From the NCBI RefSeq assembly GCF_900109285.1, contig NZ_FNZQ01000003.1, positions 186,001-250,000 of the forward strand: a DNA stretch of 64,000 nucleotides, read 5' to 3'. Positions 1 to 64,000 of this stretch are shown piece by piece. The translations under genes and the position numbers were made by a program. Position 1 is the first letter of the stretch. Each line of letters begins with the position of its first letter. Origin of the DNA: Jannaschia helgolandensis (GTDB lineage Bacteria > Pseudomonadota > Alphaproteobacteria > Rhodobacterales > Rhodobacteraceae). The notes beneath the pieces are model-generated. The model saw only the letters and a program-made list of their open reading frames with translations. It was not told the origin of the DNA and did not search any database.

Positions 1-21
1 CCGGGCCGACAGCACCGGGGA

Positions 22-1377
22 TTAATCCGCGCTGGCGATCTGCGCCAGGTGCATCGCCGCCAGCAAGGCCCCGTCCTCATGCGCAATCCGTTCGCCCAGA
101 TCGGTGGCATGGGCGTAATCGAACCGCTCCAACAATTCGCGCAGCTTCGGCATCGCGCGCGATGCGCTGAATTGGCGGCGGGGCAAAGTGACAGCCACAC
201 CCATACGTGTCAGTCTGGCGGCATTGTCGGGCTGATCGCCGCCTATCGGCACGACCAGTTGCGGGCGACCGGATCGCAGCGCCTCGGCCGCAGTCCCCAT
301 GCCACCGTGATGCAGAATCGCAGCCGCCTGTGGAAACAGCGGCGCGTGCGGCGTGTGCGGCAATGACAGAATATCGAGGCCGTCCGGAACCTCCGCCTGT
401 CCGTGCAACAGCACCGACCGCAGGCCGAGCGCCCGCGACAGCCGCACCGCTTCGTCCCAGAAGGCCGGGCCACCGATACCCTGAGCAATGCTGCCCAGCG
501 TGACAACCAGCGGCGGAGGCCCGGCTTCAAGCCACGCCTGCACCGACGCCGACAGATCTCCCAATGGCGCGCGGGGGAAGCCGACGGCGATCAGGCCGGA
601 CGGGGCATCGTCGGGGACCGGCGCGAAGCTTTCGGACCAGAGGCCAAGGCGGATCGGAACGGCTTCCATACCCGGATCGACCATCGGCGTGCCGTGGTGC
701 GGCGGCAGGTCCAGCCGGGCGCGGACCCGATTCAGGGAGGGCGACAGACCGGCGCGCAGAACCGATCTGGCCGTGCCCATGACAGCCCGGTTCCAGCCCC
801 GCGTGACCGGGTTTCGCGGGGTGCGGACGGCCAGATCCATCCCCGGTCCGCGCGGCGGGTCCAACGCCGAGAACGCCAGCGTCGGTTGCAGGGTCAGGGG
901 CACGAAGGGCAGGCCCGCCCGTTCCGCCGCGATCGCCGCCGTGAAGGTCATGACGGTGCCGGCGACACAGGCCGCACCGATACAGGCTTCCTCGATCTGC
1001 GGCAGCGTATCGGGAATAGCGGGGAAGACCACGCGGCGCAGGAAAGGCATCGGGTTGCGGAAGAAGTCGTCGGCGAGTCTGTCGAAACTCACACCCAGGT
1101 CGGCGGCAACCTGTGCCCTGGTCGGACCGACCGGCGTAGCCAGAAGCCCCCAGGACCGGGCAATGACGCAATCGTCGGGGGACAGAAGCAGCCGGACCTC
1201 CACTCCGATCCGGTCCAGTGACCGCGCGATCGACAGAACGGGATAGAGATCGCCCAGCGATCCCGCTGTCGTCAGAACCACGGCCCCCCGGCGGGACGGC
1301 GGGATGCGTCCTTCGAGGCCTGAAAGATGCGAAACCCCGCTCCATTTCCGGAACGGGGTTCGCACGACATTGGCCAT
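22..1377 (-). CDS. GT-B fold glycosyltransferase (UDP-glycosyltransferase/MGT-like)
   Basis: A 451-residue protein resembling family 1 glycosyltransferases, which move a sugar from a nucleotide donor to a lipid or small molecule. The N-terminal Rossmann half opens with AVVLTTAGSLGDLYPVLSIA at about residue 32. The C-terminal donor-binding half carries HHGGMGTAAEALRSGRP near residues 356-372, followed by PIGGDQPDNA, the classic signature. The first 30 residues precede the fold and are not typical, so a later GTG start near residue 33 is possible. It lies 9 nt downstream of the bactofilin gene and probably ends a three-gene operon with the M23 peptidase. Acceptor and sugar cannot be predicted; an envelope glycolipid or polysaccharide role is inferred from context only. 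Confidence 0.8.
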   Translation of the reverse strand: MANVVRTPFRKWSGVSHLSGLEGRIPPSRRGAVVLTTAGSLGDLYPVLSIARSLDRIGVEVRLLLSPDDCVIARSWGLLATPVGPTRAQVAADLGVSFDRLADDFFRNPMPFLRRVVFPAIPDTLPQIEEACIGAACVAGTVMTFTAAIAAERAGLPFVPLTLQPTLAFSALDPPRGPGMDLAVRTPRNPVTRGWNRAVMGTARSVLRAGLSPSLNRVRARLDLPPHHGTPMVDPGMEAVPIRLGLWSESFAPVPDDAPSGLIAVGFPRAPLGDLSASVQAWLEAGPPPLVVTLGSIAQGIGGPAFWDEAVRLSRALGLRSVLLHGQAEVPDGLDILSLPHTPHAPLFPQAAAILHHGGMGTAAEALRSGRPQLVVPIGGDQPDNAARLTRMGVAVTLPRRQFSASRAMPKLRELLERFDYAHATDLGERIAHEDGALLAAMHLAQIASAD

Positions 1378-1386
1378 GTAGTGTGC

Positions 1387-1932
1387 TTAACTTTTGGGTG
1401 TCGTATTGGTCGTGTTGGTCGGCGATGTTGTCACGACAGGTTTGGCATTCTGGCGCGATCCACTCGACAGCGGGTCGTCCTGACGCTGCACCGCGCCCTC
1501 GAAATGCGCACCGGATTCGATGGCAATCGTCTTGTGGATGATGTCGCCCTCGACACGAGCGGTCGACGTCAGCCGGACTTTCAAGCCCCGGACGCGACCG
1601 ATGACACGCCCGTTGACGACGATATCGTCGGCGATGACTTCGCCCCGGACCACGGCACCTTCGCCGACGGTCAGCAGGTGGGCCTGGATATTGCCTTCGA
1701 CCTCGCCTTCGATCTGGATGTCGCCGGACGTCTTGATGTCGCCCTTGATAACAAGGTCCGAAGACAGCGACGACGGTGCCACCTTGGGCTTCATCGCGGC
1801 CTGACCGGCACCGAGTTCAAGACCCGCAGGCTTCGACGGTGGCGTCGAGGAAGGAGGCGGTGTCGCGCCGGGTGTGGTAGGCTTGTCCGAGGCGTCACCG
1901 CCGGGCTGGTTCAACTTAGATTTAGAAAACAT
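1387..1932 (-). CDS. Bactofilin (polymer-forming cytoskeletal protein)
   Basis: A 181-residue bactofilin. A Pro/Ser/Thr-rich N-terminal tail (residues 1-50) precedes the right-handed beta-helix core (about 55-150), seen as short glycine/valine repeats such as SGDIQIEGEVEGNIQ and GEVIADDIVVNG. A disordered Thr/Asn-rich tail follows. Bactofilins self-assemble without nucleotide and scaffold cell-wall enzymes at the inner membrane. The start overlaps the 3' end of the upstream M23 peptidase gene by 11 nt. This matches the widespread bactofilin/M23 peptidase pairing and suggests the bactofilin recruits that peptidase for localized peptidoglycan remodelling. Confidence 0.93.
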   Translation of the reverse strand: MFSKSKLNQPGGDASDKPTTPGATPPPSSTPPSKPAGLELGAGQAAMKPKVAPSSLSSDLVIKGDIKTSGDIQIEGEVEGNIQAHLLTVGEGAVVRGEVIADDIVVNGRVIGRVRGLKVRLTSTARVEGDIIHKTIAIESGAHFEGAVQRQDDPLSSGSRQNAKPVVTTSPTNTTNTTPKS

Positions 1933-3358
1933 CCTGACCTGCTTTTATAAAGGTATTAGGGTTCAGCGCCTCACCATTCCGCCTGATCTCATAGTGGGAA
2001 TGCACACCGGTAACCCGTCCGGTGTCCCCCATACCACCGATGGTCTCCCCACGCGAGACCCTTTGGCCGACGGTAACGGCAATGGAGTCATTATGTGCAT
2101 AGCGCGTCTCGAAGCCCAAGGGGTGCCGAATTTTGATCAGCTTGCCATATGCTGACGACCACCCGGCAAAGGTGACGACGCCATCCGCCGCTGCAAGAAT
2201 CGGCGTTCCGCGACTGGCTGCCAGGTCCACGCCCGAATGCATCCGGCCCCATCGCGGCCCGAAAGCCGATGTCAGGCGATAGGCAGACTTGACAGGTTTG
2301 CCCAGCGGCAGGCTTTCGGCTGCAATACGGTACATGTCGACGTCTTCCAGCTTGTCCATCAGACGGTTTGCACGGGCTGTGTCCACATCGACCAGATCGG
2401 CGCCGCCACGAGTGGAAACGACGACGGGTTCCAGGGGGCCACCCTGACCGCTGTACCCACTGCGAACCGATTGCAGGAGCGAATCGGACGAGATGCCGGC
2501 CTGGTTGAACACCCGCTCCAGCGGGACCATCGACGTCTCGAGAGCGTCTTCCAGACGGCTAAAGATGCGATTGTTCCGCTCGGCAACGACTTCGGCCATT
2601 GCTTCCATGCGGGTGATTTCGGCGTCAGCGCCCATCGCCACAACCATGGCTTCGTCACGGGCGAGTGCGGTTGCATCCAGCGCATCGGCCAGAATTTCGG
2701 CGGTCTCTGCGCTATCCGCGGCCAACCGCTCGGCCAGAGCCGTCGCCTCGGGCGCGTTATCGAGACGGGCCAGCAGGCTCTCGGCCTCGTCGCGGGCCTC
2801 GTTACGCTCGCTCACAGTGCGGCGCAGCGTTCGCTGAATGACTTCGATGCCTGTCTCGAGTTCGCGGACGCGCTGTTCGGAGGTCAGGACGGTGCCCTGC
2901 ATTTTCGAAACTTCGTCAAGTGCGGAGTAGAATCGTTCCAGCGCCTGTTCGGCTTCCTGCGCGCGGGTGTCGCGTTCGGTGGACAGGGCGGCCAGACGCG
3001 TCTCATAGGCGATCTGGGCACGCGCCGTCTGGTCGCGGCTGGACCCGGACGTGATGGCTCCGATCAGGAAGAACGAAGTAACCACGACCGTCCAGCCCAC
3101 CACCAATGCCCCGCCGATCAGGGTGCTGGCCTGGGTCAGAGGACGGAGTCGGATGAAGCGTGTGCCTTCTTCGGATTTCAGGAACAATCTCTGCTCGGGC
3201 AGGTGACGTTCCAGTTTCGCGTTGATCTTGTCCGACAGCCGTTGCTTCACGCGCCGTTCCCCCGTCTGATACTGACGAGCCGTGTTCGGCCCGAATTTAG
3301 TTCCCCCGACGGCCCTGAATTTTTCATAGGGTTCGTCATTTCGGCGGGTTCTAGACAT
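1922..3358 (-). CDS. Membrane-anchored M23 (LytM) peptidase, bactofilin partner
   Basis: A 478-residue bitopic protein: about 75 basic cytoplasmic residues, one transmembrane helix (about 78-100), a long periplasmic coiled coil (about 110-260), and a C-terminal LytM domain. Zinc ligands are intact: MHSGVD supplies His374 and Asp378, and HSHYE supplies His453 and His455, so an active endopeptidase is expected. I chose ATG at 3358; the longer frame would begin with TTG at 3376. It overlaps the bactofilin gene by 11 nt. By analogy with bactofilin-associated M23 enzymes of stalked or budding alphaproteobacteria, it probably cleaves peptide cross-links where the bactofilin polymer directs it. The cytoplasmic tail is the plausible bactofilin-binding part (inference). 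Confidence 0.9.
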   Translation of the reverse strand: MSRTRRNDEPYEKFRAVGGTKFGPNTARQYQTGERRVKQRLSDKINAKLERHLPEQRLFLKSEEGTRFIRLRPLTQASTLIGGALVVGWTVVVTSFFLIGAITSGSSRDQTARAQIAYETRLAALSTERDTRAQEAEQALERFYSALDEVSKMQGTVLTSEQRVRELETGIEVIQRTLRRTVSERNEARDEAESLLARLDNAPEATALAERLAADSAETAEILADALDATALARDEAMVVAMGADAEITRMEAMAEVVAERNNRIFSRLEDALETSMVPLERVFNQAGISSDSLLQSVRSGYSGQGGPLEPVVVSTRGGADLVDVDTARANRLMDKLEDVDMYRIAAESLPLGKPVKSAYRLTSAFGPRWGRMHSGVDLAASRGTPILAAADGVVTFAGWSSAYGKLIKIRHPLGFETRYAHNDSIAVTVGQRVSRGETIGGMGDTGRVTGVHSHYEIRRNGEALNPNTFIKAGQDVF

Positions 3359-3429
3359 TGTGATGCAATCGGGCAACCGTTCAGGCCCGTCGGCGGCAGA
3401 AACCCGCGCGTGCCGGGTCCGGCCTCCGG

Positions 3430-4241
3430 TCAGACGTCTTCGGTCAATGGCCAGTAGAAATCTGGCGGAAGGCCGGCATCGGCACGTTTTTCGACGTTGA
3501 AAGGGGGTTTCAAATTGCCGTGGAAATGGCGGCGCACCAGATCATGGAAGGCGGGCTTCGGGTCCAGGTCCCGCCGTCCGCACAGGAAATTGAACCATTT
3601 TGACCCGAACGCGACATGCGCCACCTCTTCGCTGTAGATGGTTTCCAGCGCGGTGACCGCGTCGGTTGCCCCGGCGCGACGAAAGACCTCGATCATGCCC
3701 GGCGTGACGTCCAGCCCGCGCGCCTCCAGTACCATCGGCACGACGGCCAGACGGGCCATCAGGTCGCCTGCAGTTTCTTCCGCCGCGCGCCACATTCCGG
3801 CATGGGCAGGCAGGGCACCATAGTGGCTGCCGACCGCGTTCAGGCAATCCGCCATCAGATTGAAGTGTTTCGCCTCGTCGTCTGCCGCCGACACCCAGTC
3901 GTCGAAGAACCCCATCGGCAGGGGCGACGTGGAAAAGCGCGCGATGATGTCCCAGTGCAGGTCGACGGCGTTCAATTCGATATGCGCGACAGCATGCAGG
4001 AGGGCGATCCGGCCCTCGGGCGTGCCGGGTTTGCGGCGCGGCACGTCGCGCGGCTGGGCCAGTTCGGGCCGGTCGGGGCGTGCCGGTTTGTCAGGCGGCG
4101 TCGCGGTGCCGACCGGAATGACCGCTGCCCCCTCGGCTCGGGATGCGCGCCAACGGGCCGCGTGAGCACGAGAGAGGGCGGTCTTGGCGCGGCCCTCGGC
4201 GGTCGTCAGCACCTCGACCGCCATCCGCGCGAGACTGAGCG

Positions 4242-4245
<4 letters not shown>
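3430..4245 (-). CDS. DUF455 ferritin-like protein
   Basis: A 271-residue protein of the DUF455 family, a ferritin-like four-helix fold with a probable di-metal site. Helices contain HIELNAVDLHWD, DEAKHFNLMADCL and EEVAHVAFGSKWF, which supply the Glu/His ligands expected of such sites. The N-terminal 75 residues are Ala/Pro-rich and precede the catalytic bundle. Its ATG overlaps the stop codon of the upstream bcp gene by 4 nt (ATGA), so the two are translationally coupled. Pairing with a peroxiredoxin suggests a redox or oxygen-related role, but the reaction is not established. Confidence 0.85.
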
Positions 4246-4721
<476 letters not shown>

Positions 4722-4830
4722 GACATTCTCCGCTGGTTGGGTGACTGTTATCTATGGGGGACTTGGAACCCGGCAGGGGTCAGGTCAAGATGCAGTCCGC
4801 GCTTCCCAATACTCCGGATGCCCAATTCAT

Positions 4831-7800
4831 ATGCCACAAGCCCCGGACAGACCGGTCAGACGACCCGGCCAACGCGCCCTGCGCGGGGTCGGGGTTCTGC
4901 TGCTGATCGTGGGGGTGATCGCGGCCGGAACAGCCTTTCGTCTGACCCGTGGACCGATTGCCCTGCCGGAATGGACGGTTGACCGGATCGAAGAGCGGAT
5001 CGGACGCAATCTGGGCCCGCGCGCCGTATCCATGGGACAGGTCGCGATTTCGTATGATCTGCGGGACCAGGCGCTGCGGCTGGTGTTGCGCGACGCGCAA
5101 CTGACGGACGCGGGCGTGCAGGTTCTGCTGTTGCCCGACGCGCGCGTGACACTGGATGGCGCGGCCCTGTTGCGCGGAAAGCTGCGCCCGCGCACCGTCG
5201 CGGTCGAAGGGCTGACGCTGGATATGTCGCGCGATGCCGAGAGGCGCTTTTCGCTGGCATTCGGGTCGGGCGGCGGCGCGCTGCCGGGCACCTGGGCCGA
5301 GGCGCTTGCATCGCTGGACACAGCATTGGCGACTCCGGCCATTGCCGCGCTGGACAACGTCACGATCGAGGGCGTCACCGTCCGGTTCGACGACGTGATC
5401 ACCGGCCTGTCGCAGCAGACGGAAAACGGCACCTTCACCTGGGCTCGACAGGGCGCGGGCGTGCGATTGACCCTGACGTCGGATCTGCGGCTGGGTGCGC
5501 GCAGGGCGCAGGCCGCACTCAGCCTGTTGCGGCGCACGGACGACGACGGAGCCGGACAGGGTGCCGAGGCGACCTTTGCGCTGACCTCTTTGTCACTGGC
5601 GGGATTGGCGGACATGCTGCCCAATATTCCGGCCCTGACGCTGGTCACGGGCGAGGTGTCGGCGACCGCGGCCATGACCCTGTCCGAGGATGGCACGCCC
5701 GGCCCGCTGCGGGGACGCGTGGTGGGACGCGACGCCCGCATGACGGATCACGCGTCGATGGCGCTGGACAGGGCGGTGCTGGCCTTCGACTGGTTGCCGG
5801 GATCGGGCCGGATCGGCCTGTCGGAAATCTCGGCCTCGTCGGACGAGATTGCGGTTCTCGCAGGCGGTCAGGTCCTTCTGGACGACGGATTGACCGGACC
5901 GGTCCAGGTGCAGTTGCAACTGGGGGAGACGATCTTCGACCCGGAAGGCCTGCTGGACCGGCGTGTCGAATTCCGGCAGGGCGTGATCGAGGCCCGGCTG
6001 ATACAGCGTCCGCTGGGCCTGCGGATCGGGCAGGCAATGGTAACGGGTCCAAGCGGAACGGCGCGTCTGTCGGGTCGTCTGGACTACGGCGCTGAAGGTG
6101 CGGTCGGTGCGCTGCGCCTGTCGGTGCCGCGCATGAACGTGGCGGACCTGACCGCGCTCTGGCCGCCGTCCCTGCAGACGCAGGCCCGCGACTGGTTCAC
6201 CACGAACCTTCTGGACGGCCAGGCAACGGATGCGACGGCACTGGTCCGCATCGCGCCCGGTCAGCCCCCCGAGGTCGCGGCCAGCTTCGATTTCGCCGAT
6301 GGCAACTTCCGCTACATGCGTGCGATGCCGCTCGCCACCGGTGCGGCGGGGGCCGCACAGCTGAGTGGCAATCGTCTGACCCTGCGCGTTGACCGGGGTC
6401 GCGTGCCCGCCATCGGGCCAGACCCGTCCGACCCGACGGGGCCGGGGGGCGAAGTCGATATCGCTGGCAGTACCTTTACCATCCTCGATACCACACAACG
6501 ACCTTCGACCGGCAAGCTCGCGCTTCTGGCTCGCGGTGAGATCGGCGACATGCTGACCCTGCTGGACAATCCGCCATTCCGCCTGCTGCAACGGCTGAAC
6601 AAGACCCGTGACATGGCATCTGGCCGGGCCGAGGCGCGGGTGTCGGCGACCTTACCTCTGCGCAAGGGCAACGCCCCGGCGGATTTCGTCTATGACGTCA
6701 CCGCGCGCCTGACGGACGTGGAAAGCCGCAGCATCGTGCCGGGGCGCCTGATTGCCGCCGATGACCTGACGCTGACCGTCGTGCCGGGGCATGTGCAGAT
6801 TGCGGGCGACATGGCGCTTGAAGGTGTGCCGTTTTCCGGCCGCTGGCAGCAGTCCCTGCCACCCCCTTCGACCACACCGCTTGATCCGAATGCGCCACCG
6901 CCTCCGGCACGGCGCCTGCCGGAGCCGGGGCGCGTGACCGGCACGGCACGCATTTCGCCCGATGGGCTGGCACGGCTAGGGATCGCGCTGGACGCGCTGT
7001 CGCTGCGCGGATCGGCGCAGGCCGATATCTCCGTCAGCTTGCCGCAGGGCGCTGCCCCGCGCCTGTCGGTCACCAGCGATCTGCGCGGCATGTCCGTCGC
7101 TTTGCCCGTCATCAGTTGGTCCAAGCCCGCCGAACGATCGGCGTCCTTCGCCGTCGAAGCGACATTGGGCGCCGTGCCCGAGGTCACGCGGATCAAGCTG
7201 GACGCACCGGGCCTGACCGCGCAGGGGCATGTGACCCTGCGCCCGAACGGCGGCGGGTTGGAGCTGGCCACCTTCGACAGCGTCGACACCGGATGGTTCC
7301 GTGGCCCCCTCGTCCTGACGGGGCGGGGTCCGGGCGTGTCGCCGGCCATCTCGATCCGCAGCGGTCAGGCCGACCTGCGCCGCGCGCTGCTGGCGGGTGA
7401 CGCGGGCAGCGGGGGTGGGGGCGACAGCGCGCCGCTGGAAATCGCGCTTAACCGCCTGACGATCACCGAAGGCATCGCGCTGACCGACCTGCGCGCGACA
7501 CTGCGTGGCGGATCGGGCAGTTTCACCGGGCGCATCAACGGCGGCGCGGCGGTTGAGGGCGTGCTGGCCCCACAGGGTGGCGGCTCGGCGGTGCAGGTGC
7601 GGGGCACGGATGGCGGCGCGGTCCTGCAATCTGCCGGGCTGTTCAGGGACGCGCGGGGCGGATCGATCACCATGACGCTGCGCCCGACCGGGCAGACCGG
7701 CGTTTATTCAGGGGCGCTGCGCATGGGCAATGTCCGCGTCCGCAACGCGCCTGCGCTGGCCTCGCTTTTGCAGGCGCTGTCGGTGGTCGGCATTCTGGAG

Positions 7801-8151
7801 CAATTGGGCGGAGAGGGTCTTTTCTTCCAGACCGTCGAATCGGACTTCACGTTACGCCCCGATGACATCGTCGTGCAGCGGGCCAGCGCGGTCGGCCCGT
7901 CGATGTCGATCACGGCGGACGGCACCTATGACATCGGCACTAAGCGGATGGACCTGCAGGGCGTCATTTCGCCCATCTATCTGGTAAACGGGCTGTTCGG
8001 TGCGCTGTTTGCGCGACGGGACGAAGGGTTGTTCGGCTTCACCTATCGCCTGACAGGGCTTGCCGCCGATCCGCAGGTTTCGGTCAATCCTCTGTCGATC
8101 CTGACGCCGGGGGTGTTCCGCGACATCTTCCGCAAGTCGCCACCTTCCTGA
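4831..8151 (+). CDS. AsmA/YhdP-like protein (DUF3971 type), inner-membrane anchored
   Basis: About 1106 residues from the ATG at 4831. The open frame reaches back to 4720, but that would overlap the divergent bcp start and adds an unlikely leader. One N-terminal signal anchor (about residues 18-38, GVLLLIVGVIAAG) is followed by a very long periplasmic region of repeated beta-rich segments. A conserved C-terminal block with LLQALSVVGILEQL and GTYDIGTKRMDLQGVISPIYLVNGLFG matches the AsmA-like C-terminal region. Related proteins (YhdP, TamB) form grooved bridges moving phospholipids to the outer membrane; that role is inferred. queA follows 28 nt later and may be co-transcribed. Confidence 0.85.
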   Translation: MPQAPDRPVRRPGQRALRGVGVLLLIVGVIAAGTAFRLTRGPIALPEWTVDRIEERIGRNLGPRAVSMGQVAISYDLRDQALRLVLRDAQLTDAGVQVLLLPDARVTLDGAALLRGKLRPRTVAVEGLTLDMSRDAERRFSLAFGSGGGALPGTWAEALASLDTALATPAIAALDNVTIEGVTVRFDDVITGLSQQTENGTFTWARQGAGVRLTLTSDLRLGARRAQAALSLLRRTDDDGAGQGAEATFALTSLSLAGLADMLPNIPALTLVTGEVSATAAMTLSEDGTPGPLRGRVVGRDARMTDHASMALDRAVLAFDWLPGSGRIGLSEISASSDEIAVLAGGQVLLDDGLTGPVQVQLQLGETIFDPEGLLDRRVEFRQGVIEARLIQRPLGLRIGQAMVTGPSGTARLSGRLDYGAEGAVGALRLSVPRMNVADLTALWPPSLQTQARDWFTTNLLDGQATDATALVRIAPGQPPEVAASFDFADGNFRYMRAMPLATGAAGAAQLSGNRLTLRVDRGRVPAIGPDPSDPTGPGGEVDIAGSTFTILDTTQRPSTGKLALLARGEIGDMLTLLDNPPFRLLQRLNKTRDMASGRAEARVSATLPLRKGNAPADFVYDVTARLTDVESRSIVPGRLIAADDLTLTVVPGHVQIAGDMALEGVPFSGRWQQSLPPPSTTPLDPNAPPPPARRLPEPGRVTGTARISPDGLARLGIALDALSLRGSAQADISVSLPQGAAPRLSVTSDLRGMSVALPVISWSKPAERSASFAVEATLGAVPEVTRIKLDAPGLTAQGHVTLRPNGGGLELATFDSVDTGWFRGPLVLTGRGPGVSPAISIRSGQADLRRALLAGDAGSGGGGDSAPLEIALNRLTITEGIALTDLRATLRGGSGSFTGRINGGAAVEGVLAPQGGGSAVQVRGTDGGAVLQSAGLFRDARGGSITMTLRPTGQTGVYSGALRMGNVRVRNAPALASLLQALSVVGILEQLGGEGLFFQTVESDFTLRPDDIVVQRASAVGPSMSITADGTYDIGTKRMDLQGVISPIYLVNGLFGALFARRDEGLFGFTYRLTGLAADPQVSVNPLSILTPGVFRDIFRKSPPS

Positions 8152-8179
8152 GCGGTTTCCCGGCTGCTAGGACGCGGCC

Positions 8180-9238
8180 ATGAAACTCAGCGATTTCGAT
8201 TTCGACCTGCCCGACGACCTGATCGCGACCCGGCCCGCCACGCCGCGATCGTCATCGCGGCTGATGGTGATGGAGGGCGACCGGATCAGCGACGCTGTCT
8301 TCACCGATCTGACCCGTTGGCTGCGACCCGGAGATCGTCTTGTTTTGAACGATACCAAGGTGATACCAGCCCGTCTGAACGGCACGCGGGTGCGGCAGAC
8401 GGCGGATGGATCGGGTCGCGCGAAGGTCGAGCTGACACTGACTGCGCCGCAGCCGGACGGGTCGTGGAAGGCCCTGGCCAAGCCGCTGCGCAAGCTGCGC
8501 GCCGGCGATCTGATCGAATTGGCGGCGGGCCATACGGCGCAGGTCATTGCACGGGGCGAGACCGATCTGACGCTGCGGTTCGACTGCGACTCCAGCGCGT
8601 TGCACGCCGTTCTTGAGGCCGCGGGCGAGATGCCTTTGCCGCCGTATATCGCCGCCAAACGTGCGCCCGATGCGCGCGACAAGGACGATTATCAGACCGT
8701 CTGGGCCCGCCATTCCGGAGCGGTTGCGGCGCCTACGGCGAGTTTGCATTTCGATACGCCATTGCTGGAAGCCCTGCGAAATCAGGGTGTTGAATTCACC
8801 GAAGTCACATTGCATGTCGGTGCGGGCACCTTTCTTCCGGTCAAGGTCGAAGACGTGACGACGCATCGAATGCATGCCGAATGGGGCGAGGTCACGCCCG
8901 ATGCCGCCGCCGCCATCGCCGCGACCAAGGCGGCGGGCGGGCGGATCATTCCCGTGGGGACAACCGCCCTGCGTCTGATCGAAAGTGCGGCTGCGAACGG
9001 AGAAATTAATCCGTTTCAAGGGGATACGGACATTTTCATATACCCCGGATATGATTTCCGGGTGGCGGATGGGTTGATCACGAACTTTCACCTGCCACAA
9101 TCGACGCTGCTGATGCTGGTGTCGGCGCTGATGGGACGGGATCGGATGCTGGCGGCCTATGCCCATGCGATTTCGCGGTCCTACCGGTTTTTCAGCTATG
9201 GCGACGCATCGTTGCTTTTGCCCACACCGCGGCATTGA
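8180..9238 (+). CDS. queA: tRNA preQ1(34) S-adenosylmethionine ribosyltransferase-isomerase
   Basis: A 352-residue QueA of normal length. It transfers and isomerises the ribosyl moiety of SAM onto preQ1 at tRNA position 34, giving epoxyqueuosine. Visible hallmarks are the start [16 protein letters not shown], then [44 protein letters not shown] and the C-terminal [18 protein letters not shown]. The partner enzyme gene tgt lies 23 kb away at 32217. Confidence 0.97.
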
Positions 9239-9470
9239 CAAACAAGCGCTTGCGCGGCGGATTTCGTAGGTGATGCGGGTATTCGCAACGGGTGATCTGC
9301 GTCGGACGTCCGCACGTTAATCTTCGATACTCACCTGGACGGTAGACCCGGATCGAGGCGATGACGTGCTCGCAAAAATGGCCACCCGTCCCGGCGTCGC
9401 ATTTCGGCTGGACGCATCCCGCCATCGGGCGTAGGCGCGCCAAGACACAACCGTTGATCGAGGCCGCCCG
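9239..9470. other. Intergenic region, nothing recognised
   Basis: This 232-bp gap separates queA from the MFS gene, both on the plus strand. Reading frames in it are short and look like shadows. No convincing RNA gene, terminator with a T-run or operator was seen. It probably holds the promoter of the MFS/DUF924 pair. Confidence 0.5.
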
Positions 9471-10745
9471 ATGCTGACCGTCATCCGTAACTCCTGGGCA
9501 CTTTTGTTCGGCATCATGCTGCTGATGCTGGGCAACGGTATGCAGGGCACGCTGCTGGGTGTGCGGGGCGCGATCGAGGGGTTCTCGACCGGCGCAATGT
9601 CGATCATCATGGCCAGCTATTTCGCGGGCTTCCTGCTGGGCTCGCAGATGGTGCCGGACATGATCCGCAGGGTGGGGCATGTGCGGGTGTTTGCGTTTCT
9701 GGGCTCGCTCGCCTCGGCGGGTCTGATCCTCTATCCGCTGCTGACGAACCCGATCGCCTGGACCGGACTGCGGCTGTTGCTCGGCTTCTGCTTTTGCGGC
9801 GTCTACATCGTCTCGGAATCATGGCTCAACAATTCGACCACGAACGAGACGCGGGGCCGGGCGCTGGCGCTGTATATGATCGCCCAGATGGTCGGGATCG
9901 TCGCGGCGCAGGCCCTGTTCGCCTGGGGCGATGCGTCGGAGTATACGCTGTTCATCATCGTGTCGGTCCTGGTGTCGCTGGCCTTCGCGCCGATCCTTCT
10001 GGCGGCGACGCCGGTGCCGCCGTTCGAGAGCGCCAAGCCGATGTCGTTCAGCAAACTTTATAGTGTATCGCCGCTGGGCTTCATCGGCATTTTCCTGATG
10101 GGGGCAGTCTTTTCCGCGCTGTTCGGCATGGCCGGCGTTTACGGAGCGGCGGCGGGGCTGACCACGGGGCAGATCGCATTGTTCGTTTCAGCGATCTATA
10201 CTGGGGGGATGCTACTGCAGTATCCAATTGGCTGGCTGTCTGACCGGGCCGATCGGCGAAAACTGGTCATCGCGGGTGCGGTGATCGGGGTGCTGGCCTG
10301 TGGGTTGGGCATATCAGGTCTGGGCGGCGTCAATGGAGCGCTGGTATCGGCATTCCTGATCGGCGGCATGGCGAACCCGCTTTATGGGATTCTGCTGGCC
10401 TATACGAACGACTATCTGGAATACGAGGATATGTCGGCGGCGTCCGGTCGGTTGCTGTTCGTCAACGGTCTGGGGGCGGTCGGCGGGCCGCTGATCACCG
10501 GTTGGCTGATGGGTGTTGCCGGACCGGCGGGGTTCTTCATCTTCGTGGGTGTGTTGATGCTGGTGCTGGCGGTCTATGCCGGGTGGCGGATGACGCAGCG
10601 TGGCGCGCAACCGATCGGCGACGATACCAATTATGTCGTCATGTCCCCGATGGCCACCACGCCTGTCACCATCGAATCCGTGGTCGAGGAGTGGGAAGAT
10701 CAGGCCCCGGAGGTCGGGACCGACACCATGGCGGTGAACCCGTGA
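9471..10745 (+). CDS. MFS transporter (YcaD-like)
   Basis: A 424-residue, twelve-helix major facilitator. The first half contains LLMLGNGMQGTLLGVRGAIE and SESWLNNSTTNETRGRALALY, typical of the YcaD-like family. The inter-half loop follows PPFESAKPMSFSKL, and helix 8-9 carries PIGWLSDRADRRKLV. A hydrophilic, acidic C-terminal tail of about 50 residues follows the last helix. The substrate is unknown. Its stop codon overlaps the GTG start of the next gene (GTGA), so the two are coupled. Confidence 0.85.
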   Translation: MLTVIRNSWALLFGIMLLMLGNGMQGTLLGVRGAIEGFSTGAMSIIMASYFAGFLLGSQMVPDMIRRVGHVRVFAFLGSLASAGLILYPLLTNPIAWTGLRLLLGFCFCGVYIVSESWLNNSTTNETRGRALALYMIAQMVGIVAAQALFAWGDASEYTLFIIVSVLVSLAFAPILLAATPVPPFESAKPMSFSKLYSVSPLGFIGIFLMGAVFSALFGMAGVYGAAAGLTTGQIALFVSAIYTGGMLLQYPIGWLSDRADRRKLVIAGAVIGVLACGLGISGLGGVNGALVSAFLIGGMANPLYGILLAYTNDYLEYEDMSAASGRLLFVNGLGAVGGPLITGWLMGVAGPAGFFIFVGVLMLVLAVYAGWRMTQRGAQPIGDDTNYVVMSPMATTPVTIESVVEEWEDQAPEVGTDTMAVNP

Positions 10746-11335
10746 CCGCCGCCGTCGCACCCGTCGCGCCGGACGCCGTCCTGCGGTTCTGGCTGGAGGA
10801 GTGTTCGCCTGCCGACTGGTACACACAGGACGACGCGCTGGATGCGAAGATCCGGGACCGGTTCGGCGCGACCCTGGATCAGACACTTCCCCTGTCGCAG
10901 CCCCTTTCGCAGTGGCGCACCACGCCCGAGGGCACGCTGGCGCTGCTGATCCTGACGGATCAGTTTCCGCGCAACATGTTTCGCGGCACGGCGCGGGCCT
11001 TCGCCACGGATAACTTGGCGCGGGCGGTGACGAAGTGGGCCATCTCACGCGGGTTCGACCGTCGGATCGAAGGGACAGCGCGTCAGTTTTTCTATCTTCC
11101 GCTGGAGCATTCGGAGGTGATACCCGATCAGGAGCGGGCCGTCCGTCTGATCGCGATGTGGGGGGAAGCGCCGCAGACGCTGCTGCATGCGCGTGCCCAT
11201 CGCGCGATCATCCGCCGTTTCGGGCGGTTCCCGTTCCGCAATGCCGCGCTGGGACGGATGACGTCGCCCGCCGAACAGGCCTTCATCGACGACGGTGGGT
11301 ACGGCGCGATTTTGCGGGATTTGCAGGCGGGGTAG
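10742..11335 (+). CDS. DUF924 family protein
   Basis: About 197 residues from a GTG at 10742 that overlaps the MFS stop codon (GTGA). Translation reads VTAAVAPVAPDAVLRFWLEE. The longer open frame into the MFS gene is a shadow. The family signature is clear: DQFPRNMFRGTARAFATD, then FFYLPLEHSEVIPDQERAVRL and FGRFPFRNAALGR. DUF924 proteins adopt a TPR-like all-helical fold and are of unknown biochemical function. Coupling with a transporter is the only functional hint here. Confidence 0.88.
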   Translation: MTAAVAPVAPDAVLRFWLEECSPADWYTQDDALDAKIRDRFGATLDQTLPLSQPLSQWRTTPEGTLALLILTDQFPRNMFRGTARAFATDNLARAVTKWAISRGFDRRIEGTARQFFYLPLEHSEVIPDQERAVRLIAMWGEAPQTLLHARAHRAIIRRFGRFPFRNAALGRMTSPAEQAFIDDGGYGAILRDLQAG

Positions 11336-11342
11336 GCCGCGA

Positions 11343-11939
11343 TCAGTCGGAAGGGCGGACCCGCGGACACAGCCATGCGTCGAGGAACGTCAGAAGCGGT
11401 TCACGCAGCCCGTCGCCCACATGCAGGGCGCAGAATCGCAGCGCCATGACCTGTATCGCAAAGGCCTGCACGCCCTCGGCCAGAATGTCGGGCGGAACGT
11501 CGCGGCGGAAGGTGCTGCCTGCGATCCATGTCGAGACCACGCGGACATAGCGCTCGAACGTGCGCGCGATTGGGCCGATGTCCTCGATCGCGGCGGCCCC
11601 CGAGCGGCGCAGGATAACGTCGAAGACATAACGCTCGCAGGTCATGAAGGTCATCAGCGGCATCAGGCGATCGACCAGATCTTCGGGGCTGCGCGGCGCG
11701 GGGGCGGTTTCGATGGCATCCAGGTGGGCGTCGATCCGGGAGCCGATCAGCAGGTCCATCAGCGCATCCTTGTCTTTGAAATGCGCGAAGAAGGTGCCCT
11801 TGGCGACACCTGCGGCCAGCACGATCTCCTCGACGCGCAGGGCCTCGAACCCGGTGCGTGCCACAGCGGCTTCGGCGGCCGCGATCAGGCGGGCGCGGGT
11901 TTCGAGCGTGCGTTTCTGGACCGGTCTTTCCATGACCAT
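11343..11939 (-). CDS. TetR family transcriptional regulator
   Basis: A 198-residue regulator with an N-terminal helix-turn-helix: RARLIAAAEAAVARTGFEAL, then VEEIVLAAGVAKGTFFAHFKDKDALMD (about residues 35-62). The C-terminal two thirds form the helical ligand-binding and dimer domain. It is divergent from a flavin-dependent oxidoreductase gene, and the 95-bp gap contains three copies of a GACC-N2-GGTC palindrome. It therefore probably represses both genes until a small (perhaps quinone-like or electrophilic) ligand binds. ATG at 11939 or at 11933 are both possible. Confidence 0.92.
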   Translation of the reverse strand: MVMERPVQKRTLETRARLIAAAEAAVARTGFEALRVEEIVLAAGVAKGTFFAHFKDKDALMDLLIGSRIDAHLDAIETAPAPRSPEDLVDRLMPLMTFMTCERYVFDVILRRSGAAAIEDIGPIARTFERYVRVVSTWIAGSTFRRDVPPDILAEGVQAFAIQVMALRFCALHVGDGLREPLLTFLDAWLCPRVRPSD

Positions 11940-11954
11940 GATCTGCCAGTTTTT

Positions 11955-12020
11955 TCGACCGTGGTCAAATTACACATTGACCGTGGTCAATTTTATTGCA
12001 ACAGATATGACCACGGTCAA
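11955..12020. promoter_or_regulatory. Three TetR-type operator palindromes
   Basis: Three near-identical 14-bp palindromes built on TTGACC-N2-GGTCAA lie between the divergent TetR and oxidoreductase genes: 11955-11968 (TCGACCGTGGTCAA), 11977-11990 (TTGACCGTGGTCAA) and 12007-12020 (ATGACCACGGTCAA). Centre-to-centre spacings of 22 and 30 bp put them on roughly the same DNA face. The third ends just before the AAGGAGG ribosome site of the oxidoreductase gene. That these are the operator of the adjacent TetR protein is inferred from position and symmetry. Confidence 0.8.
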
Positions 12021-12034
12021 TTAAGGAGGCAACG

Positions 12035-12625
12035 ATGACACCCAAGCGTATATTCATTCTTGACGGCCACCCTGCCGAAACATCTCTCTCGCGCACCTTT
12101 GCCGAGGTCTATGCGACGCGTGCCAGGGCCGCCGGTCACGAGGTTCGGATGGCGCATCTGCACGACATGGTTTTCGACATGGACTTCGGGCAGGGCGGCT
12201 ATGACAACTGGAAACCGCTGGAGCCGGTGCTGGACGGCGTGCTGTCCGATATCGAGTGGGCGAACCATGTCGTGCTGGCCGTGCCGATGTGGTGGGGCGG
12301 ACTTCCCGCCAAGCTGAAGGGGCTGATCGACCGGACATTCCTGCCGGGCCGGACGTTCGACACGCGCGTCCTGAAAATGGGGATGCCGACGCCGATGCTG
12401 ACGGGACGCAGCGCGCGGGTGATCGTGACGTCGGACACGCCGGGCTGGTTCCTGCGGTTGGTCCACCGGAACGCCATCTTTCATCAGTTGGGCGGACATA
12501 TCCTGGGTTTCGTGGGCATCCGGCCGACCCGGTTCACGTATTTCTCCGGGGCCAGCGATCCGCGTCCCCGCGCGGTCGATGGCTGGATCGCGAAGGTCGG
12601 ACGACTGGGCGCGGTCGCCGCCTGA
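12035..12625 (+). CDS. Flavodoxin-fold NAD(P)H oxidoreductase (quinone reductase-like)
   Basis: A 196-residue protein of the NAD(P)H dehydrogenase (quinone)/KefF-like flavodoxin-fold family. The beta1 loop reads FILDGHPAETSLS (FMN phosphate binding), and the second signature VPMWWGGLPAKLKGLIDR lies near residues 84-101. Such enzymes reduce quinones or nitro compounds with two electrons from NAD(P)H. An excellent ribosome site (AAGGAGG) precedes the ATG. Control by the divergent TetR protein through three palindromes suggests an inducible detoxification gene. Confidence 0.87.
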   Translation: MTPKRIFILDGHPAETSLSRTFAEVYATRARAAGHEVRMAHLHDMVFDMDFGQGGYDNWKPLEPVLDGVLSDIEWANHVVLAVPMWWGGLPAKLKGLIDRTFLPGRTFDTRVLKMGMPTPMLTGRSARVIVTSDTPGWFLRLVHRNAIFHQLGGHILGFVGIRPTRFTYFSGASDPRPRAVDGWIAKVGRLGAVAA

Positions 12626-12705
12626 AATGCCGGGGGCTTACCCCCTTGCATCTAACCGTTTAAGGCTGAACTATATTCCAACACCGTCCGAACGGAGCAG
12701 ATATC

Positions 12706-14100
12706 ATGGCCCAGCAATTCGACCTGATCGTGATCGGCGCAGGACCCGGCGGCTACGTTGCCGCCATACGTGCCGCGCAACTGGGCCAGAAGGTTGCCTG
12801 CATCGAGCGGGAAAATCTGGGTGGCATCTGCCTGAACTGGGGCTGCATTCCGACCAAGGCGATGCTGCGCTCGTCCGAGGTGTTCCACCTGATGCACCGC
12901 GCCAAGGAGTTCGGTCTGAAGTGCGATGGGGTCGATTACGATCTGGACGCCGTGGTCAAACGCTCGCGGGGTGTGGCCAAGCAGTTGTCGGGCGGCATCG
13001 GGCATCTGTTCAAGAAGAACAAGGTCACGACCATCATGGGCGAGGCCAAACTGGTCGGCAAGGGCAAGGTGTCGGTGAAAACCGACAAGGGCGAAGACAT
13101 CCTTGAGGCCAAGAATATCGTGATCGCCACCGGTGCGCGGGCCCGCGACCTGCCGGGGCTGGAGGCAGACGGCAAGCGCGTCTGGTCCTACAGGGCCGCG
13201 TTGCAGCCGCCGCATATGCCAAAGAAGTTGCTAGTCATCGGGTCTGGGGCCATCGGCATCGAATTCGCCAGCTTCTACAACACCCTCGGGGCCGAAACGA
13301 CTGTCGTCGAGGTCATGGACCGTATCCTGCCGGTGGAGGACGAGGAGATTTCCAAGTTCGCCAAGAAGCAGTTCGAAAAGCAGGGGATGAAGATACTACA
13401 GAAGGCGACCGTCAAGTCGCTGGACCGCAAGGCCGACAAGGTGATCGCCACAATCGAGGCTGGCGGCAAGTTCGAGACGCAGGAGTTCGACACGGTGATT
13501 TCGGCCGTCGGTATCGTCGGCAATATCGAAGGTCTGGGACTGGAGGATGTGGGGATCAAGATCGATCGCACCCATATCGTCACCGACGAATTCTGCCGCA
13601 CCGGGGTCGAGGGTATCTATGCCATCGGCGATATCGCCGGTGCGCCGTGGCTGGCGCACAAGGCGTCGCATGAAGGCGTGATGGTGGCCGAACTGATCGC
13701 GGGCAAGAACGACGTGCATCCCGTGCGTCCCGAAAGCATCGCGGGCTGCACCTATTGCCACCCGCAGGTTGCCTCCGTGGGCATGACCGAGGCCAAGGCC
13801 AGGGAAGCCGGACACGTTATCAAGGTCGGGCACTTCCCCTTTATCGGCAACGGCAAGGCGATTGCCCTGGGAGAGCCGGAGGGCATGGTGAAGACCATCT
13901 TCGACAAGAAAACCGGCGAATTGCTGGGGGCCCATATGATCGGCGCGGAAGTGACCGAGCTGATCCAGGGCTATATCGTCGGGCGACAGCTGGAGACGAC
14001 GGAGGAGGATCTTGCGCACACCGTGTTCCCGCATCCGACCCTGTCGGAAATGATGCACGAGAGCGTGCTGGACGCGGACGGGCGGGCCATCCACTTCTGA
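12706..14100 (+). CDS. lpdA: Dihydrolipoyl dehydrogenase (E3)
   Basis: A 464-residue FAD enzyme that reoxidises dihydrolipoamide of 2-oxoacid dehydrogenase complexes. It shows IVIGAGPGGYVAAIRAA for FAD, the redox disulfide Cys42/Cys47 in GGICLNWGCIPTKAML, the NAD-binding VIGSGAIGIEFASFY, GDIAGAPWLAHKA, and the C-terminal His-Glu pair in FPHPTLSEMMHE. The GGICLNWGC variant is typical of alphaproteobacterial E3 proteins. No E1 or E2 gene is in the window, so which complex it serves cannot be read from context. Confidence 0.95.
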   Translation: MAQQFDLIVIGAGPGGYVAAIRAAQLGQKVACIERENLGGICLNWGCIPTKAMLRSSEVFHLMHRAKEFGLKCDGVDYDLDAVVKRSRGVAKQLSGGIGHLFKKNKVTTIMGEAKLVGKGKVSVKTDKGEDILEAKNIVIATGARARDLPGLEADGKRVWSYRAALQPPHMPKKLLVIGSGAIGIEFASFYNTLGAETTVVEVMDRILPVEDEEISKFAKKQFEKQGMKILQKATVKSLDRKADKVIATIEAGGKFETQEFDTVISAVGIVGNIEGLGLEDVGIKIDRTHIVTDEFCRTGVEGIYAIGDIAGAPWLAHKASHEGVMVAELIAGKNDVHPVRPESIAGCTYCHPQVASVGMTEAKAREAGHVIKVGHFPFIGNGKAIALGEPEGMVKTIFDKKTGELLGAHMIGAEVTELIQGYIVGRQLETTEEDLAHTVFPHPTLSEMMHESVLDADGRAIHF

Positions 14101-14119
14101 TCGCGTCCCGATGATCTGT

Positions 14120-14202
14120 CGGAGCCTCCGGCGGGAATGTTTGACGAACGAAGACTATGTTGCGGTTTTAATGTGCTGAATATTTTCCCTCCGGAGGCTC
14201 CG
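14120..14202. repeat. Inverted pair of GCCTCCGGCGG-type intergenic elements
   Basis: Between convergent lpdA and the outer-membrane gene, CGGAGCCTCCGGCGGGAA (14120-14137) is followed 47 nt later by its near-perfect inverse at 14185-14202, which matches 17 of 18 bases. A third copy occurs at 61031-61049, again between convergent genes. The flanking GTTTGACGAACGAAGA downstream of the first copy resembles the extended form of this element that I know from Rhodobacterales intergenic regions. It could fold into an 18-bp stem and act as a bidirectional terminator or 3' mRNA stabiliser; that function is inferred. Confidence 0.6.
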
Positions 14203-14285
14203 ACGTGAATGCCGGATGTCCCTGGGCGGGCGCGCAATGCCGTACCGGGCGCAGGATACTTCATGTTTAAGAGGGTGGGGCAGGC

Positions 14286-14876
14286 CTAAAACCGATAGGT
14301 AAGCTTCAGGCCGACCGTCCTGATATCCGCCTCGACGTTGAATGGGGGCATCGGGCTGTCATCCGGATCGCGGTATCGATGGTGCAGGTATTCGACGCCC
14401 AGATCGACCGAGGGCGTGATGCGCAGATCGACACCGCCGCCGACAACATATCCCATGGCGCGCGACGACGGGCCGCCCGGACTGGAAATACGGGTGCTGG
14501 TTACGCCGACAGTGCCATAGATCAATGCGCGCCCCATGCTGACCCCAAGCCGCCCCGAGGCCCGTAAGCCGTTGTCAAAATCGACTCGCCGTATCCCCGA
14601 GGAAGGGCTGCCGTTGACGTCCCACGCCGCGATTTCCCCACCGTAGACCATACGCCCCGACTGCCGCTGGTAGCCCAGAGCCACGCCATAGGCATCGCCC
14701 GAACCGGACAGCGAAAAGGCCGTGGTCGGAAAATCGGCGCTGAGGCTATTGTCGGACACCCCGAGACTGGCGCTGACATAGGGGCCGGACCAGTCGAGAG
14801 GGATCGTTCGATCCTGGGCCTGTGCCGTGGAGGCGAGCGTGGCCAGAAAGGCTGTGGCAAGGGCTGTGAGGCGCAT
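14286..14876 (-). CDS. Outer-membrane beta-barrel protein (Opa/OmpW-like porin family)
   Basis: A 196-residue precursor with a clear signal peptide (MRLTALATAFLATLASTAQA, cleavage before QDR). The mature part is a small barrel of alternating strands: GPYVSASLGVSDN, AYGVALGYQRQSG, LRASGRLGVSMG, ALIYGTVGVTSTR, VDLGVEYLHHRY. It ends in LKLTYRF, the C-terminal aromatic needed for BAM insertion. It belongs to the same broad family as the gene at 31367. Its specific role is unknown. Confidence 0.85.
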   Translation of the reverse strand: MRLTALATAFLATLASTAQAQDRTIPLDWSGPYVSASLGVSDNSLSADFPTTAFSLSGSGDAYGVALGYQRQSGRMVYGGEIAAWDVNGSPSSGIRRVDFDNGLRASGRLGVSMGRALIYGTVGVTSTRISSPGGPSSRAMGYVVGGGVDLRITPSVDLGVEYLHHRYRDPDDSPMPPFNVEADIRTVGLKLTYRF

Positions 14877-15055
14877 GGGGAAACTCCGATAGAGCGATTT
14901 GTCTGAAAATGCGTATCGAAGTGGAGAACGTCGCGGAAGCCGGAACCTTAATGAAAGGTTAATGTAAACAATTGGTTAACTGGTAAACGACAAGCGCGGA
15001 CAGAACCGGCTTCAAGGGACTGGCGGACCTTCTTGCAGCCTGCAAGAAATGGCGG

Positions 15056-16207
15056 ATGGAACGAACTCGCTGGGGCCTCGTGGTCCTGATTTTCGTCGGC
15101 GGTCTGCTGGCTGCCGCGCAATTCGGAAAGATCGCGCTTTTGCTGCCCGTCGTGGCGGGCGCATTCGACCGGCCCGTGACATCGGTCGCGTTTCTGGTGT
15201 CGGTCGTAGGGTTGATGGGGCTGTTGCTGGGGTCGATGGCCGGAGGCGTCGCCGCAGGTTTCGGCATCGGGCGGACATTTCTGGCAGGTCTGGTGTTGGG
15301 CGGCTCAGTGTCTCTGGCGCAGGCCCTGATGCCGTCTCTGGGCGTGTTCGTCATCACCCGCGTGGTCGAAGGGCTGGCCCATCTGGCGCTGGTCGTGTCC
15401 GGGCCTCCGTTGATGGCGGCGGCGGCAAGCGACCGGGATCGCCCGTTGGTGATGGGGCTGTGGGCGGTGTTCTTCGGCACGTCGCTGGCGATTTCGGCGC
15501 AGATATTTCCGGGCATACTGGCGTCCGGCGGGCTGCCTTTGCTGTTCGCGCTGCATGGGGCGGCTCTGCTGGTGCTGGCGGCGGTGTTGTGGCGATGGGT
15601 GCCACGGGTGCCGATGGTACGGGTGTCGCTGAACCCCGTGGCCGTGCATCGGGCGATCTATGGCTCGATCCGCTCTATGGCTCCGGGGTTGGGCTTCGTC
15701 TGCTACACTTTCCTGTTCATCGCCGCGATTGCGTTTCTGCCGGGCGCACTGAACCGGCCTGCGCTGGCGACAATTCTGCCGGTGGTGACGTTGACGTCCA
15801 CCCTGGCGGGCGGAGCGCTGTGCAGCCGGTTCGCGCCGCATCACGTGGCGGCGGTGGGGTATGCCGGAACGGCACTGGGGTCCGTGGGCGTGGCGCTGGG
15901 ATTACCGGGCGCGGTCGAGGGCTGTTTTCTGGCCATGGGCCTGATCCCTGGTGCCAGCTTCGCGGCAATTCCGGCCTGGAACGCGGCTCCGGGCGACCGG
16001 GCGCGGGCGACGGGGGCCATCGCGCAGTTGGGCAATCTGGGAACCGTCACCGGCACGCCGGTCTTTGCACTGACATTTGCGGCGGGGGGCATGGCGGCGT
16101 TGTCATTACTTATGGTGACCATATCGGTGCTGGGTCTGGCGCTGGCGTTATGGTCGGGACGGCGCGCCTCTGGCAGCGTCGCGGCGGAAGTGGTAAACGT
16201 TCCGTAA
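15056..16207 (+). CDS. MFS transporter
   Basis: A 383-residue, almost entirely hydrophobic twelve-helix permease. Family features include LLLPVVAGAFDRPVTSVAFLVSVVGLMGLLLGSMAGG in helices 1-2 and TRVVEGLAHLALVV in helix 4. It appears to be a compact transporter without large loops. The substrate cannot be predicted. Its 3' end overlaps the LexA-type box of the downstream uvrA gene, so the SOS operator is partly embedded in this coding sequence. Confidence 0.8.
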   Translation: MERTRWGLVVLIFVGGLLAAAQFGKIALLLPVVAGAFDRPVTSVAFLVSVVGLMGLLLGSMAGGVAAGFGIGRTFLAGLVLGGSVSLAQALMPSLGVFVITRVVEGLAHLALVVSGPPLMAAAASDRDRPLVMGLWAVFFGTSLAISAQIFPGILASGGLPLLFALHGAALLVLAAVLWRWVPRVPMVRVSLNPVAVHRAIYGSIRSMAPGLGFVCYTFLFIAAIAFLPGALNRPALATILPVVTLTSTLAGGALCSRFAPHHVAAVGYAGTALGSVGVALGLPGAVEGCFLAMGLIPGASFAAIPAWNAAPGDRARATGAIAQLGNLGTVTGTPVFALTFAAGGMAALSLLMVTISVLGLALALWSGRRASGSVAAEVVNVP

Positions 16208-16213
16208 ATGTTC
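16199..16213 (+). promoter_or_regulatory. LexA (SOS) box of uvrA
   Basis: GTTC-CGTAAAT-GTTC matches the alphaproteobacterial LexA recognition sequence GTTC-N7-GTTC exactly. It overlaps the last codons and stop of the MFS gene and lies 75 bp before the uvrA ATG. uvrA is a classical SOS gene, so LexA repression and DNA-damage induction are expected. Confidence 0.8.
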
Positions 16214-16287
16214 TGGCCGATTCCGGTCGGAGAGGTTGCAAGACACGTCGCGATCCCTAGGTGGCGTAGCGACACACCGGGGGCGAT

Positions 16288-19146
16288 ATGGCCGAACAGA
16301 AATTCATCGAGGTGCGCGGCGCGCGCGAACACAACCTCAAGGGAATCGACGTGGACATTCCGCGCGACCAACTGGTCGTGATTACCGGGCTGTCGGGCTC
16401 GGGCAAGTCGTCGCTGGCCTTCGACACGATCTATGCCGAAGGGCAGCGCAGATATGTCGAGTCGCTGTCGGCCTATGCGCGCCAGTTCCTCGACATGATG
16501 CAGAAGCCGGACGTGGATCACATTTCCGGCCTGTCGCCCGCCATTTCCATCGAACAGAAGACAACGTCCAAGAACCCCCGGTCAACTGTCGGTACGGTCA
16601 CGGAAATCTATGACTACATGCGTCTGCTGTTCGCGCGCGCAGGCACCCCGTATTCGCCTGCCACAGGTCTGCCGATCACTGCGCAACAGGTGCAGGATAT
16701 GGTGGACCGCGTCATGACGATGGAGGAGGGGACGCGCGGATATCTGCTGGCCCCCATCGTGCGCGACCGGAAGGGTGAGTATCGCAAGGAGATGCTGGAG
16801 CTGCGCAAGCAGGGCTTCCAGCGGGTCAAGGTCGACGGGGAATTCCACGATCTGGATCAGCCGCCCGAACTGGACAAGAAGTTCCGGCATGACATCGACG
16901 TTGTGGTCGACCGGATCGTCGTGCGCGAAGGGCTGGAGACGCGGCTGGCGGATTCGTTCCGCACGGCGCTGGATCTGGCCGATGGCATCGCCATTCTGGA
17001 GACTGCGCCCAAGGATGGCGAGCCGGAGCGGATCACCTTCTCCGAAAAATTCGCCTGTCCGGTGTCGGGCTTCACCATCCCCGAGATCGAGCCGCGCCTG
17101 TTTTCCTTCAATGCGCCGTTCGGGGCCTGTCCGAAATGCGACGGATTGGGGGTGGAGCTGTTTTTTGATGACCGGCTGGTGGTGCCGGACGTGACGCTGC
17201 CTCTGGCGAAAGGGGCGATCGCACCATGGAACAAGGGAAAAAGCCCTTATTTCATCCAGACGATCGAGTCGATCGCGAAGCATTACGGGTTCAACCAGAA
17301 GCTGCCGTGGAAGGATCTGCCGGAGAAGATCCAAGAGGTGTTTTTGCGCGGATCGGGCGACGAGAAGATCAAGTTCCGCTATGACGAGGGCGGGCGCATC
17401 TATGAGGTGAGCCGGGTGTTCGAGGGCGTGGTCCCGAACATGGAACGTCGCTACCGCGAGACGGATTCGGCATGGGTGCGCGAGGAGTTCGAGCGCTATC
17501 AGAACAACCGGCCGTGCGGCGCCTGTGGCGGCTATCGTCTGCGGCCCGAGGCGCTGGCGGTGAAGATCGACATGAAGCATGTTGGCGAGATCGTGCAGAT
17601 GTCCATCAAGGAGGCGCTGGACTGGTGTGCCCAGGTGCCCAAAGCCCTGTCCAAACAGAACAACGAGATCGCGCGCGCCATCCTGAAGGAAATTCGCGAG
17701 CGTCTGGGTTTTTTGAACAACGTTGGCCTGCAATACCTGACCCTGTCCAGAAACGCGGGAACCTTGTCGGGTGGCGAGAGTCAGCGCATCCGGCTGGCGT
17801 CGCAGATCGGCAGCGGTTTGACGGGTGTGCTTTATGTGCTGGACGAGCCGTCGATCGGTCTGCACCAGCGCGACAACGACCGGCTTTTGACGACGCTCAA
17901 GAACCTGCGCGATCAGGGCAATACGGTCATCGTGGTCGAGCATGACGAGGAAGCGATCCGCGAGGCCGATTACGTCTATGACATCGGGCCGGGGGCCGGT
18001 GTGCATGGCGGCACGGTCGTGGCGCATGGCGTGCCGTCCGAACTGGAGGCAAACCCGGCCAGCATCACGGGCGACTATCTTTCGGGGCGGCGGTCCATTC
18101 CGGTGCCGGACAAGCGCCGCAAGGGCAACAAGAAGAAAGTCACCGTGGTCAAGGCGACGGGCAACAATCTGAAGGGCGTCACGGTCGATTATCCGCTGGG
18201 CCAGTTCGTGGCCGTCACCGGTGTGTCGGGGGGTGGCAAATCGACCCTGACCATCGAGACGCTGTTCAAGACGGCCAGCATGAAGCTGAACGGTGCCCGG
18301 CAGACGCCCGCGCCCTGTGAGACGGTCAAGGGACTGGAGCATCTCGACAAGGTGATCGACATTGATCAGCGGCCCATCGGACGGACGCCACGGTCAAATC
18401 CGGCGACCTATGTCGGGGCATTCACGCCGATCCGTGACTGGTTCGCCGGTCTGCCGGAATCGAAAACGCGCGGATACAAGCCCGGCCGGTTCAGCTTCAA
18501 CGTCAAGGGCGGGCGCTGCGAGGCCTGTCAGGGCGATGGCGTCATCAAGATCGAGATGCACTTCCTGCCCGACGTCTATGTCGAATGCGAGACCTGCCGG
18601 GGCAAACGTTACAACCGCGAAACTCTGGAGATCCACTTCAAGGGCAAAAGCATTGCCGACGTTCTGGATATGACGGTCGAGGATGCGCAGGAATTCTTCA
18701 AGGCCGTGCCGACGATCCGCGAGAAGATGGACGCGCTGATGCGAGTGGGTCTGGGCTATATCAAGGTGGGCCAGCAGGCGACGACCCTGTCGGGCGGCGA
18801 GGCGCAGCGGGTGAAGCTGTCGAAAGAGCTGTCGAAGCGGAGCACGGGGCGCACGCTCTATATCCTGGACGAGCCGACGACGGGTCTGCATTTCGAGGAT
18901 GTGCGAAAGCTGCTGGAAGTGCTTCATGAATTGGTCGATCAGGGCAATTCGGTCGTGGTGATCGAACACAATCTGGATGTCGTGAAAACCGCCGACCACG
19001 TGATCGACATCGGCCCCGAGGGCGGGGACGGCGGCGGAGAGGTGGTCGGCACCGGCACGCCCGAACAGATTGCCGGGATCGAGGACAGCCACACGGGTCG
19101 CTACCTCAAGACTTTGCTGGCCGGACGCAGGGTCGCGGCGGAATAG
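16288..19146 (+). CDS. uvrA: Excinuclease ABC subunit A
   Basis: A 952-residue UvrA, the damage-recognition ATPase of nucleotide excision repair that loads UvrB. It has two ABC modules: the first Walker A is GLSGSGKSS near residue 34 with signature [16 protein letters not shown]; the second Walker A is GVSGGGKST with signature [15 protein letters not shown]. Zinc motifs [16 protein letters not shown], and [19 protein letters not shown] with [10 protein letters not shown] are present. Length and motifs are normal. A LexA box at 16199 points to SOS control. Confidence 0.98.
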
Positions 19147-19172
19147 GGGGCGTGGCCATCACGCCCCCAGGG

Positions 19173-19568
19173 TCAGTTCAGGACGACATCGAGGATATCG
19201 AGGACGAGGCGCTGATCCCGGTCGAGGCGCAAAATGCGGTCGCCTGCCCGCACATAGGCCTCGCCATCATTGAGACGCGGCAGGCCATAGTCACGGCGGT
19301 CGATAATCACATAGTCGCGATCCAGCCGGTCGCCGACCCGGTAATGGCCCCGGTCGTCGTCATCGCGATCCATCTTGCGGGCTTGTCCCGGTGGAATGCA
19401 GGGCGGGTCCTTCTTGGCCAGACCTGGCGGGCAACGACCATTTGACGGGTTCGCCACCCGTTCGGCGCGATGATCGCCGTTGCCGTTGCCATTCCCCTTG
19501 CCGTTGGCGAACGCCGGGGCTGTCGCGGCCAGACCAAGAACCGTGGTCAATATCAGGAACTTTTTCAC
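19173..19568 (-). CDS. Small secreted RcnB-like protein
   Basis: About 131 residues from a GTG at 19568 preceded by GGAGAG. This start gives a proper signal peptide (MKKFLILTTVLGLAATAPAFA), whereas upstream starts would prepend non-signal sequence. The mature protein has a Gly/Asn-rich stretch, a conserved CPPGLAKKDPPCIPPGQA segment with two cysteines, a charged linker, and a C-terminal GDRLDRDYVIIDR..YGLP..GEAYVRAGDRILRL block resembling RcnB-type periplasmic proteins. RcnB of Escherichia coli influences nickel/cobalt homeostasis; no such role is demonstrated here. Confidence 0.65.
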   Translation of the reverse strand: MKKFLILTTVLGLAATAPAFANGKGNGNGNGDHRAERVANPSNGRCPPGLAKKDPPCIPPGQARKMDRDDDDRGHYRVGDRLDRDYVIIDRRDYGLPRLNDGEAYVRAGDRILRLDRDQRLVLDILDVVLN

Positions 19569-19689
19569 AAGTCTCTCCATTCCATTGGTTGTGCGCCAAG
19601 CCAACGTGTGGACCAGGTATACGGTTCAGTCCGTGTGGCAACTTCGGCGGCGTTCCGCCCGGCCGCAATGAGGGCAAAGCGCCGGTGAG

Positions 19690-20844
19690 CTAGCTCACGA
19701 TCAGTCGGCGCAGCCCGTGAAAGTGATAGATATCGGCATAGCGGGGCGGTTCTGTCAGGCGCAGATCGGGTCGGCGTTCGCGCAGGGCCTGCAATCCGTG
19801 CAACAGTTCCAACCGGGCCAGCGGCGCGCCAAGACAGAAGTGCAGCCCGGCCCCGAAGCTGGTCGAGACCGGCGCATCCGGGAAGCGGGTCGCGTCGAAG
19901 GTCGCGGGGTCGGCATAGGCGGCGGGGTCGCGATTTGCGGCCCCCAGCAACAGCCCGACCTGTTCGCCTCGGGCAAAGCGGTGCCCCTGCACCTCGACGT
20001 CTTCGGTGGCATAGCGCGTGAACATATGCAGCGGCGGATCGTGGCGCAGCACCTCCTCGACCAGATCGGGAGTGACGGGCGTGCCCCAGTGACCTGCCGC
20101 GATCAGACCTGAAATACCGTTGCCCAGCGTGTGCACCGTCGCTTCGTGCCCCGCATTCAGCAGCAGGATGCAAGTGGCGGTGACTTCCTCGGACGAGAGT
20201 TTTCCGTCCTGCGCAACGGCCAGAAGCTGGGCGATCAGGCTGTCGTCCGGGGGCGCACGGAAGATATCGTGCAGGTAGGCCGTGAATTCCGTGGCAGCCT
20301 GGGCGGCGGCAAGTTCATCGGCATGGGTGCGGCACGCCTGATACATGCCAACCATGGCGTTCGACCAGCCCAGCAACAGGGGCGCATCGGATTCCGGCAC
20401 GCCCAGCAGGCGGGCGATGACGCGCACCGGCAGGGGCCGGGCAAAGGCATCGAGCAGGTCGAACGCGCCTGCCGGAAAGCCGTCGATCAGGCCGTGGGCC
20501 AGCGCCGCAATCTCGGGGCCGAGGGCGGCGACCCGGCGCGATGTGAAGGCGCGCAAGACCTGTGATCGCAGGCGGGTGTGGCGCGGCGGCTCCAGTTCCA
20601 GCATCGAATGTTCCTCGACCGACCAGAATCCGGCTTGATGCGCGGGCCGTACTGGCGGAAACGGGTCTTCGCGTCCGAACCGACGGTCACGCAGCAAAGC
20701 GCTGACCACTGCATGCGAGGCGGCGACCGGCATTTCGTAATCCGTCCACCACGCCAGCGGCCCGGCGGCGCGAAGCCGGTCGTAGAACGGATATGGGTCC
20801 TGAACGAAGGCCGGATCGGTTGGGGATTGGTCGAAGCGGTCCAT
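19690..20844 (-). CDS. Cytochrome P450
   Basis: A 384-residue soluble bacterial P450 from the ATG at 20844; the longer frame would need a TTG. The heme thiolate Cys337 sits in FGAGLHFCLGAPLARLEL. The I-helix reads LLLNAGHEATVHTLGNG and the ExxR region is LVEEVLRHDPPLHMFTRYA. It uses O2 and reduced ferredoxin to hydroxylate an unknown substrate. No ferredoxin or reductase gene is adjacent, so partners must be elsewhere. It is divergent from dctB with a 74-bp gap. Confidence 0.93.
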   Translation of the reverse strand: MDRFDQSPTDPAFVQDPYPFYDRLRAAGPLAWWTDYEMPVAASHAVVSALLRDRRFGREDPFPPVRPAHQAGFWSVEEHSMLELEPPRHTRLRSQVLRAFTSRRVAALGPEIAALAHGLIDGFPAGAFDLLDAFARPLPVRVIARLLGVPESDAPLLLGWSNAMVGMYQACRTHADELAAAQAATEFTAYLHDIFRAPPDDSLIAQLLAVAQDGKLSSEEVTATCILLLNAGHEATVHTLGNGISGLIAAGHWGTPVTPDLVEEVLRHDPPLHMFTRYATEDVEVQGHRFARGEQVGLLLGAANRDPAAYADPATFDATRFPDAPVSTSFGAGLHFCLGAPLARLELLHGLQALRERRPDLRLTEPPRYADIYHFHGLRRLIVS

Positions 20845-20918
20845 GACGCCCGAAGTGCCGGGACGAACCACAGGCGTCAAGGCTTGGCCCCGCGACCGGG
20901 CAGTCGTAGGCTTGGCAC

Positions 20919-22589
20919 ATGCACCGCGCGTTTCTCATCCTTCTGACACTGACGGCATCGGCCCTTTTGGCGGGAGCCGTCTGGTGGACGACGCTGGGCA
21001 CGGCACTCACCGCGCTGGAGGCCAAGGGCCGGTCGGACCTGAGCCTTGCCGCCGACCGTCTGCGGCTGGAGTTGCAACGCGGGCGCGATCTGGCTGTCCT
21101 GTTAGCGGGCGATCCGATCATCGCCCGGTCGATCGCCAATGCGGGCCGTATCGAATACCCGGCCACACGCTTGCAGGGCTTTGCCGACCGGTCGGGTGCA
21201 TCGGACGTGCTGCTGCTGCGCAAGAACGGGGTCATTATCGCCTCTGCTTCCGGTCGTCGGGGCGATCTGTCTGCGACCGGCTGGATGGAGCGGACGCGGC
21301 AGGGGGCGCTGGGCGTCGGCGCGATGCCACCCGACAGCGGGTCGACGGGCCGCATATTCACCCACGCCGCGCCGACGTTCGATGCGCAGGGCAAGGTGTC
21401 GGGCGCGGTGGCCGTGACGCGTGATTTGACGACGCTGGAGCGGAGCTGGCGCGGCGATCCGCAGGCGATCTATTTCACTGACCGGGCGGGCCACGTCGTG
21501 GTGTCGAACCGCGAGGAATTGCTGGGAGGCCCGCCGCCGCAGGAACGCGTCCCGATCCAGGGCTTCGACATCCGGCGGACCGAGATCGGGCGCTATATCC
21601 CGCGCGATGCGCTGCATCTGGAACTGCCGCTGCCGACACTGGATCTGACGGCGGAAATCCTGCTCGACACGGCGCCGGCACGGGCGCTGGCCATTGCGCG
21701 GGCACAAGCGGCGGGCGCAGCGCTTCTGGTGCTGGGCGCATTGCTGGTTTTTCTATGGGAACGCCGTCGCGTACTGGCCCGGGCCAATCTCATGCTGGAG
21801 GATCGCGTGGCCGAGCGCACCGCAGCGCTGACTGCCGAAGTGCGCGACCGGCGCGAGGCGCAGACCGCCCTGACCCGCGCGCAGGCCGATCTGGTGCAGG
21901 CGGGCAAGCTGTCGGCCCTGGGGCAGTTGTCGGCGGGTATAAGCCATGAGTTGAACCAGCCGCTGATGGCGATCCGAAGCTTCGCCCAGAACGGCGCGAC
22001 CTTTCTGGAACGCGGAAATGTCGAGGCAGCAGGCAGCAACCTGACGCGGATCGGCGATCTGGCGGGCCGCATGGGACGGATCATCCGCAACCTGTCGGCC
22101 TTCGCCCGCGCCGAGCCGCAACCGGCGATCGAGACGGATCTTGGGACCGTGATCGAGATCGCGCTGGAAATCACCGAAACGCGGCGGCGTGAAACGGGGG
22201 TGGAGGTGCGACTGGATCTGCCGGAGATGCCGGTTCTGGCGATGGCGGGCGAAGTGCGGATGGCGCAGGTCGTGGTCAACCTGATCTCGAACGCGGTGGA
22301 TGCGATGGCCGGGCGCGAAACACGCTTGCTGACTATCACGCTAAGCGACGGGCCGCCCGCGATCACGGTGCGCGATACCGGGCCGGGGCTGGATAACCCG
22401 GAGGCGATTTTCGACCCGTTCTATACCACCAAGGAGGTGGGCGCCGGGCTGGGGCTGGGCCTGTCTATCAGTTACGGTATCGTGTCCGGTTTCGGCGGCG
22501 CGATCCGGGGCAGCAACGTCGAGGGCGGGGCCGCATTCACGGTCGAATTGCAGCCTGCGGTCGCGGCATGCGACGGGGCGGCGGCATGA
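20919..22589 (+). CDS. dctB: C4-dicarboxylate sensor histidine kinase DctB-like
   Basis: A 556-residue membrane kinase. One N-terminal helix (about 4-28), a periplasmic sensor region of about 230 residues, a second helix (about 265-283), a short coiled linker, then the HisKA domain with His343 in LSAGISHELNQPLMAIRSFAQNG. The ATPase domain has NLISNAVDAMAG, VRDTGPGL, FDPFYTTKEVGAGLGLGLSISYGI. It overlaps dctD by 4 nt and precedes dctPQM, so it probably senses periplasmic C4-dicarboxylates or related acids. Confidence 0.9.
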   Translation: MHRAFLILLTLTASALLAGAVWWTTLGTALTALEAKGRSDLSLAADRLRLELQRGRDLAVLLAGDPIIARSIANAGRIEYPATRLQGFADRSGASDVLLLRKNGVIIASASGRRGDLSATGWMERTRQGALGVGAMPPDSGSTGRIFTHAAPTFDAQGKVSGAVAVTRDLTTLERSWRGDPQAIYFTDRAGHVVVSNREELLGGPPPQERVPIQGFDIRRTEIGRYIPRDALHLELPLPTLDLTAEILLDTAPARALAIARAQAAGAALLVLGALLVFLWERRRVLARANLMLEDRVAERTAALTAEVRDRREAQTALTRAQADLVQAGKLSALGQLSAGISHELNQPLMAIRSFAQNGATFLERGNVEAAGSNLTRIGDLAGRMGRIIRNLSAFARAEPQPAIETDLGTVIEIALEITETRRRETGVEVRLDLPEMPVLAMAGEVRMAQVVVNLISNAVDAMAGRETRLLTITLSDGPPAITVRDTGPGLDNPEAIFDPFYTTKEVGAGLGLGLSISYGIVSGFGGAIRGSNVEGGAAFTVELQPAVAACDGAAA

Positions 22590-23830
22590 CCGATGTCCTG
22601 CTAGTCGAAGACGATCTGAACGTCCGCGACGCGCTGTCCCAGACACTGGAACTGGCGGATCTGAACGTGACGCAGGCGGGCAGCTTCCTGGCCGCACAGC
22701 CGCGCCTGACGCGCGATCTGGCGGGCGTGGTGGTCAGCGATATCCGGATGCCGGGGCGCGACGGGTTCCATCTGTTGGCCTGTGCGCGGCAGGCCGATCC
22801 CGATCTGCCGGTGATCCTTCTGACGGGCGAGGGGGATGTGCCGACGGCGGTGCGCGGCATGTCGGAAGGGGCCTTTGCGTTTCTGGAAAAACCCTGCAAT
22901 CCGGATGAATTGGTGGCGACGGTGCGCCGCGCACTGACCCTGCGCCGCGCGACGCTGGAGGCCCGGCGGGCACGGGGGGCGCAGGAAGGCGGGGACGCGG
23001 CGGCGCGGATGCTGACGGGCGTATCGCCGCAATCGGGTGTGCTGCGGGACACGACCCGGACGGTTGCGCGGGCCTCGGGGGCGGTGCTGATCCACGGAGA
23101 GCCGGGGACCGGCACCTCGAAAGTGGCCGAGGTGATCCACCTTCTTTCGCCGCGTGCGACCGGACCGTTCGTCAAACGCTCCGCCCCCGCACTGGACACC
23201 GCAACGCTGGTCGAAGCGCTGACGCTGGCGCGCGGTGGAAGCCTGTTCGTGGATCATATCGACGCCCTGCCGCGCCCCTTGCAACACCGTTTGCCCGAAG
23301 ACGATGCCCAGACGGATGGCGTGCGGCTTCTGGCCGCGACGAACGCTGATCCGGCGGTGCTGCACCATGCGCTGGATCCGGATCTTTTCTACAGGCTTGA
23401 GGCACTGCGCGTCCATATCACGCCGCTGCGCGACCGGCCCGGCGACGTTCCGGTGCTGTTCCGGCATTATCTGGCGCTGGCCTGCGAACAGGCCGACCTT
23501 CCGGTGCCCGACGTGCCGCCGGACGTGCAGTCCCGCCTGATGGCGCAGAACTGGCCCGGAAATGCACGCGGGTTGATGAACCATGCAATGCGCTACGCGA
23601 TGGGCCTGTCCGACAATCTGACCGTCGAGCCGTCGGAACAGGGCGACAGGCCACGCGCCGGATTGGCGGACCGGATGCGGATGGTGGAACGCTCGATCCT
23701 GATCGAGACATTGACCCGACACAAAGGTCAGGCGACGATGGCGGCGCGCGATCTCGATCTGCCGCGCAAGACGTTTTACGACAAGCTGACGCGGCATGGA
23801 CTGCGGGCGGAGGATTATCGTCCGGACTGA
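22586..23830 (+). CDS. dctD: DctD-type response regulator with degenerate AAA+ domain
   Basis: A 414-residue regulator starting at the ATG (22586) that overlaps the dctB stop. The receiver is intact (phosphoacceptor Asp52 in VVVSDIRMPGRDG, Lys102 in FLEKPC). The central domain aligns with sigma-54 activators but is abnormal: Walker A is GEPGTGTSK with Thr177 in place of Lys, Walker B is GGSLFVDHID with His224 in place of Glu, and the region holding ESELFGHEKGAFTGA is missing (about 50 residues between Walker motifs instead of about 70). LFYRLEALRVHITPLRDRPGDV, NWPGNARGLMNHA and a Fis-like HTH (residues about 370-410) remain. It probably controls dctPQM without remodelling sigma-54 holoenzyme. 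Confidence 0.85.
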   Translation: MTDVLLVEDDLNVRDALSQTLELADLNVTQAGSFLAAQPRLTRDLAGVVVSDIRMPGRDGFHLLACARQADPDLPVILLTGEGDVPTAVRGMSEGAFAFLEKPCNPDELVATVRRALTLRRATLEARRARGAQEGGDAAARMLTGVSPQSGVLRDTTRTVARASGAVLIHGEPGTGTSKVAEVIHLLSPRATGPFVKRSAPALDTATLVEALTLARGGSLFVDHIDALPRPLQHRLPEDDAQTDGVRLLAATNADPAVLHHALDPDLFYRLEALRVHITPLRDRPGDVPVLFRHYLALACEQADLPVPDVPPDVQSRLMAQNWPGNARGLMNHAMRYAMGLSDNLTVEPSEQGDRPRAGLADRMRMVERSILIETLTRHKGQATMAARDLDLPRKTFYDKLTRHGLRAEDYRPD

Positions 23831-23832
23831 CC

Positions 23833-23882
23833 TGTGCAGATTCTCGCACTAAGACGGGGACAACCGTGCGGATTTCCGCACG
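23833..23882. promoter_or_regulatory. Tandem palindromes upstream of dctP (probable DctD sites)
   Basis: Two inverted repeats of the form GTGC-N8-GCAC lie just after dctD. Site 1 (23833-23850, TGTGCAGATTCTCGCACT) is imperfect. Site 2 (23865-23882, CGTGCGGATTTCCGCACG) is a perfect dyad. They share 13 of 18 bases and start 32 bp apart, about three helical turns. Tandem strong/weak DctD sites are known upstream of rhizobial dctA, and these resemble them. Site 2 with the following ATTTTGATTT could alternatively serve as the dctBD terminator. Confidence 0.65.
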
Positions 23883-23977
23883 ATTTTGATTTCGTAGCGT
23901 GAACGTAATGCAGTAACCATTTGAAATATATGATTTTCAGATATCGGCGACTTCTCGCTTTACCCGCTTCGCAACGC

Positions 23978-23993
23978 TGATACCTTTTTTGCA
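23978..23993 (+). promoter_or_regulatory. -24/-12-like sequence upstream of dctP
   Basis: TGATACCTTTTTTGCA has the exact spacing of the sigma-54 consensus TGGCACG-N4-TTGCA and a perfect -12 half, but the -24 half is TGATAC, lacking the second G and the C of TGGCAC. It lies 40 bp before the dctP start codon, a reasonable position. Because the adjacent DctD lacks its sigma-54 contact loop, this may be a relic or chance match. Confidence 0.3.
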
Positions 23994-24032
23994 AGCGTTC
24001 CGGGGAGGGACGCGCGCAAGGGAGATAAATTC

Positions 24033-25040
24033 ATGAAGTATCTGACAACCGCCGCCACTGCGGTGGCTCTGACCATGACGGCGCAGGCTGCTTTCGCAAG
24101 CTGTGAAGCTGGCGAGATCGTCGTCAAGTTCGCGCATGTCACCAACACCGACAAGCATCCCAAAGGCCTTGCCGCCGCCCTGTTCCAGGAGCGTGTGAAC
24201 GCGGAGATGGATGGCATCATGTGTGTCGAGGTCTTCCCGAACTCTACACTCTACAACGATGACCAGGTGCTGGAGGCCATGTTACAGGGCGACGTCCAGA
24301 TGGCCGCCCCGTCGCTGTCGAAATTCGAAGCCTTCACCAAGGTTTTCCAGGTGTTCGACCTGCCATTCCTGTTCCCGAACATCGAGGCGCTGGATACCTT
24401 CCAGCAAGGCGAAGTCGGTCAGGATATGATGAACTCCATGCAGCGCCGCGGCCTGCAGGGTCTGGCATTCTGGCATAACGGTCTCAAGCAGATGTCGGCC
24501 AACAAGGCGCTGATCCTGCCGACGGATGCCGCCGGTCTGAAGTTCCGTGTCCAGCCGTCCGATGTCATCGTCGCGCAGATGGAGGCGATCGGTGTCTCGC
24601 CACAGCCGATGGCCTTTTCCGAGGTCTATGGCGCCCTGCAGACCGGCGTCGTCGACGGGCAGGAGAATACCTGGTCGAACATCTACGGCCAGAAGTTCTT
24701 CGAAGTTCAGGATGGTGTCACCGAGACGAACCACGGTGCGCTGGATTACCTTGTCGTGACCTCGACCGACTTCCTCGACAGCCTTGATCCGGCGGTGCGG
24801 GATCAGATGATGACGATCCTGGCCGAAGTGACGGAAGAACGGAATGCGGCGGTGGGTCAGATCGACCAGGAAGCCCGTCAGGCGGTTCTGGACGCCGGTG
24901 GCGTGATCCGCGAACTGACGCCCGAACAGCGTCAGGCCTGGGTCGATGCGATGAAGCCCGTCTGGGCGAAATTCGCCGATGGCATCGGCCAGGACGTGAT
25001 TGACGCGGCAGTCGCCGTGGGTGCCGCACAGGAGAGCTGA
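24033..25040 (+). CDS. dctP: TRAP transporter substrate-binding protein DctP
   Basis: A 335-residue periplasmic binding protein with a signal peptide (MKYLTTAATAVALTMTAQAAFA). The mature part follows the DctP family closely: IVVKFAHVTNTDKHPKG, YNDDQVLEAMLQGDVQMA, FDLPFLFPN, GLKFRVQPSDVI with the conserved Arg that binds substrate carboxylate, and ALQTGVVDGQENTW. It captures C4-dicarboxylates such as succinate or malate and delivers them to DctQM. A good ribosome site (GGGAGAT) precedes the ATG. Confidence 0.95.
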   Translation: MKYLTTAATAVALTMTAQAAFASCEAGEIVVKFAHVTNTDKHPKGLAAALFQERVNAEMDGIMCVEVFPNSTLYNDDQVLEAMLQGDVQMAAPSLSKFEAFTKVFQVFDLPFLFPNIEALDTFQQGEVGQDMMNSMQRRGLQGLAFWHNGLKQMSANKALILPTDAAGLKFRVQPSDVIVAQMEAIGVSPQPMAFSEVYGALQTGVVDGQENTWSNIYGQKFFEVQDGVTETNHGALDYLVVTSTDFLDSLDPAVRDQMMTILAEVTEERNAAVGQIDQEARQAVLDAGGVIRELTPEQRQAWVDAMKPVWAKFADGIGQDVIDAAVAVGAAQES

Positions 25041-25121
25041 CACCGCTCTTACACGACAGGGGGCCGGGCCGCGCGGGGAGAGGATGCGCGGCCCGGTCCG
25101 TCACGCAAGGGAGGGGACATC

Positions 25122-25853
25122 ATGGCCGAGCGCTATGTACCGAAAGGCCGACTGGGTCATGTCATTCACAGGTTCGAAGAGATCGCGATCGCCTTCCTGC
25201 TTGGCGTGATGACGCTTCTGACTTTCGTGAACGTGCTGCTTCGATATGTCTTCAACCAATCGGTCATCTGGTCGCTGGAAGTCATCCTGATGCTCTTCGC
25301 CTGGCTGGTTATCTTCGGCGTCAGCTACGCCTTCAAGACGACGTCCAACCTTGGCGTCGATGCCGTGACCGGCCTTCTGCCGACGCGCGGCAAACGCCTT
25401 GCCGCGCTGCTGGCCGGGCTGGTGACCATCGCTTACGCGGCCTTGCTCCTGAAGGGTGCCTGGGACTTCTGGGCCAATTACGGCAACCTGCCGCAGACGA
25501 CGGGCCGCTGGTTTCCGACCGGATTGCAGGACATGCGCCCGCAGGATTACCGCGGCTATACGCCGACGCAACAGGTGCCGATGCTCGACTGGCTGCGCTG
25601 GCCGCTGGAATCCTGGCTGCTGATCGAAGGGGACGAACCCTTCGAGAAATTTCCCCGTGCCATTCCCTTCATGATCATGCCACTGGGTGCGGCGTTGATT
25701 CTGCTCCGCGTGGTGCAGGCCGTCATCGCCATCGCGCGTGGCGAACGCGAAAGCCTGATCGTCAGCCACGAGGCCGAAGATGCGGTTGACGAGGCGGCGG
25801 CGACCCTGCGCGCCTCGGAGTATCCGGCTGAACACGAAGCAGGAAGGATCTGA
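25122..25853 (+). CDS. dctQ: TRAP transporter small permease DctQ
   Basis: A 243-residue four-helix membrane subunit. FLLGVMTLLTFVNVLLRYVF and SLEVILMLFAWLVIFGVSYAFK are the family hallmarks. A longer than usual hydrophilic stretch of about 70 residues (WANYGNLPQTTGRWFPTGLQ onward) lies between helices 3 and 4, as in the longer dicarboxylate-type DctQ proteins. It sits 3 nt before dctM, with which it forms the sodium-driven permease. Confidence 0.93.
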   Translation: MAERYVPKGRLGHVIHRFEEIAIAFLLGVMTLLTFVNVLLRYVFNQSVIWSLEVILMLFAWLVIFGVSYAFKTTSNLGVDAVTGLLPTRGKRLAALLAGLVTIAYAALLLKGAWDFWANYGNLPQTTGRWFPTGLQDMRPQDYRGYTPTQQVPMLDWLRWPLESWLLIEGDEPFEKFPRAIPFMIMPLGAALILLRVVQAVIAIARGERESLIVSHEAEDAVDEAAATLRASEYPAEHEAGRI

Positions 25854-25856
25854 GAC

Positions 25857-27296
25857 ATGGACGTTCTGCTTCTATTCGTGATGATCGTGGGACTGCTTCT
25901 GATCGGTGTGCCGATCGCGGTCAGCCTGGGCTTCAGTTCCATCGTTTTCCTGCTTGCATTCTCGAACACCTCGCTGTCGTCCATTGCCAAGCAATTCTAC
26001 GACTCGATGGCCGAGCATTACACATTGCTGGCCATTCCCTTCTTCATTCTGGCGTCGAGTTTCATGTCCACCGGCGGCGTGGCCAGGCGGATCATCCGGT
26101 TTTCAATCGCCTGTGTCGGCCACTTCCGCGGCGGTCTGGCCATTGCGGGTGTCTTTGCCTGCATGATGTTCGCGGCCCTGTCCGGGTCGTCCCCGGCTAC
26201 GGTGGTCGCCATCGGCACGATCGTTATCGCGGCGATGAAACAGGCCGGATACACCAAGGAATTCGCCGCCGGTGTCATCTGCAACGCGGGCACGCTGGGC
26301 ATCCTGATTCCGCCGTCCATCGTGATGGTGGTCTATGCGTCGGCGACGGATGTGTCGGTCGGCAGGATGTTCCTGGCCGGTGTCATTCCGGGCATTCTGG
26401 CCGGTCTGATGCTGATGATCACGATCTATGTCATCGCGGTGAAACGGAATATGCCCAAGGGTGACTTCGCGGGCTGGGGCGAGGTCGGGGCATCCTTCCG
26501 CGACGCATTCTGGGGTCTGATGCTGATCGCGATCATCATGCTGGGTATCTACGGAATTCCGGGCCTGACGGGTGCGATCTTCACGCCGACCGAGGCGGCG
26601 GCCGTCGCGTCAGTCTATGCCTTCCTTGTGGCGATGTTCGTCTACCGCGACATCGGCCCTCTGGCCCCGGCCCAGGCGCAATCGGTCGGCGCGGCGGTCG
26701 CGGTCGGTATGAACGCGCCGATCGGGACGCCCAAGTCGCTTATGTCTCACCCCCAGGCGCTGGTCACCGCGTTCTTCCATCGCGACACGATTGCCACGCT
26801 TCTGGATGCAGCCAAGCTGACGATCACGCTGATGTTCATCATCGCCAACGCGCTGATCCTGAAATATGTTCTGACCGACGAACAAATTCCGCAGAGCATC
26901 GCGAACGCCATGCTGGGGGTCGGCTTGGGGCCGATCACCTTCCTGATCGCGGTGAATGTCATTCTTCTGATCGGCGGTCAGTTCATGGAGCCGTCGGGCC
27001 TGCTGGTCATCGTCGCTCCGCTGGTCTTCCCCATCGCGATTGAGTTGGGGATCGACCCGATCCATCTGGGCATCATCATGGTGGTGAACATGGAAATCGG
27101 GATGATCACGCCTCCAGTCGGCCTGAACCTGTTCGTCACCTCGGGCGTGGCGGGCATGTCGATGATGGCGGTGGTGAAGGCGGCGCTTCCGTTTCTGGCC
27201 GTACTCTTCGTATTCCTGATCATGGTGACATACATCCCGATCATTTCGACGTGGTTGCCGACGCTGGTGATGGGACCGGAACTGATCATAAAATAG
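25857..27296 (+). CDS. dctM: TRAP transporter large permease DctM
   Basis: A 479-residue polytopic membrane protein forming the translocation channel. Family motifs include VPIAVSLGFSSIVFLLAF, PFFILASSFMSTGGVARRII, FAALSGSSPATVVAIGTIVI, GTLGILIPPSIVMVVYA, TPTEAAAVASVYAF and EIGMITPPVGLNLFV. A hydrophilic insertion of about 45 residues near position 265-310 is longer than in minimal DctM proteins. It is the last gene of the operon and is followed by a terminator hairpin. Confidence 0.95.
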   Translation: MDVLLLFVMIVGLLLIGVPIAVSLGFSSIVFLLAFSNTSLSSIAKQFYDSMAEHYTLLAIPFFILASSFMSTGGVARRIIRFSIACVGHFRGGLAIAGVFACMMFAALSGSSPATVVAIGTIVIAAMKQAGYTKEFAAGVICNAGTLGILIPPSIVMVVYASATDVSVGRMFLAGVIPGILAGLMLMITIYVIAVKRNMPKGDFAGWGEVGASFRDAFWGLMLIAIIMLGIYGIPGLTGAIFTPTEAAAVASVYAFLVAMFVYRDIGPLAPAQAQSVGAAVAVGMNAPIGTPKSLMSHPQALVTAFFHRDTIATLLDAAKLTITLMFIIANALILKYVLTDEQIPQSIANAMLGVGLGPITFLIAVNVILLIGGQFMEPSGLLVIVAPLVFPIAIELGIDPIHLGIIMVVNMEIGMITPPVGLNLFVTSGVAGMSMMAVVKAALPFLAVLFVFLIMVTYIPIISTWLPTLVMGPELIIK

Positions 27297-27301
27297 GGTC
27301 G

Positions 27302-27320
27302 GGGGCCGGAAGGCCCCTTT
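27302..27320 (+). terminator. Terminator of dctPQM
   Basis: GGGGCC-GGAA-GGCCCC (27302-27317) is a 6-bp GC stem with a stable GNRA tetraloop, followed by TTTCTCTC. It begins 5 bp after the dctM stop codon, so it is a probable intrinsic terminator, though its T-run is short. Confidence 0.7.
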
Positions 27321-27333
27321 CTCTCGCGATCTC

Positions 27334-28143
27334 TTACTTCGTCATGCGTCCGCTGCGCAGTGATCGAGGATCGGCACATCCCAGGATGACAGCCACGGAG
27401 CGGGCAAACATCAGCCGCGTACAGACCCCTTCGGACGGGGTATTTCCCGGCTCCACCCCGGTGAAGAAGGCTTCAATGCCATGGTTCCGTGACATCGACA
27501 GCATCGCATGGGCCCCGAGGATGAGGGCCAGTTTACGCCCGCGCCAGGCCGTGTCGGTGGCAAGCATGCCCCAATAGGCCTGCCTGCCCGGAACTGGATG
27601 ATCGGGGTGTGCAAACCCGGCCGAAGCCCCGCAGGACACCACCTTGCCTTCCCCATCCTGTGCAACAAGGCAGACGGCTGGATTGAGAAGGCCGCGCAGC
27701 ACCTCGCCGGCCAAGGGCAGGACGCCGCTCCCCAGTGCCATGTCCGCAAGGGAGGCAAGGACCGTCGAGGGGGTATCGGCATCGATACGGGTCATCGTCA
27801 AACCGGCAGGCAAGGGCAGATCCCGCACGATTGCCTTGGCCGCCGCAAGGGATGCCGCCCCCCCGTCCCATCTGGAATAGGCAATCGGGACGAGGTTCCG
27901 TGCCGTCAGCCCATCATGCAGGGCCGCAACCTCCGCTTCGGGGACCAGGGCGATAGCGGCGTTGCCCTGCACCCGTGCCAGGGCCGTCAGGTGGTCGAGA
28001 TCGCGGACCGTACCCGTGGCAAGGCCGACCGTGCGTCCGTAGTAGGTATAGCGGGGATCCTGCCCGAGGATGTCGAACAGGGCCCGCCCGCGTCGCAGAA
28101 GGGCCCGTTGTTCATCGCTTCCGTAGATATCGTCCTGCGTCAT
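27334..28143 (-). CDS. GNAT-like acetyltransferase
   Basis: About 269 residues from the ATG at 28143, preceded by AAGAGGG; the longer frame to 28197 adds an unlikely leader. The C-terminal half resembles a GNAT domain: AVCLVAQDGEGKVVSCGASAGF forms the central strands, YWGMLATDTAWRGRKLALILGAHAM fits the acetyl-CoA pyrophosphate loop, and AFFTGVEPGNTPSEGVCTRLMF the C-terminal strand-helix. The N-terminal half is less clear. The substrate is unknown. It lies 78 nt downstream of tpiA on the same strand. Confidence 0.6.
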   Translation of the reverse strand: MTQDDIYGSDEQRALLRRGRALFDILGQDPRYTYYGRTVGLATGTVRDLDHLTALARVQGNAAIALVPEAEVAALHDGLTARNLVPIAYSRWDGGAASLAAAKAIVRDLPLPAGLTMTRIDADTPSTVLASLADMALGSGVLPLAGEVLRGLLNPAVCLVAQDGEGKVVSCGASAGFAHPDHPVPGRQAYWGMLATDTAWRGRKLALILGAHAMLSMSRNHGIEAFFTGVEPGNTPSEGVCTRLMFARSVAVILGCADPRSLRSGRMTK

Positions 28144-28221
28144 GGCCCTCTTCCCGGTCAGGGTGAGAGGATCCGCCGCAGGACCGGCCCCTGTCAAAGA
28201 GTTTCGGGTCGGGCACAGCCG

Positions 28222-28932
28222 TCAACTGGCGGCAAGCGCCTCGATGATTGGCACGAAATCCGCTGCCTTCAGACTGGCGCCCCCGACCAATGCCCCATCG
28301 ACATTGGTCAGCGCGAACAACTCCGCCGCGTTCCCCGCCTTGACCGATCCGCCGTAAAGCAATGACATTCGGGGGCCGACCTGCGCGCGCAGCGCGTCGT
28401 GGACTTCCGCGACCTGGGCCGCGCTGGCGACCTTGCCGGTGCCGATGGCCCAGACCGGCTCGTAGGCGATGATCGTATTGTCCGCCGTCGCCCCGTCGGG
28501 GAGAGAGCCGTTCAGCTGTCCTTCCAGAACCGCCAGGGTTTCCCCGGCCTCGCGCTGCTCCAGTGTCTCGCCGATGCACAGAATCGCAATCAGACCTGCA
28601 TTCCAGGCGGCCTGGGTCTGGGCCCGGACATCGGCATCGGTCTCGCCATGGTCGGCCCGGCGTTCGGAATGGCCGGTGATGCAATAGGTCGCGCCTGCAT
28701 CGGCCAGCATCGGGGCCGAGATATCGCCGGTATGCGCGCCTGACGTTTCAGCGTGACAATACTGTCCGCCAAGCGCCAAGCGCGCGTCAGACAGGACCGT
28801 CAGCAAGGTGGCAGGGGGGCACAGGATAACGACGCAATCGCCTGCGTCCGCCTGGCCGATGGCCATGGCCTCGGATACGGCGGCGCGCGTTCCGTTCATC
28901 TTCCAGTTTCCGGCGGCGATTTTCTTCGGCAT
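28222..28932 (-). CDS. tpiA: Triosephosphate isomerase
   Basis: A 236-residue TIM-barrel enzyme interconverting dihydroxyacetone phosphate and glyceraldehyde 3-phosphate. The start at 28932 ([14 protein letters not shown]) carries the catalytic Lys and is preceded by GGAGGG. Active-site loops are visible: ITGHSERR (catalytic His), [12 protein letters not shown] (catalytic Glu), and [14 protein letters not shown] (phosphate). It is slightly short for the family but complete. Confidence 0.97.
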
Positions 28933-28982
28933 GGGGAGCCCTCCTGTTTGCACAGGGGCATACACCGGGCGATGCGACAATC

Positions 28983-29360
28983 CTAGCTGGGCTGGACCGC
29001 AGTCTGGCTCAGCGTTTCGTCGAACTTGATCGACTCGCCACAGCCACAGGCATCGATGACGTTCGGATTGCGGAACTTGAACCCGGATTCAAGGAGCGAC
29101 GTCTCGTAATCGATCTCGGTGCCGAACAGGAACATCTGGGCCATCGGCGCGATCAGCACGCGGGCCTCGCCAACTTCGACAACTTCGTCATGTGCCTCGG
29201 CTTCGGCGACATATTCCATGGTGTATTCCATACCGGCGCAGCCGCCTTTCTTGACGCCGATCCGCAGACCGGCGGATTTGTCCTTGGTCATCAGCTTCGC
29301 GATCTGCGCCGCGGCGGCGGGGGTCACGGTAACGGGGGACTGTCCGGGGATTGCAAACAT
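28983..29360 (-). CDS. sufA: HesB/IscA family iron-sulfur carrier (SufA-like)
   Basis: A 125-residue A-type carrier that accepts an Fe-S cluster and hands it to apo-targets. The three conserved cysteines are in [10 protein letters not shown] and in ACGCGES near the C terminus. The sequence [15 protein letters not shown] and [17 protein letters not shown] is typical of the SUF-linked group. The SufT-like gene lies 1.5 kb upstream on the same strand, separated by a secreted phosphodiesterase gene. Confidence 0.93.
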
Positions 29361-29458
29361 TGGAATGCTCCTTCTCCTCCAAGATATGCCCCGATGCCGC
29401 AGGTCTCAAGGGGCGGCGGCGGCAGGCGGTCGATCATTCCGGCCACCCCGCCTTTCTG

Positions 29459-30688
29459 TCACAACCCCATGCAGTTCGCGTAATAGGTCACCGTCGCGGG
29501 CCAGTCAGAAAAGACGCCCGCGACGCCCACATCTTGCGCCAGCACGTCGAGCAATTCATAGGTGACGCCGTCGTTGTCGGTCACATCCGCGATGGACTGG
29601 TAATACCAGCCGCCGCCGTCGTTCAGCGGGCCGGAGCGCTCCAGCGACCATGCGATCAGGTTCAGACCGGCGGATTTGGCCTCCGTCGCATAGACGGACG
29701 GGACAATTTCGCCGTCTTCGACCGTGACCAGCATCCACAATGGCGGCGCGATGTAGTTCACGCCCATATCGGCCAGTTCCTGCATCGTCGGCTTGAAGGT
29801 CGCGGCGTCCATCGGATCGATTTCGCCTTCATCCTCGTCGAAAGCCTCGTAGCGGTCATCGAGATAGACGGCCTGCGCACCGAACTCCGGTTCGTTCTCG
29901 ATCCAGTACAGGATATCGGACAGGTTGAAGGATTGTGCCCAGACGTCAGACGCGGGAACGCCCGCCGCCTTGTATTCGTCGATCATCTTCTGGGCATAGT
30001 CTTCCTGCGTGAAGCCATCGTGCGGCATGTCGACTGCCGCGGACTTCAATTCGGGCGTGAATTTCGCGCCCAGATCGCGGAACAATTCGATCGACTCGGC
30101 ATGGGACAGCAACGTGGTGCCCGTGCTGTAGAGTGTCGTGCGATAGTCAGCGACGCCTCCCTGATATTCTTCCGCTGTCATGGCTCTGGCATCGGCGGCG
30201 TCCATTTTGGGCGTCAGGGTACGATACTCCTCCAGAGTGATCTCGGAGGTCCGGCATTCGGCGGTCGCATCTTCATCACCATTCGCCGCGGTGAAGGGCG
30301 TCGTGCAGGTGTCGGCCAGATCGGAGACAAGGATATTCGTCGTGGTTTGCAGGTCGTTTTGTGCGTGACGGCAGACCAATTCGTGATCCTTGGTGAAGGT
30401 CACGTCGCATTCCAGAATGCCCGCGCCCATCTGTGCCGCTGCGATATTCGATTCCACGGTATGTTCGGGGAACATCAGCGGCGCGCCCCGGTGCCCGATG
30501 GAAAAATCGGTGCGCGTCGGTGTCTGCGACAGGCAGGCCTGAAGCCTGGTCTTCAACGCGCCGTCGTCCATCTGGCTTATCAGCCAGGCAGGTCGGGGGC
30601 CGTAGGTCAGTCCGGTGTCGGTATGGCCGTCGGCCAAAACCGGTGTGGTCGACACCATCAGAATGGCAAGGACAGGGCGAAGCGACAT
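29459..30688 (-). CDS. Periplasmic glycerophosphodiester phosphodiesterase (GlpQ-like)
   Basis: About 409 residues from the ATG at 30688, preceded by AGGAGG. A signal peptide ([18 protein letters not shown]) indicates export. The GDPD fold is shown by [18 protein letters not shown] (catalytic His and metal-binding residues), [24 protein letters not shown], and [11 protein letters not shown]. It hydrolyses glycerophosphodiesters to glycerol 3-phosphate and an alcohol. An acidic insertion of about 100 residues after the second motif makes it longer than minimal GDPDs. Its position between two Fe-S assembly genes is odd. Confidence 0.9.
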
Positions 30689-30865
30689 GGCAAAATCCTC
30701 CTGAGAGGAGTGTAACATCTCAGTCCGGAATGCGGTCATGTAGATTAAACGAACCGTTGGTAACGGCTGAATGACGCTTGTGGCGATGGGCGGTTTTGAC
30801 TGTCGCAGGCCCGTGTCCGTGGACGACGGACGGTCGCCGCCGATATTCGGGAAGAAACCGGTGTC

Positions 30866-31243
30866 CTACATGAAGCCCAGTTCAAGGCGGGCCTCGTCGG
30901 ACATCATTTCCATGCCCCAGGGCGGCTCGAACGTCAGATCGACGTCGACGGTCTTGACGCCGGGCAAGGCCGACACCGCATCCGCGACCCAGCCGGGCAT
31001 TTCGCCGGCAACCGGGCAACCGGGGGCAGTCAGAGTCATGATGACCTTCACGGCATTCTCGGGGTCGATGTCGATGGTGTAGATCAGGCCGAGATCGAAG
31101 ATGTTTACCGGAATTTCGGGGTCGAAGACCGACCGGCAAGCGTCGACCACGCCTTCGTGCAAAGGATGATCGGTGGTGGAGGGCGCGATCAGCGGCGCAC
31201 CTTCAAGACGGTCGGCCGTTTGGGCATTCGTATCGACTGGCAT
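30866..31243 (-). CDS. sufT: DUF59/SufT-like Fe-S assembly protein
   Basis: A 125-residue MIP18-family protein. The core VVDACRSVFDPEIPVNIFDLGLIYTIDID, the single conserved cysteine in MTLTAPGCPVAGEMP, and VDVDLTFEPPWGMEMMSDEAR are diagnostic. SufT proteins promote Fe-S cluster maturation or transfer and usually close suf operons. The rest of the suf operon is not in the window. The N-terminal 25 residues look disordered. Confidence 0.93.
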   Translation of the reverse strand: MPVDTNAQTADRLEGAPLIAPSTTDHPLHEGVVDACRSVFDPEIPVNIFDLGLIYTIDIDPENAVKVIMTLTAPGCPVAGEMPGWVADAVSALPGVKTVDVDLTFEPPWGMEMMSDEARLELGFM

Positions 31244-31312
31244 GGCGATCCCCTATTGGTCGACTGAAAAGATAAGGATTGGATCAGGCCGGGTAAAGGG
31301 CAAGTTGACATC

Positions 31313-31346
31313 AAAAAGGGGCGGCCCGATCCCGGACCGCCCCTTT
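31313..31346 (-). terminator. Terminator of the outer-membrane protein gene
   Basis: A 10-bp stem (AAAGGGGCGG at 31315-31324 with CCGCCCCTTT at 31337-31346) lies 20 bp after the minus-strand barrel gene. Read on the minus strand it is followed by an uninterrupted T-run into position 31313, so it is a strong intrinsic terminator for that gene. Confidence 0.85.
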
Positions 31347-31366
31347 CCTGTCTCAGTGTCGTCCGA

Positions 31367-31963
31367 TCAGAAACGATAGTTGACGTTCAGACCGACCGTC
31401 GTCGCCTTGAGATCGGTCCCGGCGGAACCGTCCAGTTCGCCGAAATCGTTGTAGATCGCTTCGGCACCCAGGGAGACCGCAGGCGTCAGGAACATTTCGT
31501 ATCCCACACCGGCGAAGTAACCGTCGGCGCTGCCCAGATCACTTGTATCGGCCGAAGCATAACCGGCCGTTGCGTAGTAGAGGCTGCGTCCGGCGTCGAA
31601 GCCGACTCGGCCACCGACGCGCAGGATGTTGTCTAGCTCGGTTGTGGTTCCGTCAAGTCCGATGCTGCCGGTGTCATACTGTACCAGGCCACCGACGACG
31701 GTGCTTCCCAGGTCCAGGTCGTAACCTGCGCGCAGACCATACACTCCGCCGTTGCCATCGGCATTGATCGTGCCGATCGTGCCGTCGGCTTCAACGTCAG
31801 CATAGCTTGCCTGGGCACCGACATAGAAGCCGGTCCAGTCGTAAACGGGAGCCGCAGGCGCGACGAAAACGGGTGCCGGCTCAAGCGGAGCGGGGACGAT
31901 GCCACCCGCCAGGGCAGGAGAGGCGATGAGAAGGGGGAGTGCGGCGATGATGAAACGGTTCAT
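31367..31963 (-). CDS. Outer-membrane beta-barrel protein
   Basis: A 198-residue precursor with signal peptide MNRFIIAALPLLIASPALA and a Pro/Ala-rich linker (PAPLEPAPVFVAPAAP) before the barrel. Strands include DWTGFYVGAQASYADVEADG, VYGLRAGYDLDLG, LRVGGRVGFDAGRSLYYATAGYA and VSLGAEAIYND, ending in VGLNVNYRF. This DWTGFYVG pattern is common among abundant small OMPs of alphaproteobacteria. AAGGAG precedes the ATG and a strong terminator follows, suggesting a highly expressed monocistronic gene. Confidence 0.87.
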   Translation of the reverse strand: MNRFIIAALPLLIASPALAGGIVPAPLEPAPVFVAPAAPVYDWTGFYVGAQASYADVEADGTIGTINADGNGGVYGLRAGYDLDLGSTVVGGLVQYDTGSIGLDGTTTELDNILRVGGRVGFDAGRSLYYATAGYASADTSDLGSADGYFAGVGYEMFLTPAVSLGAEAIYNDFGELDGSAGTDLKATTVGLNVNYRF

Positions 31964-32216
31964 GATAGCTCCTTAGGTTTTTTTCTGTTCTGCATTCGGT
32001 TGTGATAGCCACGTCTTAGTGGAGCAGACGTGACCTCAAGCCCGCAGATAGGCACACGGTTCCTGAATTACTTTCCGTCGGCGATCACAACTTGTTTTAT
32101 GTGTTTTTTGCATCGCACTTCCGGCTCGGTCGGCAGGATCTGGCCGGTTCGTAGTCATTTCGGCAAGGTCCTGCTAAACGCCTCCGTAATGTTGAAAATT
32201 CACGACCCGAGGTCCG

Positions 32217-33347
32217 ATGACACAGCCCTTCTCATTCCGGTGCGATGCCACGGACGGGCGTGCCCGGACCGGCGCGATCTCGACCCCGCGCGGAGAGATC
32301 CGAACGCCTGCCTTCATGCCCGTCGGCACCGCCGCCACCGTCAAGGCGATGTTGCCGGAATCGGTGCGGGCGACGGGTGCGGATATCCTGCTGGGAAATA
32401 CCTATCATCTGATGCTGCGGCCAACGGCGGAGCGGATCGACAGGCTGGGCGGACTGCACAGGTTCATGAACTGGGATGGGCCGATTTTGACCGACTCGGG
32501 CGGGTTTCAGGTCATGTCGCTGGGGGCCTTGCGCAAGCTGGATGAAGATGGCGTGACCTTCAAATCGCATATCGACGGCTCCAAACACCGCCTGACGCCC
32601 GAACACAGCATGGAAATCCAGCGGCTTCTCGGGTCCGACATCGTAATGTGCTTTGATGAATGTCCCAGCCTGCCCGCCGACCGCGACCGCATCGCCACGT
32701 CGATGGAATTGTCGATGCGCTGGGCCGCACGGTCCAGGGCGGCGTTCGGCGACCGGCCCGGCCATGCACTGTTCGGAATACAGCAAGGCGGGCTGGATCG
32801 CGACCTGCGCGCCCAGAGCGCGGATGCCCTGCGTGACATCGGCTTCGATGGCTATGCCGTCGGCGGTCTGGCGGTGGGCGAGGGGCAGGATGCGATGTTC
32901 GACGTGCTCGACTACGCGCCGGATCAGTTGCCCAAAGACAAGCCGCGATACCTGATGGGGGTCGGCAAGCCCGACGATATCGTGGGTGCCGTGGCGCGCG
33001 GCATAGACATGATGGACTGCGTGTTGCCGTCGCGGTCGGGACGAACGGGGCAGGGTTGGACGCGGCGGGGGCAGGTCAATCTGCGCAACGCGCGTCATGC
33101 CGACGATCCGCGACCGCTGGACGAAGCCTGCACCTGCCCGACCTGTCAGGGCTATTCCCGCGCCTATCTGCATCACGTCATCCGCAGTCAGGAGATCATC
33201 GGCTCCATGCTTCTGACCTGGCACAACCTGCACTACTTTCAGGAGTTGATGGCGGGCATGCGCGACGCCATTGCAGGCGCCACATTCACGGCTTGGCAGG
33301 CCGGGTTTCACGCGATGCGGGCGGATGGCGATATCGAACGGATATGA
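32217..33347 (+). CDS. tgt: tRNA-guanine(34) transglycosylase
   Basis: A 376-residue TGT that exchanges guanine 34 for preQ1 in GUN-anticodon tRNAs (Asp, Asn, His, Tyr), the step before QueA. Motifs: [14 protein letters not shown], the catalytic Asp region [48 protein letters not shown], and the zinc site [16 protein letters not shown]. Length is normal. Two genes for a substrate, tRNA-Asp(GUC), are at 41764 and 43721. Confidence 0.97.
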
Positions 33348-33558
33348 TATTTTCATGTGCTGCGATGACCGCATAGCGCAGGCGGCTGACGCGTTCCGCT
33401 TGCGCACCGCCCCCGCCCTCTCCACAATGCGAAACAAGACGGGAACATCCCGCGTATTGAAGACAGGCCGTCGCATGCCCACCTAGGGCCTCGATGACGG
33501 AAGGACCCGAAGGCCGCCGATTACGGGGCAGGGGTCCTTTGCGAAAGGACAGATAAAT

Positions 33559-35958
33559 ATGACGACTTCCACCCACCCCGTGTTGCCGCTGCGCGACATC
33601 GTCGTTTTCCCCCACATGATCGTGCCGCTGTTCGTGGGCCGCGAAAAATCGGTTCGCGCCCTGGAAGAGGTGATGAACGACGACAAGCAGATCCTGCTGT
33701 CGTCGCAGGTCGATCCGGCCACGGACGAACCCGATCAGGATGGCATTTACCGTGTCGGCGTCCTGGCCAACGTTCTGCAATTGCTCAAGCTGCCCGACGG
33801 CACCGTGAAGGTGCTGGTCGAAGGCCGGTCGCGGGTGCGGATCACCCGGTTCGTCGACAACGACAGCTTTTTCGAAGCCGAAGCCGAGGTTCTGGAAGAA
33901 TCGCGCGGTGACGAGTCGACGATCGAGGCCCTGCTGCGGTCGGTCGCCGACGAGTTCGAGCGCTATGCCAAGGTCAAGAAGAACATTCCCGAAGAAGCGT
34001 TGGGCGCGGTCGCCGAAGCGCAGGACCCGGCCAAGCTGGTGGACCTCGTGTCCGGCCATCTGGGCATCGAAGTCGACCAGAAGCAGGAGCTTCTGGAGCT
34101 TCTGACCGTGTCGGAGCGGCTGGAGAAGGTCTATGGCATGATGCAGGGCGAAATGTCCGTCCTGCAGGTCGAAAAGCGCATCAAGTCCCGCGTCAAGTCG
34201 CAGATGGAGCGCACCCAGCGTGAGTATTATCTGAACGAACAGATGAAGGCGATCCAGAAGGAGCTTGGCGAAGGCGAAGAAGGCCAGAACGAGGTTTCCG
34301 AACTGGAAGCGCGGATCGCGAAGACCAAGCTGTCCAAGGAAGCCCGCGAAAAGGCCGATACCGAGCTGAAGAAGCTGCGGAACATGTCCCCCATGTCCGC
34401 CGAAGCCACTGTCGTGCGCAACTATCTGGACTGGATGCTGTCGATCCCGTGGGGCGACAAGTCCCGCACCAAGAAGGATATCGTCAAGGCGCGTGAGGTT
34501 CTCGACAAGGATCATTTCGGGCTGGAAAAGGTCAAGGACCGCATCGTCGAATATCTGGCCGTGCAGGCACGGTCGACCAAGCTGAAGGGCCCGATCCTGT
34601 GCCTTGTCGGTCCTCCGGGCGTGGGCAAGACCAGCCTGGGCAAGTCGGTCGCCAAGGCCACGGGGCGCGAATTCATCCGCATCTCGCTGGGTGGGGTTCG
34701 CGACGAGTCGGAAATTCGCGGCCACCGCCGGACGTATATCGGGTCGATGCCGGGCAAGATCATTCAGGCGCTGAAAAAGGCCAAGACGACCAACCCGCTG
34801 ATCCTGCTGGATGAAATCGACAAGATGGGTCAGGATTTCCGGGGCGATCCGGCGTCCGCAATGCTTGAGGTTCTGGACCCCGAGCAGAACAGCACGTTCA
34901 TCGACCATTACCTTGAGGTCGAATATGACCTGTCAAACGTGATGTTCCTGACGACCGCGAACTCCTACAACATGCCGAGCCCGCTGCTGGACCGGATGGA
35001 GATCATCCCCCTTGCCGGTTACACCGAGGAGGAAAAGGTCGAGATCGCCAAGCAGCACTTGCTTGCCAAGCAGGTGAAGAACCACGGTCTGCGCAAGGGC
35101 GAGTTCGAATTGACCGATGGCGCACTGCGCGAAATGGTCCGCACTTATACCCGCGAGGCGGGGGTGCGAAATCTGGAGCGTGAGATCGCAAAGCTGGCCC
35201 GCAAGGCGGTAACCAAGATCGTCGGCAAGACGGAAACGGCGGTCCGCATCACCGAGGATAATCTGGACGATTATCTTGGGGTGAAGAAGTATCGCTATGG
35301 TCTGGCGGAACTGGAGGATCAGATCGGCGTCGTCACCGGGCTGGCCTATACCAGCGTCGGCGGTGACCTTCTGCAGATCGAGGCGCTGCGCCTGCCGGGC
35401 AAGGGTCGGATGAAGACCACCGGCAAGCTGGGCGATGTGATGAAGGAGTCCATCGACGCGGCCAGCAGTTATGTCCGGTCCATCGCGCCCGCGATTGGGG
35501 TCAAACCGCCGAAGTTCGACACGATGGACATTCACGTCCACGTGCCCGACGGCGCGACACCCAAGGACGGCCCGTCCGCCGGTCTGGCGATGGTAACGTC
35601 CATCGTGTCGGCCTTGACGCAGATCCCGGTGCGGCGCGACATCGCCATGACGGGCGAAGTCAGCCTGCGCGGCAATGCCATGCCGATTGGTGGCCTGAAG
35701 GAGAAACTGCTCGCGGCCCTGCGCGGTGGCATCACGACGGTGCTGATCCCGCAGGAGAACGAGAAGGATCTGGTCGATCTGCCGGAGAGTGTGACCTCCG
35801 GGTTGAAGATCATTCCGGTCACGCATGTGTCCGAGGTGCTCAAGCTCGCTCTGGTCGACACGCCCACAGCGATCGACTGGGACGAAGCCGCCGAGGAGGC
35901 CGCCGCTCTGGCCGCCAAGGCCGCTCAGGCCGGGGCAGGTGGCGCCACGGCGCACTGA
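33559..35958 (+). CDS. lon: ATP-dependent protease Lon
   Basis: A 799-residue LonA protease. The N-terminal substrate domain starts HPVLPLRDIVVFPHMIVPLFVGR; a coiled coil follows; the AAA+ module has Walker A GPPGVGKTSLGKS near residue 352 and Walker B PLILLDEIDK; the C-terminal peptidase has catalytic Ser673 in PKDGPSAG and Lys716 in GGLKEKLL. It degrades misfolded and regulatory proteins. I did not find a convincing heat-shock promoter in the 211 bp upstream. Confidence 0.98.
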   Translation: MTTSTHPVLPLRDIVVFPHMIVPLFVGREKSVRALEEVMNDDKQILLSSQVDPATDEPDQDGIYRVGVLANVLQLLKLPDGTVKVLVEGRSRVRITRFVDNDSFFEAEAEVLEESRGDESTIEALLRSVADEFERYAKVKKNIPEEALGAVAEAQDPAKLVDLVSGHLGIEVDQKQELLELLTVSERLEKVYGMMQGEMSVLQVEKRIKSRVKSQMERTQREYYLNEQMKAIQKELGEGEEGQNEVSELEARIAKTKLSKEAREKADTELKKLRNMSPMSAEATVVRNYLDWMLSIPWGDKSRTKKDIVKAREVLDKDHFGLEKVKDRIVEYLAVQARSTKLKGPILCLVGPPGVGKTSLGKSVAKATGREFIRISLGGVRDESEIRGHRRTYIGSMPGKIIQALKKAKTTNPLILLDEIDKMGQDFRGDPASAMLEVLDPEQNSTFIDHYLEVEYDLSNVMFLTTANSYNMPSPLLDRMEIIPLAGYTEEEKVEIAKQHLLAKQVKNHGLRKGEFELTDGALREMVRTYTREAGVRNLEREIAKLARKAVTKIVGKTETAVRITEDNLDDYLGVKKYRYGLAELEDQIGVVTGLAYTSVGGDLLQIEALRLPGKGRMKTTGKLGDVMKESIDAASSYVRSIAPAIGVKPPKFDTMDIHVHVPDGATPKDGPSAGLAMVTSIVSALTQIPVRRDIAMTGEVSLRGNAMPIGGLKEKLLAALRGGITTVLIPQENEKDLVDLPESVTSGLKIIPVTHVSEVLKLALVDTPTAIDWDEAAEEAAALAAKAAQAGAGGATAH

Positions 35959-36002
35959 GCCGCACGGAGCGTTCGGCACGGGTCCGATCTGTTATCAAAA
36001 TG

Positions 36003-36039
36003 CCCCGGGGCGCGTGCGCGTGCCCCGGGGTTTCTTTTT
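36003..36039 (+). terminator. Terminator of lon
   Basis: A 9-bp perfect stem, CCCCGGGGC (36003-36011) with GCCCCGGGG (36022-36030), is followed by TTTCTTTTT. It lies 44 bp after the lon stop codon and is a clear intrinsic terminator. Confidence 0.88.
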
Positions 36040-36048
36040 CAGATATTC

Positions 36049-36426
36049 TCAGATGATGTCAGCCTTTGCCGCCGCCGTCCCTCCACCGTTGCCGCCGCGA
36101 TTACGGCCCCCCGGACCGGAGCTGCCGCCGGGGGCCGTGCCATCGGCCGTGCGGGCCATGCGATATGACATCTTGTCCGGCTCCAGCATGCCATCGTCGT
36201 CCAGATCGATTTCGGCAAAGGTGGGTGTCTCGCCGACACCGGCCACATCGACCTCGGTGCGCGACAGAAGGCCGTCGCCATTGCTGTCGATCTGGCTGAA
36301 GCCGGACGTATCGCCACCGAATGAGACCGAGAATTCGGCTGCGCTGATCGCGTCGTCGCCATCGGCGTCGATGACACCGAAGCTTACCTGCGCAAAGGCC
36401 GCACCGGCGGACAGGCCCGCGCACAA
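36049..36426 (-). CDS. EF-hand protein with incomplete N-terminus
   Basis: An acidic EF-hand protein with three calcium loops: DADGDDAISAAE, DSNGDGLLSRTE and DLDDDGMLEPDK, ending in a Gly-rich tail. It looks exported, but only the end of a signal peptide (CAGLSAGAAFAQ) is present. The only start in frame is a TTG at 36426, and a stop codon lies 10 codons upstream of it. A normal signal peptide would need about 10 more residues. The 5' end may have been lost next to the tRNA-Val gene at 36474, leaving a decaying gene. Compare the complete relative at 56315. Confidence 0.55.
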   Translation of the reverse strand: MCAGLSAGAAFAQVSFGVIDADGDDAISAAEFSVSFGGDTSGFSQIDSNGDGLLSRTEVDVAGVGETPTFAEIDLDDDGMLEPDKMSYRMARTADGTAPGGSSGPGGRNRGGNGGGTAAAKADII

Positions 36427-36473
36427 CGGTCTTGAACCCGATCCCCCAGTTGTCTAAACGCCGGGCACGGATC

Positions 36474-36545
36474 GGGTGATTAGCTCAGTGGTAGAGCGCT
36501 TCGTTCACATCGAAGATGTCAGGGGTTCAAATCCCTTATCACCCA
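36474..36545 (+). tRNA. tRNA-Val(CAC)
   Basis: A complete 72-nt cloverleaf: acceptor GGGTGAT/ATCACCC, D-arm GCTCAGTGGTAGAGC, anticodon stem CTTCG/CGAAG with loop TTCACAT (anticodon CAC, reading GUG), and T-arm with GGTTCAAAT. The discriminator base is A at 36545, and CCA is not encoded (CCG follows). Confidence 0.93.
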
Positions 36546-36573
36546 CCGTCCTTTCCCTGAACAGCGGTGTGCC

Positions 36574-37107
36574 ATGCCCCCCGTCTACCTGATGCGGCAC
36601 GGCGAAACGGTCTGGAACCTCGACGCCCGGATGCAGGGGCAGCGGGACAGTCCGCTGACCGTCAGGGGCCGGGCACAGGCCGCGCGTCAGGGGGCGATCT
36701 TGCGGGATCATGGCGTGACGACCTGCCATGCGCGCTCCAGTCCGCTGGGCCGGGCCATGGAAACGGCGCGACTGGCCGGACTGGAGGCGATTGCCGACGC
36801 CCGACTGGCCGAAATCGGCATGGGCGAATGGGAAGGCCGGTTGCGCGCCGACATCACGACGGCGGCGGGTCTGATGTGGAAGTTCGACGCCCCTGGAGGC
36901 GAGGGGCTGGAAACGGTGCGCGCCCGTCTGGAGGACTTGCTGGCCGACGATATGGCGGAGCCTGTCATCCTGATCACGCACGGCGCCATCGGAATCGTTT
37001 TGCGCGCCCTGCTGTGCGGGTTTCCAGCCGAGCACTGGGACAGGATGGAAGACCCGCAAGGCGTCGTCCATGTCATCGAGAACGGGGTCGAGCGACTGTT
37101 GGCATAA
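36574..37107 (+). CDS. Histidine phosphatase family protein (phosphoglycerate mutase-like)
   Basis: A 177-residue member of the histidine phosphatase superfamily. The phospho-histidine motif is YLMRHGETVWN at residues 5-15, with the second arginine in ARSSPLGRAMETA, the acid Glu in EIGMGEWEG, and the second histidine in ILITHGAIGIVLRALL. The small size favours a broad-specificity phosphatase over glycolytic mutase. It sits between two tRNA-Val genes. Confidence 0.9.
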   Translation: MPPVYLMRHGETVWNLDARMQGQRDSPLTVRGRAQAARQGAILRDHGVTTCHARSSPLGRAMETARLAGLEAIADARLAEIGMGEWEGRLRADITTAAGLMWKFDAPGGEGLETVRARLEDLLADDMAEPVILITHGAIGIVLRALLCGFPAEHWDRMEDPQGVVHVIENGVERLLA

Positions 37108-37150
37108 GCCGTCTTGAAGGCCCGCGCCGGGCGCGCTATCCCGGCGCAGC

Positions 37151-37226
37151 GGGTGGTTAGCTCAGTTGGTAGAGCGTCTCGTTTACACCGAGAATGTCGG
37201 GGGTTCGAGCCCCTCACCACCCACCA
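37151..37226 (+). tRNA. tRNA-Val(TAC)
   Basis: A cloverleaf with acceptor GGGTGGT/ACCACCC, D-arm GCTCAGTTGGTAGAGC, anticodon stem TCTCG/CGAGA with loop TTTACAC (anticodon TAC, reading GUA and wobble), and T-arm GGGGGTTCGAGCCCCT. The 3' CCA is encoded at 37224-37226. It is the second Val isoacceptor within 700 bp. Confidence 0.94.
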
Positions 37227-37387
37227 TATTCCTTGCCGCTGCGCGGCTTGATCCGAATCCGCCGCAACAGTCACTGCATCACTGCAACCGGTAAAGTCCT
37301 GGTTCTGACGTCGCCAACGCTCGCGCAGCATTCCGTTCAGCCGACCCCTCGCGCCGGAGCCTGCGCGCGAAGCCCACGAGACGCGCG

Positions 37388-38677
37388 CTAGCCGTCGAGA
37401 AACGGGATCGGGAGGCCGAAGAAATCGGCCAGCAGCACGAAATTCAATGCCAGTACGGCCAGGGCTCCGAGGCCTGACAGAATGCGCAACACCGGACCGA
37501 CCATGAAATCACCCATGATGTCCTTACGCGACGAGAAGATGATCAACGCGATCATCGGCACAGGCAGGGCGATCGACAGGACGACCTGACTCATCACAAG
37601 GGCCTGCGTGGCGTTCACGCCAATGCCGACGACCACGAAGGCCGGCACCATGGTCACAAGGCGGCGCACCCAGATCGGAACGTGGAAATGCAGAAATCCC
37701 TGCATGATCATCTGTCCCGCCATGGTTCCGACCACGGAACTGGAAATGCCCGACGCGATGAGCGAGGCGAGAAACATGCCTGCCGCCGCCGCACCCAACA
37801 ATGGCGTGAGCATGTAATAGGCGGTTTCGATTTCGGCGACCTGAGGGTTCCCCTGATTGAAGGCGCTGGCCGCCATGATGACCATGGCGATGTTGACCAT
37901 GCCTGCGATGGCCAGAGCCAGAACGACCTCGATATTCGAGAACCACAGGATTTTGCGTCTGTCTGCATCGTTGCGGGCATGGGCGCGCGATTGCATGAGT
38001 CCGGAATGCAGGTAGATCGCGTGCGGCATGACGGTCGCGCCGATGATACCGACAGCGATGGTCAGTGCAGCTGAATCCGGCAGGCCGGGCTGTATCATGC
38101 CCATGGCCGCGGCCGCCCAGTCCACCGGAGCGATGAACATTTCTGCAAGGTAACTCAATCCGATCACACCGACGAAGGCGCCAATGATAAGTTCCATCGG
38201 GCGGAAACCGTAGCGTTCGAAGATAAGGATGGCATAAGTCACGATCGCGGTGATCACCATGCCAGCGAATAACGGCAGGCCGAACAGAAGCGAAAGACCG
38301 ATTGCCCCGCCAAGAAACTCCGCAAGGTCGGTCGCCATCGCCGCCACCTCGCTGATGGCCCACATGATCCACACGACCGGCTTCGGGAAATTATCGCGCG
38401 ACAGCTCGGCAAGGTTCTTGCCTGTCACGATTCCCAGTCGCGCAGACAGGGCCTGAAACAACATCGCGATGAGGTTCGCCATCAGGACCACCCATAGCAG
38501 GGTATAGCCATATCCTGCCCCGGCCTGAATGTTCGTCGCGTAGTTGCCTGGATCCATATACGCGACCGAGGCGATGATGGCCGGACCGGCGAACAGCAGC
38601 CTGCTTCGCCAACCGCGACGCTCTCCGCTCAGGACGCCCGTGATGCCGACGCGGGTCTTGTCAGTCAGATTATGCAT
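37388..38677 (-). CDS. mntH: Nramp-type Mn2+/H+ symporter
   Basis: A 429-residue Nramp protein from the ATG at 38677, preceded by AGGAA. The upstream ATG at 38713 lacks a ribosome site and lies inside the MntR box. The metal-binding motif of helix 1 is VAYMDPGNYATNIQAGA, and helix 6 has MPHAIYLHSGLMQSR. Eleven membrane helices are apparent. It imports manganese (and some iron) with protons. Divergent mntR and the ATAGC-N4-GCTAT box indicate repression by MntR when Mn is sufficient. Confidence 0.95.
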   Translation of the reverse strand: MHNLTDKTRVGITGVLSGERRGWRSRLLFAGPAIIASVAYMDPGNYATNIQAGAGYGYTLLWVVLMANLIAMLFQALSARLGIVTGKNLAELSRDNFPKPVVWIMWAISEVAAMATDLAEFLGGAIGLSLLFGLPLFAGMVITAIVTYAILIFERYGFRPMELIIGAFVGVIGLSYLAEMFIAPVDWAAAAMGMIQPGLPDSAALTIAVGIIGATVMPHAIYLHSGLMQSRAHARNDADRRKILWFSNIEVVLALAIAGMVNIAMVIMAASAFNQGNPQVAEIETAYYMLTPLLGAAAAGMFLASLIASGISSSVVGTMAGQMIMQGFLHFHVPIWVRRLVTMVPAFVVVGIGVNATQALVMSQVVLSIALPVPMIALIIFSSRKDIMGDFMVGPVLRILSGLGALAVLALNFVLLADFFGLPIPFLDG

Positions 38678-38705
38678 GTCAGGTTCCTGGAATTTTCGCC
38701 GGTAA

Positions 38706-38719
38706 ATAGCCATAGCTAT
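38706..38719. promoter_or_regulatory. MntR box upstream of mntH
   Basis: ATAGC-CATA-GCTAT is a perfect dyad with the same half-sites and spacing as the Escherichia coli MntR operator core (ATAGC-N4-GCTAT). It lies 29 bp upstream of the chosen mntH start and between divergent mntH and mntR. On the mntH strand a TATGAT -10-like hexamer lies just upstream of the box. Confidence 0.72.
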
Positions 38720-38832
38720 AAATCATACAAGAGCTAAATTTTAATTGCCGTGTGTACAATGCGGTACCTGATGGTGAAACAGTCGAGCCTTGGCTATACT
38801 GTGGTCCCGACACATTTCCGGATGCCAGAGCC

Positions 38833-39279
38833 ATGCCCGACCAACCCGCTCATCCCAAGGATCAGGCCGATCGTTTTGCCCGCGCGCGGGAGTCGCAGTC
38901 CGTCGCCCTGCTGGAAGACTACGTGGAGATGATCGGTGATCTGCATGCGGAACTGGGCGAGGCGCGCGTGGCCGATATCGCGGAGCGGATGGGGGTTGCC
39001 CAGCCCACCGCCACCAAGGCGATTTCCCGGCTCAAGCGCGAGGATCTGGCCACCTCCCGACCGTATCGCGGCGTGTTCCTGACCGAAGCGGGAACCCTGC
39101 TCGCCGACCGTGTCCGGGCGCGGCACCGGACCGTCGTCGCCTTTCTCGTGGCGGTCGGCGTTCCTGCGGACGTGGCGGAACTGGACGCGGAGGGAATTGA
39201 ACATCACGTTTCCCGCCAGACGCTGAAGGCCTTCGAGAGATACCTGGCGAATGTCGACGCCAGAGGGCGCCGTCGCTGA
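38833..39279 (+). CDS. mntR: Manganese-responsive regulator MntR
   Basis: About 148 residues of the DtxR/MntR family from the ATG at 38833; the longer frame upstream is an unlikely extension through the promoter region. The winged HTH is ARVADIAERMGVAQPTATKAISRLKREDL. Metal ligands are expected in the helices around DRVRARHRTVVAFLVAVGVP and GIEHHVSRQTL. Metal-bound MntR represses mntH; the operator candidate lies between the two genes. Confidence 0.92.
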   Translation: MPDQPAHPKDQADRFARARESQSVALLEDYVEMIGDLHAELGEARVADIAERMGVAQPTATKAISRLKREDLATSRPYRGVFLTEAGTLLADRVRARHRTVVAFLVAVGVPADVAELDAEGIEHHVSRQTLKAFERYLANVDARGRRR

Positions 39280-39483
39280 AACACTCCGGGGTTACCCTTA
39301 TTGCAGCGACCGCCCGCTTGCCCGCGACGGTGACGATGGTGGCAACCTGCGATGACCTGCCTCGGGCAAGGGCGCGCAATCGCAGGATCGCCGAAGATCG
39401 CGGTGCCCGCCCGGGCAATGACACACGGCGGCGCATGTCGATGGGCACCAAGCCGGAACCGCGACTGTTTTGATGCCGACCCC

Positions 39484-40233
39484 TTACTGCCGCAACGACG
39501 GCAGACCGATCCCGGTTGCCTCGAACCCGCCATCTACGGCCAGCCGCTGACCGGTGATATAGCTGGCCTTGTCGGAACACAGCCAGACGATGGCTTCGGC
39601 AATTTCTCCCTCGTTGCCATAGCGGTTCAGGGGGATCGCATCGTGATAGGCGTCGATGATGTCCTGCGTATGGACTGCCATAGCCAGTTTGGTCCGCACC
39701 GGGCCGGGGCATACGCAATTCGCGCGGATGCCGAATTCCCCCAATTCGACCGCCTGTTGCTGTGTCAGATGCGCCACGCCCGCCTTGCTGGTGCCATAGG
39801 CCACGCGCAATGTGGAAGCCCGCAAAGCCGAGATCGACGCGATGTTGACGATGGCGCCCCTTCCGTCGCGCAGGGCAGGCGTGAAGGCCTGCGTCATCAG
39901 GAACACGCCGTCCAGATTGGTCGCCATGACGCGCCGCCAGCGCTCGAACGTCGTGCCCTCGATCGGGCCGAAGTCCGCGACTCCGGCGTTGTTGACCAGG
40001 GCATCGACCCGGCCCAGGGCGTCGAGTGCGGCAGGCACCAGCGCGGCCACGGCGGCTTCGTCGCTGACATCGCAGGGCAGGGCGATTGCGCCCGCCAGAC
40101 CGTCTGCGGCACGCGCCAGTTCTTCGGTGTCATTGTCGATCATGGCCACCCGTCGACCCTCGGCCAGAAACAGTTTTGTCGTTGCCAGCCCGATCCCCCG
40201 CGCCGCGCCCGTCACCACTGCCGTCTTGTCCAT
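39484..40233 (-). CDS. Short-chain dehydrogenase/reductase
   Basis: A 249-residue classical SDR from the ATG at 40233. The NAD(P)-binding TGAARGIGLA is at residues 8-17, NNAGVADFG follows, and the catalytic set is Ser in NIASISA and Tyr-x3-Lys in YGTSKAG. The DND sequence after beta2 (MIDNDTEE) favours NAD(H). The substrate is unknown. It is divergent from the pirin gene. Confidence 0.9.
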   Translation of the reverse strand: MDKTAVVTGAARGIGLATTKLFLAEGRRVAMIDNDTEELARAADGLAGAIALPCDVSDEAAVAALVPAALDALGRVDALVNNAGVADFGPIEGTTFERWRRVMATNLDGVFLMTQAFTPALRDGRGAIVNIASISALRASTLRVAYGTSKAGVAHLTQQQAVELGEFGIRANCVCPGPVRTKLAMAVHTQDIIDAYHDAIPLNRYGNEGEIAEAIVWLCSDKASYITGQRLAVDGGFEATGIGLPSLRQ

Positions 40234-40393
40234 GTCTGTCTCCGTCCCTGACTGTTCGTGCAACGCTAGGCGACACGGCCAGCGGTGAGAAGCATTTGTG
40301 AACATGCGCAGGGCGTCTGCGCGCGCGGCGGCGATGACCGAAGGGCTGCGTTGTCCTATATGTGGATCAGACCCTAAGGTCCGGAGGCCTGAC

Positions 40394-41332
40394 ATGAGCT
40401 GGAACCCCATCCTCGATACGCATATCCCGATTGGCGATGCTGTCGACGCCATCGAAACCGTTATCGTTCCCCGCGCCCGCGATCTGGGCGGGTTCGAGGT
40501 GCGTCGCGCGCTGCCTGCGCCCAGGCGTCAGATGGTCGGGCCATTCATCTTCTTCGATCAGTTCGGCCCTGTCGAATTCCTGACCGGCCAGGGCATCGAC
40601 GTACGCCCGCACCCGCATATCGGGCTGGCGACGGTGACCTATCTTATGCAGGGGCGCATCCATCACCGCGATAGCCTTGGCACCGATCAATGGATCGAAC
40701 CGGGAGCCGTCAACTGGATGGTCGCGGGGCAGGGCATCACCCATTCGGAACGGATGGACGGCACCTATCGCGACACCGACAAACCGCTGTTCGGCATTCA
40801 GACCTGGGTCGCGCTGCCCAAGGACAAGGAGGATCGTCCGGCCGATTTCATCCATGCCGCCAGAACCGACTTGCCGGAACTGGAGGCCGAGGGCAAACGC
40901 GTGCGTCTTGTTTTGGGCGATGCCTGGGGTGTAAGTGCGCCGGTCGAGACGAGCAGCCGGATGTTCTATGCCGACGCAATGCTGGAGCCGGGGGCCAGGA
41001 TTCCGCTGCCCGACGATCACGAGGATCGGGGCGTCTACGTCTTGACGGGGTCCATCGACGTGGCGGGCGAAACCTATGACGCGGGCCGCATGATGGTGTT
41101 CCGTCCCGGCGATGCGCTGTCCTTGAAAGCGGGACCGGAGGGGGCGCGGCTGATGATGTTAGGCGGCGACACGATGGACGGGCCGCGTCATATCTGGTGG
41201 AACTTCGTCGCCAGCAGTCAGGATCGGATCGATGCCGCCAAGGAAGCATGGCGCGCCGGCGACTGGGCGCACGGCAGGTTCCAGCTTCCGCCCGGCGACG
41301 AGGACGAATACATCCCGCTGCCGGATCACTAG
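40394..41332 (+). CDS. Pirin family protein
   Basis: A 312-residue bicupin from the ATG at 40394, preceded by GGAGG. The N-terminal cupin has the metal site RPHPHIGLATVTYLMQGRIHHRDS and later GQGITHSERM, the pirin signature. The C-terminal half has a second cupin and FVASSQDRIDAAKEAWRAG. Some bacterial pirins oxidise quercetin or bind partner proteins; the substrate here is unknown. Confidence 0.92.
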   Translation: MSWNPILDTHIPIGDAVDAIETVIVPRARDLGGFEVRRALPAPRRQMVGPFIFFDQFGPVEFLTGQGIDVRPHPHIGLATVTYLMQGRIHHRDSLGTDQWIEPGAVNWMVAGQGITHSERMDGTYRDTDKPLFGIQTWVALPKDKEDRPADFIHAARTDLPELEAEGKRVRLVLGDAWGVSAPVETSSRMFYADAMLEPGARIPLPDDHEDRGVYVLTGSIDVAGETYDAGRMMVFRPGDALSLKAGPEGARLMMLGGDTMDGPRHIWWNFVASSQDRIDAAKEAWRAGDWAHGRFQLPPGDEDEYIPLPDH

Positions 41333-41763
41333 GGCGCGATGCGCGGACCTTCCACAAGATGACGCCGTGGCGGCACCGGCGACGGACCCCGTGGCGCGCT
41401 GTTTCCAGGGGCGGACAGTTGTCTGGCTCAAACGGATCTGGCCCCCTCTGCATCCCGGCAGCTTCGGTCCTTCGGATTGCCACAAGACCTGCGGGCCGGC
41501 GGTGCGGTCCGAAATCATGCCATGTATATCAATGCTTTGACCTGCAGGATTCGCGGGGCTGCAATTCTTGGGCCGGTCGATATCTCCGCCGATCCGGGCA
41601 TCATGACCGCGCGCCCGATGAACGTTGCGGATACCCGAAAGGGTCGGGCGGGTTGGAACGGGTTCGTACCTGAGGCGAAAGGATCGAATTACCGCACGTT
41701 CCCCGCTTGACGGGACTGGGGGCGCGCCATAGACACCCCACACGCCGGGCGACCGGCGGATGC
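41333..41763. other. Intergenic region upstream of tRNA-Asp, nothing recognised
   Basis: This 431-bp stretch lies between the pirin stop and the first tRNA-Asp. Open frames on both strands have unnatural composition and no recognisable motif. No convincing terminator, RNA or mobile-element end was seen. Together with the neighbouring repeats it may be old insertion debris, but nothing in it proves that. Confidence 0.5.
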
Positions 41764-41843
41764 GCGGTTGTAGCTCAGTTGGTTAGAGTACCGGCCTGTC
41801 ACGCCGGGGGTCGCGGGTTCGAGCCCCGTCAACCGCGCCATTT
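41762..41843. repeat. 82-bp direct repeat, left copy
   Basis: The segment is identical to 43719-43800 and spans the whole tRNA-Asp gene plus 2 bp before it and TTT after it. The two copies bracket 1,875 bp that contain only the LRR gene. The pair could be a normal tRNA duplication or the attachment-like borders of an insertion. Confidence 0.85.
41764..41840 (+). tRNA. tRNA-Asp(GTC), copy 1
   Basis: A 77-nt cloverleaf: acceptor GCGGTTG/CAACCGC, D-arm GCTCAGTTGGTTAGAGT, anticodon stem CCGGC/GCCGG with loop CTGTCAC (anticodon GTC), T-arm CGGGTTCGAGCCCCG, and encoded CCA. It is identical to the copy at 43721, and the identity extends to an 82-bp direct repeat (41762-41843). Confidence 0.95.
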
Positions 41844-41950
41844 TCCCCTTATCGTTTGAAACGACCGCAGATTTTACGGGTGATCCGGGGGTGATCCGCG
41901 TCCGACGTCGTCGGGGGTTGTGCAGGCGGGCGTTCGGTGGGTGCAGGCAT

Positions 41951-42229
41951 TCACAGGCCGAGGGAAGTCAGGACGGGCTTCAACCAGCCGAACGTGCCGG
42001 GTGCCTTGATCGCGAGTTGGGTGAACGTGCCTGCGTTGGCTTCCAGAAGTGCGAGGAGACCTGCGATCGATCCCACGCCGACGGTCGTGGCGATACCCTT
42101 CTTCGTCGCGCTCCAGAACTGTGAACTGATGTCCTTCGCTTCGTTATGCACCCAACCGACAATGCCAATGGCAAGGTTGCGGGCGGAGTCTACCAGACCT
42201 TTTCGGGCCAGCGGATCGGCTGGCGTTTC
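41951..42229 (-). pseudogene. Detached C-terminal end of the LRR protein (frameshifted)
   Basis: The minus-strand frame from 42229 reads ETPADPLARKGLVDSARN, LAIGIVGWVHNEAKDISSQ, then a hydrophobic segment (GIATTVGVGSIAGLLALLEA) and ends TFGWLKPVLTSLGL. It continues the LRR gene if one base is removed from the TT at 42230-42231 (plus strand), joining ALIDVI to ETPADP. Within this frame a GTG at 42151 could start a 66-residue peptide, but the 93 nt before it are clearly coding. The piece looks like the natural C-terminus, with a possible membrane-inserting helix, cut off by the frameshift or by a sequencing error. Confidence 0.75.
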
Positions 42230-43619
42230 TTATGACGTCGATTAACGCGCCGAACGAGTTCGGAATGGCTGGATCGACAGCTTCGGAGGCGCGAAGCTCG
42301 GCGAGCAATGTGCGCAGATCGGGCAGGATGTCCGCAACGTCCTGTGCGGGGGGCACGGGTTGTGCCGCGCGATAATCGGTCCATGCCGGAAACCGTTCGA
42401 GGTGCAGGGCGAGGGCGGCAGCGAAGGCAACCACCTCTGATGCGGCTTCGTCCATCAGCGCCTCCGGCGCGTGTTCGGCAAGGGCGATGACCCGGTTTCC
42501 GTGAAGGCCAAGGTTGATAGCCTTGCACATTTCTGGAGCCATCCCGAGCGCGGCCTCTACCCGCATCAGGGCCTTGGCAAGGCGCGGCATGGCGTTCCCG
42601 ATGCCGGGTTCCAGGTCATCGAGGTCCTGAAGCATTTCCCGCAAGGCTTGCCACGCTTCGAAAGTTGCCGCTGATTGTCCCGTCTCGGCGATGCGATTGC
42701 TGACGCGAAGCCGGGTTCGGGCGACTTCTACTTCCAACGGGGCCGGGACCGGGGATGGGACGGTTGGTGCTGCGGGCCGTTTTCCGAAAACCGGCAACGG
42801 TTCCGGCCAGGGCGGCAGGGTGCGCAGATGGGCGAGGAGGGCCTGGAGGCGGTCTTCGTCGTCTTCGATCTCGGCTGCGGTGGCAATGGCGGGATCGTTG
42901 CAGGCGGGGGTATCGCTGAAATAGACAATTCGACTTTTCTCGGGGACATCTGGATGGGGCAGACGGGACAGGTCGAGAAGGAAACGCAGGTCGGTGACCT
43001 GAGTATTGCCGAGATTGAGCCACGTCAGGTTGGTGAGGCCCGCGACGTGGGAGAGGTCGGTGACCTGTGTGGTGTCGAGGGCGAGCGTCTGCAGGTTGGT
43101 GAGGCCCGCGATGTGGGAGAGGTCGGTAACCTGCGTGTTGTCGAGGTCGAGCCTCTGCAGGTTGGTGAGGTCCGCGATGGGGGAGAGGTCGGTGACCTGT
43201 GTGTTGTTGAGTGAGAGCAACTGCAGATTGGTGAGGCCCGCGATGGGGGAGAGGTCGGCGACCTGCGTGTTGTCGAGGTCGAGCAAGTGCAGATTGGTGA
43301 GGTCCGCGATGTGGGAGAGGTCGGTGACCTGCGTGTTGCCGAGGGAGAGCCTCTGCAGGTTGGTGAGGCTCGCGATGGGGGAGAGGTCGGTGACCTGCGT
43401 GTTGCCGAGGAAGAGCGTCTGCAGGTTGGTGAGGTCCGCGATGGGGGAGAGGTCGGTGACCTGCGTGTTGCCGAGGAAGAGCGTCTGCAGGTTGGTGAGG
43501 TCCGCGATCTTCGGTGGCAGCGTGTCGATCTTCAGCCCGGAAAGGTCCAGGGTCGTCGCCCCAGTCTCCCGCGCTTTTTCAATCCGCCGAAGCGCCTCGT
43601 CCCGGTCTTCGTTCGCCAT
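42144..43619 (-). CDS. Leucine-rich repeat protein, C-terminus frameshifted
   Basis: A 491-residue predicted product. The N-terminal cap RIEKARETGATTLDLSGLK resembles that of ROCO-like LRR proteins; eight 22-residue LRRs follow (residues 41-216, consensus LTNLQxLxLxNTQVTDLS). Then comes VYFSDTPACNDPAIATAAEI, a Pro-rich linker, and a helical domain (about 300-460) of unknown function. No Ras-like ROC, TIR or kinase domain is seen. The last 25 residues (ASRSAGPKRSGRLRPQ onward) are a frameshift tail; undoing one inserted base near 42230 yields about 555 residues ending at 41951. It lies alone between two identical tRNA-Asp genes. The function is unknown; a ligand-binding, defence- or effector-like role is speculation. 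Confidence 0.75.
   Translation of the reverse strand: MANEDRDEALRRIEKARETGATTLDLSGLKIDTLPPKIADLTNLQTLFLGNTQVTDLSPIADLTNLQTLFLGNTQVTDLSPIASLTNLQRLSLGNTQVTDLSHIADLTNLHLLDLDNTQVADLSPIAGLTNLQLLSLNNTQVTDLSPIADLTNLQRLDLDNTQVTDLSHIAGLTNLQTLALDTTQVTDLSHVAGLTNLTWLNLGNTQVTDLRFLLDLSRLPHPDVPEKSRIVYFSDTPACNDPAIATAAEIEDDEDRLQALLAHLRTLPPWPEPLPVFGKRPAAPTVPSPVPAPLEVEVARTRLRVSNRIAETGQSAATFEAWQALREMLQDLDDLEPGIGNAMPRLAKALMRVEAALGMAPEMCKAINLGLHGNRVIALAEHAPEALMDEAASEVVAFAAALALHLERFPAWTDYRAAQPVPPAQDVADILPDLRTLLAELRASEAVDPAIPNSFGALIDVIRNASRSAGPKRSGRLRPQPCHWHCRLGA
42972..43499 (-). repeat. Eight tandem 66-bp LRR-coding repeats
   Basis: Eight consecutive 66-bp units encode the LRR array. On the plus strand each carries GAGGTCGGTGACCTGCGTGT-like sequence with few differences. 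Two adjacent units (residues 41-84) are nearly identical at the nucleotide level, which indicates recent duplication or gene conversion. The Gln-Val-Thr-Asp-Leu-Ser core is almost invariant, while residues flanking the LxLxN positions vary. Confidence 0.92.
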
Positions 43620-43718
43620 TGCACCGCACCCCGTACCCCGGCGTTACCGTCCCCGATGGCACGGCGGTGCACAACCCCCATTGACCGCCCCGTGCGACGC
43701 CGTTATCCCGCCTCTCAC

Positions 43719-43800
43719 GCGCGGTTGTAGCTCAGTTGGTTAGAGTACCGGCCTGTCACGCCGGGGGTCGCGGGTTCGAGCCCCGTCAACCGCGCCATTT
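43719..43800. repeat. 82-bp direct repeat, right copy
   Basis: Right-hand partner of 41762-41843, identical over 82 bp. Beyond it the sequences diverge (CCCCTC versus TCCCCTT on the 3' side). Confidence 0.85.
43721..43797 (+). tRNA. tRNA-Asp(GTC), copy 2
   Basis: Base-for-base identical to the tRNA-Asp at 41764, with encoded CCA. It forms the right border of the LRR-containing interval. Position 34 (G) is a queuosine target, for which tgt and queA are both in this window. Confidence 0.95.
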
Positions 43801-43804
43801 CCCC

Positions 43805-44677
43805 TCAGTCCCGCCCCCGCCCGGCCAGCCGGGGCAGAAGCGCGCTGAAATCCTTGCCGCGCCCGTCCTCCTGTTCGACGAAGACGGTGTATTGATGCAG
43901 CGCCTCGGTTCCGACCGGGGTCGGGGCGTCGACCGCCTCGGCGGCCTGCAGGGCCAGTCCCAGATCCTTGAGCATCAACTCGGCGGCGAAGCCCGGTTTG
44001 TAGCCGTTGTCGGCGGGCGATTGCGGCCCGACGCCGGGGGCCGGGCAATAGGTCGTGAGCGACCATGACTGCCCCGAGGAGGTGGAGACGACATCATACA
44101 TCGCCTGCCGGTCCAGCCCCAGCTTGTCGGCCAGCGCGAAGGCTTCGCAGGTGACGGCCATGGTCGCGCCCAGGATCATGTTGTTGCAGATCTTGGCGGC
44201 CTGTCCGTTGCCCGCGGGCCCGCAATGCACCGTGCGCCCGCCCATCACGTCGAAGAGCGGCATAGCCGTGGCCAGCGCGTCGTCCGGCCCGCCCACCATG
44301 AAGGTCAGCGTGCCCGCCGACGCGCCGCCGATGCCGCCCGAGACGGGGGCATCCAGCGCCTTGCAGCCGTGGTCGGCGGCCATGGCGGCCACGGCGCGCG
44401 CGCTGTCCACGTCGACGGTCGAGCAGTCCAGCAGCACTGCACCGGGGGTCATCGCCGGAATGATGTCGGCGGCGACCGATTGCAGGATCGTGCCATTGGG
44501 CAGCATGGTGATGACCACGTCCGCGCCCCTGGCCGCGGAGGCCGCGTCGTCGGCCATGGTGACGCCTTCGGGGGCCGGGGTCGCCATGTCGTAGCCGGTG
44601 ACGGTATGCCCGGCGGTGGCCAGATTGGCGGCCATCGGCGCGCCCATGTTGCCAAGTCCGATGAAACCGATGTTCAT
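43805..44677 (-). CDS. mmsB: 3-hydroxyisobutyrate dehydrogenase
   Basis: A 290-residue NAD enzyme oxidising 3-hydroxyisobutyrate to methylmalonate semialdehyde in valine degradation. Motifs: GFIGLGNMGAPMAANL at the N-terminus, LLDCSTVDVDSARA, DAPVSGGIGGASAGTLTFMVGG, and the catalytic Lys in GNGQAAKICNNMILG. Its ATG overlaps the stop of the hydrolase gene by 4 nt. It is the last gene of the four-gene operon. Confidence 0.95.
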   Translation of the reverse strand: MNIGFIGLGNMGAPMAANLATAGHTVTGYDMATPAPEGVTMADDAASAARGADVVITMLPNGTILQSVAADIIPAMTPGAVLLDCSTVDVDSARAVAAMAADHGCKALDAPVSGGIGGASAGTLTFMVGGPDDALATAMPLFDVMGGRTVHCGPAGNGQAAKICNNMILGATMAVTCEAFALADKLGLDRQAMYDVVSTSSGQSWSLTTYCPAPGVGPQSPADNGYKPGFAAELMLKDLGLALQAAEAVDAPTPVGTEALHQYTVFVEQEDGRGKDFSALLPRLAGRGRD

Positions 44678-45714
44678 GTCAGATCCTCCAGTTGCGGGGC
44701 CAGTGGCCCGAGGGGGCGCAGGATGTTGGCGACGTCGATGGCGGGCACATCCTGCGGGCCGGTGTGTTTCCAGCGGGGTTTGCGGTCCTTGTCGATGACC
44801 TGCGCCCGGATGCCCTCGATGAAATCGGCATGTTCAAGGGCGCGGAAGGTGAAGCGCGCTTCCTGGTGCAGGGCCTGTTCGATGGTCGGATCGTCGCCCA
44901 GCCGGTGCAGGATCTCGACGGCGCAGGCCATCGAGAGGGGGGCATTGCGGCCGAAGGCGTCGCGCGCCAGTTCGGCGGCGGGGCCGGTCTGGCCATCGAG
45001 GGCACGGGCGATGTCGCCCAGCGTTTCGCCCGCGAAAAGCGCGTCGACCTCGGGTTGCAGGGCGGCGAGGGGGGCCTCGGGGGCGGGGCGCGCGGCTGCG
45101 TCGACGGCGGTGGGGTCGCCGGTTTCGCACAGTGTCGCCTTCAGCGCGTCCCAGTCGCCCGGAACATAGTAGTCGGCGAAGCCCGCGTGGATCGCGTCGC
45201 CCGGCCCCATGCGCGCGCCGGTAGTGCCGAGGTATTCGCCCAGCCGTCCGGGCGCGCGGGCGAGGAGGAGGGAGCCGCCGACGTCCGGCACCAGCCCGAT
45301 GGCGCATTCGGGCATGGCGATGCGCGAGCTGTCGTCGACGATGCGGTGCGAGCCGTGGCAGCCGACGCCGACGCCGCCGCCCATGGTGAAGCCGTGCAGA
45401 AAGGTGACGACGGGTTTCGGGAAGTGGAAAATGCGTGCGTTCATGCGGTATTCATCGCCCCAGAACCGCGCGCCGTAGTCGTATTCGCCGCGCGCCCCGG
45501 CGGCGTGCATGGCGGTGATGTCGCCGCCCGAACAGAAGGCCCGTCCGGGCGCGGCGTCGATCAGAACCAGATGAACGTCGTCGTCCACGGCCCAGGTTTT
45601 CAACGCTTTTTCGATTTCGAGGCACATGTCCCAGGTCAGTGCGTTCATGACGTCGGGCCGGTTCAGCGTGATGCGGCCCGCACGGCCTTCGGTGCGGATC
45701 AGGATGTCGGTCAT
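44674..45714 (-). CDS. 3-hydroxyisobutyryl-CoA hydrolase
   Basis: A 346-residue crotonase-fold enzyme from the ATG at 45714, which overlaps the preceding gene by 4 nt. Oxyanion-hole motifs are APGRAFCSGGDITAMH and HGFTMGGGVGVGCHGSHRI; the catalytic acid region is MPECAIGLVPDVGGS. The C-terminal extension (RFTFRALEHADFIEGIRAQVIDKDRKPRW) distinguishes HIBYL-CoA hydrolases from plain enoyl-CoA hydratases. It releases 3-hydroxyisobutyrate for MmsB. Confidence 0.92.
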   Translation of the reverse strand: MTDILIRTEGRAGRITLNRPDVMNALTWDMCLEIEKALKTWAVDDDVHLVLIDAAPGRAFCSGGDITAMHAAGARGEYDYGARFWGDEYRMNARIFHFPKPVVTFLHGFTMGGGVGVGCHGSHRIVDDSSRIAMPECAIGLVPDVGGSLLLARAPGRLGEYLGTTGARMGPGDAIHAGFADYYVPGDWDALKATLCETGDPTAVDAAARPAPEAPLAALQPEVDALFAGETLGDIARALDGQTGPAAELARDAFGRNAPLSMACAVEILHRLGDDPTIEQALHQEARFTFRALEHADFIEGIRAQVIDKDRKPRWKHTGPQDVPAIDVANILRPLGPLAPQLEDLT

Positions 45715-46091
45715 TGCAGCGCTTCCAATTCGGCGTATTTTTGCGCCATCAGGTCGCCCGGTGGGACCGGGGCCCCGATGCCGGTGCCCCCGTTGACGGT
45801 GTCGACACCGTCCTTCAACCAGGTCCAGACGGTCCATTGATAGTAGAACAGCACGAGGAGTGCAGTCGTTCCGACCACGAGGCCCGCAGATTCGAACCGA
45901 TGGCCTTGTGGCAGCAGGAGTTGCATTGCCCCATACCCGGCCGCGAAAAGCCCGATTGCGGCCCCGCCGCCCCAGACTGCGGCGAAGACGATCTGCCGCC
46001 ACGTTCCACCGTCACGCATTTCGCGCAAGGCTGCGATTTCATGGCGCAGGAAGGCGCGGCGCAAGATGGCAGGGACAGGCCTCAACTTCAT
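45711..46091 (-). CDS. Uncharacterised membrane protein inside the valine operon
   Basis: A 126-residue protein I do not recognise. It has a basic N-terminus (MKLRPVPAILRRAFLRHEI), two probable transmembrane helices (about 33-58 and 71-91, the second VVGTTALLVLFYYQWTVW), and a C-terminal tail rich in Gly/Pro (VNGGTGIGAPVPPGDL). Both ends overlap neighbours by 4 nt, so it is co-translated with acyl-CoA dehydrogenase and the hydrolase. A membrane anchor or transport accessory for branched-chain catabolism is possible but unproven. Confidence 0.75.
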   Translation of the reverse strand: MKLRPVPAILRRAFLRHEIAALREMRDGGTWRQIVFAAVWGGGAAIGLFAAGYGAMQLLLPQGHRFESAGLVVGTTALLVLFYYQWTVWTWLKDGVDTVNGGTGIGAPVPPGDLMAQKYAELEALQ

Positions 46092-47227
46092 GCCTTCAAC
46101 ATCTCGCGGGCGACGATCATCCGCATGATCTCGTTCGTGCCTTCCAAAATCTGGTGCACCCGCAGGTCACGGACCAGTTTCTCGATTCCGTAGTCCGCAA
46201 GATAGCCGTAGCCGCCGTGCAGTTGCAGACACTGGTCGACGATGCGGCTGCCGGTTTCGGTCACCAGCTTCTTGGCCATGGCGCAGAACTTGGTGGCGTC
46301 GGGCGCGCCGGTGTCCAGTTTCCATGCCGCCTGCCGCAGGAAGACGCGCGCGGCGCAGAGGTCGATTTCCATGTCGGCCAGCCGGAACTGCAAGGCCTGA
46401 AACTGGTCGATGGGCTGACCGAAGGCGCGGCGCCCGGCCATATAGTCCAGCGTCAGGTCCATCGCCTGTTGCGCGGCACCCAGCGAGCAGGCGGCGATGT
46501 TCAGGCGACCGCCGTCGAGGCCTGCCATGGCATAGCGGAAGCCCTTGCCCTCCTCGCCCAGCAGATCGCCTGCGGGGACGGGGCAATCGTCGAGCTGTAC
46601 CTGCCGCGTGGGTTGCGAGCGCCAGCCCATCTTGTCCTCCAGGCCGCCGAACGACAGGCCTTCGGCCCCATCCTCGACAATCAGCGCGGAAATCCCCTTC
46701 GGGCCGTCGCCGCCGGTGCGGGCCATGACGATATAGGCGTCTGAATAGCCGCCGCCGGATATGAATGCCTTGGTGCCGGTTAGCAGCCAGCCCTCGTTGG
46801 TGCGTTCGGCACGGGTTTTCAGGGCGGCGGCGTCGGAGCCGCTGCCGGGTTCGGTCAGGCAATAGCTGAACACCTTTTCCATCGACACGGCATCGGGCAG
46901 GTGCCGCGCCTTCAGGTCGTCGGACCCGAAGGTGTCGATCATCTTGGCGCACATGTTGTGGATCGACAGGAAGGCCGCGACCGAAGGACAGGCCATCGAC
47001 AGCGCCTCGAACACCAGAGTCGCATCCAGCCGCGACAGATTGCTGCCGCCAATATCCTCGGACACGTAGAGGGCCCCGAACCCCAGCTCCGCCAGCTTGG
47101 GCCAGAGCGCCCTGGGGATTGCACCATCGGCTTCCCAGTCACGGGCAAAGGGCGCGATCTCGGTCATGGCCACGTCGCGGGCCATGTCGAAGATCGCCTC
47201 GGATTCCTCGGAAAGTGCGAAATCCAT
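46088..47227 (-). CDS. Acyl-CoA dehydrogenase (probable isobutyryl-CoA dehydrogenase)
   Basis: A 379-residue FAD enzyme from the ATG at 47227, preceded by GGGAGGG; an upstream ATG at 47266 lacks support. It has YCLTEPGSGSDAAALKT for FAD/substrate, LLTGTKAFISGGGYSDAYIV, and the C-terminal QCLQLHGGYGYLADYGIEKLVRDLRV followed by QILEGTNEIMRMIVARE, which holds the catalytic Glu. Context with HIBYL-CoA hydrolase and MmsB makes isobutyryl-CoA (valine pathway) the likely substrate. First gene of the operon. Confidence 0.92.
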   Translation of the reverse strand: MDFALSEESEAIFDMARDVAMTEIAPFARDWEADGAIPRALWPKLAELGFGALYVSEDIGGSNLSRLDATLVFEALSMACPSVAAFLSIHNMCAKMIDTFGSDDLKARHLPDAVSMEKVFSYCLTEPGSGSDAAALKTRAERTNEGWLLTGTKAFISGGGYSDAYIVMARTGGDGPKGISALIVEDGAEGLSFGGLEDKMGWRSQPTRQVQLDDCPVPAGDLLGEEGKGFRYAMAGLDGGRLNIAACSLGAAQQAMDLTLDYMAGRRAFGQPIDQFQALQFRLADMEIDLCAARVFLRQAAWKLDTGAPDATKFCAMAKKLVTETGSRIVDQCLQLHGGYGYLADYGIEKLVRDLRVHQILEGTNEIMRMIVAREMLKA

Positions 47228-47397
47228 TCTGGGCCCTCCCGTGCCGTTAATCGAACGCTTGTTCAAGAGTGGCGGTCCGGCGGCGCGAGGGCAAACGAAA
47301 AAGCGCGCCGGGGGGGCGCGCTTTCGGTGAACGGTTTTGCATAGGCCAGGACACGAAGCCCGATAGTGGATCGGGTCCGACCTGATCAGCGCGATGC

Positions 47398-47979
47398 CTA
47401 GATCAGGCGAACCTGGGTTCCGATCGGTGTGATCTCGTACAATTCCGCGATCTGCTCGTTATAGAGACCGATGCAGCCCGAGGACGACCGGCGGCCGATC
47501 TTGCGGGTATCTGCCGTTCCGTGGACCAGATAGGCGGGCCAGTCCAGATACATACCATGGGTGCCCAGCGGGTTGATGGGATCTCCGCCTTCGACGCGAA
47601 TGGGCAGGCTGGGGTCGCGGCGGCGCATGTTCGCCGTCGGTGTCCAGCTTGGCGCGACTTTCTTGCGCACGATCTCGGTGTAGCCGCGCCGGGTCAATTC
47701 GTCGGTCATCGGGACGGAGGTCGGATACAGGCGATAGTCGGTGCCGGTCGCGTCCCAGTAATGCAGCGCGCGCGATACCGTATCGGCGATGATCGTGGCC
47801 TTGCCCAGCGTCGAGAAGTGGTCGCGCCAGTCAATCATCTGGAAACTGGAGGTATTGCGAGGCGTTTCCGTAGCCGCGCCAAGGGTATCGGCGGTAAACG
47901 TCTGGGCGCGCAGCACGGTGGGGGCTGCAAGGGTCGCGGCGGCGCCCATCAGCAGGGCACGGCGAGTTTGATCGCTCAT
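47398..47979 (-). CDS. L,D-transpeptidase (YkuD family)
   Basis: A 193-residue exported protein with a Tat-like signal (TRRALLMGAAATLAAPTVLRA). The YkuD domain occupies the C-terminal 120 residues: DPINPLGTHGMYLDWPAYLVHGT with His153, and IGRRSSSGCIGLYNEQI with the catalytic Cys169. The usual SxGCxR is SSGCIG here, so the Arg is replaced by Gly. Such enzymes form 3-3 peptidoglycan cross-links or attach outer-membrane proteins to peptidoglycan. Confidence 0.9.
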   Translation of the reverse strand: MSDQTRRALLMGAAATLAAPTVLRAQTFTADTLGAATETPRNTSSFQMIDWRDHFSTLGKATIIADTVSRALHYWDATGTDYRLYPTSVPMTDELTRRGYTEIVRKKVAPSWTPTANMRRRDPSLPIRVEGGDPINPLGTHGMYLDWPAYLVHGTADTRKIGRRSSSGCIGLYNEQIAELYEITPIGTQVRLI

Positions 47980-48185
47980 CGGAATGACTCCATTTTATTT
48001 TCCTCCTTTGATTATAGCGACTTCTTGATTTGGGGAAGGGGGCGGCTCTTCACGTTTTTGCAAGCATGGGTCCGTATCGGCAAATGTTCGCTTGTGAAAG
48101 CGGACCAGAATTTACCCCCGGTCCGCCCACCAAGCGCCGTAATTTCCGTTCAGGCCGGGCGGATCAATTACTGCCGGAGCGCCGC

Positions 48186-48728
48186 ATGGGACCGATCGCC
48201 GCCACATTGAACTGTCTGATGAAACCCTTCCGTTTCGCCGGGCGTGCATCGCGGAGCGAATTCTGGTGGTTCACGCTGATTTACATGGCGGCCGGTTTTG
48301 CCCTGTCGATCTGGATGATGCTGCCGATAATGCAATTAGGCTTCGAGGCGGGACAGGCGGGGCAGGCCTCGGTCGCCGACGCCGATATGCTGATCGCGAT
48401 GGAACGGCTTTATGCCCGGTCGTTCTATATCGTGCTGGCGCTGCTCTGGCCGATGTTCTCGTATCTGTCGGTCACGATCCGGCGCCTGCATGATTCCGAC
48501 CACAGCGGCTGGTGGTACTGGATCGGGGTCATCCCCTTGATAGGGACGATCATCCTGCTGATCCTGCTGGTTGTGCCCGGCGATGGCGGTCGCAACCGCT
48601 TTGGTCCGCGCCCCGGCGGCCCGGCCCCGCGACGCGCGGTCGAACCCGCCGCCCCGCGCAACCCCGTCGATGCCTATTCCAGTGCCGAAGACCTGCGCGC
48701 CCTGCGTCAGTCGCGGATGGGGGCCTGA
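48186..48728 (+). CDS. DUF805 membrane protein
   Basis: About 180 residues from the ATG at 48186, preceded by GGAG. The DUF805 signature is clear: CLMKPFRFAGRASRSEFWWF, then RLHDSDHSGWWYWIGVIPLIG and VPGDGGRNRFGPRP. Four membrane helices are apparent. The function of the family is unknown. The C-terminal 45 residues are Pro/Arg-rich and cytoplasmic. Confidence 0.88.
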   Translation: MGPIAATLNCLMKPFRFAGRASRSEFWWFTLIYMAAGFALSIWMMLPIMQLGFEAGQAGQASVADADMLIAMERLYARSFYIVLALLWPMFSYLSVTIRRLHDSDHSGWWYWIGVIPLIGTIILLILLVVPGDGGRNRFGPRPGGPAPRRAVEPAAPRNPVDAYSSAEDLRALRQSRMGA

Positions 48729-48902
48729 CCCGCGCGAAAGCTGACCCCCTTCGGCACAGGGACGCGCAGCATTGCGGTCTGTCCTGACGCGCAGGGGGCA
48801 GCGCGGATGCCGGGCGCATTGCACCGGGACCGGACCGGGACTGGACAGTGCCCCCTGTCCCGGTCCTAGGATGCGGCCTGCATCCAAAGCCCGGAGATCG
48901 CC

Positions 48903-49415
48903 ATGACCCCGACCGACTTGTCAACAGACCCGACGTCCGCAGCAACCGCGCCGACCCTCGGGCATGTTCACCTGAGGGTCGCGGACCTTCAGCGCGCCAT
49001 CGATTTCTATACTGACGTCGTGGGGCTGGAACTGGTCACGCTCTACGGCGATCAGGCCGCGTTCCTCAGCTCGCACGGCTATCATCACCGTCTTGGCCTC
49101 AACACATGGGACAGTCGCGGTGCAGGCGCCGCGCCCACGGGCCACCCCGGCCTCTATCACAGTGCCTTTCTCTATCCTGACCGACCCTCGCTGGCGCGCG
49201 CGCTGCGCCGGGTGATGGCCGCCGGGGTCCGGCTGACGGGGAAGGCCGATCACGGGGTGAGCGAGGCGCTGTATCTGGATGATCCGGATGGAAACGGGGT
49301 CGAACTCTATCGTGATCGCCCCGAGGTGGAATGGCCGCGCGACGATACGGGGAAGATATTGATGACCAATGCGCCCCTCGATATCGACGCGCTTCTGGCC
49401 GAGGCCCCGGCCTAG
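48903..49415 (+). CDS. VOC/glyoxalase superfamily protein
   Basis: A 170-residue vicinal-oxygen-chelate protein. Two beta-alpha-beta-beta-beta modules are visible, starting LGHVHLRVADLQRAIDFYTDVVGLEL and LYHSAFLYPDRPSLARALRRV, with a metal-ligand Glu in DPDGNGVELYRDRP. The spacing resembles CatE-like ring-cleavage dioxygenases or glyoxalases, but the substrate is unknown. The mmsA remnant begins just after its stop codon. Confidence 0.85.
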   Translation: MTPTDLSTDPTSAATAPTLGHVHLRVADLQRAIDFYTDVVGLELVTLYGDQAAFLSSHGYHHRLGLNTWDSRGAGAAPTGHPGLYHSAFLYPDRPSLARALRRVMAAGVRLTGKADHGVSEALYLDDPDGNGVELYRDRPEVEWPRDDTGKILMTNAPLDIDALLAEAPA

Positions 49416-49429
49416 GTGCCGGTCGCGCC

Positions 49430-49632
49430 GTCACCGGAATGGAGAATTCGCCGCCTTCCCTGATGCCCGATGGCCAGCACGCGGTGACGATCCTGGTCCG
49501 GGGGTGAAACCTGACGGCGTCCGGTCCGCGTGCTGGTTCAGGTTGCCGAACATCAACGTCTTCCAGCCGCCGAAGGTGGGAAAGGCCAACGGCACAGGGA
49601 TCGCGAGGTTCACGCGTCTGGCGACCTTGCGG
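49430..49632 (-). pseudogene. Decayed duplicate of the mmsA 3' end
   Basis: About 200 bp on the minus strand closely match the last 70 codons of the intact mmsA at 50042. Reading across frames gives VARRVNLAIPVPLAFP, TFGGWKTLMFGNLNQH, then after a frameshift GPDAVRFHPRTRIVTACWPS and GIREGGEFSIPV. Compared with mmsA, seven codons (GMVGVNV) are missing and one frameshift is present. It abuts the cupredoxin stop codon at 49633. It is non-functional and marks a past tandem duplication. Confidence 0.88.
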
Positions 49633-49965
49633 TCAGGCCGACGTCAACGAGGCGCGCATGCGGGGATGTATCTTGCAGAAATATTGCGCCGTGCCGGTGA
49701 AACCGATCGTGACGGTCGCCGACTGGCCCTGTCTCAACCGACCGGTATCGAACACGCCGTCCTGGCTGGACGTCGCCGTATGCAGCGCACGGTCGGCATT
49801 CGTGAACGTGACCGTGTCGCCGGGAGCGACGTTCAGCGAGGCCGGAATGTACGCAAAGTTCCGGATCATCACGGTATGGGTCGCGGCGCGGGCGCGGGTC
49901 GCCAGGGCAGCGGCCAAAGGGGCGGCGATCGAGGCGGTCAGCAGTGAGCGGCGGGTAATGGGCAT
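49633..49965 (-). CDS. Exported cupredoxin (amicyanin/pseudoazurin-like)
   Basis: A 110-residue type 1 copper protein from the ATG at 49965, preceded by GGAGGATGA. A Tat-like signal (MPITRRSLLTASIAAPLAAA) directs export. Copper ligands are His62 (DRALHTAT), Cys97, His100 and Met103 (YFCKIHPRM), the spacing typical of amicyanin and related proteins. It transfers electrons in the periplasm; the partner is unknown. It sits between mmsA and the mmsA remnant. Confidence 0.9.
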   Translation of the reverse strand: MPITRRSLLTASIAAPLAAALATRARAATHTVMIRNFAYIPASLNVAPGDTVTFTNADRALHTATSSQDGVFDTGRLRQGQSATVTIGFTGTAQYFCKIHPRMRASLTSA

Positions 49966-50041
49966 GGGATCATCCTCCATAGTCTCCCCATACCGTTACC
50001 CAGCATCACCGACCGATCAACCCGCCCCTCGCAAACGTGAT

Positions 50042-51538
50042 TTACTCCATCACGGGGATGGAGAATTCGCCGCCTTCCTTGATGCCCGACGGCCAGCGCG
50101 CGGTGACGGTCTTGGTGCGGGTGTAGAACTTGAAGGCGTCGGGTCCGTGCTGGTTCAGGTCGCCGAACATCGACTTCTTCCAGCCGCCGAACGTGTGATA
50201 GGCCAGCGGCACCGGGATCGGGACGTTCACGCCGACCATGCCAACGTTCACGCGCTTGGCAAAGTCGCGCGCCGCATCGCCGTCGCGGGTGAAGATCGCG
50301 GTGCCGTTGCCGTATTCGTGGTCCATGGCCAGTCCAAGCGCCTCTTCGTAGTCCTTGGCGCGCACGCAGGACAGAACCGGCCCGAAGATTTCCTTGGTGT
50401 AGATATCCATGTCCGGTGTCACGCGGTCGAACAGGACCGGGCCGACGAAGAAGCCGTCTTCATAGCCCTGAACGCTCATTTCGCTGCCGTCCACGACGGC
50501 CTCGGCCCCCGCGTCCTTGCCGGATTGGATCAGTCCGAGGATGTTCTGCTTGGCCGCCGCCGTCACGACGGGACCGAAATCGACGTCTTCGCCGGAGGTA
50601 TATGGCCCGACCTTCAGCGCCTCGACCCGCGGGGCCAGCTTGGCGATCAGACGGTCGGCGGTGTCGTCGCCCACGGGAACAGCCACCGAAATCGCCATGC
50701 AGCGTTCGCCTGCCGCGCCGTACCCGGCCCCGACCAGCGCATCGGCGGCCTGATCCATGTCCGCGTCGGGCATGATGATCATGTGGTTCTTGGCCCCGCC
50801 GAAACATTGCGCCCGCTTGCCGTTCGCCGATGCGCGTTCGTAGATATAGGCCGCGATCGGGGTCGAGCCGACGAAACCGACCGACTGGATGACGTCGTTG
50901 TCCAGTATCGCGTCCACCGCTTCCTTGTCGCCGTTGACGACCTGCAGGATGCCCTTGGGCAGGCCCGCCTCCTCCAGCAATTTCACGAGCATCATCGGCA
51001 CCGACGGATCACGCTCCGATGGTTTGAGGATGAAGGCGTTGCCGCTGGCAATCGCGGGCGCGAACATCCACATCGGGATCATCGCGGGGAAGTTGAACGG
51101 CGTGATGCCGGCGGTGACGCCAAGTGCCTGCCGCATGGAATACATGTCGATGCCGGGGCCTGCGCTGTCTGTGAACTCGCCCTTCAGGTGGTGCGGCGCG
51201 CCGATGCAGAATTCGACGACTTCCAGACCGCGCTGCACGTCGCCCTTGGCATCGGGCAGGGTCTTGCCGTGTTCCCGCGACAGCGCTTCGGCCAGCTTGT
51301 CCATATCGCGGTTCAGAAGATCGACGAACTTCATCAGCACGCGGGCGCGGCGCTGCGGATTGGTCGCTTCCCATGCGGGCTGGGCTGCGGCGGCAACCTC
51401 GACCGCCCGGTCCAGTTCGGCCTTGCCGGCCAGCGCGACCTTGGCCTGAATCTCGCCTGTGGACGGGTTGAAGACGTCTGCCGTGCGACCCGATCCGGCG
51501 ACTTTAGCGCCGTCGATCCAATGTCCGATCTGTTCCAT
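50042..51538 (-). CDS. mmsA: Methylmalonate-semialdehyde dehydrogenase (CoA-acylating)
   Basis: A 498-residue aldehyde dehydrogenase making propionyl-CoA from methylmalonate semialdehyde, the last step of valine degradation. Family-specific features include MYSMRQALGVTAGITPFNFPAMIP, GSTPIAAYIYERASANGKRAQ, the catalytic Cys in GAAGERCMAISVAV, and EIFGPVLSCVRAKDYEEAL. AAGGAGG precedes the ATG. It is divergent from a LysR gene that may control it. The other valine genes are 3-7 kb away on the same strand. Confidence 0.96.
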   Translation of the reverse strand: MEQIGHWIDGAKVAGSGRTADVFNPSTGEIQAKVALAGKAELDRAVEVAAAAQPAWEATNPQRRARVLMKFVDLLNRDMDKLAEALSREHGKTLPDAKGDVQRGLEVVEFCIGAPHHLKGEFTDSAGPGIDMYSMRQALGVTAGITPFNFPAMIPMWMFAPAIASGNAFILKPSERDPSVPMMLVKLLEEAGLPKGILQVVNGDKEAVDAILDNDVIQSVGFVGSTPIAAYIYERASANGKRAQCFGGAKNHMIIMPDADMDQAADALVGAGYGAAGERCMAISVAVPVGDDTADRLIAKLAPRVEALKVGPYTSGEDVDFGPVVTAAAKQNILGLIQSGKDAGAEAVVDGSEMSVQGYEDGFFVGPVLFDRVTPDMDIYTKEIFGPVLSCVRAKDYEEALGLAMDHEYGNGTAIFTRDGDAARDFAKRVNVGMVGVNVPIPVPLAYHTFGGWKKSMFGDLNQHGPDAFKFYTRTKTVTARWPSGIKEGGEFSIPVME

Positions 51539-51641
51539 GAAATCCTCCTTGGGTTCGGTGGCACCCTACGCGCAGGGGACTTGCGATGACAGAGGTAGAG
51601 AGGCAGGGTGGTCTTGCGTATATGTCGGGATGGGTGCGCTG

Positions 51642-52559
51642 ATGGACTGGGATGACCTGCGAATTTTCCTTGGTGTGGCGCGTGGTGGCTCGCTGGCCGA
51701 GGCGGCCAAAGGCCTGCGCCTCGACCCGGCCACGCTCAGCCGCCGCATCGCCCGGCTGGAGGTCGGGGCGGGCACCGCACTGTTTCTGAAGTCGCCGCGC
51801 GGCTATGCCCTGACCGGGGCCGGACACCGCCTTCTGCCCCATGCCGAGGGTATGGAGGCGCGGGCCCGCGCCGGAGTCGCCGCCCTGTCGGGGGATGACC
51901 GGTTGCGGGGCCGCATCCGTATCGGCGCACCCGACGGCATCGCGAACCATGTCCTGCCTGCGGTTCTCTGCGCCATGCGGGCCGCGCATCCCGAACTCGG
52001 GCTGGATCTGGTGGCCCTGCCGCGCGTCTTTGATCTTGGACGGCGCGAGGCCGATCTGGCGATCACCGTCAGCGCGCCCAGGGCCGGGCGGCTGCGCGTC
52101 AGGCGGCTTTGCGATTATCGGCTCAGCCTTGCGGCGCATCGCGATTACCTTGCGGCGTCCAGCCCGATATCGACCCGCGCCGACCTGAAGGATCACGCCA
52201 TCGTCGGCTATATTCCGGACATGATTTTCGACGCCGATCTGGATTACCTGGGCGAGGTGGGGGCGGGGCCGCCCGGCCTTGCCTCGAACTCGGCGGCGGT
52301 GCAGCTGGGCCTGATCCGCGCGGGCGGCGGAGTCGGCGTGGTGCATGATTTCATGCTGGCCACCGCGCCGGACCTTCGGCGCGTGCTGCCGGATGACCTG
52401 CACCTGACCCGCGCCTTTCACCTGAGCCGTCACACCGATGCGGGCGGGCCGCTGATCGACCGGGCCGCCGAGCTTCTGGCGGATGGCGTCCGCGCCGAAG
52501 TCGCAAGGCTGGAGACATTGTCGCACCCGGCGCAGGAGCAGGCCTTGAGAGAATCGTAA
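51642..52559 (+). CDS. LysR family transcriptional regulator
   Basis: About 305 residues from the ATG at 51642 (MDWDDLRIFLGVARGGSL); an in-frame ATG 12 nt upstream is an alternative. The winged HTH continues AEAAKGLRLDPATLSRRIARLE. The effector domain includes GRIRIGAPDGIANHVLPAVL and READLAITVSAPRAGRLRVRRL. It is divergent from mmsA across about 100 bp, the usual arrangement for a LysR regulator of the neighbouring gene. Confidence 0.92.
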   Translation: MDWDDLRIFLGVARGGSLAEAAKGLRLDPATLSRRIARLEVGAGTALFLKSPRGYALTGAGHRLLPHAEGMEARARAGVAALSGDDRLRGRIRIGAPDGIANHVLPAVLCAMRAAHPELGLDLVALPRVFDLGRREADLAITVSAPRAGRLRVRRLCDYRLSLAAHRDYLAASSPISTRADLKDHAIVGYIPDMIFDADLDYLGEVGAGPPGLASNSAAVQLGLIRAGGGVGVVHDFMLATAPDLRRVLPDDLHLTRAFHLSRHTDAGGPLIDRAAELLADGVRAEVARLETLSHPAQEQALRES

Positions 52560-52573
52560 CCTTTGGCTGTCAC

Positions 52574-52933
52574 ATGCGGGGCATGGCGCGCCTTCTGTTT
52601 CTTTTCCTTTTGCTCTCGGGCTGTGCGTGGTTCCGGCCGAAACCGGTCGTGATCCTGCCGTTCGTGCCGGGCTGTGTCGATCGGGTCGCATTGGCGCAGG
52701 CCGTGGTCGACGGGCGGCGTCTGGGCCAGTCACGCGCGGAACAGCAATCCATGGTGACCCGCACGGCCGCCGGTGAAAGGCTGCACCGAGATATCATCGA
52801 AAGCGTCTACGACTGGCCCCGTCCCACGACGCCCGGCGACTGGACGATGCTGTCGCAGGTGACGGCAAGGGCCGTCGCGGACCATTGCGTGAACCGCCCG
52901 GCACAGGCGTTGCAGGGGCGGGTGATCCCGTGA
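52574..52933 (+). CDS. Small putative lipoprotein
   Basis: A 119-residue protein with an N-terminal signal ending in a lipobox (LFLFLLLSGC, Cys17), so probably lipid-anchored. The mature part is hydrophilic with two further cysteines (PGCVDRV and DHCVNRP) that could form a disulfide. No family was recognised. It follows the LysR gene by 14 nt and may be co-transcribed with it. Confidence 0.6.
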   Translation: MRGMARLLFLFLLLSGCAWFRPKPVVILPFVPGCVDRVALAQAVVDGRRLGQSRAEQQSMVTRTAAGERLHRDIIESVYDWPRPTTPGDWTMLSQVTARAVADHCVNRPAQALQGRVIP

Positions 52934-52974
52934 AGACCGACAGATACAGCCATGCCGGGACCCTCGGCAGGGTT

Positions 52975-54120
52975 TCACCCGGTGATCGCCCGCGCAGCCC
53001 CCAGCAGCAAGGCCGCGCCCGGCGCGATCAGATCGTCGTCGAAATCGTAGTCCGGATTGTGCAGCGCCGGACCCGGCCCGGCGCCCAACAGCAACATCGC
53101 GGCAGGGCAGTCATGGCCGAAACGACCGAAGTCCTCGGACGCGCGCAGGGGGTCGCCCGCCATCGTCTTCAGGCCCGCCGCCTCGGACGCGGAATGCAGG
53201 ATGCGCGCAGCTTCGGGATGGTTCATTCCGGCCAGGAAGTGATCGTGTTCGGTGATCTCGACGGACAACCCGGTGCCGTCCGTCACCATCGCGACGCGCC
53301 CCCGGACCAGTGCCACAAGATCGGTCAGGCTGGCATCGGACGTGGTGCGGCATGTCACCATAACCTCGCCCCGGCCCGGCGCGATACCGAAAGCGGGTTC
53401 GCCCAAGCGCGCGTGTGTCAGCGTCACCAACCGGAAATCGTCTGCCGGAAACGGCCCGCGCGACAGGGCGGGCAGCGCGGTCATCAGATCGGCCATCGCG
53501 ACGGCGGGCGACAGGCCGTCCTCGGGCGCGCAAGCATGCGCCTCGACCCCGGTGATGGCGACCCGCAATCCGACCGATGGCGCACTGGCCAGCCCGACCG
53601 GCACATGCGCCACGCCGCGCGGAATCTCGGGCTCGTTATGCTGCGCGAAGGCCCAGTCGGGCGTCAGCGGCGCATACGCCGGATCGTCACAGACGGCGAT
53701 GGCCCCCGATCCATCTTCCTCGGCGGGCTGGAACATCAGGACGACGCGGCCCTTTGCCGGACGGGTGCGGGCCAGCATCTGTCCGACGCCCAGCATCGTG
53801 ACCATATGCCCGTCGTGGCCACACAGGTGGCCCGTGCCCGGCACGGTGCTGCGCCAGTCCGGCGTCCCCACCTCCTCGATCGGCAGGGCATCCAGCTCGC
53901 ACCGTAACAGGACCGTCGGGCCGGGGGCTGCGCCTAAGAAAATGCCCGCCACACCGTGCCCGCCCAGATCCGTCACCACCTGATCCGCGCCGATCCAGCT
54001 CAGGACATCCGCAATTCGGGCAGCGGTTTTTTCCTCCGCGCCCGACACTTCGGGCCGGGCGTGCAGGTCGCGTCGAAGCGCGATCAACGTCGAGAGATCG
54101 GAGTTGCTGAGCCTGTCCAT
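52975..54120 (-). CDS. M20 family amidohydrolase (hippurate hydrolase-like)
   Basis: A 381-residue metallopeptidase-fold amidohydrolase from the ATG at 54120. Motifs: LIALRRDLHARPEVSGAE, VLLRCELDALPIEE, VPGTGHLCGHDGHMVTMLG (metal site), MFQPAEEDGSGA (catalytic Glu pair), and the dimer/lid domain from VGLRVAITGVEAHACAPEDG. Such enzymes cleave N-acyl or N-aminoacyl amides; the substrate is unknown. Confidence 0.9.
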   Translation of the reverse strand: MDRLSNSDLSTLIALRRDLHARPEVSGAEEKTAARIADVLSWIGADQVVTDLGGHGVAGIFLGAAPGPTVLLRCELDALPIEEVGTPDWRSTVPGTGHLCGHDGHMVTMLGVGQMLARTRPAKGRVVLMFQPAEEDGSGAIAVCDDPAYAPLTPDWAFAQHNEPEIPRGVAHVPVGLASAPSVGLRVAITGVEAHACAPEDGLSPAVAMADLMTALPALSRGPFPADDFRLVTLTHARLGEPAFGIAPGRGEVMVTCRTTSDASLTDLVALVRGRVAMVTDGTGLSVEITEHDHFLAGMNHPEAARILHSASEAAGLKTMAGDPLRASEDFGRFGHDCPAAMLLLGAGPGPALHNPDYDFDDDLIAPGAALLLGAARAITG

Positions 54121-54236
54121 CGGCCCTCTGTGCCCCACCGAACGGTCCGAGTCACGGGGGGCCGTCGTCGCGCGGACTTGACTCGCTGCCGTCGCGGGGC
54201 AACGCTTCGGATAGGCATCGACCAAGGGAGGGTTCC

Positions 54237-54671
54237 ATGTTCGTCACCCAGATCCTCAAATCCAAATCCACGCAAGGCGTTCTGACCATCGACCCCGGCG
54301 CATCCATCGCGGATGCCGTGGCCGAACTGGCCAAGCGCCGTATCGGTGCGCTGGTCGTCAGCGGCGATGGTCGCCGGGCGCAGGGCATTCTGTCGGAACG
54401 CGATATCGTGCGCGAACTCAGCAGCGACGGGGGCGAAGTCCTGACCCGCACCGTCGGCGACCTGATGACCCGCGACCTTAAGACCTGCGCCCCCGGCGAC
54501 AATGCCGAAACCATCCTGCAGGCAATGACCGCCGGCCGGTTCCGCCACATGCCGGTCGAGGAGGATGGCCTGTTGATCGGGCTGATCAGCCTTGGCGACC
54601 TGGTCAAGGCACGGCTGAGCGAAGTGTCAATGGAAAAGGATGCGCTGGAGGCGATGATCACGGGCCACTGA
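54237..54671 (+). CDS. CBS domain protein
   Basis: A 144-residue protein consisting of two CBS domains forming one Bateman module: VLTIDPGASIADAVAELAKRRIGALVV..ERDIVRE and MTRDLKTCAPGDNAETILQAMTAGRFRHMPV..GLISLGDLVK. It probably binds adenine nucleotides and regulates a partner. GGAGGG precedes the ATG. Confidence 0.92.
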   Translation: MFVTQILKSKSTQGVLTIDPGASIADAVAELAKRRIGALVVSGDGRRAQGILSERDIVRELSSDGGEVLTRTVGDLMTRDLKTCAPGDNAETILQAMTAGRFRHMPVEEDGLLIGLISLGDLVKARLSEVSMEKDALEAMITGH

Positions 54672-54737
54672 GACGCGGCATGGTGCCCTGCGTCCGCGCC
54701 TGCCATAGGCTGAAGCGGGGAGGCGCGCGGTGTCTGT

Positions 54738-54769
54738 GCTTGATCCCTATGGCGCTTGATCCCTATGGC
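54738..54769. repeat. 16-bp perfect tandem duplication
   Basis: GCTTGATCCCTATGGC is present twice head to tail, 47 bp before the coaD start codon. It does not belong to a gene that I recognise. It may be a simple slippage duplication in the coaD leader. Confidence 0.85.
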
Positions 54770-54815
54770 GGCACGTGTCAGGCATCACGCAATATTCTTG
54801 CGAAGGGCCCCCTTC

Positions 54816-55310
54816 ATGCGCACTGCCCTCTATCCCGGCACGTTCGATCCGATCACCAAGGGTCATATCGACATCATCAAACGGGCCTGCACGCTGGTGG
54901 ATCGTCTGGTGATCGGGGTCGCCATCAATCGCGACAAAAGCCCATTGTTCACTCTTGAGGAACGCGTTGCCATGGTCGAGGCCGAGGCGGTGTTCTGGTC
55001 CGACCGCACCGGCACGGAGATCGTCGTATACCCGTTCGAGAACCTGCTGATCGACTGTGCACGGGACGTCGGCGCGCAAATGATCGTGCGCGGCCTGCGG
55101 GCGGTCGCGGATTTCGAGTACGAATATCAGATGGTCGGTATGAACCGCATTCTGGACGATCAGATCGAGACCGTATTCCTGATGGCCGAAGCACAGCATC
55201 AGGCGATTGCGTCCAAACTGGTCAAGGAAATCGCGCGGCTGGGCGGCGACGTGTCGTCTTTCGTCACGCCGCCCGTGGATGCGGCGCTGCGCGACAGGTT
55301 CGGACACTGA
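54816..55310 (+). CDS. coaD: Pantetheine-phosphate adenylyltransferase
   Basis: A 164-residue CoA biosynthesis enzyme adding AMP to 4-phosphopantetheine. The start at 54816 gives MRTALYPGTFDPITKGHIDII with the T/HxGH nucleotide-binding motif. LIVRGLRAVADFEYEYQM-type sequence (IVRGLRAVADFEYEYQMVG) and SKLVKEIARLGGDVSSFV complete the family pattern. Confidence 0.96.
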   Translation: MRTALYPGTFDPITKGHIDIIKRACTLVDRLVIGVAINRDKSPLFTLEERVAMVEAEAVFWSDRTGTEIVVYPFENLLIDCARDVGAQMIVRGLRAVADFEYEYQMVGMNRILDDQIETVFLMAEAQHQAIASKLVKEIARLGGDVSSFVTPPVDAALRDRFGH

Positions 55311-55344
55311 CCCTCCGCGATCGCCGCGCGGTCAATCCTCCGTT

Positions 55345-55914
55345 TCAGTCCGCCGATCCGCCCCGCGACAAGGCCGCAACACCCGTGCGGGCCATTTCAA
55401 CCAGGCCGATGGGTCGCATCAGGTCGGCGAAGGCGTCGATCTTGCCGACGTCGCCGGTGATCTCGAACACGAAGCTGTCCAGCGTCGAATCCACGACATT
55501 GGCGCGGAAGATCTCGGCCAGGCGCAGGGCCTCGATCCGTTTTTCGCCGGTGCCCTGCACCTTGAACAGCGCCAGCTCCCGCTCGACCGGTTTGCCCTCG
55601 ACCGTCAGGTCGTGGACATCGCGCACCGACACGATTCGGCCCAGCTGCGCCTTGATCTGCTCGATCACCTGGGGCGTGCCGACGGTGACGACGGTGACGC
55701 GCGACGTATGCCCCTCGTGGTCGACTTCGGCGACGGTCAGGCTTTCGATGTTATAGCCGCGCCCGGAAAACAGGCCGATCACACGGGCCAGCACACCGGC
55801 TTCGTTTTCGACCAGAATGGCCAGTGTATGCCTTTCCTGAACGTCCGAGAAGTTCGGCCGAAGGTTATAGGCGGAATGGCTGGTCGAGCCTTTCTTGAGT
55901 TTCAGCGCGGACAT
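55345..55914 (-). CDS. ilvH: Acetolactate synthase small (regulatory) subunit
   Basis: A 189-residue regulatory subunit from the ATG at 55914. The N-terminal ACT domain has HTLAILVENEAGVLARVIGLFSGRGYNIESLTVAEV, with the Gly/Asn residues that bind the feedback inhibitor valine. A second ACT-like domain follows (ERELALFKVQGTG onward). A 25-residue N-terminal extension precedes it. Unusually, ilvB is not adjacent: an EF-hand gene on the other strand lies between. Confidence 0.95.
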   Translation of the reverse strand: MSALKLKKGSTSHSAYNLRPNFSDVQERHTLAILVENEAGVLARVIGLFSGRGYNIESLTVAEVDHEGHTSRVTVVTVGTPQVIEQIKAQLGRIVSVRDVHDLTVEGKPVERELALFKVQGTGEKRIEALRLAEIFRANVVDSTLDSFVFEITGDVGKIDAFADLMRPIGLVEMARTGVAALSRGGSAD

Positions 55915-56314
55915 GACCCGAGTCTCCCTTGGCGTTTGGGGAGAGTCATGCCGGAAATCCGGGGCGGGGGGAAGAGACGGGGGCAACAGGGAGATTGCAC
56001 CGGGTCGACGGGGCCGGGATGCACATGCTGCCCCGTGCGATCGTCTGGGCGTGTCTTCGCATGGCAGTGTCCGGATTGTGATTGTTCGGTCAGTCGACGC
56101 TTGCCAATCGACCCCTTGGCCCGTTTTGCACGTGCGGAAAACCGCAGACGGCAGAACACCGCGCGATTTCTGGCGTCTCACCGCCGCTGGACCGGCGACG
56201 TCCGTCCAAGATCGATGCTGCGCGGGATTGCCAGTGGCGACAGTCCCCCGGCGCGGTCAGGTCAGAGGCAGGAGACGCGGGCATTCCGTCCGTGGTCCAC
56301 CAAGGAGAGATGAC
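55915..56314. other. Divergent intergenic region, ilvH / EF-hand gene
   Basis: This 400-bp stretch separates the starts of ilvH (minus) and the EF-hand gene (plus). Frames open through it have no recognisable protein features. It should contain promoters for both genes, but no specific operator or leader peptide was seen. AAGGAGAG at 56302-56309 is the ribosome site of the EF-hand gene. Confidence 0.5.
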
Positions 56315-56707
56315 ATGACCCTTTCGAATGCAGGCAAACTGATGCTTCTGACGAGTGCTTTCGCCCTGTCGGTCGGTTCAGCGATGGCGCAGGCCAGCTG
56401 GGACCAGAACGCCGACGGCTCCCTCAATCCTCAGGAATTCGTTTCCGGCTTCGGCGCGCTGGACAAGTTCTCGACGTTCGACGCCGACGGCAGCGTCCAA
56501 CTGGATCAGGCCGAATGGGACACGGGTCTGGGCGACGTCGGCGAATATGCCAACATGGATCTGAACGGCGACGGCGGCGTCGATGAGGCCGAGTTCAACG
56601 CCCTGCTGTTCAATCGCTACGACGGCGACGGGTCGGGCACACTCGACGCGGAAGAGATCGCCATGGTCGAGGCCGATCTGGCCGAAGACGGGCTGCTCGC
56701 GCGCTAG
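56315..56707 (+). CDS. Exported EF-hand calcium-binding protein
   Basis: A 130-residue precursor from the ATG at 56315. Signal peptide KLMLLTSAFALSVGSAMAQ is followed by EF-hand loops DQNADGSLNPQE, DADGSVQLDQAE, DLNGDGGVDEAE and DGDGSGTLDAEE. Such small acidic periplasmic calsymin-like proteins are common in Rhodobacterales, but their targets are unknown. It lies between ilvH and ilvB on the opposite strand. Confidence 0.88.
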   Translation: MTLSNAGKLMLLTSAFALSVGSAMAQASWDQNADGSLNPQEFVSGFGALDKFSTFDADGSVQLDQAEWDTGLGDVGEYANMDLNGDGGVDEAEFNALLFNRYDGDGSGTLDAEEIAMVEADLAEDGLLAR

Positions 56708-56786
56708 ATTGCCGGGACGGGGCCGTTTCCCTCCGGCCCCCGGCCCGGTTCGGAAGGGGGCGCAATGCCTGCGCCCCCTGATGTCA

Positions 56787-58556
56787 TCAGACCAGAACCG
56801 ACCCTTTGGCGTCGATCACGCCCTGGGTATCCGCGTCACCCAGCAGCATATCATTGTGCGCTTTGCCCGAGGGGATCATGGGGAAGCAGTTCTCGTGCTT
56901 TTCGACCAGACAATCGAAGACCACCGGCCCGTCGTAAGCCAGCATTTCCTTGATCGCCTCGTCCAGATCGTCGGGGTTGTCGCAGCGGATGCCCTTGGCC
57001 CCGAACGCCTCGGCCAGTTTGACGAAATCAGGCAGGGCCTCGGACCATGATTGTGAATACCGCTCGCCGTGCAGCAATTCCTGCCACTGACGGACCATGC
57101 CCAGACGCTCGTTGTTGATGATGAACTGCTTCACCGGCAGTTTGAACTGTGCCGCCGTGCCCATCTCCTGCATGTTCATCAGCCAAGACGCCTCACCGGC
57201 GACGTTGATGACCAGCGCATCGGGGTGTGCGACCTGCACGCCGATGGACGATGGGAAGCCATAGCCCATCGTGCCCAGCCCGCCGCTCGTCATCCATCGG
57301 TTCGGATCCTCGAACCCCATGTATTGCGCGGCCCACATCTGATGCTGGCCGACCTCGGTGCAGATATACCGATCATGGTCCTTGGTCAGAGCCTCCAGAC
57401 GCGACAGCGCGTATTGCGGCTTGATGACAGCGCCTTCCTGCCTGAACTTCAGGCAATCGACCTTGCGCCATTCCTCGATCTGGCCCCACCATTTCTGAAC
57501 GCCGCCCGCGTTGGTCTTGCGCCCGCGCGCCTTCCACAGGCGCAGCGCATCCTCCAGCACATGGGCGATATCGCCCAGGATCGGGACATCCGCCTTGACC
57601 ACCTTGTTGATCGACGACGGGTCGATATCGATGTGGACCTTGGTGGATTTCGGGCTGAAATGTTCCAGCACGCCAGTGATCCGGTCGTCGAACCGCGCGC
57701 CGACGTTGATCATCAGGTCACAGCCGTGCATCGCCATGTTGGCTTCATACAGCCCGTGCATTCCCAACATGCCCAGCCACTTGGCGCCCGAGGCCGGATA
57801 CGCCCCCAGCCCCATCAGGGTGGAGGTGATCGGAAAGCCGGTGCCCTCGACCAGTTCGCGCAGCAATTGCGACGCGGCGGGGCCGGAGTTGATGACACCG
57901 CCGCCGGTATAGAACACCGGGCGTTCGGCGCGTTCGATCAGATCGACCAACTGCTCGATCGCCTCCGGGTCGCCCTTCAGGCGCGGCTGATAATGCGAAG
58001 CCCCGATCTGCTTCGGCCCGACGTAATTGCCGTTGGCGAACTGGATGTCCTTGGGGATGTCGACCAGAACCGGACCGGGACGACCGGAAGTGGCGACATG
58101 AAACGCCTCGTGCAGGGCGGGGGCCAGATCGTCGGTCTCCTTCACCAACCAGTTGTGCTTGGTGCAGGGACGGGTAATGCCGACGGTATCCGCCTCCTGA
58201 AAGGCGTCCGAGCCGATCATGAAGGTCGGCACCTGACCCGACAGGACGACGATCGGGATGCTGTCCATCAGCGCGTCGGTCAGCCCGGTCACCGCGTTGG
58301 TCGCGCCAGGGCCGGAGGTCACAAGCGCCACGCCGGGCTTGCCCGTGCTGCGGGCGTAACCTTCGGCGGCGTGAACGGCGGCCTGTTCGTGGCGCACGAG
58401 GATGTGCCTGATATCGGTCTGCTGAAAAATCTCGTCATAGATCGGCAGCACCGCACCGCCGGGATACCCGAAGATCGTATCGACCCCCTGATCGACCAGC
58501 GCCTTCACGACCATCTGCGCGCCCGTCAGCTGCTTTGCGCCGGAATGTTTGTTCAT
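56787..58556 (-). CDS. ilvB: Acetolactate synthase large (catalytic) subunit
   Basis: A 589-residue ThDP enzyme from the ATG at 58556, preceded by AAGGATCAGG. It condenses pyruvate (or pyruvate and 2-oxobutyrate), the first common step of branched-chain amino acid synthesis. Motifs: VDTIFGYPGGAVLPIYDE, VRHEQAAVHAAEGYARSTGKPG (catalytic Glu), ATSGRPGPVLVDIPKD, GGLGTMGYGFPSSIG, and the ThDP loop VAGEASWLMNMQEM. Regulated by the leader attenuator at 58588-58691. Confidence 0.96.
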   Translation of the reverse strand: MNKHSGAKQLTGAQMVVKALVDQGVDTIFGYPGGAVLPIYDEIFQQTDIRHILVRHEQAAVHAAEGYARSTGKPGVALVTSGPGATNAVTGLTDALMDSIPIVVLSGQVPTFMIGSDAFQEADTVGITRPCTKHNWLVKETDDLAPALHEAFHVATSGRPGPVLVDIPKDIQFANGNYVGPKQIGASHYQPRLKGDPEAIEQLVDLIERAERPVFYTGGGVINSGPAASQLLRELVEGTGFPITSTLMGLGAYPASGAKWLGMLGMHGLYEANMAMHGCDLMINVGARFDDRITGVLEHFSPKSTKVHIDIDPSSINKVVKADVPILGDIAHVLEDALRLWKARGRKTNAGGVQKWWGQIEEWRKVDCLKFRQEGAVIKPQYALSRLEALTKDHDRYICTEVGQHQMWAAQYMGFEDPNRWMTSGGLGTMGYGFPSSIGVQVAHPDALVINVAGEASWLMNMQEMGTAAQFKLPVKQFIINNERLGMVRQWQELLHGERYSQSWSEALPDFVKLAEAFGAKGIRCDNPDDLDEAIKEMLAYDGPVVFDCLVEKHENCFPMIPSGKAHNDMLLGDADTQGVIDAKGSVLV

Positions 58557-58587
58557 CGTCCTGATCCTTCTGCGTCGCGCTTCCATG

Positions 58588-58616
58588 AAAAACCCCCGGA
58601 GGGGGAACTCCGGGGG
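58588..58616 (-). terminator. Attenuator terminator upstream of ilvB
   Basis: On the minus strand, a 9-bp perfect stem CCCCCGGAG-TTCCCC-CTCCGGGGG (58616-58593) is followed at once by TTTTT (58592-58588). It sits 31 nt downstream of the branched-chain-rich leader peptide and 31 nt before the ilvB ATG. This is the layout of a transcription attenuator. Confidence 0.9.
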
Positions 58617-58646
58617 CGCATGGTTACCAATATGGTTGCCGATGTC

Positions 58647-58691
58647 TCAGCCCATGCACCCAATTCCGACAATTACGAGAAGCGTGTTCAT
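58647..58691 (-). CDS. ilvL: ilvB leader peptide
   Basis: A 14-codon ORF reads MNTLLVIVGIGCMG and stops at TGA. Six of its residues are Leu, Val or Ile, including the run LLVIV. AAGGAACC lies just before the ATG. Between its stop and the terminator, GGCAACCATATTGGTAACC offers alternative pairing. Ribosome stalling for lack of charged Leu/Val/Ile tRNAs would favour antitermination and ilvB expression (inference from the classical model). Confidence 0.88.
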   Translation of the reverse strand: MNTLLVIVGIGCMG

Positions 58692-58882
58692 CTGCGGTTC
58701 CTTGTCCTGCTCACATCCATAAACATATGGTCGCGGGCGTCAACCGATCAGGGAAAAGTTTCTCTCAGCGGTGCAAAACTTTCCGAAAGTTTCACGAGTG
58801 GAGGTTATATCGACCGTAATCGTCCCTGACCCATGATGTTTCGACCTTGCCGCGCGCGGGTTCAGCGTGGCACGAACCGCCC

Positions 58883-59596
58883 ATGAACACACTCAAAGAT
58901 AAACTGGCCTCGGGCGCCGTCACGCGCGGTCTGTGGCAGAATCTCCCCGGTCCCGAACTTGCCGAACTTGTCGCCCATGCGGGCTTCGACTGGCTGGTCA
59001 TCGACGGGGAACACGGCGCGTGGGACCCTGCCGACATCCGCGCCCGCCTGATCGCCGCGCCTGACGCCGTGGTCCGCGTCCCCTGCGACGAGGCCTGGAT
59101 TCTGAAACAGGCGCTGGACCTTGGCGCGCGAACCGTCCTTGTCCCGATGGTCGACACCGCCGAACAGGCCGCCGTCGTCGTGGCCGCCTGCCGCTATCCG
59201 CCCGCAGGCACGCGCGGCATGGGGGCCTTCGTCGCGCGCGCCGCGATGTATTCGCTCGACCCCGGCTATATCACCCGCGCCAATGACGACGTATCGGTCT
59301 GGGTGCAGGCCGAAAGCCGCGCCGCGCTGGACAACCTCGAAGCCATCTGCGCCGTCCCCGGCGTCGACTGCGTGTTCCTCGGCCCCGCCGATCTTGCCGC
59401 AGACATGGGCACCGACGCCAGCGACCCCGACGTCCATGCGGCCTTGACCGATGCTATCGCGCGGATCGCCGTAACGGGAACTCCGCCGGGCATTTTCGCC
59501 GCCGACCCGGACCGCTGGATCGCGGAGGGCGCGCGCGTCGTGTCGATGGGGTCGGATGCGATGGTGCTGGCACAGGGTCTGCGGGCGCTTCTGTGA
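58883..59596 (+). CDS. HpcH/HpaI family class II aldolase
   Basis: A 237-residue TIM-barrel aldolase from the ATG at 58883. Hallmarks: GLWQNLPGPELAELVAHAGFDWLVIDGEHGAWD, the catalytic Arg region VRVPCDEAWILKQALDLGARTVLVPMVDTAEQAA, and VDCVFLGPADLAADMG. It cleaves or forms 2-keto-3-deoxy acids with pyruvate as product; the aldehyde partner is unknown. It heads a tightly coupled three-gene operon. Confidence 0.92.
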   Translation: MNTLKDKLASGAVTRGLWQNLPGPELAELVAHAGFDWLVIDGEHGAWDPADIRARLIAAPDAVVRVPCDEAWILKQALDLGARTVLVPMVDTAEQAAVVVAACRYPPAGTRGMGAFVARAAMYSLDPGYITRANDDVSVWVQAESRAALDNLEAICAVPGVDCVFLGPADLAADMGTDASDPDVHAALTDAIARIAVTGTPPGIFAADPDRWIAEGARVVSMGSDAMVLAQGLRALL

Positions 59597-60552
59597 TCCT
59601 CTCGGCGCAGGGCGTCCGCGCCGAATGGGATGGGGGTTGCGGCCATTTGCCGTCTCTCGTCATCGACGGCGCGCCTGTCCTGTGGTCCGCGCCGTGGCGC
59701 GACGATCCAGCCATCGCTGTCGACCCGGATATCCCCCCCGTCGAGCGCAGCCTTGGTGGCACATTCACCTGCACCCCGTTCGGGCACGACGATGTGAATA
59801 ACGGCCCGCTGCACGGCCTGTCTGCCAACGCACCCTGGAGGATCATACGCGCTGTGCCCAGCGCGCTGACCGCCACGCGGCATGTCGCGCATGGCCAGAT
59901 CACCGCCCGCATCGCGCTGCGTGACGGCCACCCCGTCCTCTATCAGACGCATATGCTGGACCTGACCGCGCCCTGCACCTTCGCGCATCACCCGATGTTT
60001 CACCTCGCAGACGGCGGGCGCCTCTCTGCCACACCGCAGGCGACACTGACCTTCGCCGCAGAAGCCCCGTTCCATCCGCAACATAGCCGCTTCGACGGGT
60101 TCCCGGACAGCCTCCGGGACTATCCGGATGCGCCATGCGAAGACTTCCTGAGCCTTGTTGACGGCCCCGGCTGGACCGCGCTTGCCCGCCATGCCGAAAA
60201 CGACACGATCCTGACGCTGCGCCGCGCCGATCAACTTCCGGCCACGAACATCTGGATCTCGAACGGCGCACGTGCGCAGCCCCCATGGTCCGGCGTGCGC
60301 GGCATCATCGGCATCGAAGACGCGATCTGTGCCGGGGCCGAAAGGTTCGCCGCCGCGCTGGACGCCAACCGCGTAACGGAGGAGGGGGTGGCCACCGCGC
60401 TGCTGCCCGGCCGCCACGTCATCGCACATGCCATCGCGCGCATTCCCGGATGCCACGACATCCGATCCGTCACGCCCGGTCCCGACAGCCTGACGATGCG
60501 GACGGCTGCCGAGACCATCACCATTCCTTTCGACGGAACCCATTTCCAATGA
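59593..60552 (+). CDS. Galactose mutarotase-like (aldose 1-epimerase superfamily) protein
   Basis: A 319-residue protein starting with a GTG that overlaps the aldolase stop (GTGA). The beta-sandwich pattern GTFTCTPFGHDDVNNGPLHGLSANAPW, with its conserved HG, and TCTFAHHPMFHLADGG resemble the galactose mutarotase superfamily. The C-terminal third (GARAQPPWSGVRGIIGIEDAI) supplies the region where the catalytic Glu is expected. It probably acts on a sugar or sugar-acid linked to the upstream aldolase. The exact subfamily is uncertain. Confidence 0.65.
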   Translation: MILSAQGVRAEWDGGCGHLPSLVIDGAPVLWSAPWRDDPAIAVDPDIPPVERSLGGTFTCTPFGHDDVNNGPLHGLSANAPWRIIRAVPSALTATRHVAHGQITARIALRDGHPVLYQTHMLDLTAPCTFAHHPMFHLADGGRLSATPQATLTFAAEAPFHPQHSRFDGFPDSLRDYPDAPCEDFLSLVDGPGWTALARHAENDTILTLRRADQLPATNIWISNGARAQPPWSGVRGIIGIEDAICAGAERFAAALDANRVTEEGVATALLPGRHVIAHAIARIPGCHDIRSVTPGPDSLTMRTAAETITIPFDGTHFQ

Positions 60553-61007
60553 TCCTGATCGACGCCGACGCCTGCCCGGTGAAATCCGAAATCACCGAAG
60601 TCGCCCTGCGCCGCAACATGCAGGCTATATTCGTGGCAGGCAGCTATCTGCGCCTGACCAACCACCCGCTGATCAAACTGTTCGTGGCGGGTGACAAGTT
60701 CGATGCCGCCGACGATGCCATCGCCGAGGTCGCGCGCCCCGGCACCGTCACGATCACCGCCGACATCCTGCTGGCCGAACGGGTCATCAAGGCCGGGGGT
60801 GCCGCGTTGGACCCGAGGGGCCGCGAGTTCACCGAAACCTCGATCGGCGAGACGGTCGCCAGCCGCAACCTGATGCACGAGCTTCGTCCGGGGATGGAGG
60901 GGATGACCGGCGGGCAGGGTGGCGGCCAGCCCCCGTTCGGCCCCCGCGACCGGGCCGCGTTCAAGAACGCGCTGGACCGGATACTGACCCGCATGGCAAA
61001 AGGTTAG
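60549..61007 (+). CDS. yaiI: UPF0178 (YaiI/YqxD) family protein
   Basis: A 152-residue protein overlapping the upstream gene by 4 nt (ATGA). Family signature: ILIDADACPVKSEITEVALRR at the start, then DAADDAIAEVARPGTVTITADILLAERVIKAGG and FGPRDRAAFKNALDRIL. It has a PIN-like fold with conserved Asp residues (DADACPV), suggesting a nuclease, but the activity is not established. Confidence 0.93.
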   Translation: MILIDADACPVKSEITEVALRRNMQAIFVAGSYLRLTNHPLIKLFVAGDKFDAADDAIAEVARPGTVTITADILLAERVIKAGGAALDPRGREFTETSIGETVASRNLMHELRPGMEGMTGGQGGGQPPFGPRDRAAFKNALDRILTRMAKG

Positions 61008-61030
61008 TCCCGCTTCCTTGCTCCGAAAAT

Positions 61031-61049
61031 TTTTCCGCCGGAGGCTCCG
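61031..61049 (-). repeat. Third GCCTCCGGCGG-type intergenic element
   Basis: TTTTCCGCCGGAGGCTCCG on the plus strand is the inverse of the element at 14120. It is again placed between convergent genes (yaiI and trpE). This placement supports a 3'-end function such as termination. Confidence 0.55.
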
Positions 61050-61070
61050 TCGACACTTTTCGCATCGCCC

Positions 61071-62573
61071 TCAGCGGTTGCCGCGGGCCAGGAACCGACC
61101 GGCCTCGGACGCGGCTATCTTCAGTGCCCGCGACTTATTGACCGTCTCCTGCCATTCGGCCTCGGGATCGCTGTCGTGCACCACACCTCCCCCCGCCTGA
61201 ACATACAGCTTGCCGTCTTTCACGACGCCAGTCCGCAGGGCGATGCACATATCCATATCGCCATTGGCCGAGAAATATCCCACCCCACCGCCGTAAACGC
61301 CGCGTTTTTCGGGCTCCAGTTCGTCGATGATCTCCATCGCCCGCACTTTTGGCGCGCCCGACACCGTGCCGGCAGGCAACCCCGCCAGCAGCGCCGACAG
61401 GGCATCGTGATCCGCCGACAATTCGCCCACGACGTTCGACACGATGTGCATGACGTGGGAATACCGCTCGATTATGAACTTCTCGGTCGGCTTCACGGTC
61501 CCGGTTTTCGCGACCCGCCCGACATCGTTCCGACCAAGGTCCAGCAACATCAGGTGTTCCGCCAGTTCTTTCTGATCGCTCAGCAAATCCTGCTCCAGCG
61601 CCAGATCCTCGGCGGGGGTGGCGCCGCGCGGGCGGGTGCCGGCAATGGGACGGATCGTCACCTCGTTGCCGAAAACGCGGACCAGGATTTCGGGCGAGGC
61701 GCCGACGATCTGAAATTCGCCCATGTCGAAATGGAACAAGAAGGGCGACGGGTTCGTTCGGCGCAGCGCGCGGTAGAGCGAGAACGGCGGCAGTGGAAAA
61801 TCGTATGTCCAGCGCTGCGATGGCACGACCTGAAAGATGTCGCCCGCCGCGATATAATCCCGCGCCACCTCGACAGCCGCCTTGTAATCGTCCTTGGTGA
61901 AGTTCGACACAGGTTCGGCCAGATCAAAAGGCTCCGCCATGTCGCGCGGCTCAGTCACGGCATGGCCCAGCGATGTCAGGGCATCCTGAAGGCGTTCAGC
62001 GGCCTGGGCATAGGCGGCACGGGCGGTCGCGGACTTGTTGAACCACGACGGCGCAACAAGAATCACCTCACCCTTCACGCCGTCCAGAACCGCCACGACC
62101 GAAGGGCGCATCAGCACCGCATCGGGCAAATTCAGCGTATCGGGGTTCACGTTCGGCAGGTGTTCGACCAGCCGGATCATATCGTAACCCAGGTATCCGA
62201 ACAGCCCAGCGCAGGCGGCAGGCAAGTCGTCGGGAAGGGTTATCCGCGATTCATCGAGCAGGGCGCGGATCGCAGCCAGCGGTTCCCCGGCGTCGGTCCA
62301 TGCGGTCGGGTCGTAGCGCGCGGCGCGGTTCACGCGCGACGCGGTGCCGCGACATTCCCAGATCAGGTCGGGCTTCATGCCGACGATGGAATAGCGGCCC
62401 CGGACCTCGCCTCCGGTTACGGATTCCAGGACAAAGGAAAACGGCTGCGCCTCGGCCAGCTTGAGCATCAGAGAGACCGGCGTGTCGAGATCGGCGGGCA
62501 GGCGGGTCCACAGGATCTGATTTTCGCCCCGCCCGAAGCCGGTCTCGAAGGTCGGGAAGTCGGGTGCGATCAT
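61071..62573 (-). CDS. trpE: Anthranilate synthase component I
   Basis: A 500-residue chorismate-using enzyme, first step of tryptophan synthesis. N-terminal part includes PFSFVLESVTGGEVRGRYSIVG (tryptophan feedback region); the catalytic domain has PSQRWTYDFPLPPFSLYRALRRTNPSPF, IRPIAGTRPRGAT, LGRNDVGRVAKTG, LPAGTVSGAPKVRAMEIIDELE and GGGVGYFSANGDMDMCIALRT. Its ATG overlaps the stop of the ppiD gene (TGATG), so it is translationally coupled to it. trpG is not adjacent in this window. Confidence 0.96.
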   Translation of the reverse strand: MIAPDFPTFETGFGRGENQILWTRLPADLDTPVSLMLKLAEAQPFSFVLESVTGGEVRGRYSIVGMKPDLIWECRGTASRVNRAARYDPTAWTDAGEPLAAIRALLDESRITLPDDLPAACAGLFGYLGYDMIRLVEHLPNVNPDTLNLPDAVLMRPSVVAVLDGVKGEVILVAPSWFNKSATARAAYAQAAERLQDALTSLGHAVTEPRDMAEPFDLAEPVSNFTKDDYKAAVEVARDYIAAGDIFQVVPSQRWTYDFPLPPFSLYRALRRTNPSPFLFHFDMGEFQIVGASPEILVRVFGNEVTIRPIAGTRPRGATPAEDLALEQDLLSDQKELAEHLMLLDLGRNDVGRVAKTGTVKPTEKFIIERYSHVMHIVSNVVGELSADHDALSALLAGLPAGTVSGAPKVRAMEIIDELEPEKRGVYGGGVGYFSANGDMDMCIALRTGVVKDGKLYVQAGGGVVHDSDPEAEWQETVNKSRALKIAASEAGRFLARGNR

Positions 62574-64000
62574 CAGCCGCCGCCAAGCTGCGACTGCACC
62601 GCCTCGACGGCCTGCGAATTGACGGTGAATCCGGCCATGCCCTGGACGGAGCGGCCGTAGCTTTCGAACAGGTCGCCGGTCAGTTCGGTACCCGTCTGCG
62701 TCTCGATGGCCTGGCGCAGCTGCGCGCCGTCTCCGGTGGACAGGTCGGCTTCGGTCACGGCATCGACGCGCACGACGAAGGCGCGTTGGTCGTCGCCCTC
62801 AAAGGCGAAGATATCGCCCGGCGCAGCCTCGAAAATGCGATCAATCAGTCCGTCCGGCGCGCCTTCCAGCGTGGCGTCGCGGACGATGCCGGTCAGCGTT
62901 TCGGGCTGACCCATGATGTCCTGCACCGGGTTCTCGGACAATTCGCCGGCGCGTTCGAACAAGCGACTGCGCAGACTTTCGGAGCGCCATGCGGCTTCGA
63001 CCTGCCCCCGGATCTCGTCCAGCGGCGGCACGATCGGGGCGATCACCTCATCCAGTCGCAGCGAGAACAATCCACCGTCGGACAGCGTCCCCAGTTCAGG
63101 GAAATCGCCCGCCTGCGCGGCCCGGGCGGCAGAGCGAAACTCATCGTAGGCGACGATGCCGAAACCGCCCTGTTCTTCACCCGCCGCCGGGTCCCAGCGG
63201 ATATTGCCCAGTTCCATGTCAGTCTGATCCGCCACTTCTTCGAGGGTCGCGCCGCCAGCCAGCAGGTCGTCGATATCCTCGCGCGCGGCATCGATGCGGC
63301 GGCGTGCGGCGTCGATACCCGCCTCGGCGACCAGATCGTCGCGCACATCCTCGAGCGGCACTTCGGTCGCGTCGAGAACCGCATTGACCCGATAGATTGC
63401 TGGCCCCAGCGGCGTTTCGACCGGCCCGGCAAGCCCGGGCTGTTCCAGCGCGAACAGCGCGTCGGCGATAACCGGGTCCAGCCCATCGCGCGACAATTCG
63501 CCCTGATCCACATCTTCCAGCGTCAACCCGCGTTCCTCGACCAGCGCATCGAAGGTCGTCGTCCCGGATTCGATCGCAGCGAGGGCGTCGGTTGCGGACT
63601 GCATGTCGGCAAAGGCCAGACGTTCGGCCAGCACGCGTTGCGGTTGCCGATAGTCTGCGGCACGATCTTCATAAAGCTGTCGCAGTTGATCTTCGTCGAT
63701 CTGGATGTTGTCCACGACGCTGTCCGGGGTCATCCAGACATAGGTGATGGCCCGCAATTCGGGGGTCTCGAACCGCGTCGGATCGGCGTCGTAGAACGCC
63801 GTCAGGTCGGCGTCGGTCGGGGCCAGGTCGCCGCCCGGAAGATCCTGCACCGTGACGGTGGCCAGCGTGACATCGCGGCTTTCGGCGATCCAGCGGGCGA
63901 TGGCGTCGACATAGGCTGCGGGCACTTCGACACCTCCGGCGACTGCCCCCTGCAACAGCTCGCGCGCGGCTTCGTCGCGGATATCCTCTTCGTAGCCAGA
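62573..64000 (-). CDS. ppiD: PpiD-like peptidyl-prolyl isomerase, N-terminus beyond window
   Basis: The frame stays open to the window edge, so this is the C-terminal part (about 475 residues) of a SurA/PpiD-type periplasmic foldase. A central parvulin-like region runs from about RVLAERLAFADMQSATDALA to GPVETPLGPAIYRV, and a chaperone-like C-terminal domain follows (WRSESLRSRLFERAGELSEN, and AFEGDDQRAFVVRVDAV). The membrane anchor expected at the N-terminus is outside the window. It overlaps trpE by one base. Confidence 0.88.
   Translation of the reverse strand, partial: SGYEEDIRDEAARELLQGAVAGGVEVPAAYVDAIARWIAESRDVTLATVTVQDLPGGDLAPTDADLTAFYDADPTRFETPELRAITYVWMTPDSVVDNIQIDEDQLRQLYEDRAADYRQPQRVLAERLAFADMQSATDALAAIESGTTTFDALVEERGLTLEDVDQGELSRDGLDPVIADALFALEQPGLAGPVETPLGPAIYRVNAVLDATEVPLEDVRDDLVAEAGIDAARRRIDAAREDIDDLLAGGATLEEVADQTDMELGNIRWDPAAGEEQGGFGIVAYDEFRSAARAAQAGDFPELGTLSDGGLFSLRLDEVIAPIVPPLDEIRGQVEAAWRSESLRSRLFERAGELSENPVQDIMGQPETLTGIVRDATLEGAPDGLIDRIFEAAPGDIFAFEGDDQRAFVVRVDAVTEADLSTGDGAQLRQAIETQTGTELTGDLFESYGRSVQGMAGFTVNSQAVEAVQSQLGGG

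Follow-up and report, generated by a model that had tools for sequence, protein, structure and literature searches.

A predicted sigma-70-type dctPQM promoter and a DctD-type response regulator lacking the sigma-54 contact loop in Jannaschia helgolandensis

A dctB-dctD-dctP-dctQ-dctM cluster was annotated in the window, i.e., the whole 64,000-nucleotide stretch of Jannaschia helgolandensis DNA that was analysed (contig NZ_FNZQ01000003.1, positions 186,001 to 250,000; Table 1). The stop codon of dctB and the start codon of dctD overlap in ATGA, and for dctQ an NCBIfam search at 1e-10 gave zero matches. The product of dctD was compared with an orthologue set of 121 aligned DctD sequences from Rhodobacteraceae (117 of them distinct). 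In all 80 named loci DctD is preceded by a DctB homologue, and in 76 of the 80 a DctQ homologue follows in the same gene order; dctP is absent within 1.3 kb in 12 of the 121 dctD genes. Descent from DctD/NtrC-type regulators is indicated by the receiver aspartate, the AAA lid, the Fis-type HTH, the DctB partner and the dct operon. The DctD receiver structures 1l5y and 1qkk, presumably from S. meliloti, were among the best PDB matches.

Table 1. Coordinates within the window of the dct genes, parts of DctD and putative regulatory elements upstream of dctP.
Feature	Position	Strand	Evidence or remark
dctB-like sensor histidine kinase	20919..22589	+	HisKA, HATPase_c above cut-off; dCache under cut-off (Pfam)
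dctD (named DctD1), response regulator, defective AAA+ domain	22586..23830	+	ORF, 414 aa
Receiver domain, phospho-acceptor Asp52	22595..22924	+	PF00072, 1.4e-23
Defective Walker A GEPGTGTSK	23096..23122	+	Lys at position 177 in 0/121 rows
Missing loop 1 (GAFTGA), approximate place	23195..23233	+	about 19 residues absent vs L137, L182
Altered Walker B GSLFVDH	23237..23257	+	Asp223 119/121, Glu224 102/121, His 12/121
Fis-type HTH	23675..23794	+	PF02954, 1.1e-07
Putative operator palindrome 1, GTGCAGATTCTCGCAC	23834..23849		11/14 consensus places
Putative operator palindrome 2, GTGCGGATTTCCGCAC	23866..23881		32 bp from palindrome 1
Conserved element resembling an IHF site, between the palindromes and the predicted promoter	23913..23932		motif discovery, 91 regions
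Predicted -35 TTTACC	23959..23964	+	CTTTAC in 7/9 Jannaschia regions compared
Predicted -10 TACCTT	23981..23986	+	16 bp after TTTACC; TAnCGT-like in genus, alignments judged by eye
dctP, TRAP solute-binding subunit	24033..25040	+	TIGR00787, 260 bits vs cut-off 175
dctQ, TRAP small permease	25122..25853	+	assigned from position and orthology
dctM, TRAP large permease	25857..27296	+	TIGR00786, 417 bits vs cut-off 268

The Pfam matches in DctD cover residues 4-113 (Response_reg), 282-348 (AAA_lid_14) and 364-403 (HTH_8), and the Sigma54_activat match is broken. A reading of the sequence alone (the sequence-only reading) had claimed that the GAFTGA contact loop was lost while Asp52 of the receiver and the HTH were kept, and this proved true: GAFTGA was found in none of the 121 orthologues, and D52, T80 and K102 of the receiver are conserved in all aligned rows. 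Alignment with the GAFTGA-bearing relative L137 showed that the loop 1 gap corresponds to the ELFGHEKGAFTGA region (about 19 residues) and that 12 further residues, i.e., most of loop 2, are missing at loop 2/pre-sensor I. The claimed loss of the Walker A lysine was likewise borne out (position 177 is Thr, Ile, Val, Asn, Ser or Ala in 121/121 orthologues); in this DctD the catalytic lysine is replaced by threonine and a lysine stands two positions further on (Lys179, conserved together with Glu182 in all 121 rows). The Walker B glutamate, also said to be lost, is indeed missing here (FVDH), but not as a general trait, most orthologues retaining it, and the loss is local. Both the GAFTGA loop 1 and the Walker A lysine that mark group I bacterial enhancer-binding proteins (bEBPs) are thus absent, and the combination of a lost loop 1 with a retained HTH and receiver is that of the GAFTGA-less bEBP relatives. 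The best NCBIfam match of DctD was PgtA (NF047793; 269 bits, model positions 7-414 of 414), although the curated cut-off is 650 bits and assignment as a PgtA equivalog was rejected; in a scan of the phylum, none of 299 genomes scored above the cut-off of this model. The PgtA-like relative L149 (437 bits, under the cut-off) lacks GAFTGA as DctD does but differs in its GEPGTGRH, an unrecognisable Walker B and a very long tree branch (a blastn search of E. coli genomes with L149 as query gave no hit, and PgtA was compared through its model only).

Between dctD and dctP, a pair of 16-bp palindromes at a spacing of 31-34 bp is present in 100 of the 109 regions of this kind and missing from nine, compared with 0 of 1090 mononucleotide shuffles. 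Genome-wide, palindrome 2 is the only exact match to GTGYGGANNTCCGCAC. The repeat search did not list the palindromes, whose arms probably fall short of its minimum length; its one result was an imperfect inverted repeat at another place. The conserved element downstream of the palindromes reached a log-likelihood of 505 in 91 regions, against 103-108 in four shuffles. Judged by the IHF consensus, 23913..23932 resembles an IHF site, and IHF may be its binder.

The dctP promoter is predicted to be of the sigma-70 type, with conserved -35/-10-like blocks and a weak -10; a generic sigma-70 consensus scan of 23700-24100 gave no match. At the -35 place other genera have CTTGAG, and a family block of CTTGA, 17 bp and TTtacT stands 94-98 nt from the operator in 62 of 83 regions (65 of 91 aligned), a TTG at 95-102 nt being missing in 26 of 91. 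In the window, the family CTTGAG motif is matched with only 2.1 bits at best, so the promoter proposed here is based on the genus alignment. The sequence TGATACCTTTTTTGCA at about 23978, considered as a degenerate -24/-12 element, was dropped because the genus alignment favours CTTTAC/TAnCGT there. A sigma-54 promoter score of at least 10 was reached in none of the 91 dctD-dctP regions of GAFTGA-less DctD (maximum 9), as against 10 of the 13 loci with a GAFTGA-bearing DctD, among them L186 with a score of 11 and its dctP 912 nt away (Fisher 9e-11 for the first 12 GAFTGA-bearing loci, the rows sharing ancestry). The GAFTGA-defective L142 scored 9, which equals the weakest GAFTGA-bearing loci.

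Three GAFTGA-bearing relatives (L137, L193 and L194), whose genomes have rpoN, carry the same operator pair as the DctD1 loci, and in a tree from which the trait columns had been removed they group with the GAFTGA-less clade; a palindrome pair of at least 20 was found in only six of the 12 GAFTGA-bearing loci checked for a pair. The order of losses is shown by this tree, and apparent intermediates exist: L193, L194 and L137 have GAFTGA and a predicted sigma-54-type promoter, L138 has lost loop 1 with Walker A intact and is without a recognisable sigma-54-type promoter, and in DctD1 both are lost.

We consider it probable that DctD, uncoupled from sigma-54 and controlled by DctB, activates a sigma-70-type dctPQM promoter from the ancestral enhancer. 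C4-dicarboxylates would be sensed by DctB, DctD would be phosphorylated at Asp52 and bind both palindromes (their centres about 120 and 152 bp before the predicted transcription start of dctP near 23993), and the housekeeping sigma-70-type polymerase would be activated at the -35/-10 promoter, probably with the assistance of IHF, which would bend the DNA that separates operator and promoter. With its sigma-54 contact gone, the AAA+ domain may be retained as an assembly or polymerase-contact platform; ATP hydrolysis has probably been lost, because the Walker A lysine is absent, and DctD may act independently of ATP. A wider proposal, for which we would claim somewhat less than even chances, is that a large group of Rhodobacteraceae rewired the operon from sigma-54 to sigma-70, the promoter being exchanged, both sigma-54-facing loops cut and the enhancer kept, so that the AAA+ domain would now be a nucleotide-independent fossil that activates with an IHF bend from about 120-150 bp upstream. 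The dct operon supplies natural before, intermediate and after forms on the same binding sites, and the parts are therefore swappable. Furthermore, the name dct is no safe sign of sigma-54 control in Rhodobacteraceae, which bears on the predicted regulation of C4-acid uptake.

Sigma-54-dependent DctD shares with DctD1 the domain order, the DctB partner and the dicarboxylate transport operon, but has the loop 1 GAFTGA, loop 2, the Walker A lysine and a -24/-12 promoter, which the DctD1 system lacks (in the case of loop 2, for the most part). GAFTGA-less bEBPs that act with sigma-70 are already known, and DctD1 would be a further variant among them: passages of PMC10274813 and PMC3162934 describe Caulobacter NtrC, TyrR, DhaR, HupR and VpsR as bEBP relatives that have no functional GAFTGA or sigma-54 contact, and several of these proteins act at sigma-70 promoters. 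These are different systems, and in those passages we saw no graded series with a matching promoter exchange; the sigma-70 mechanism of the GAFTGA-less Caulobacter NtrC is termed unclear in the relevant part of PMC10274813. The NtrC of Rhodobacter capsulatus, which the sequence-only reading had named as precedent, has the loop 1 deletion in common with DctD and is reported to activate sigma-70 polymerase, the action proposed for DctD, but it is a nitrogen regulator and, in the same excerpts of PMC10274813, is reported to need ATP binding, which makes it an incomplete precedent for a protein whose Walker A lysine is gone. DctD might still be an ATP-binding-dependent sigma-70 activator like this NtrC, with Lys179 supporting nucleotide binding, a doubtful sub-version of the preferred reading whose probability overlaps with it. 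The conservation of Lys179, of Asp223 and of the sensor II-like Arg328 (120/121) would fit such a role, whereas the lysine at the catalytic place is missing throughout, loop 2 is lost too, and the NtrC of this genome, unlike DctD, retains the Walker A lysine (GESGTGK).

It is rather improbable that DctD represses dctPQM, or acts as an anti-activator, and is relieved by phosphorylation, an option that the sequence-only reading had left beside sigma-70 activation and that we judge the less likely of the two. DNA binding is retained and the activation loops are missing, and the relative TyrR is able to repress, according to passages of PMC3162934. In Ruegeria pomeroyi, mutants of SPO2630 (a sensor, according to part of PMC4809877) showed the same poor growth on fumarate as mutants of dctP and dctM, and on malate the drop in growth of SPO2630 and SPO2628 mutants was not significant, as reported in sections of PMC10130141; the sensor-mutant phenotype fits a repressor relieved by phosphorylation as well as an activator, and insertion polarity is a possible source of it. 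However, about 75-100 bp separate the downstream end of the operator from the conserved -35, a long way for simple occlusion; GAFTGA-bearing relatives, in which an activating role of DctD is expected, carry the same pair of palindromes upstream of sigma-54-type promoters; and the -10 is weak, as at activator-dependent promoters. The palindromes could also be a dctD terminator rather than an operator, since palindrome 2 with a T-rich tail scored terminator-like in the scan of 23700-24100 in the window; this is very improbable, because the tandem pair keeps its spacing and sequence in 100 regions and the T-rich tail is absent in most relatives inspected by eye.

The view that DctD is no classical sigma-54 activator and perhaps acts with sigma-70 gained support, apart from the promoter evidence, from the sigma-54 gene content. 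No rpoN was detected in this genome with PF04552, and the best TIGR02395 match had an E value of 0.11 (draft assembly of 14 contigs, 99.56% complete); none was found in 19 further genomes of the genus. Of the 30 family genomes in the alignment, nine have an rpoN match, all with the same DctD deletion, and the uncoupling is therefore not a mere consequence of sigma-54 loss. That DctD is still a sigma-54 activator acting through an unusual contact is scarcely credible: the nine rpoN matches would allow it, but the lack of a -24/-12 element contradicts it, as does the lack of rpoN here and in the genus, unless the gene lies in the missing part of the draft.

Equally little credit is due to a decaying pseudogene or an assembly error, for which the lower conservation of the AAA part (mean top-residue frequency 0.64 vs 0.78-0.79; dN/dS 0.14-0.28) and one internal stop in a relative could be cited. 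The deletion, whose conservation the sequence-only reading had proposed to check, is shared by 121 of 121 orthologues, and an assembly error was excluded because the spacing from Walker A to Walker B is the same in all these sequences and dN/dS of the whole dctD gene is low (0.10-0.17; 8 congeneric pairs, NG86); the ratio is far under 1 in each DctD domain, and operon and operator are conserved. The internal stop was observed in the relative G009.

Aligned with the GAFTGA-bearing DctD proteins of loci L137 and L182, the DctD of the window has lost about 19 residues at loop 1, the GAFTGA loop of the AAA+ domain, and 12 residues at loop 2/pre-sensor I; both loops are described in PMC7175178 as contacts to sigma-54 and promoter DNA. 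The absence of GAFTGA and of the Walker A catalytic lysine, described for this one protein in the sequence-only reading, extends to all 121 aligned orthologues (the window, 80 named loci that are the best 80 of 547, 11 further Jannaschia loci and 29 Rhodobacteraceae loci; 117 distinct, 103 non-redundant at 95%), the lysine position being occupied by T (79), I (28), V (8), N (3), S (2) or A (1). The Walker B Asp is kept in 119/121 and the Glu in 102/121 (His in 12), and Lys179, Glu182, Asp52, Thr80, Lys102 and the spacing from Lys179 to Asp223 are the same in all 121. The named loci nearest to the window (L057-L059, titled Jannaschia) encode DctDs identical to those of three Jannaschia genomes. 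In eight Jannaschia pairs, whole-gene dN/dS (NG86) lay at 0.10-0.17; for the AAA part it was 0.14-0.28.

By best hit, the order DctB-DctD-DctP-DctQ-DctM was found in 74 of the 80 named loci; of the rest, two short loci lacked DctM only and four lacked the downstream TRAP genes. Of 149 family genomes, we counted 65 with a DctD match at E 1e-90 or better, that of the window among them and the relative L138 not counted, and 30 of the 65 entered the alignment; G009, outside it, has an internal stop in its DctD gene. In a class-wide draw the family alignment matched 16 of 240 genomes at 1e-90. By our reading, three of these, all of the same family (G000, the genome of the window, G055 and G234), have the form with the defective AAA+ domain (DctD1), G442 has a strongly eroded form, and the remaining genomes have full-length forms. 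Since relatives that lack GAFTGA and act with sigma-70 are well established, the kind itself is not new; no paper on a GAFTGA-less DctD of dctPQM was found by title or abstract start in the open-licence literature, within which a DctD that lost both loops and Walker A, with a matching promoter exchange, appears to be new.

The genome, a 99.56% complete draft of 3.56 Mb in 14 contigs, gave no match to PF04552 and only a 12-bit match to TIGR02395 (cut-off 277), and a sigma-54 match was found in none of 19 other Jannaschia genomes. Across the family, the rpoN cut-off was exceeded in 44 of 149 genomes (barely in G075), and comparison of the two family-wide tables gave a clear rpoN match in 12 of the 65 genomes having DctD1 (interrupted in G031). 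Nine of the 30 aligned family genomes (those of L013, L014, L017, L018, L021, L023, L024, L031 and L032) have an rpoN match, and their DctDs carry the same deletion. GAFTGA is also missing from the relatives of sigma-54 enhancer-binding proteins (EBPs) read in the genome of the window (NtrX-like L001, NtrC-like L005, and L002, L003 and L004); four PF00158 matches (L006, L008, L009, L011) lay outside this reading. Francke et al. 2011 (PMC3162934) had already described Jannaschia sp. CCS1 as lacking sigma-54 and proposed sigma-70 dependency for a CCS1 EBP with Thr-to-Glu in GAFTGA.

The promoter regions differ in their sigma-54 scores (TGGCACG-N4-TTGCA, GG required, entire dctD-dctP gap scanned). 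Among 91 DctD1 regions left once duplicates were removed, the top score was 9 (two regions) and none reached 10; shuffled regions reached 10 or more in 7/1820 and 9 or more in 137/1820. In contrast, the 13 loci with a GAFTGA-bearing DctD before dctP scored 12 (L238), 11 (L182, L186, L193, L194, L232), 10 (L137, L179, L234, L240) or 9 (L233, L244, L255), where L186, L234 and L238 have gaps of >900 nt with an ORF on the opposite strand inside, and L193/L194 have GA in place of GC in the -12 element. For scores of 10 or more, Fisher p was 9e-11 (12 GAFTGA-bearing loci), a descriptive value because the rows share ancestry. All five GAFTGA-bearing genomes checked, out of 13, have rpoN (G004, G652, G461, G760, G863). 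GAFTGA-defective DctDs adjoining dctP other than DctD1 scored 7 (L138), 9 (L142), 8 (L253) and 6 (L254), the last two being GAFPGA; rpoN is present in the genomes of L253 (G564) and L142 (G130).

In 109 of the 121 genes dctP lies <=1.3 kb downstream of dctD, and 100 of these 109 regions contain paired GTGCGGA-NN-TCCGCAC-like palindromes at a spacing of 31-34 bp, scoring at least 20 of 28, a threshold reached in 0/1090 mononucleotide-shuffled regions. Motif discovery 3' of palindrome 2 in the 91 regions returned first an AT-rich element that looks IHF-like (log-likelihood 505 vs 103-108 in four shuffles), mostly about 39 nt past palindrome 2 (67/91 in the 35-44 bins; 15, including the window, at 25-29). 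The second search (83 regions, the others removed by score or length filter) returned CTTGAG followed by TTtacT (380 vs 108-119 in shuffles), starting 94-98 nt past palindrome 2 in 62/83; the window matches it poorly (2.1 bits). TTG[AC] occurs at 95-102 nt in 55/91 regions (200 shuffling rounds: mean 5.4, maximum 12). In 65 regions aligned on TTG at 95-102 nt, a second block stands at 17-bp spacing (T at the last place 0.91), and GG is absent from the columns at the -24 distance. Seven of nine printed Jannaschia regions have CTTTAC as the block, 74-76 nt past palindrome 2, followed by a TAnCGT-like block; both the operator-element and the element-promoter distance are shorter there by about 11 nt, or one helical turn.

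Coordinates of dctD, its product, the dctP control region and related features
Feature	Position	Sequence	Basis
dctD (414 aa)	22586-23830	window	ORF
Receiver	aa 4-113	DctD	Pfam, 1.4e-23
Sigma54_activat	broken match	DctD	Pfam
Sigma54_activ_2	aa 145-281	DctD	Pfam
Lid	aa 282-348	DctD	Pfam
HTH_8	aa 364-403	DctD	Pfam
Palindrome 1	23834-23849	window	palindrome-pair scan
Palindrome 2	23866-23881	window	palindrome-pair scan
dctP transcription start (predicted)	~23993	window	
One-mismatch operator palindromes	786999, 868583, 1365547 (C5); 275843 (C7); 233121 (C8)	G000	
L003	173332-174648	G000 C7	
L004	18992-19450	G000 C6	
L002	117579-118052 (minus)	G000 C12	

A tree of 57 rows (quick method, SH-aLRT only; built after taking out the columns of loop 1 and both Walker motifs) placed GAFTGA-bearing L137, L193 and L194 in one clade (95) with a GAFTGA-less group (97), in which L138, with loop 1 lost and Walker A retained (GATGTGKD), splits first (80), then the strongly eroded L143-L145 and L181, then DctD1 (98). 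The operator pair is present in L137, L193 and L194, and L138 has a weaker pair as judged by eye; the presence of the pair in GAFTGA-bearing relatives indicates that the operator predates the loss. Of the other GAFTGA-bearing loci scanned (L186 left out), three reach 20 (L179 as L236, L240, L244) and six fall below. Elsewhere in the genome of the window there is no second exact GTGYGGANNTCCGCAC; five sites have one mismatch (reversed control pattern: three hits), some of which may be further DctD sites.

Functional evidence comes from Ruegeria pomeroyi; all seven Ruegeria-titled loci in the alignment have the deletion. SPO2630 is listed as a C4-dicarboxylate transport sensor protein (PMC4809877) and SPO2626-2628 are named dctMPQ (PMC10130141), with SPO2628 assigned as dctP and SPO2626 as dctM from PMC10041152 and gene order. 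Mutants of SPO2630, SPO2628 and SPO2626 lost 96.9%, 96.7% and 99.1% of growth on fumarate and 81.8%, 75.2% and 92.6% on succinate; on malate the loss was significant for SPO2626 only, although each of the three mutants showed reduced drawdown (PMC10130141). SPO2630 is needed for uptake, which fits activation as well as relief of repression; polarity is possible because these are transposon mutants.

The eroded L143, L144, L145 and L181 proteins (405-411 aa) keep GxGK and have no recognisable Walker B; no dctP was found downstream. In 28 Rhodobacteraceae loci (L195-L222), DctD-like regulators have the GAFTGA Thr replaced (GAFPGA, GAFAGA, GAYPGA, GAFVGA), with no dctP found <=1.5 kb downstream and rpoN in 3 of 16 genomes tested; they perhaps represent a second, parallel escape from sigma-54. 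The related L139-L141 precede a gene that looks like a TAXI-type TRAP gene. About 11 kb before the window lies a second DctD-like regulator, L003, in which Walker A is intact (GETGTGKT), GAFTGA is absent and Walker B reads VLEDI; similar genes occur in several family genomes. Although no sigma-54 is detectable in the genome, L004 encodes a sigma-54-activator-type domain whose GAFTGA region is degenerate; the protein may resemble RtcR. The GAFTGA-less, DctD-like L002 is followed by the palindrome CTGCGGAAATCCGCAG and by a gene that looks like TAXI-type TRAP.
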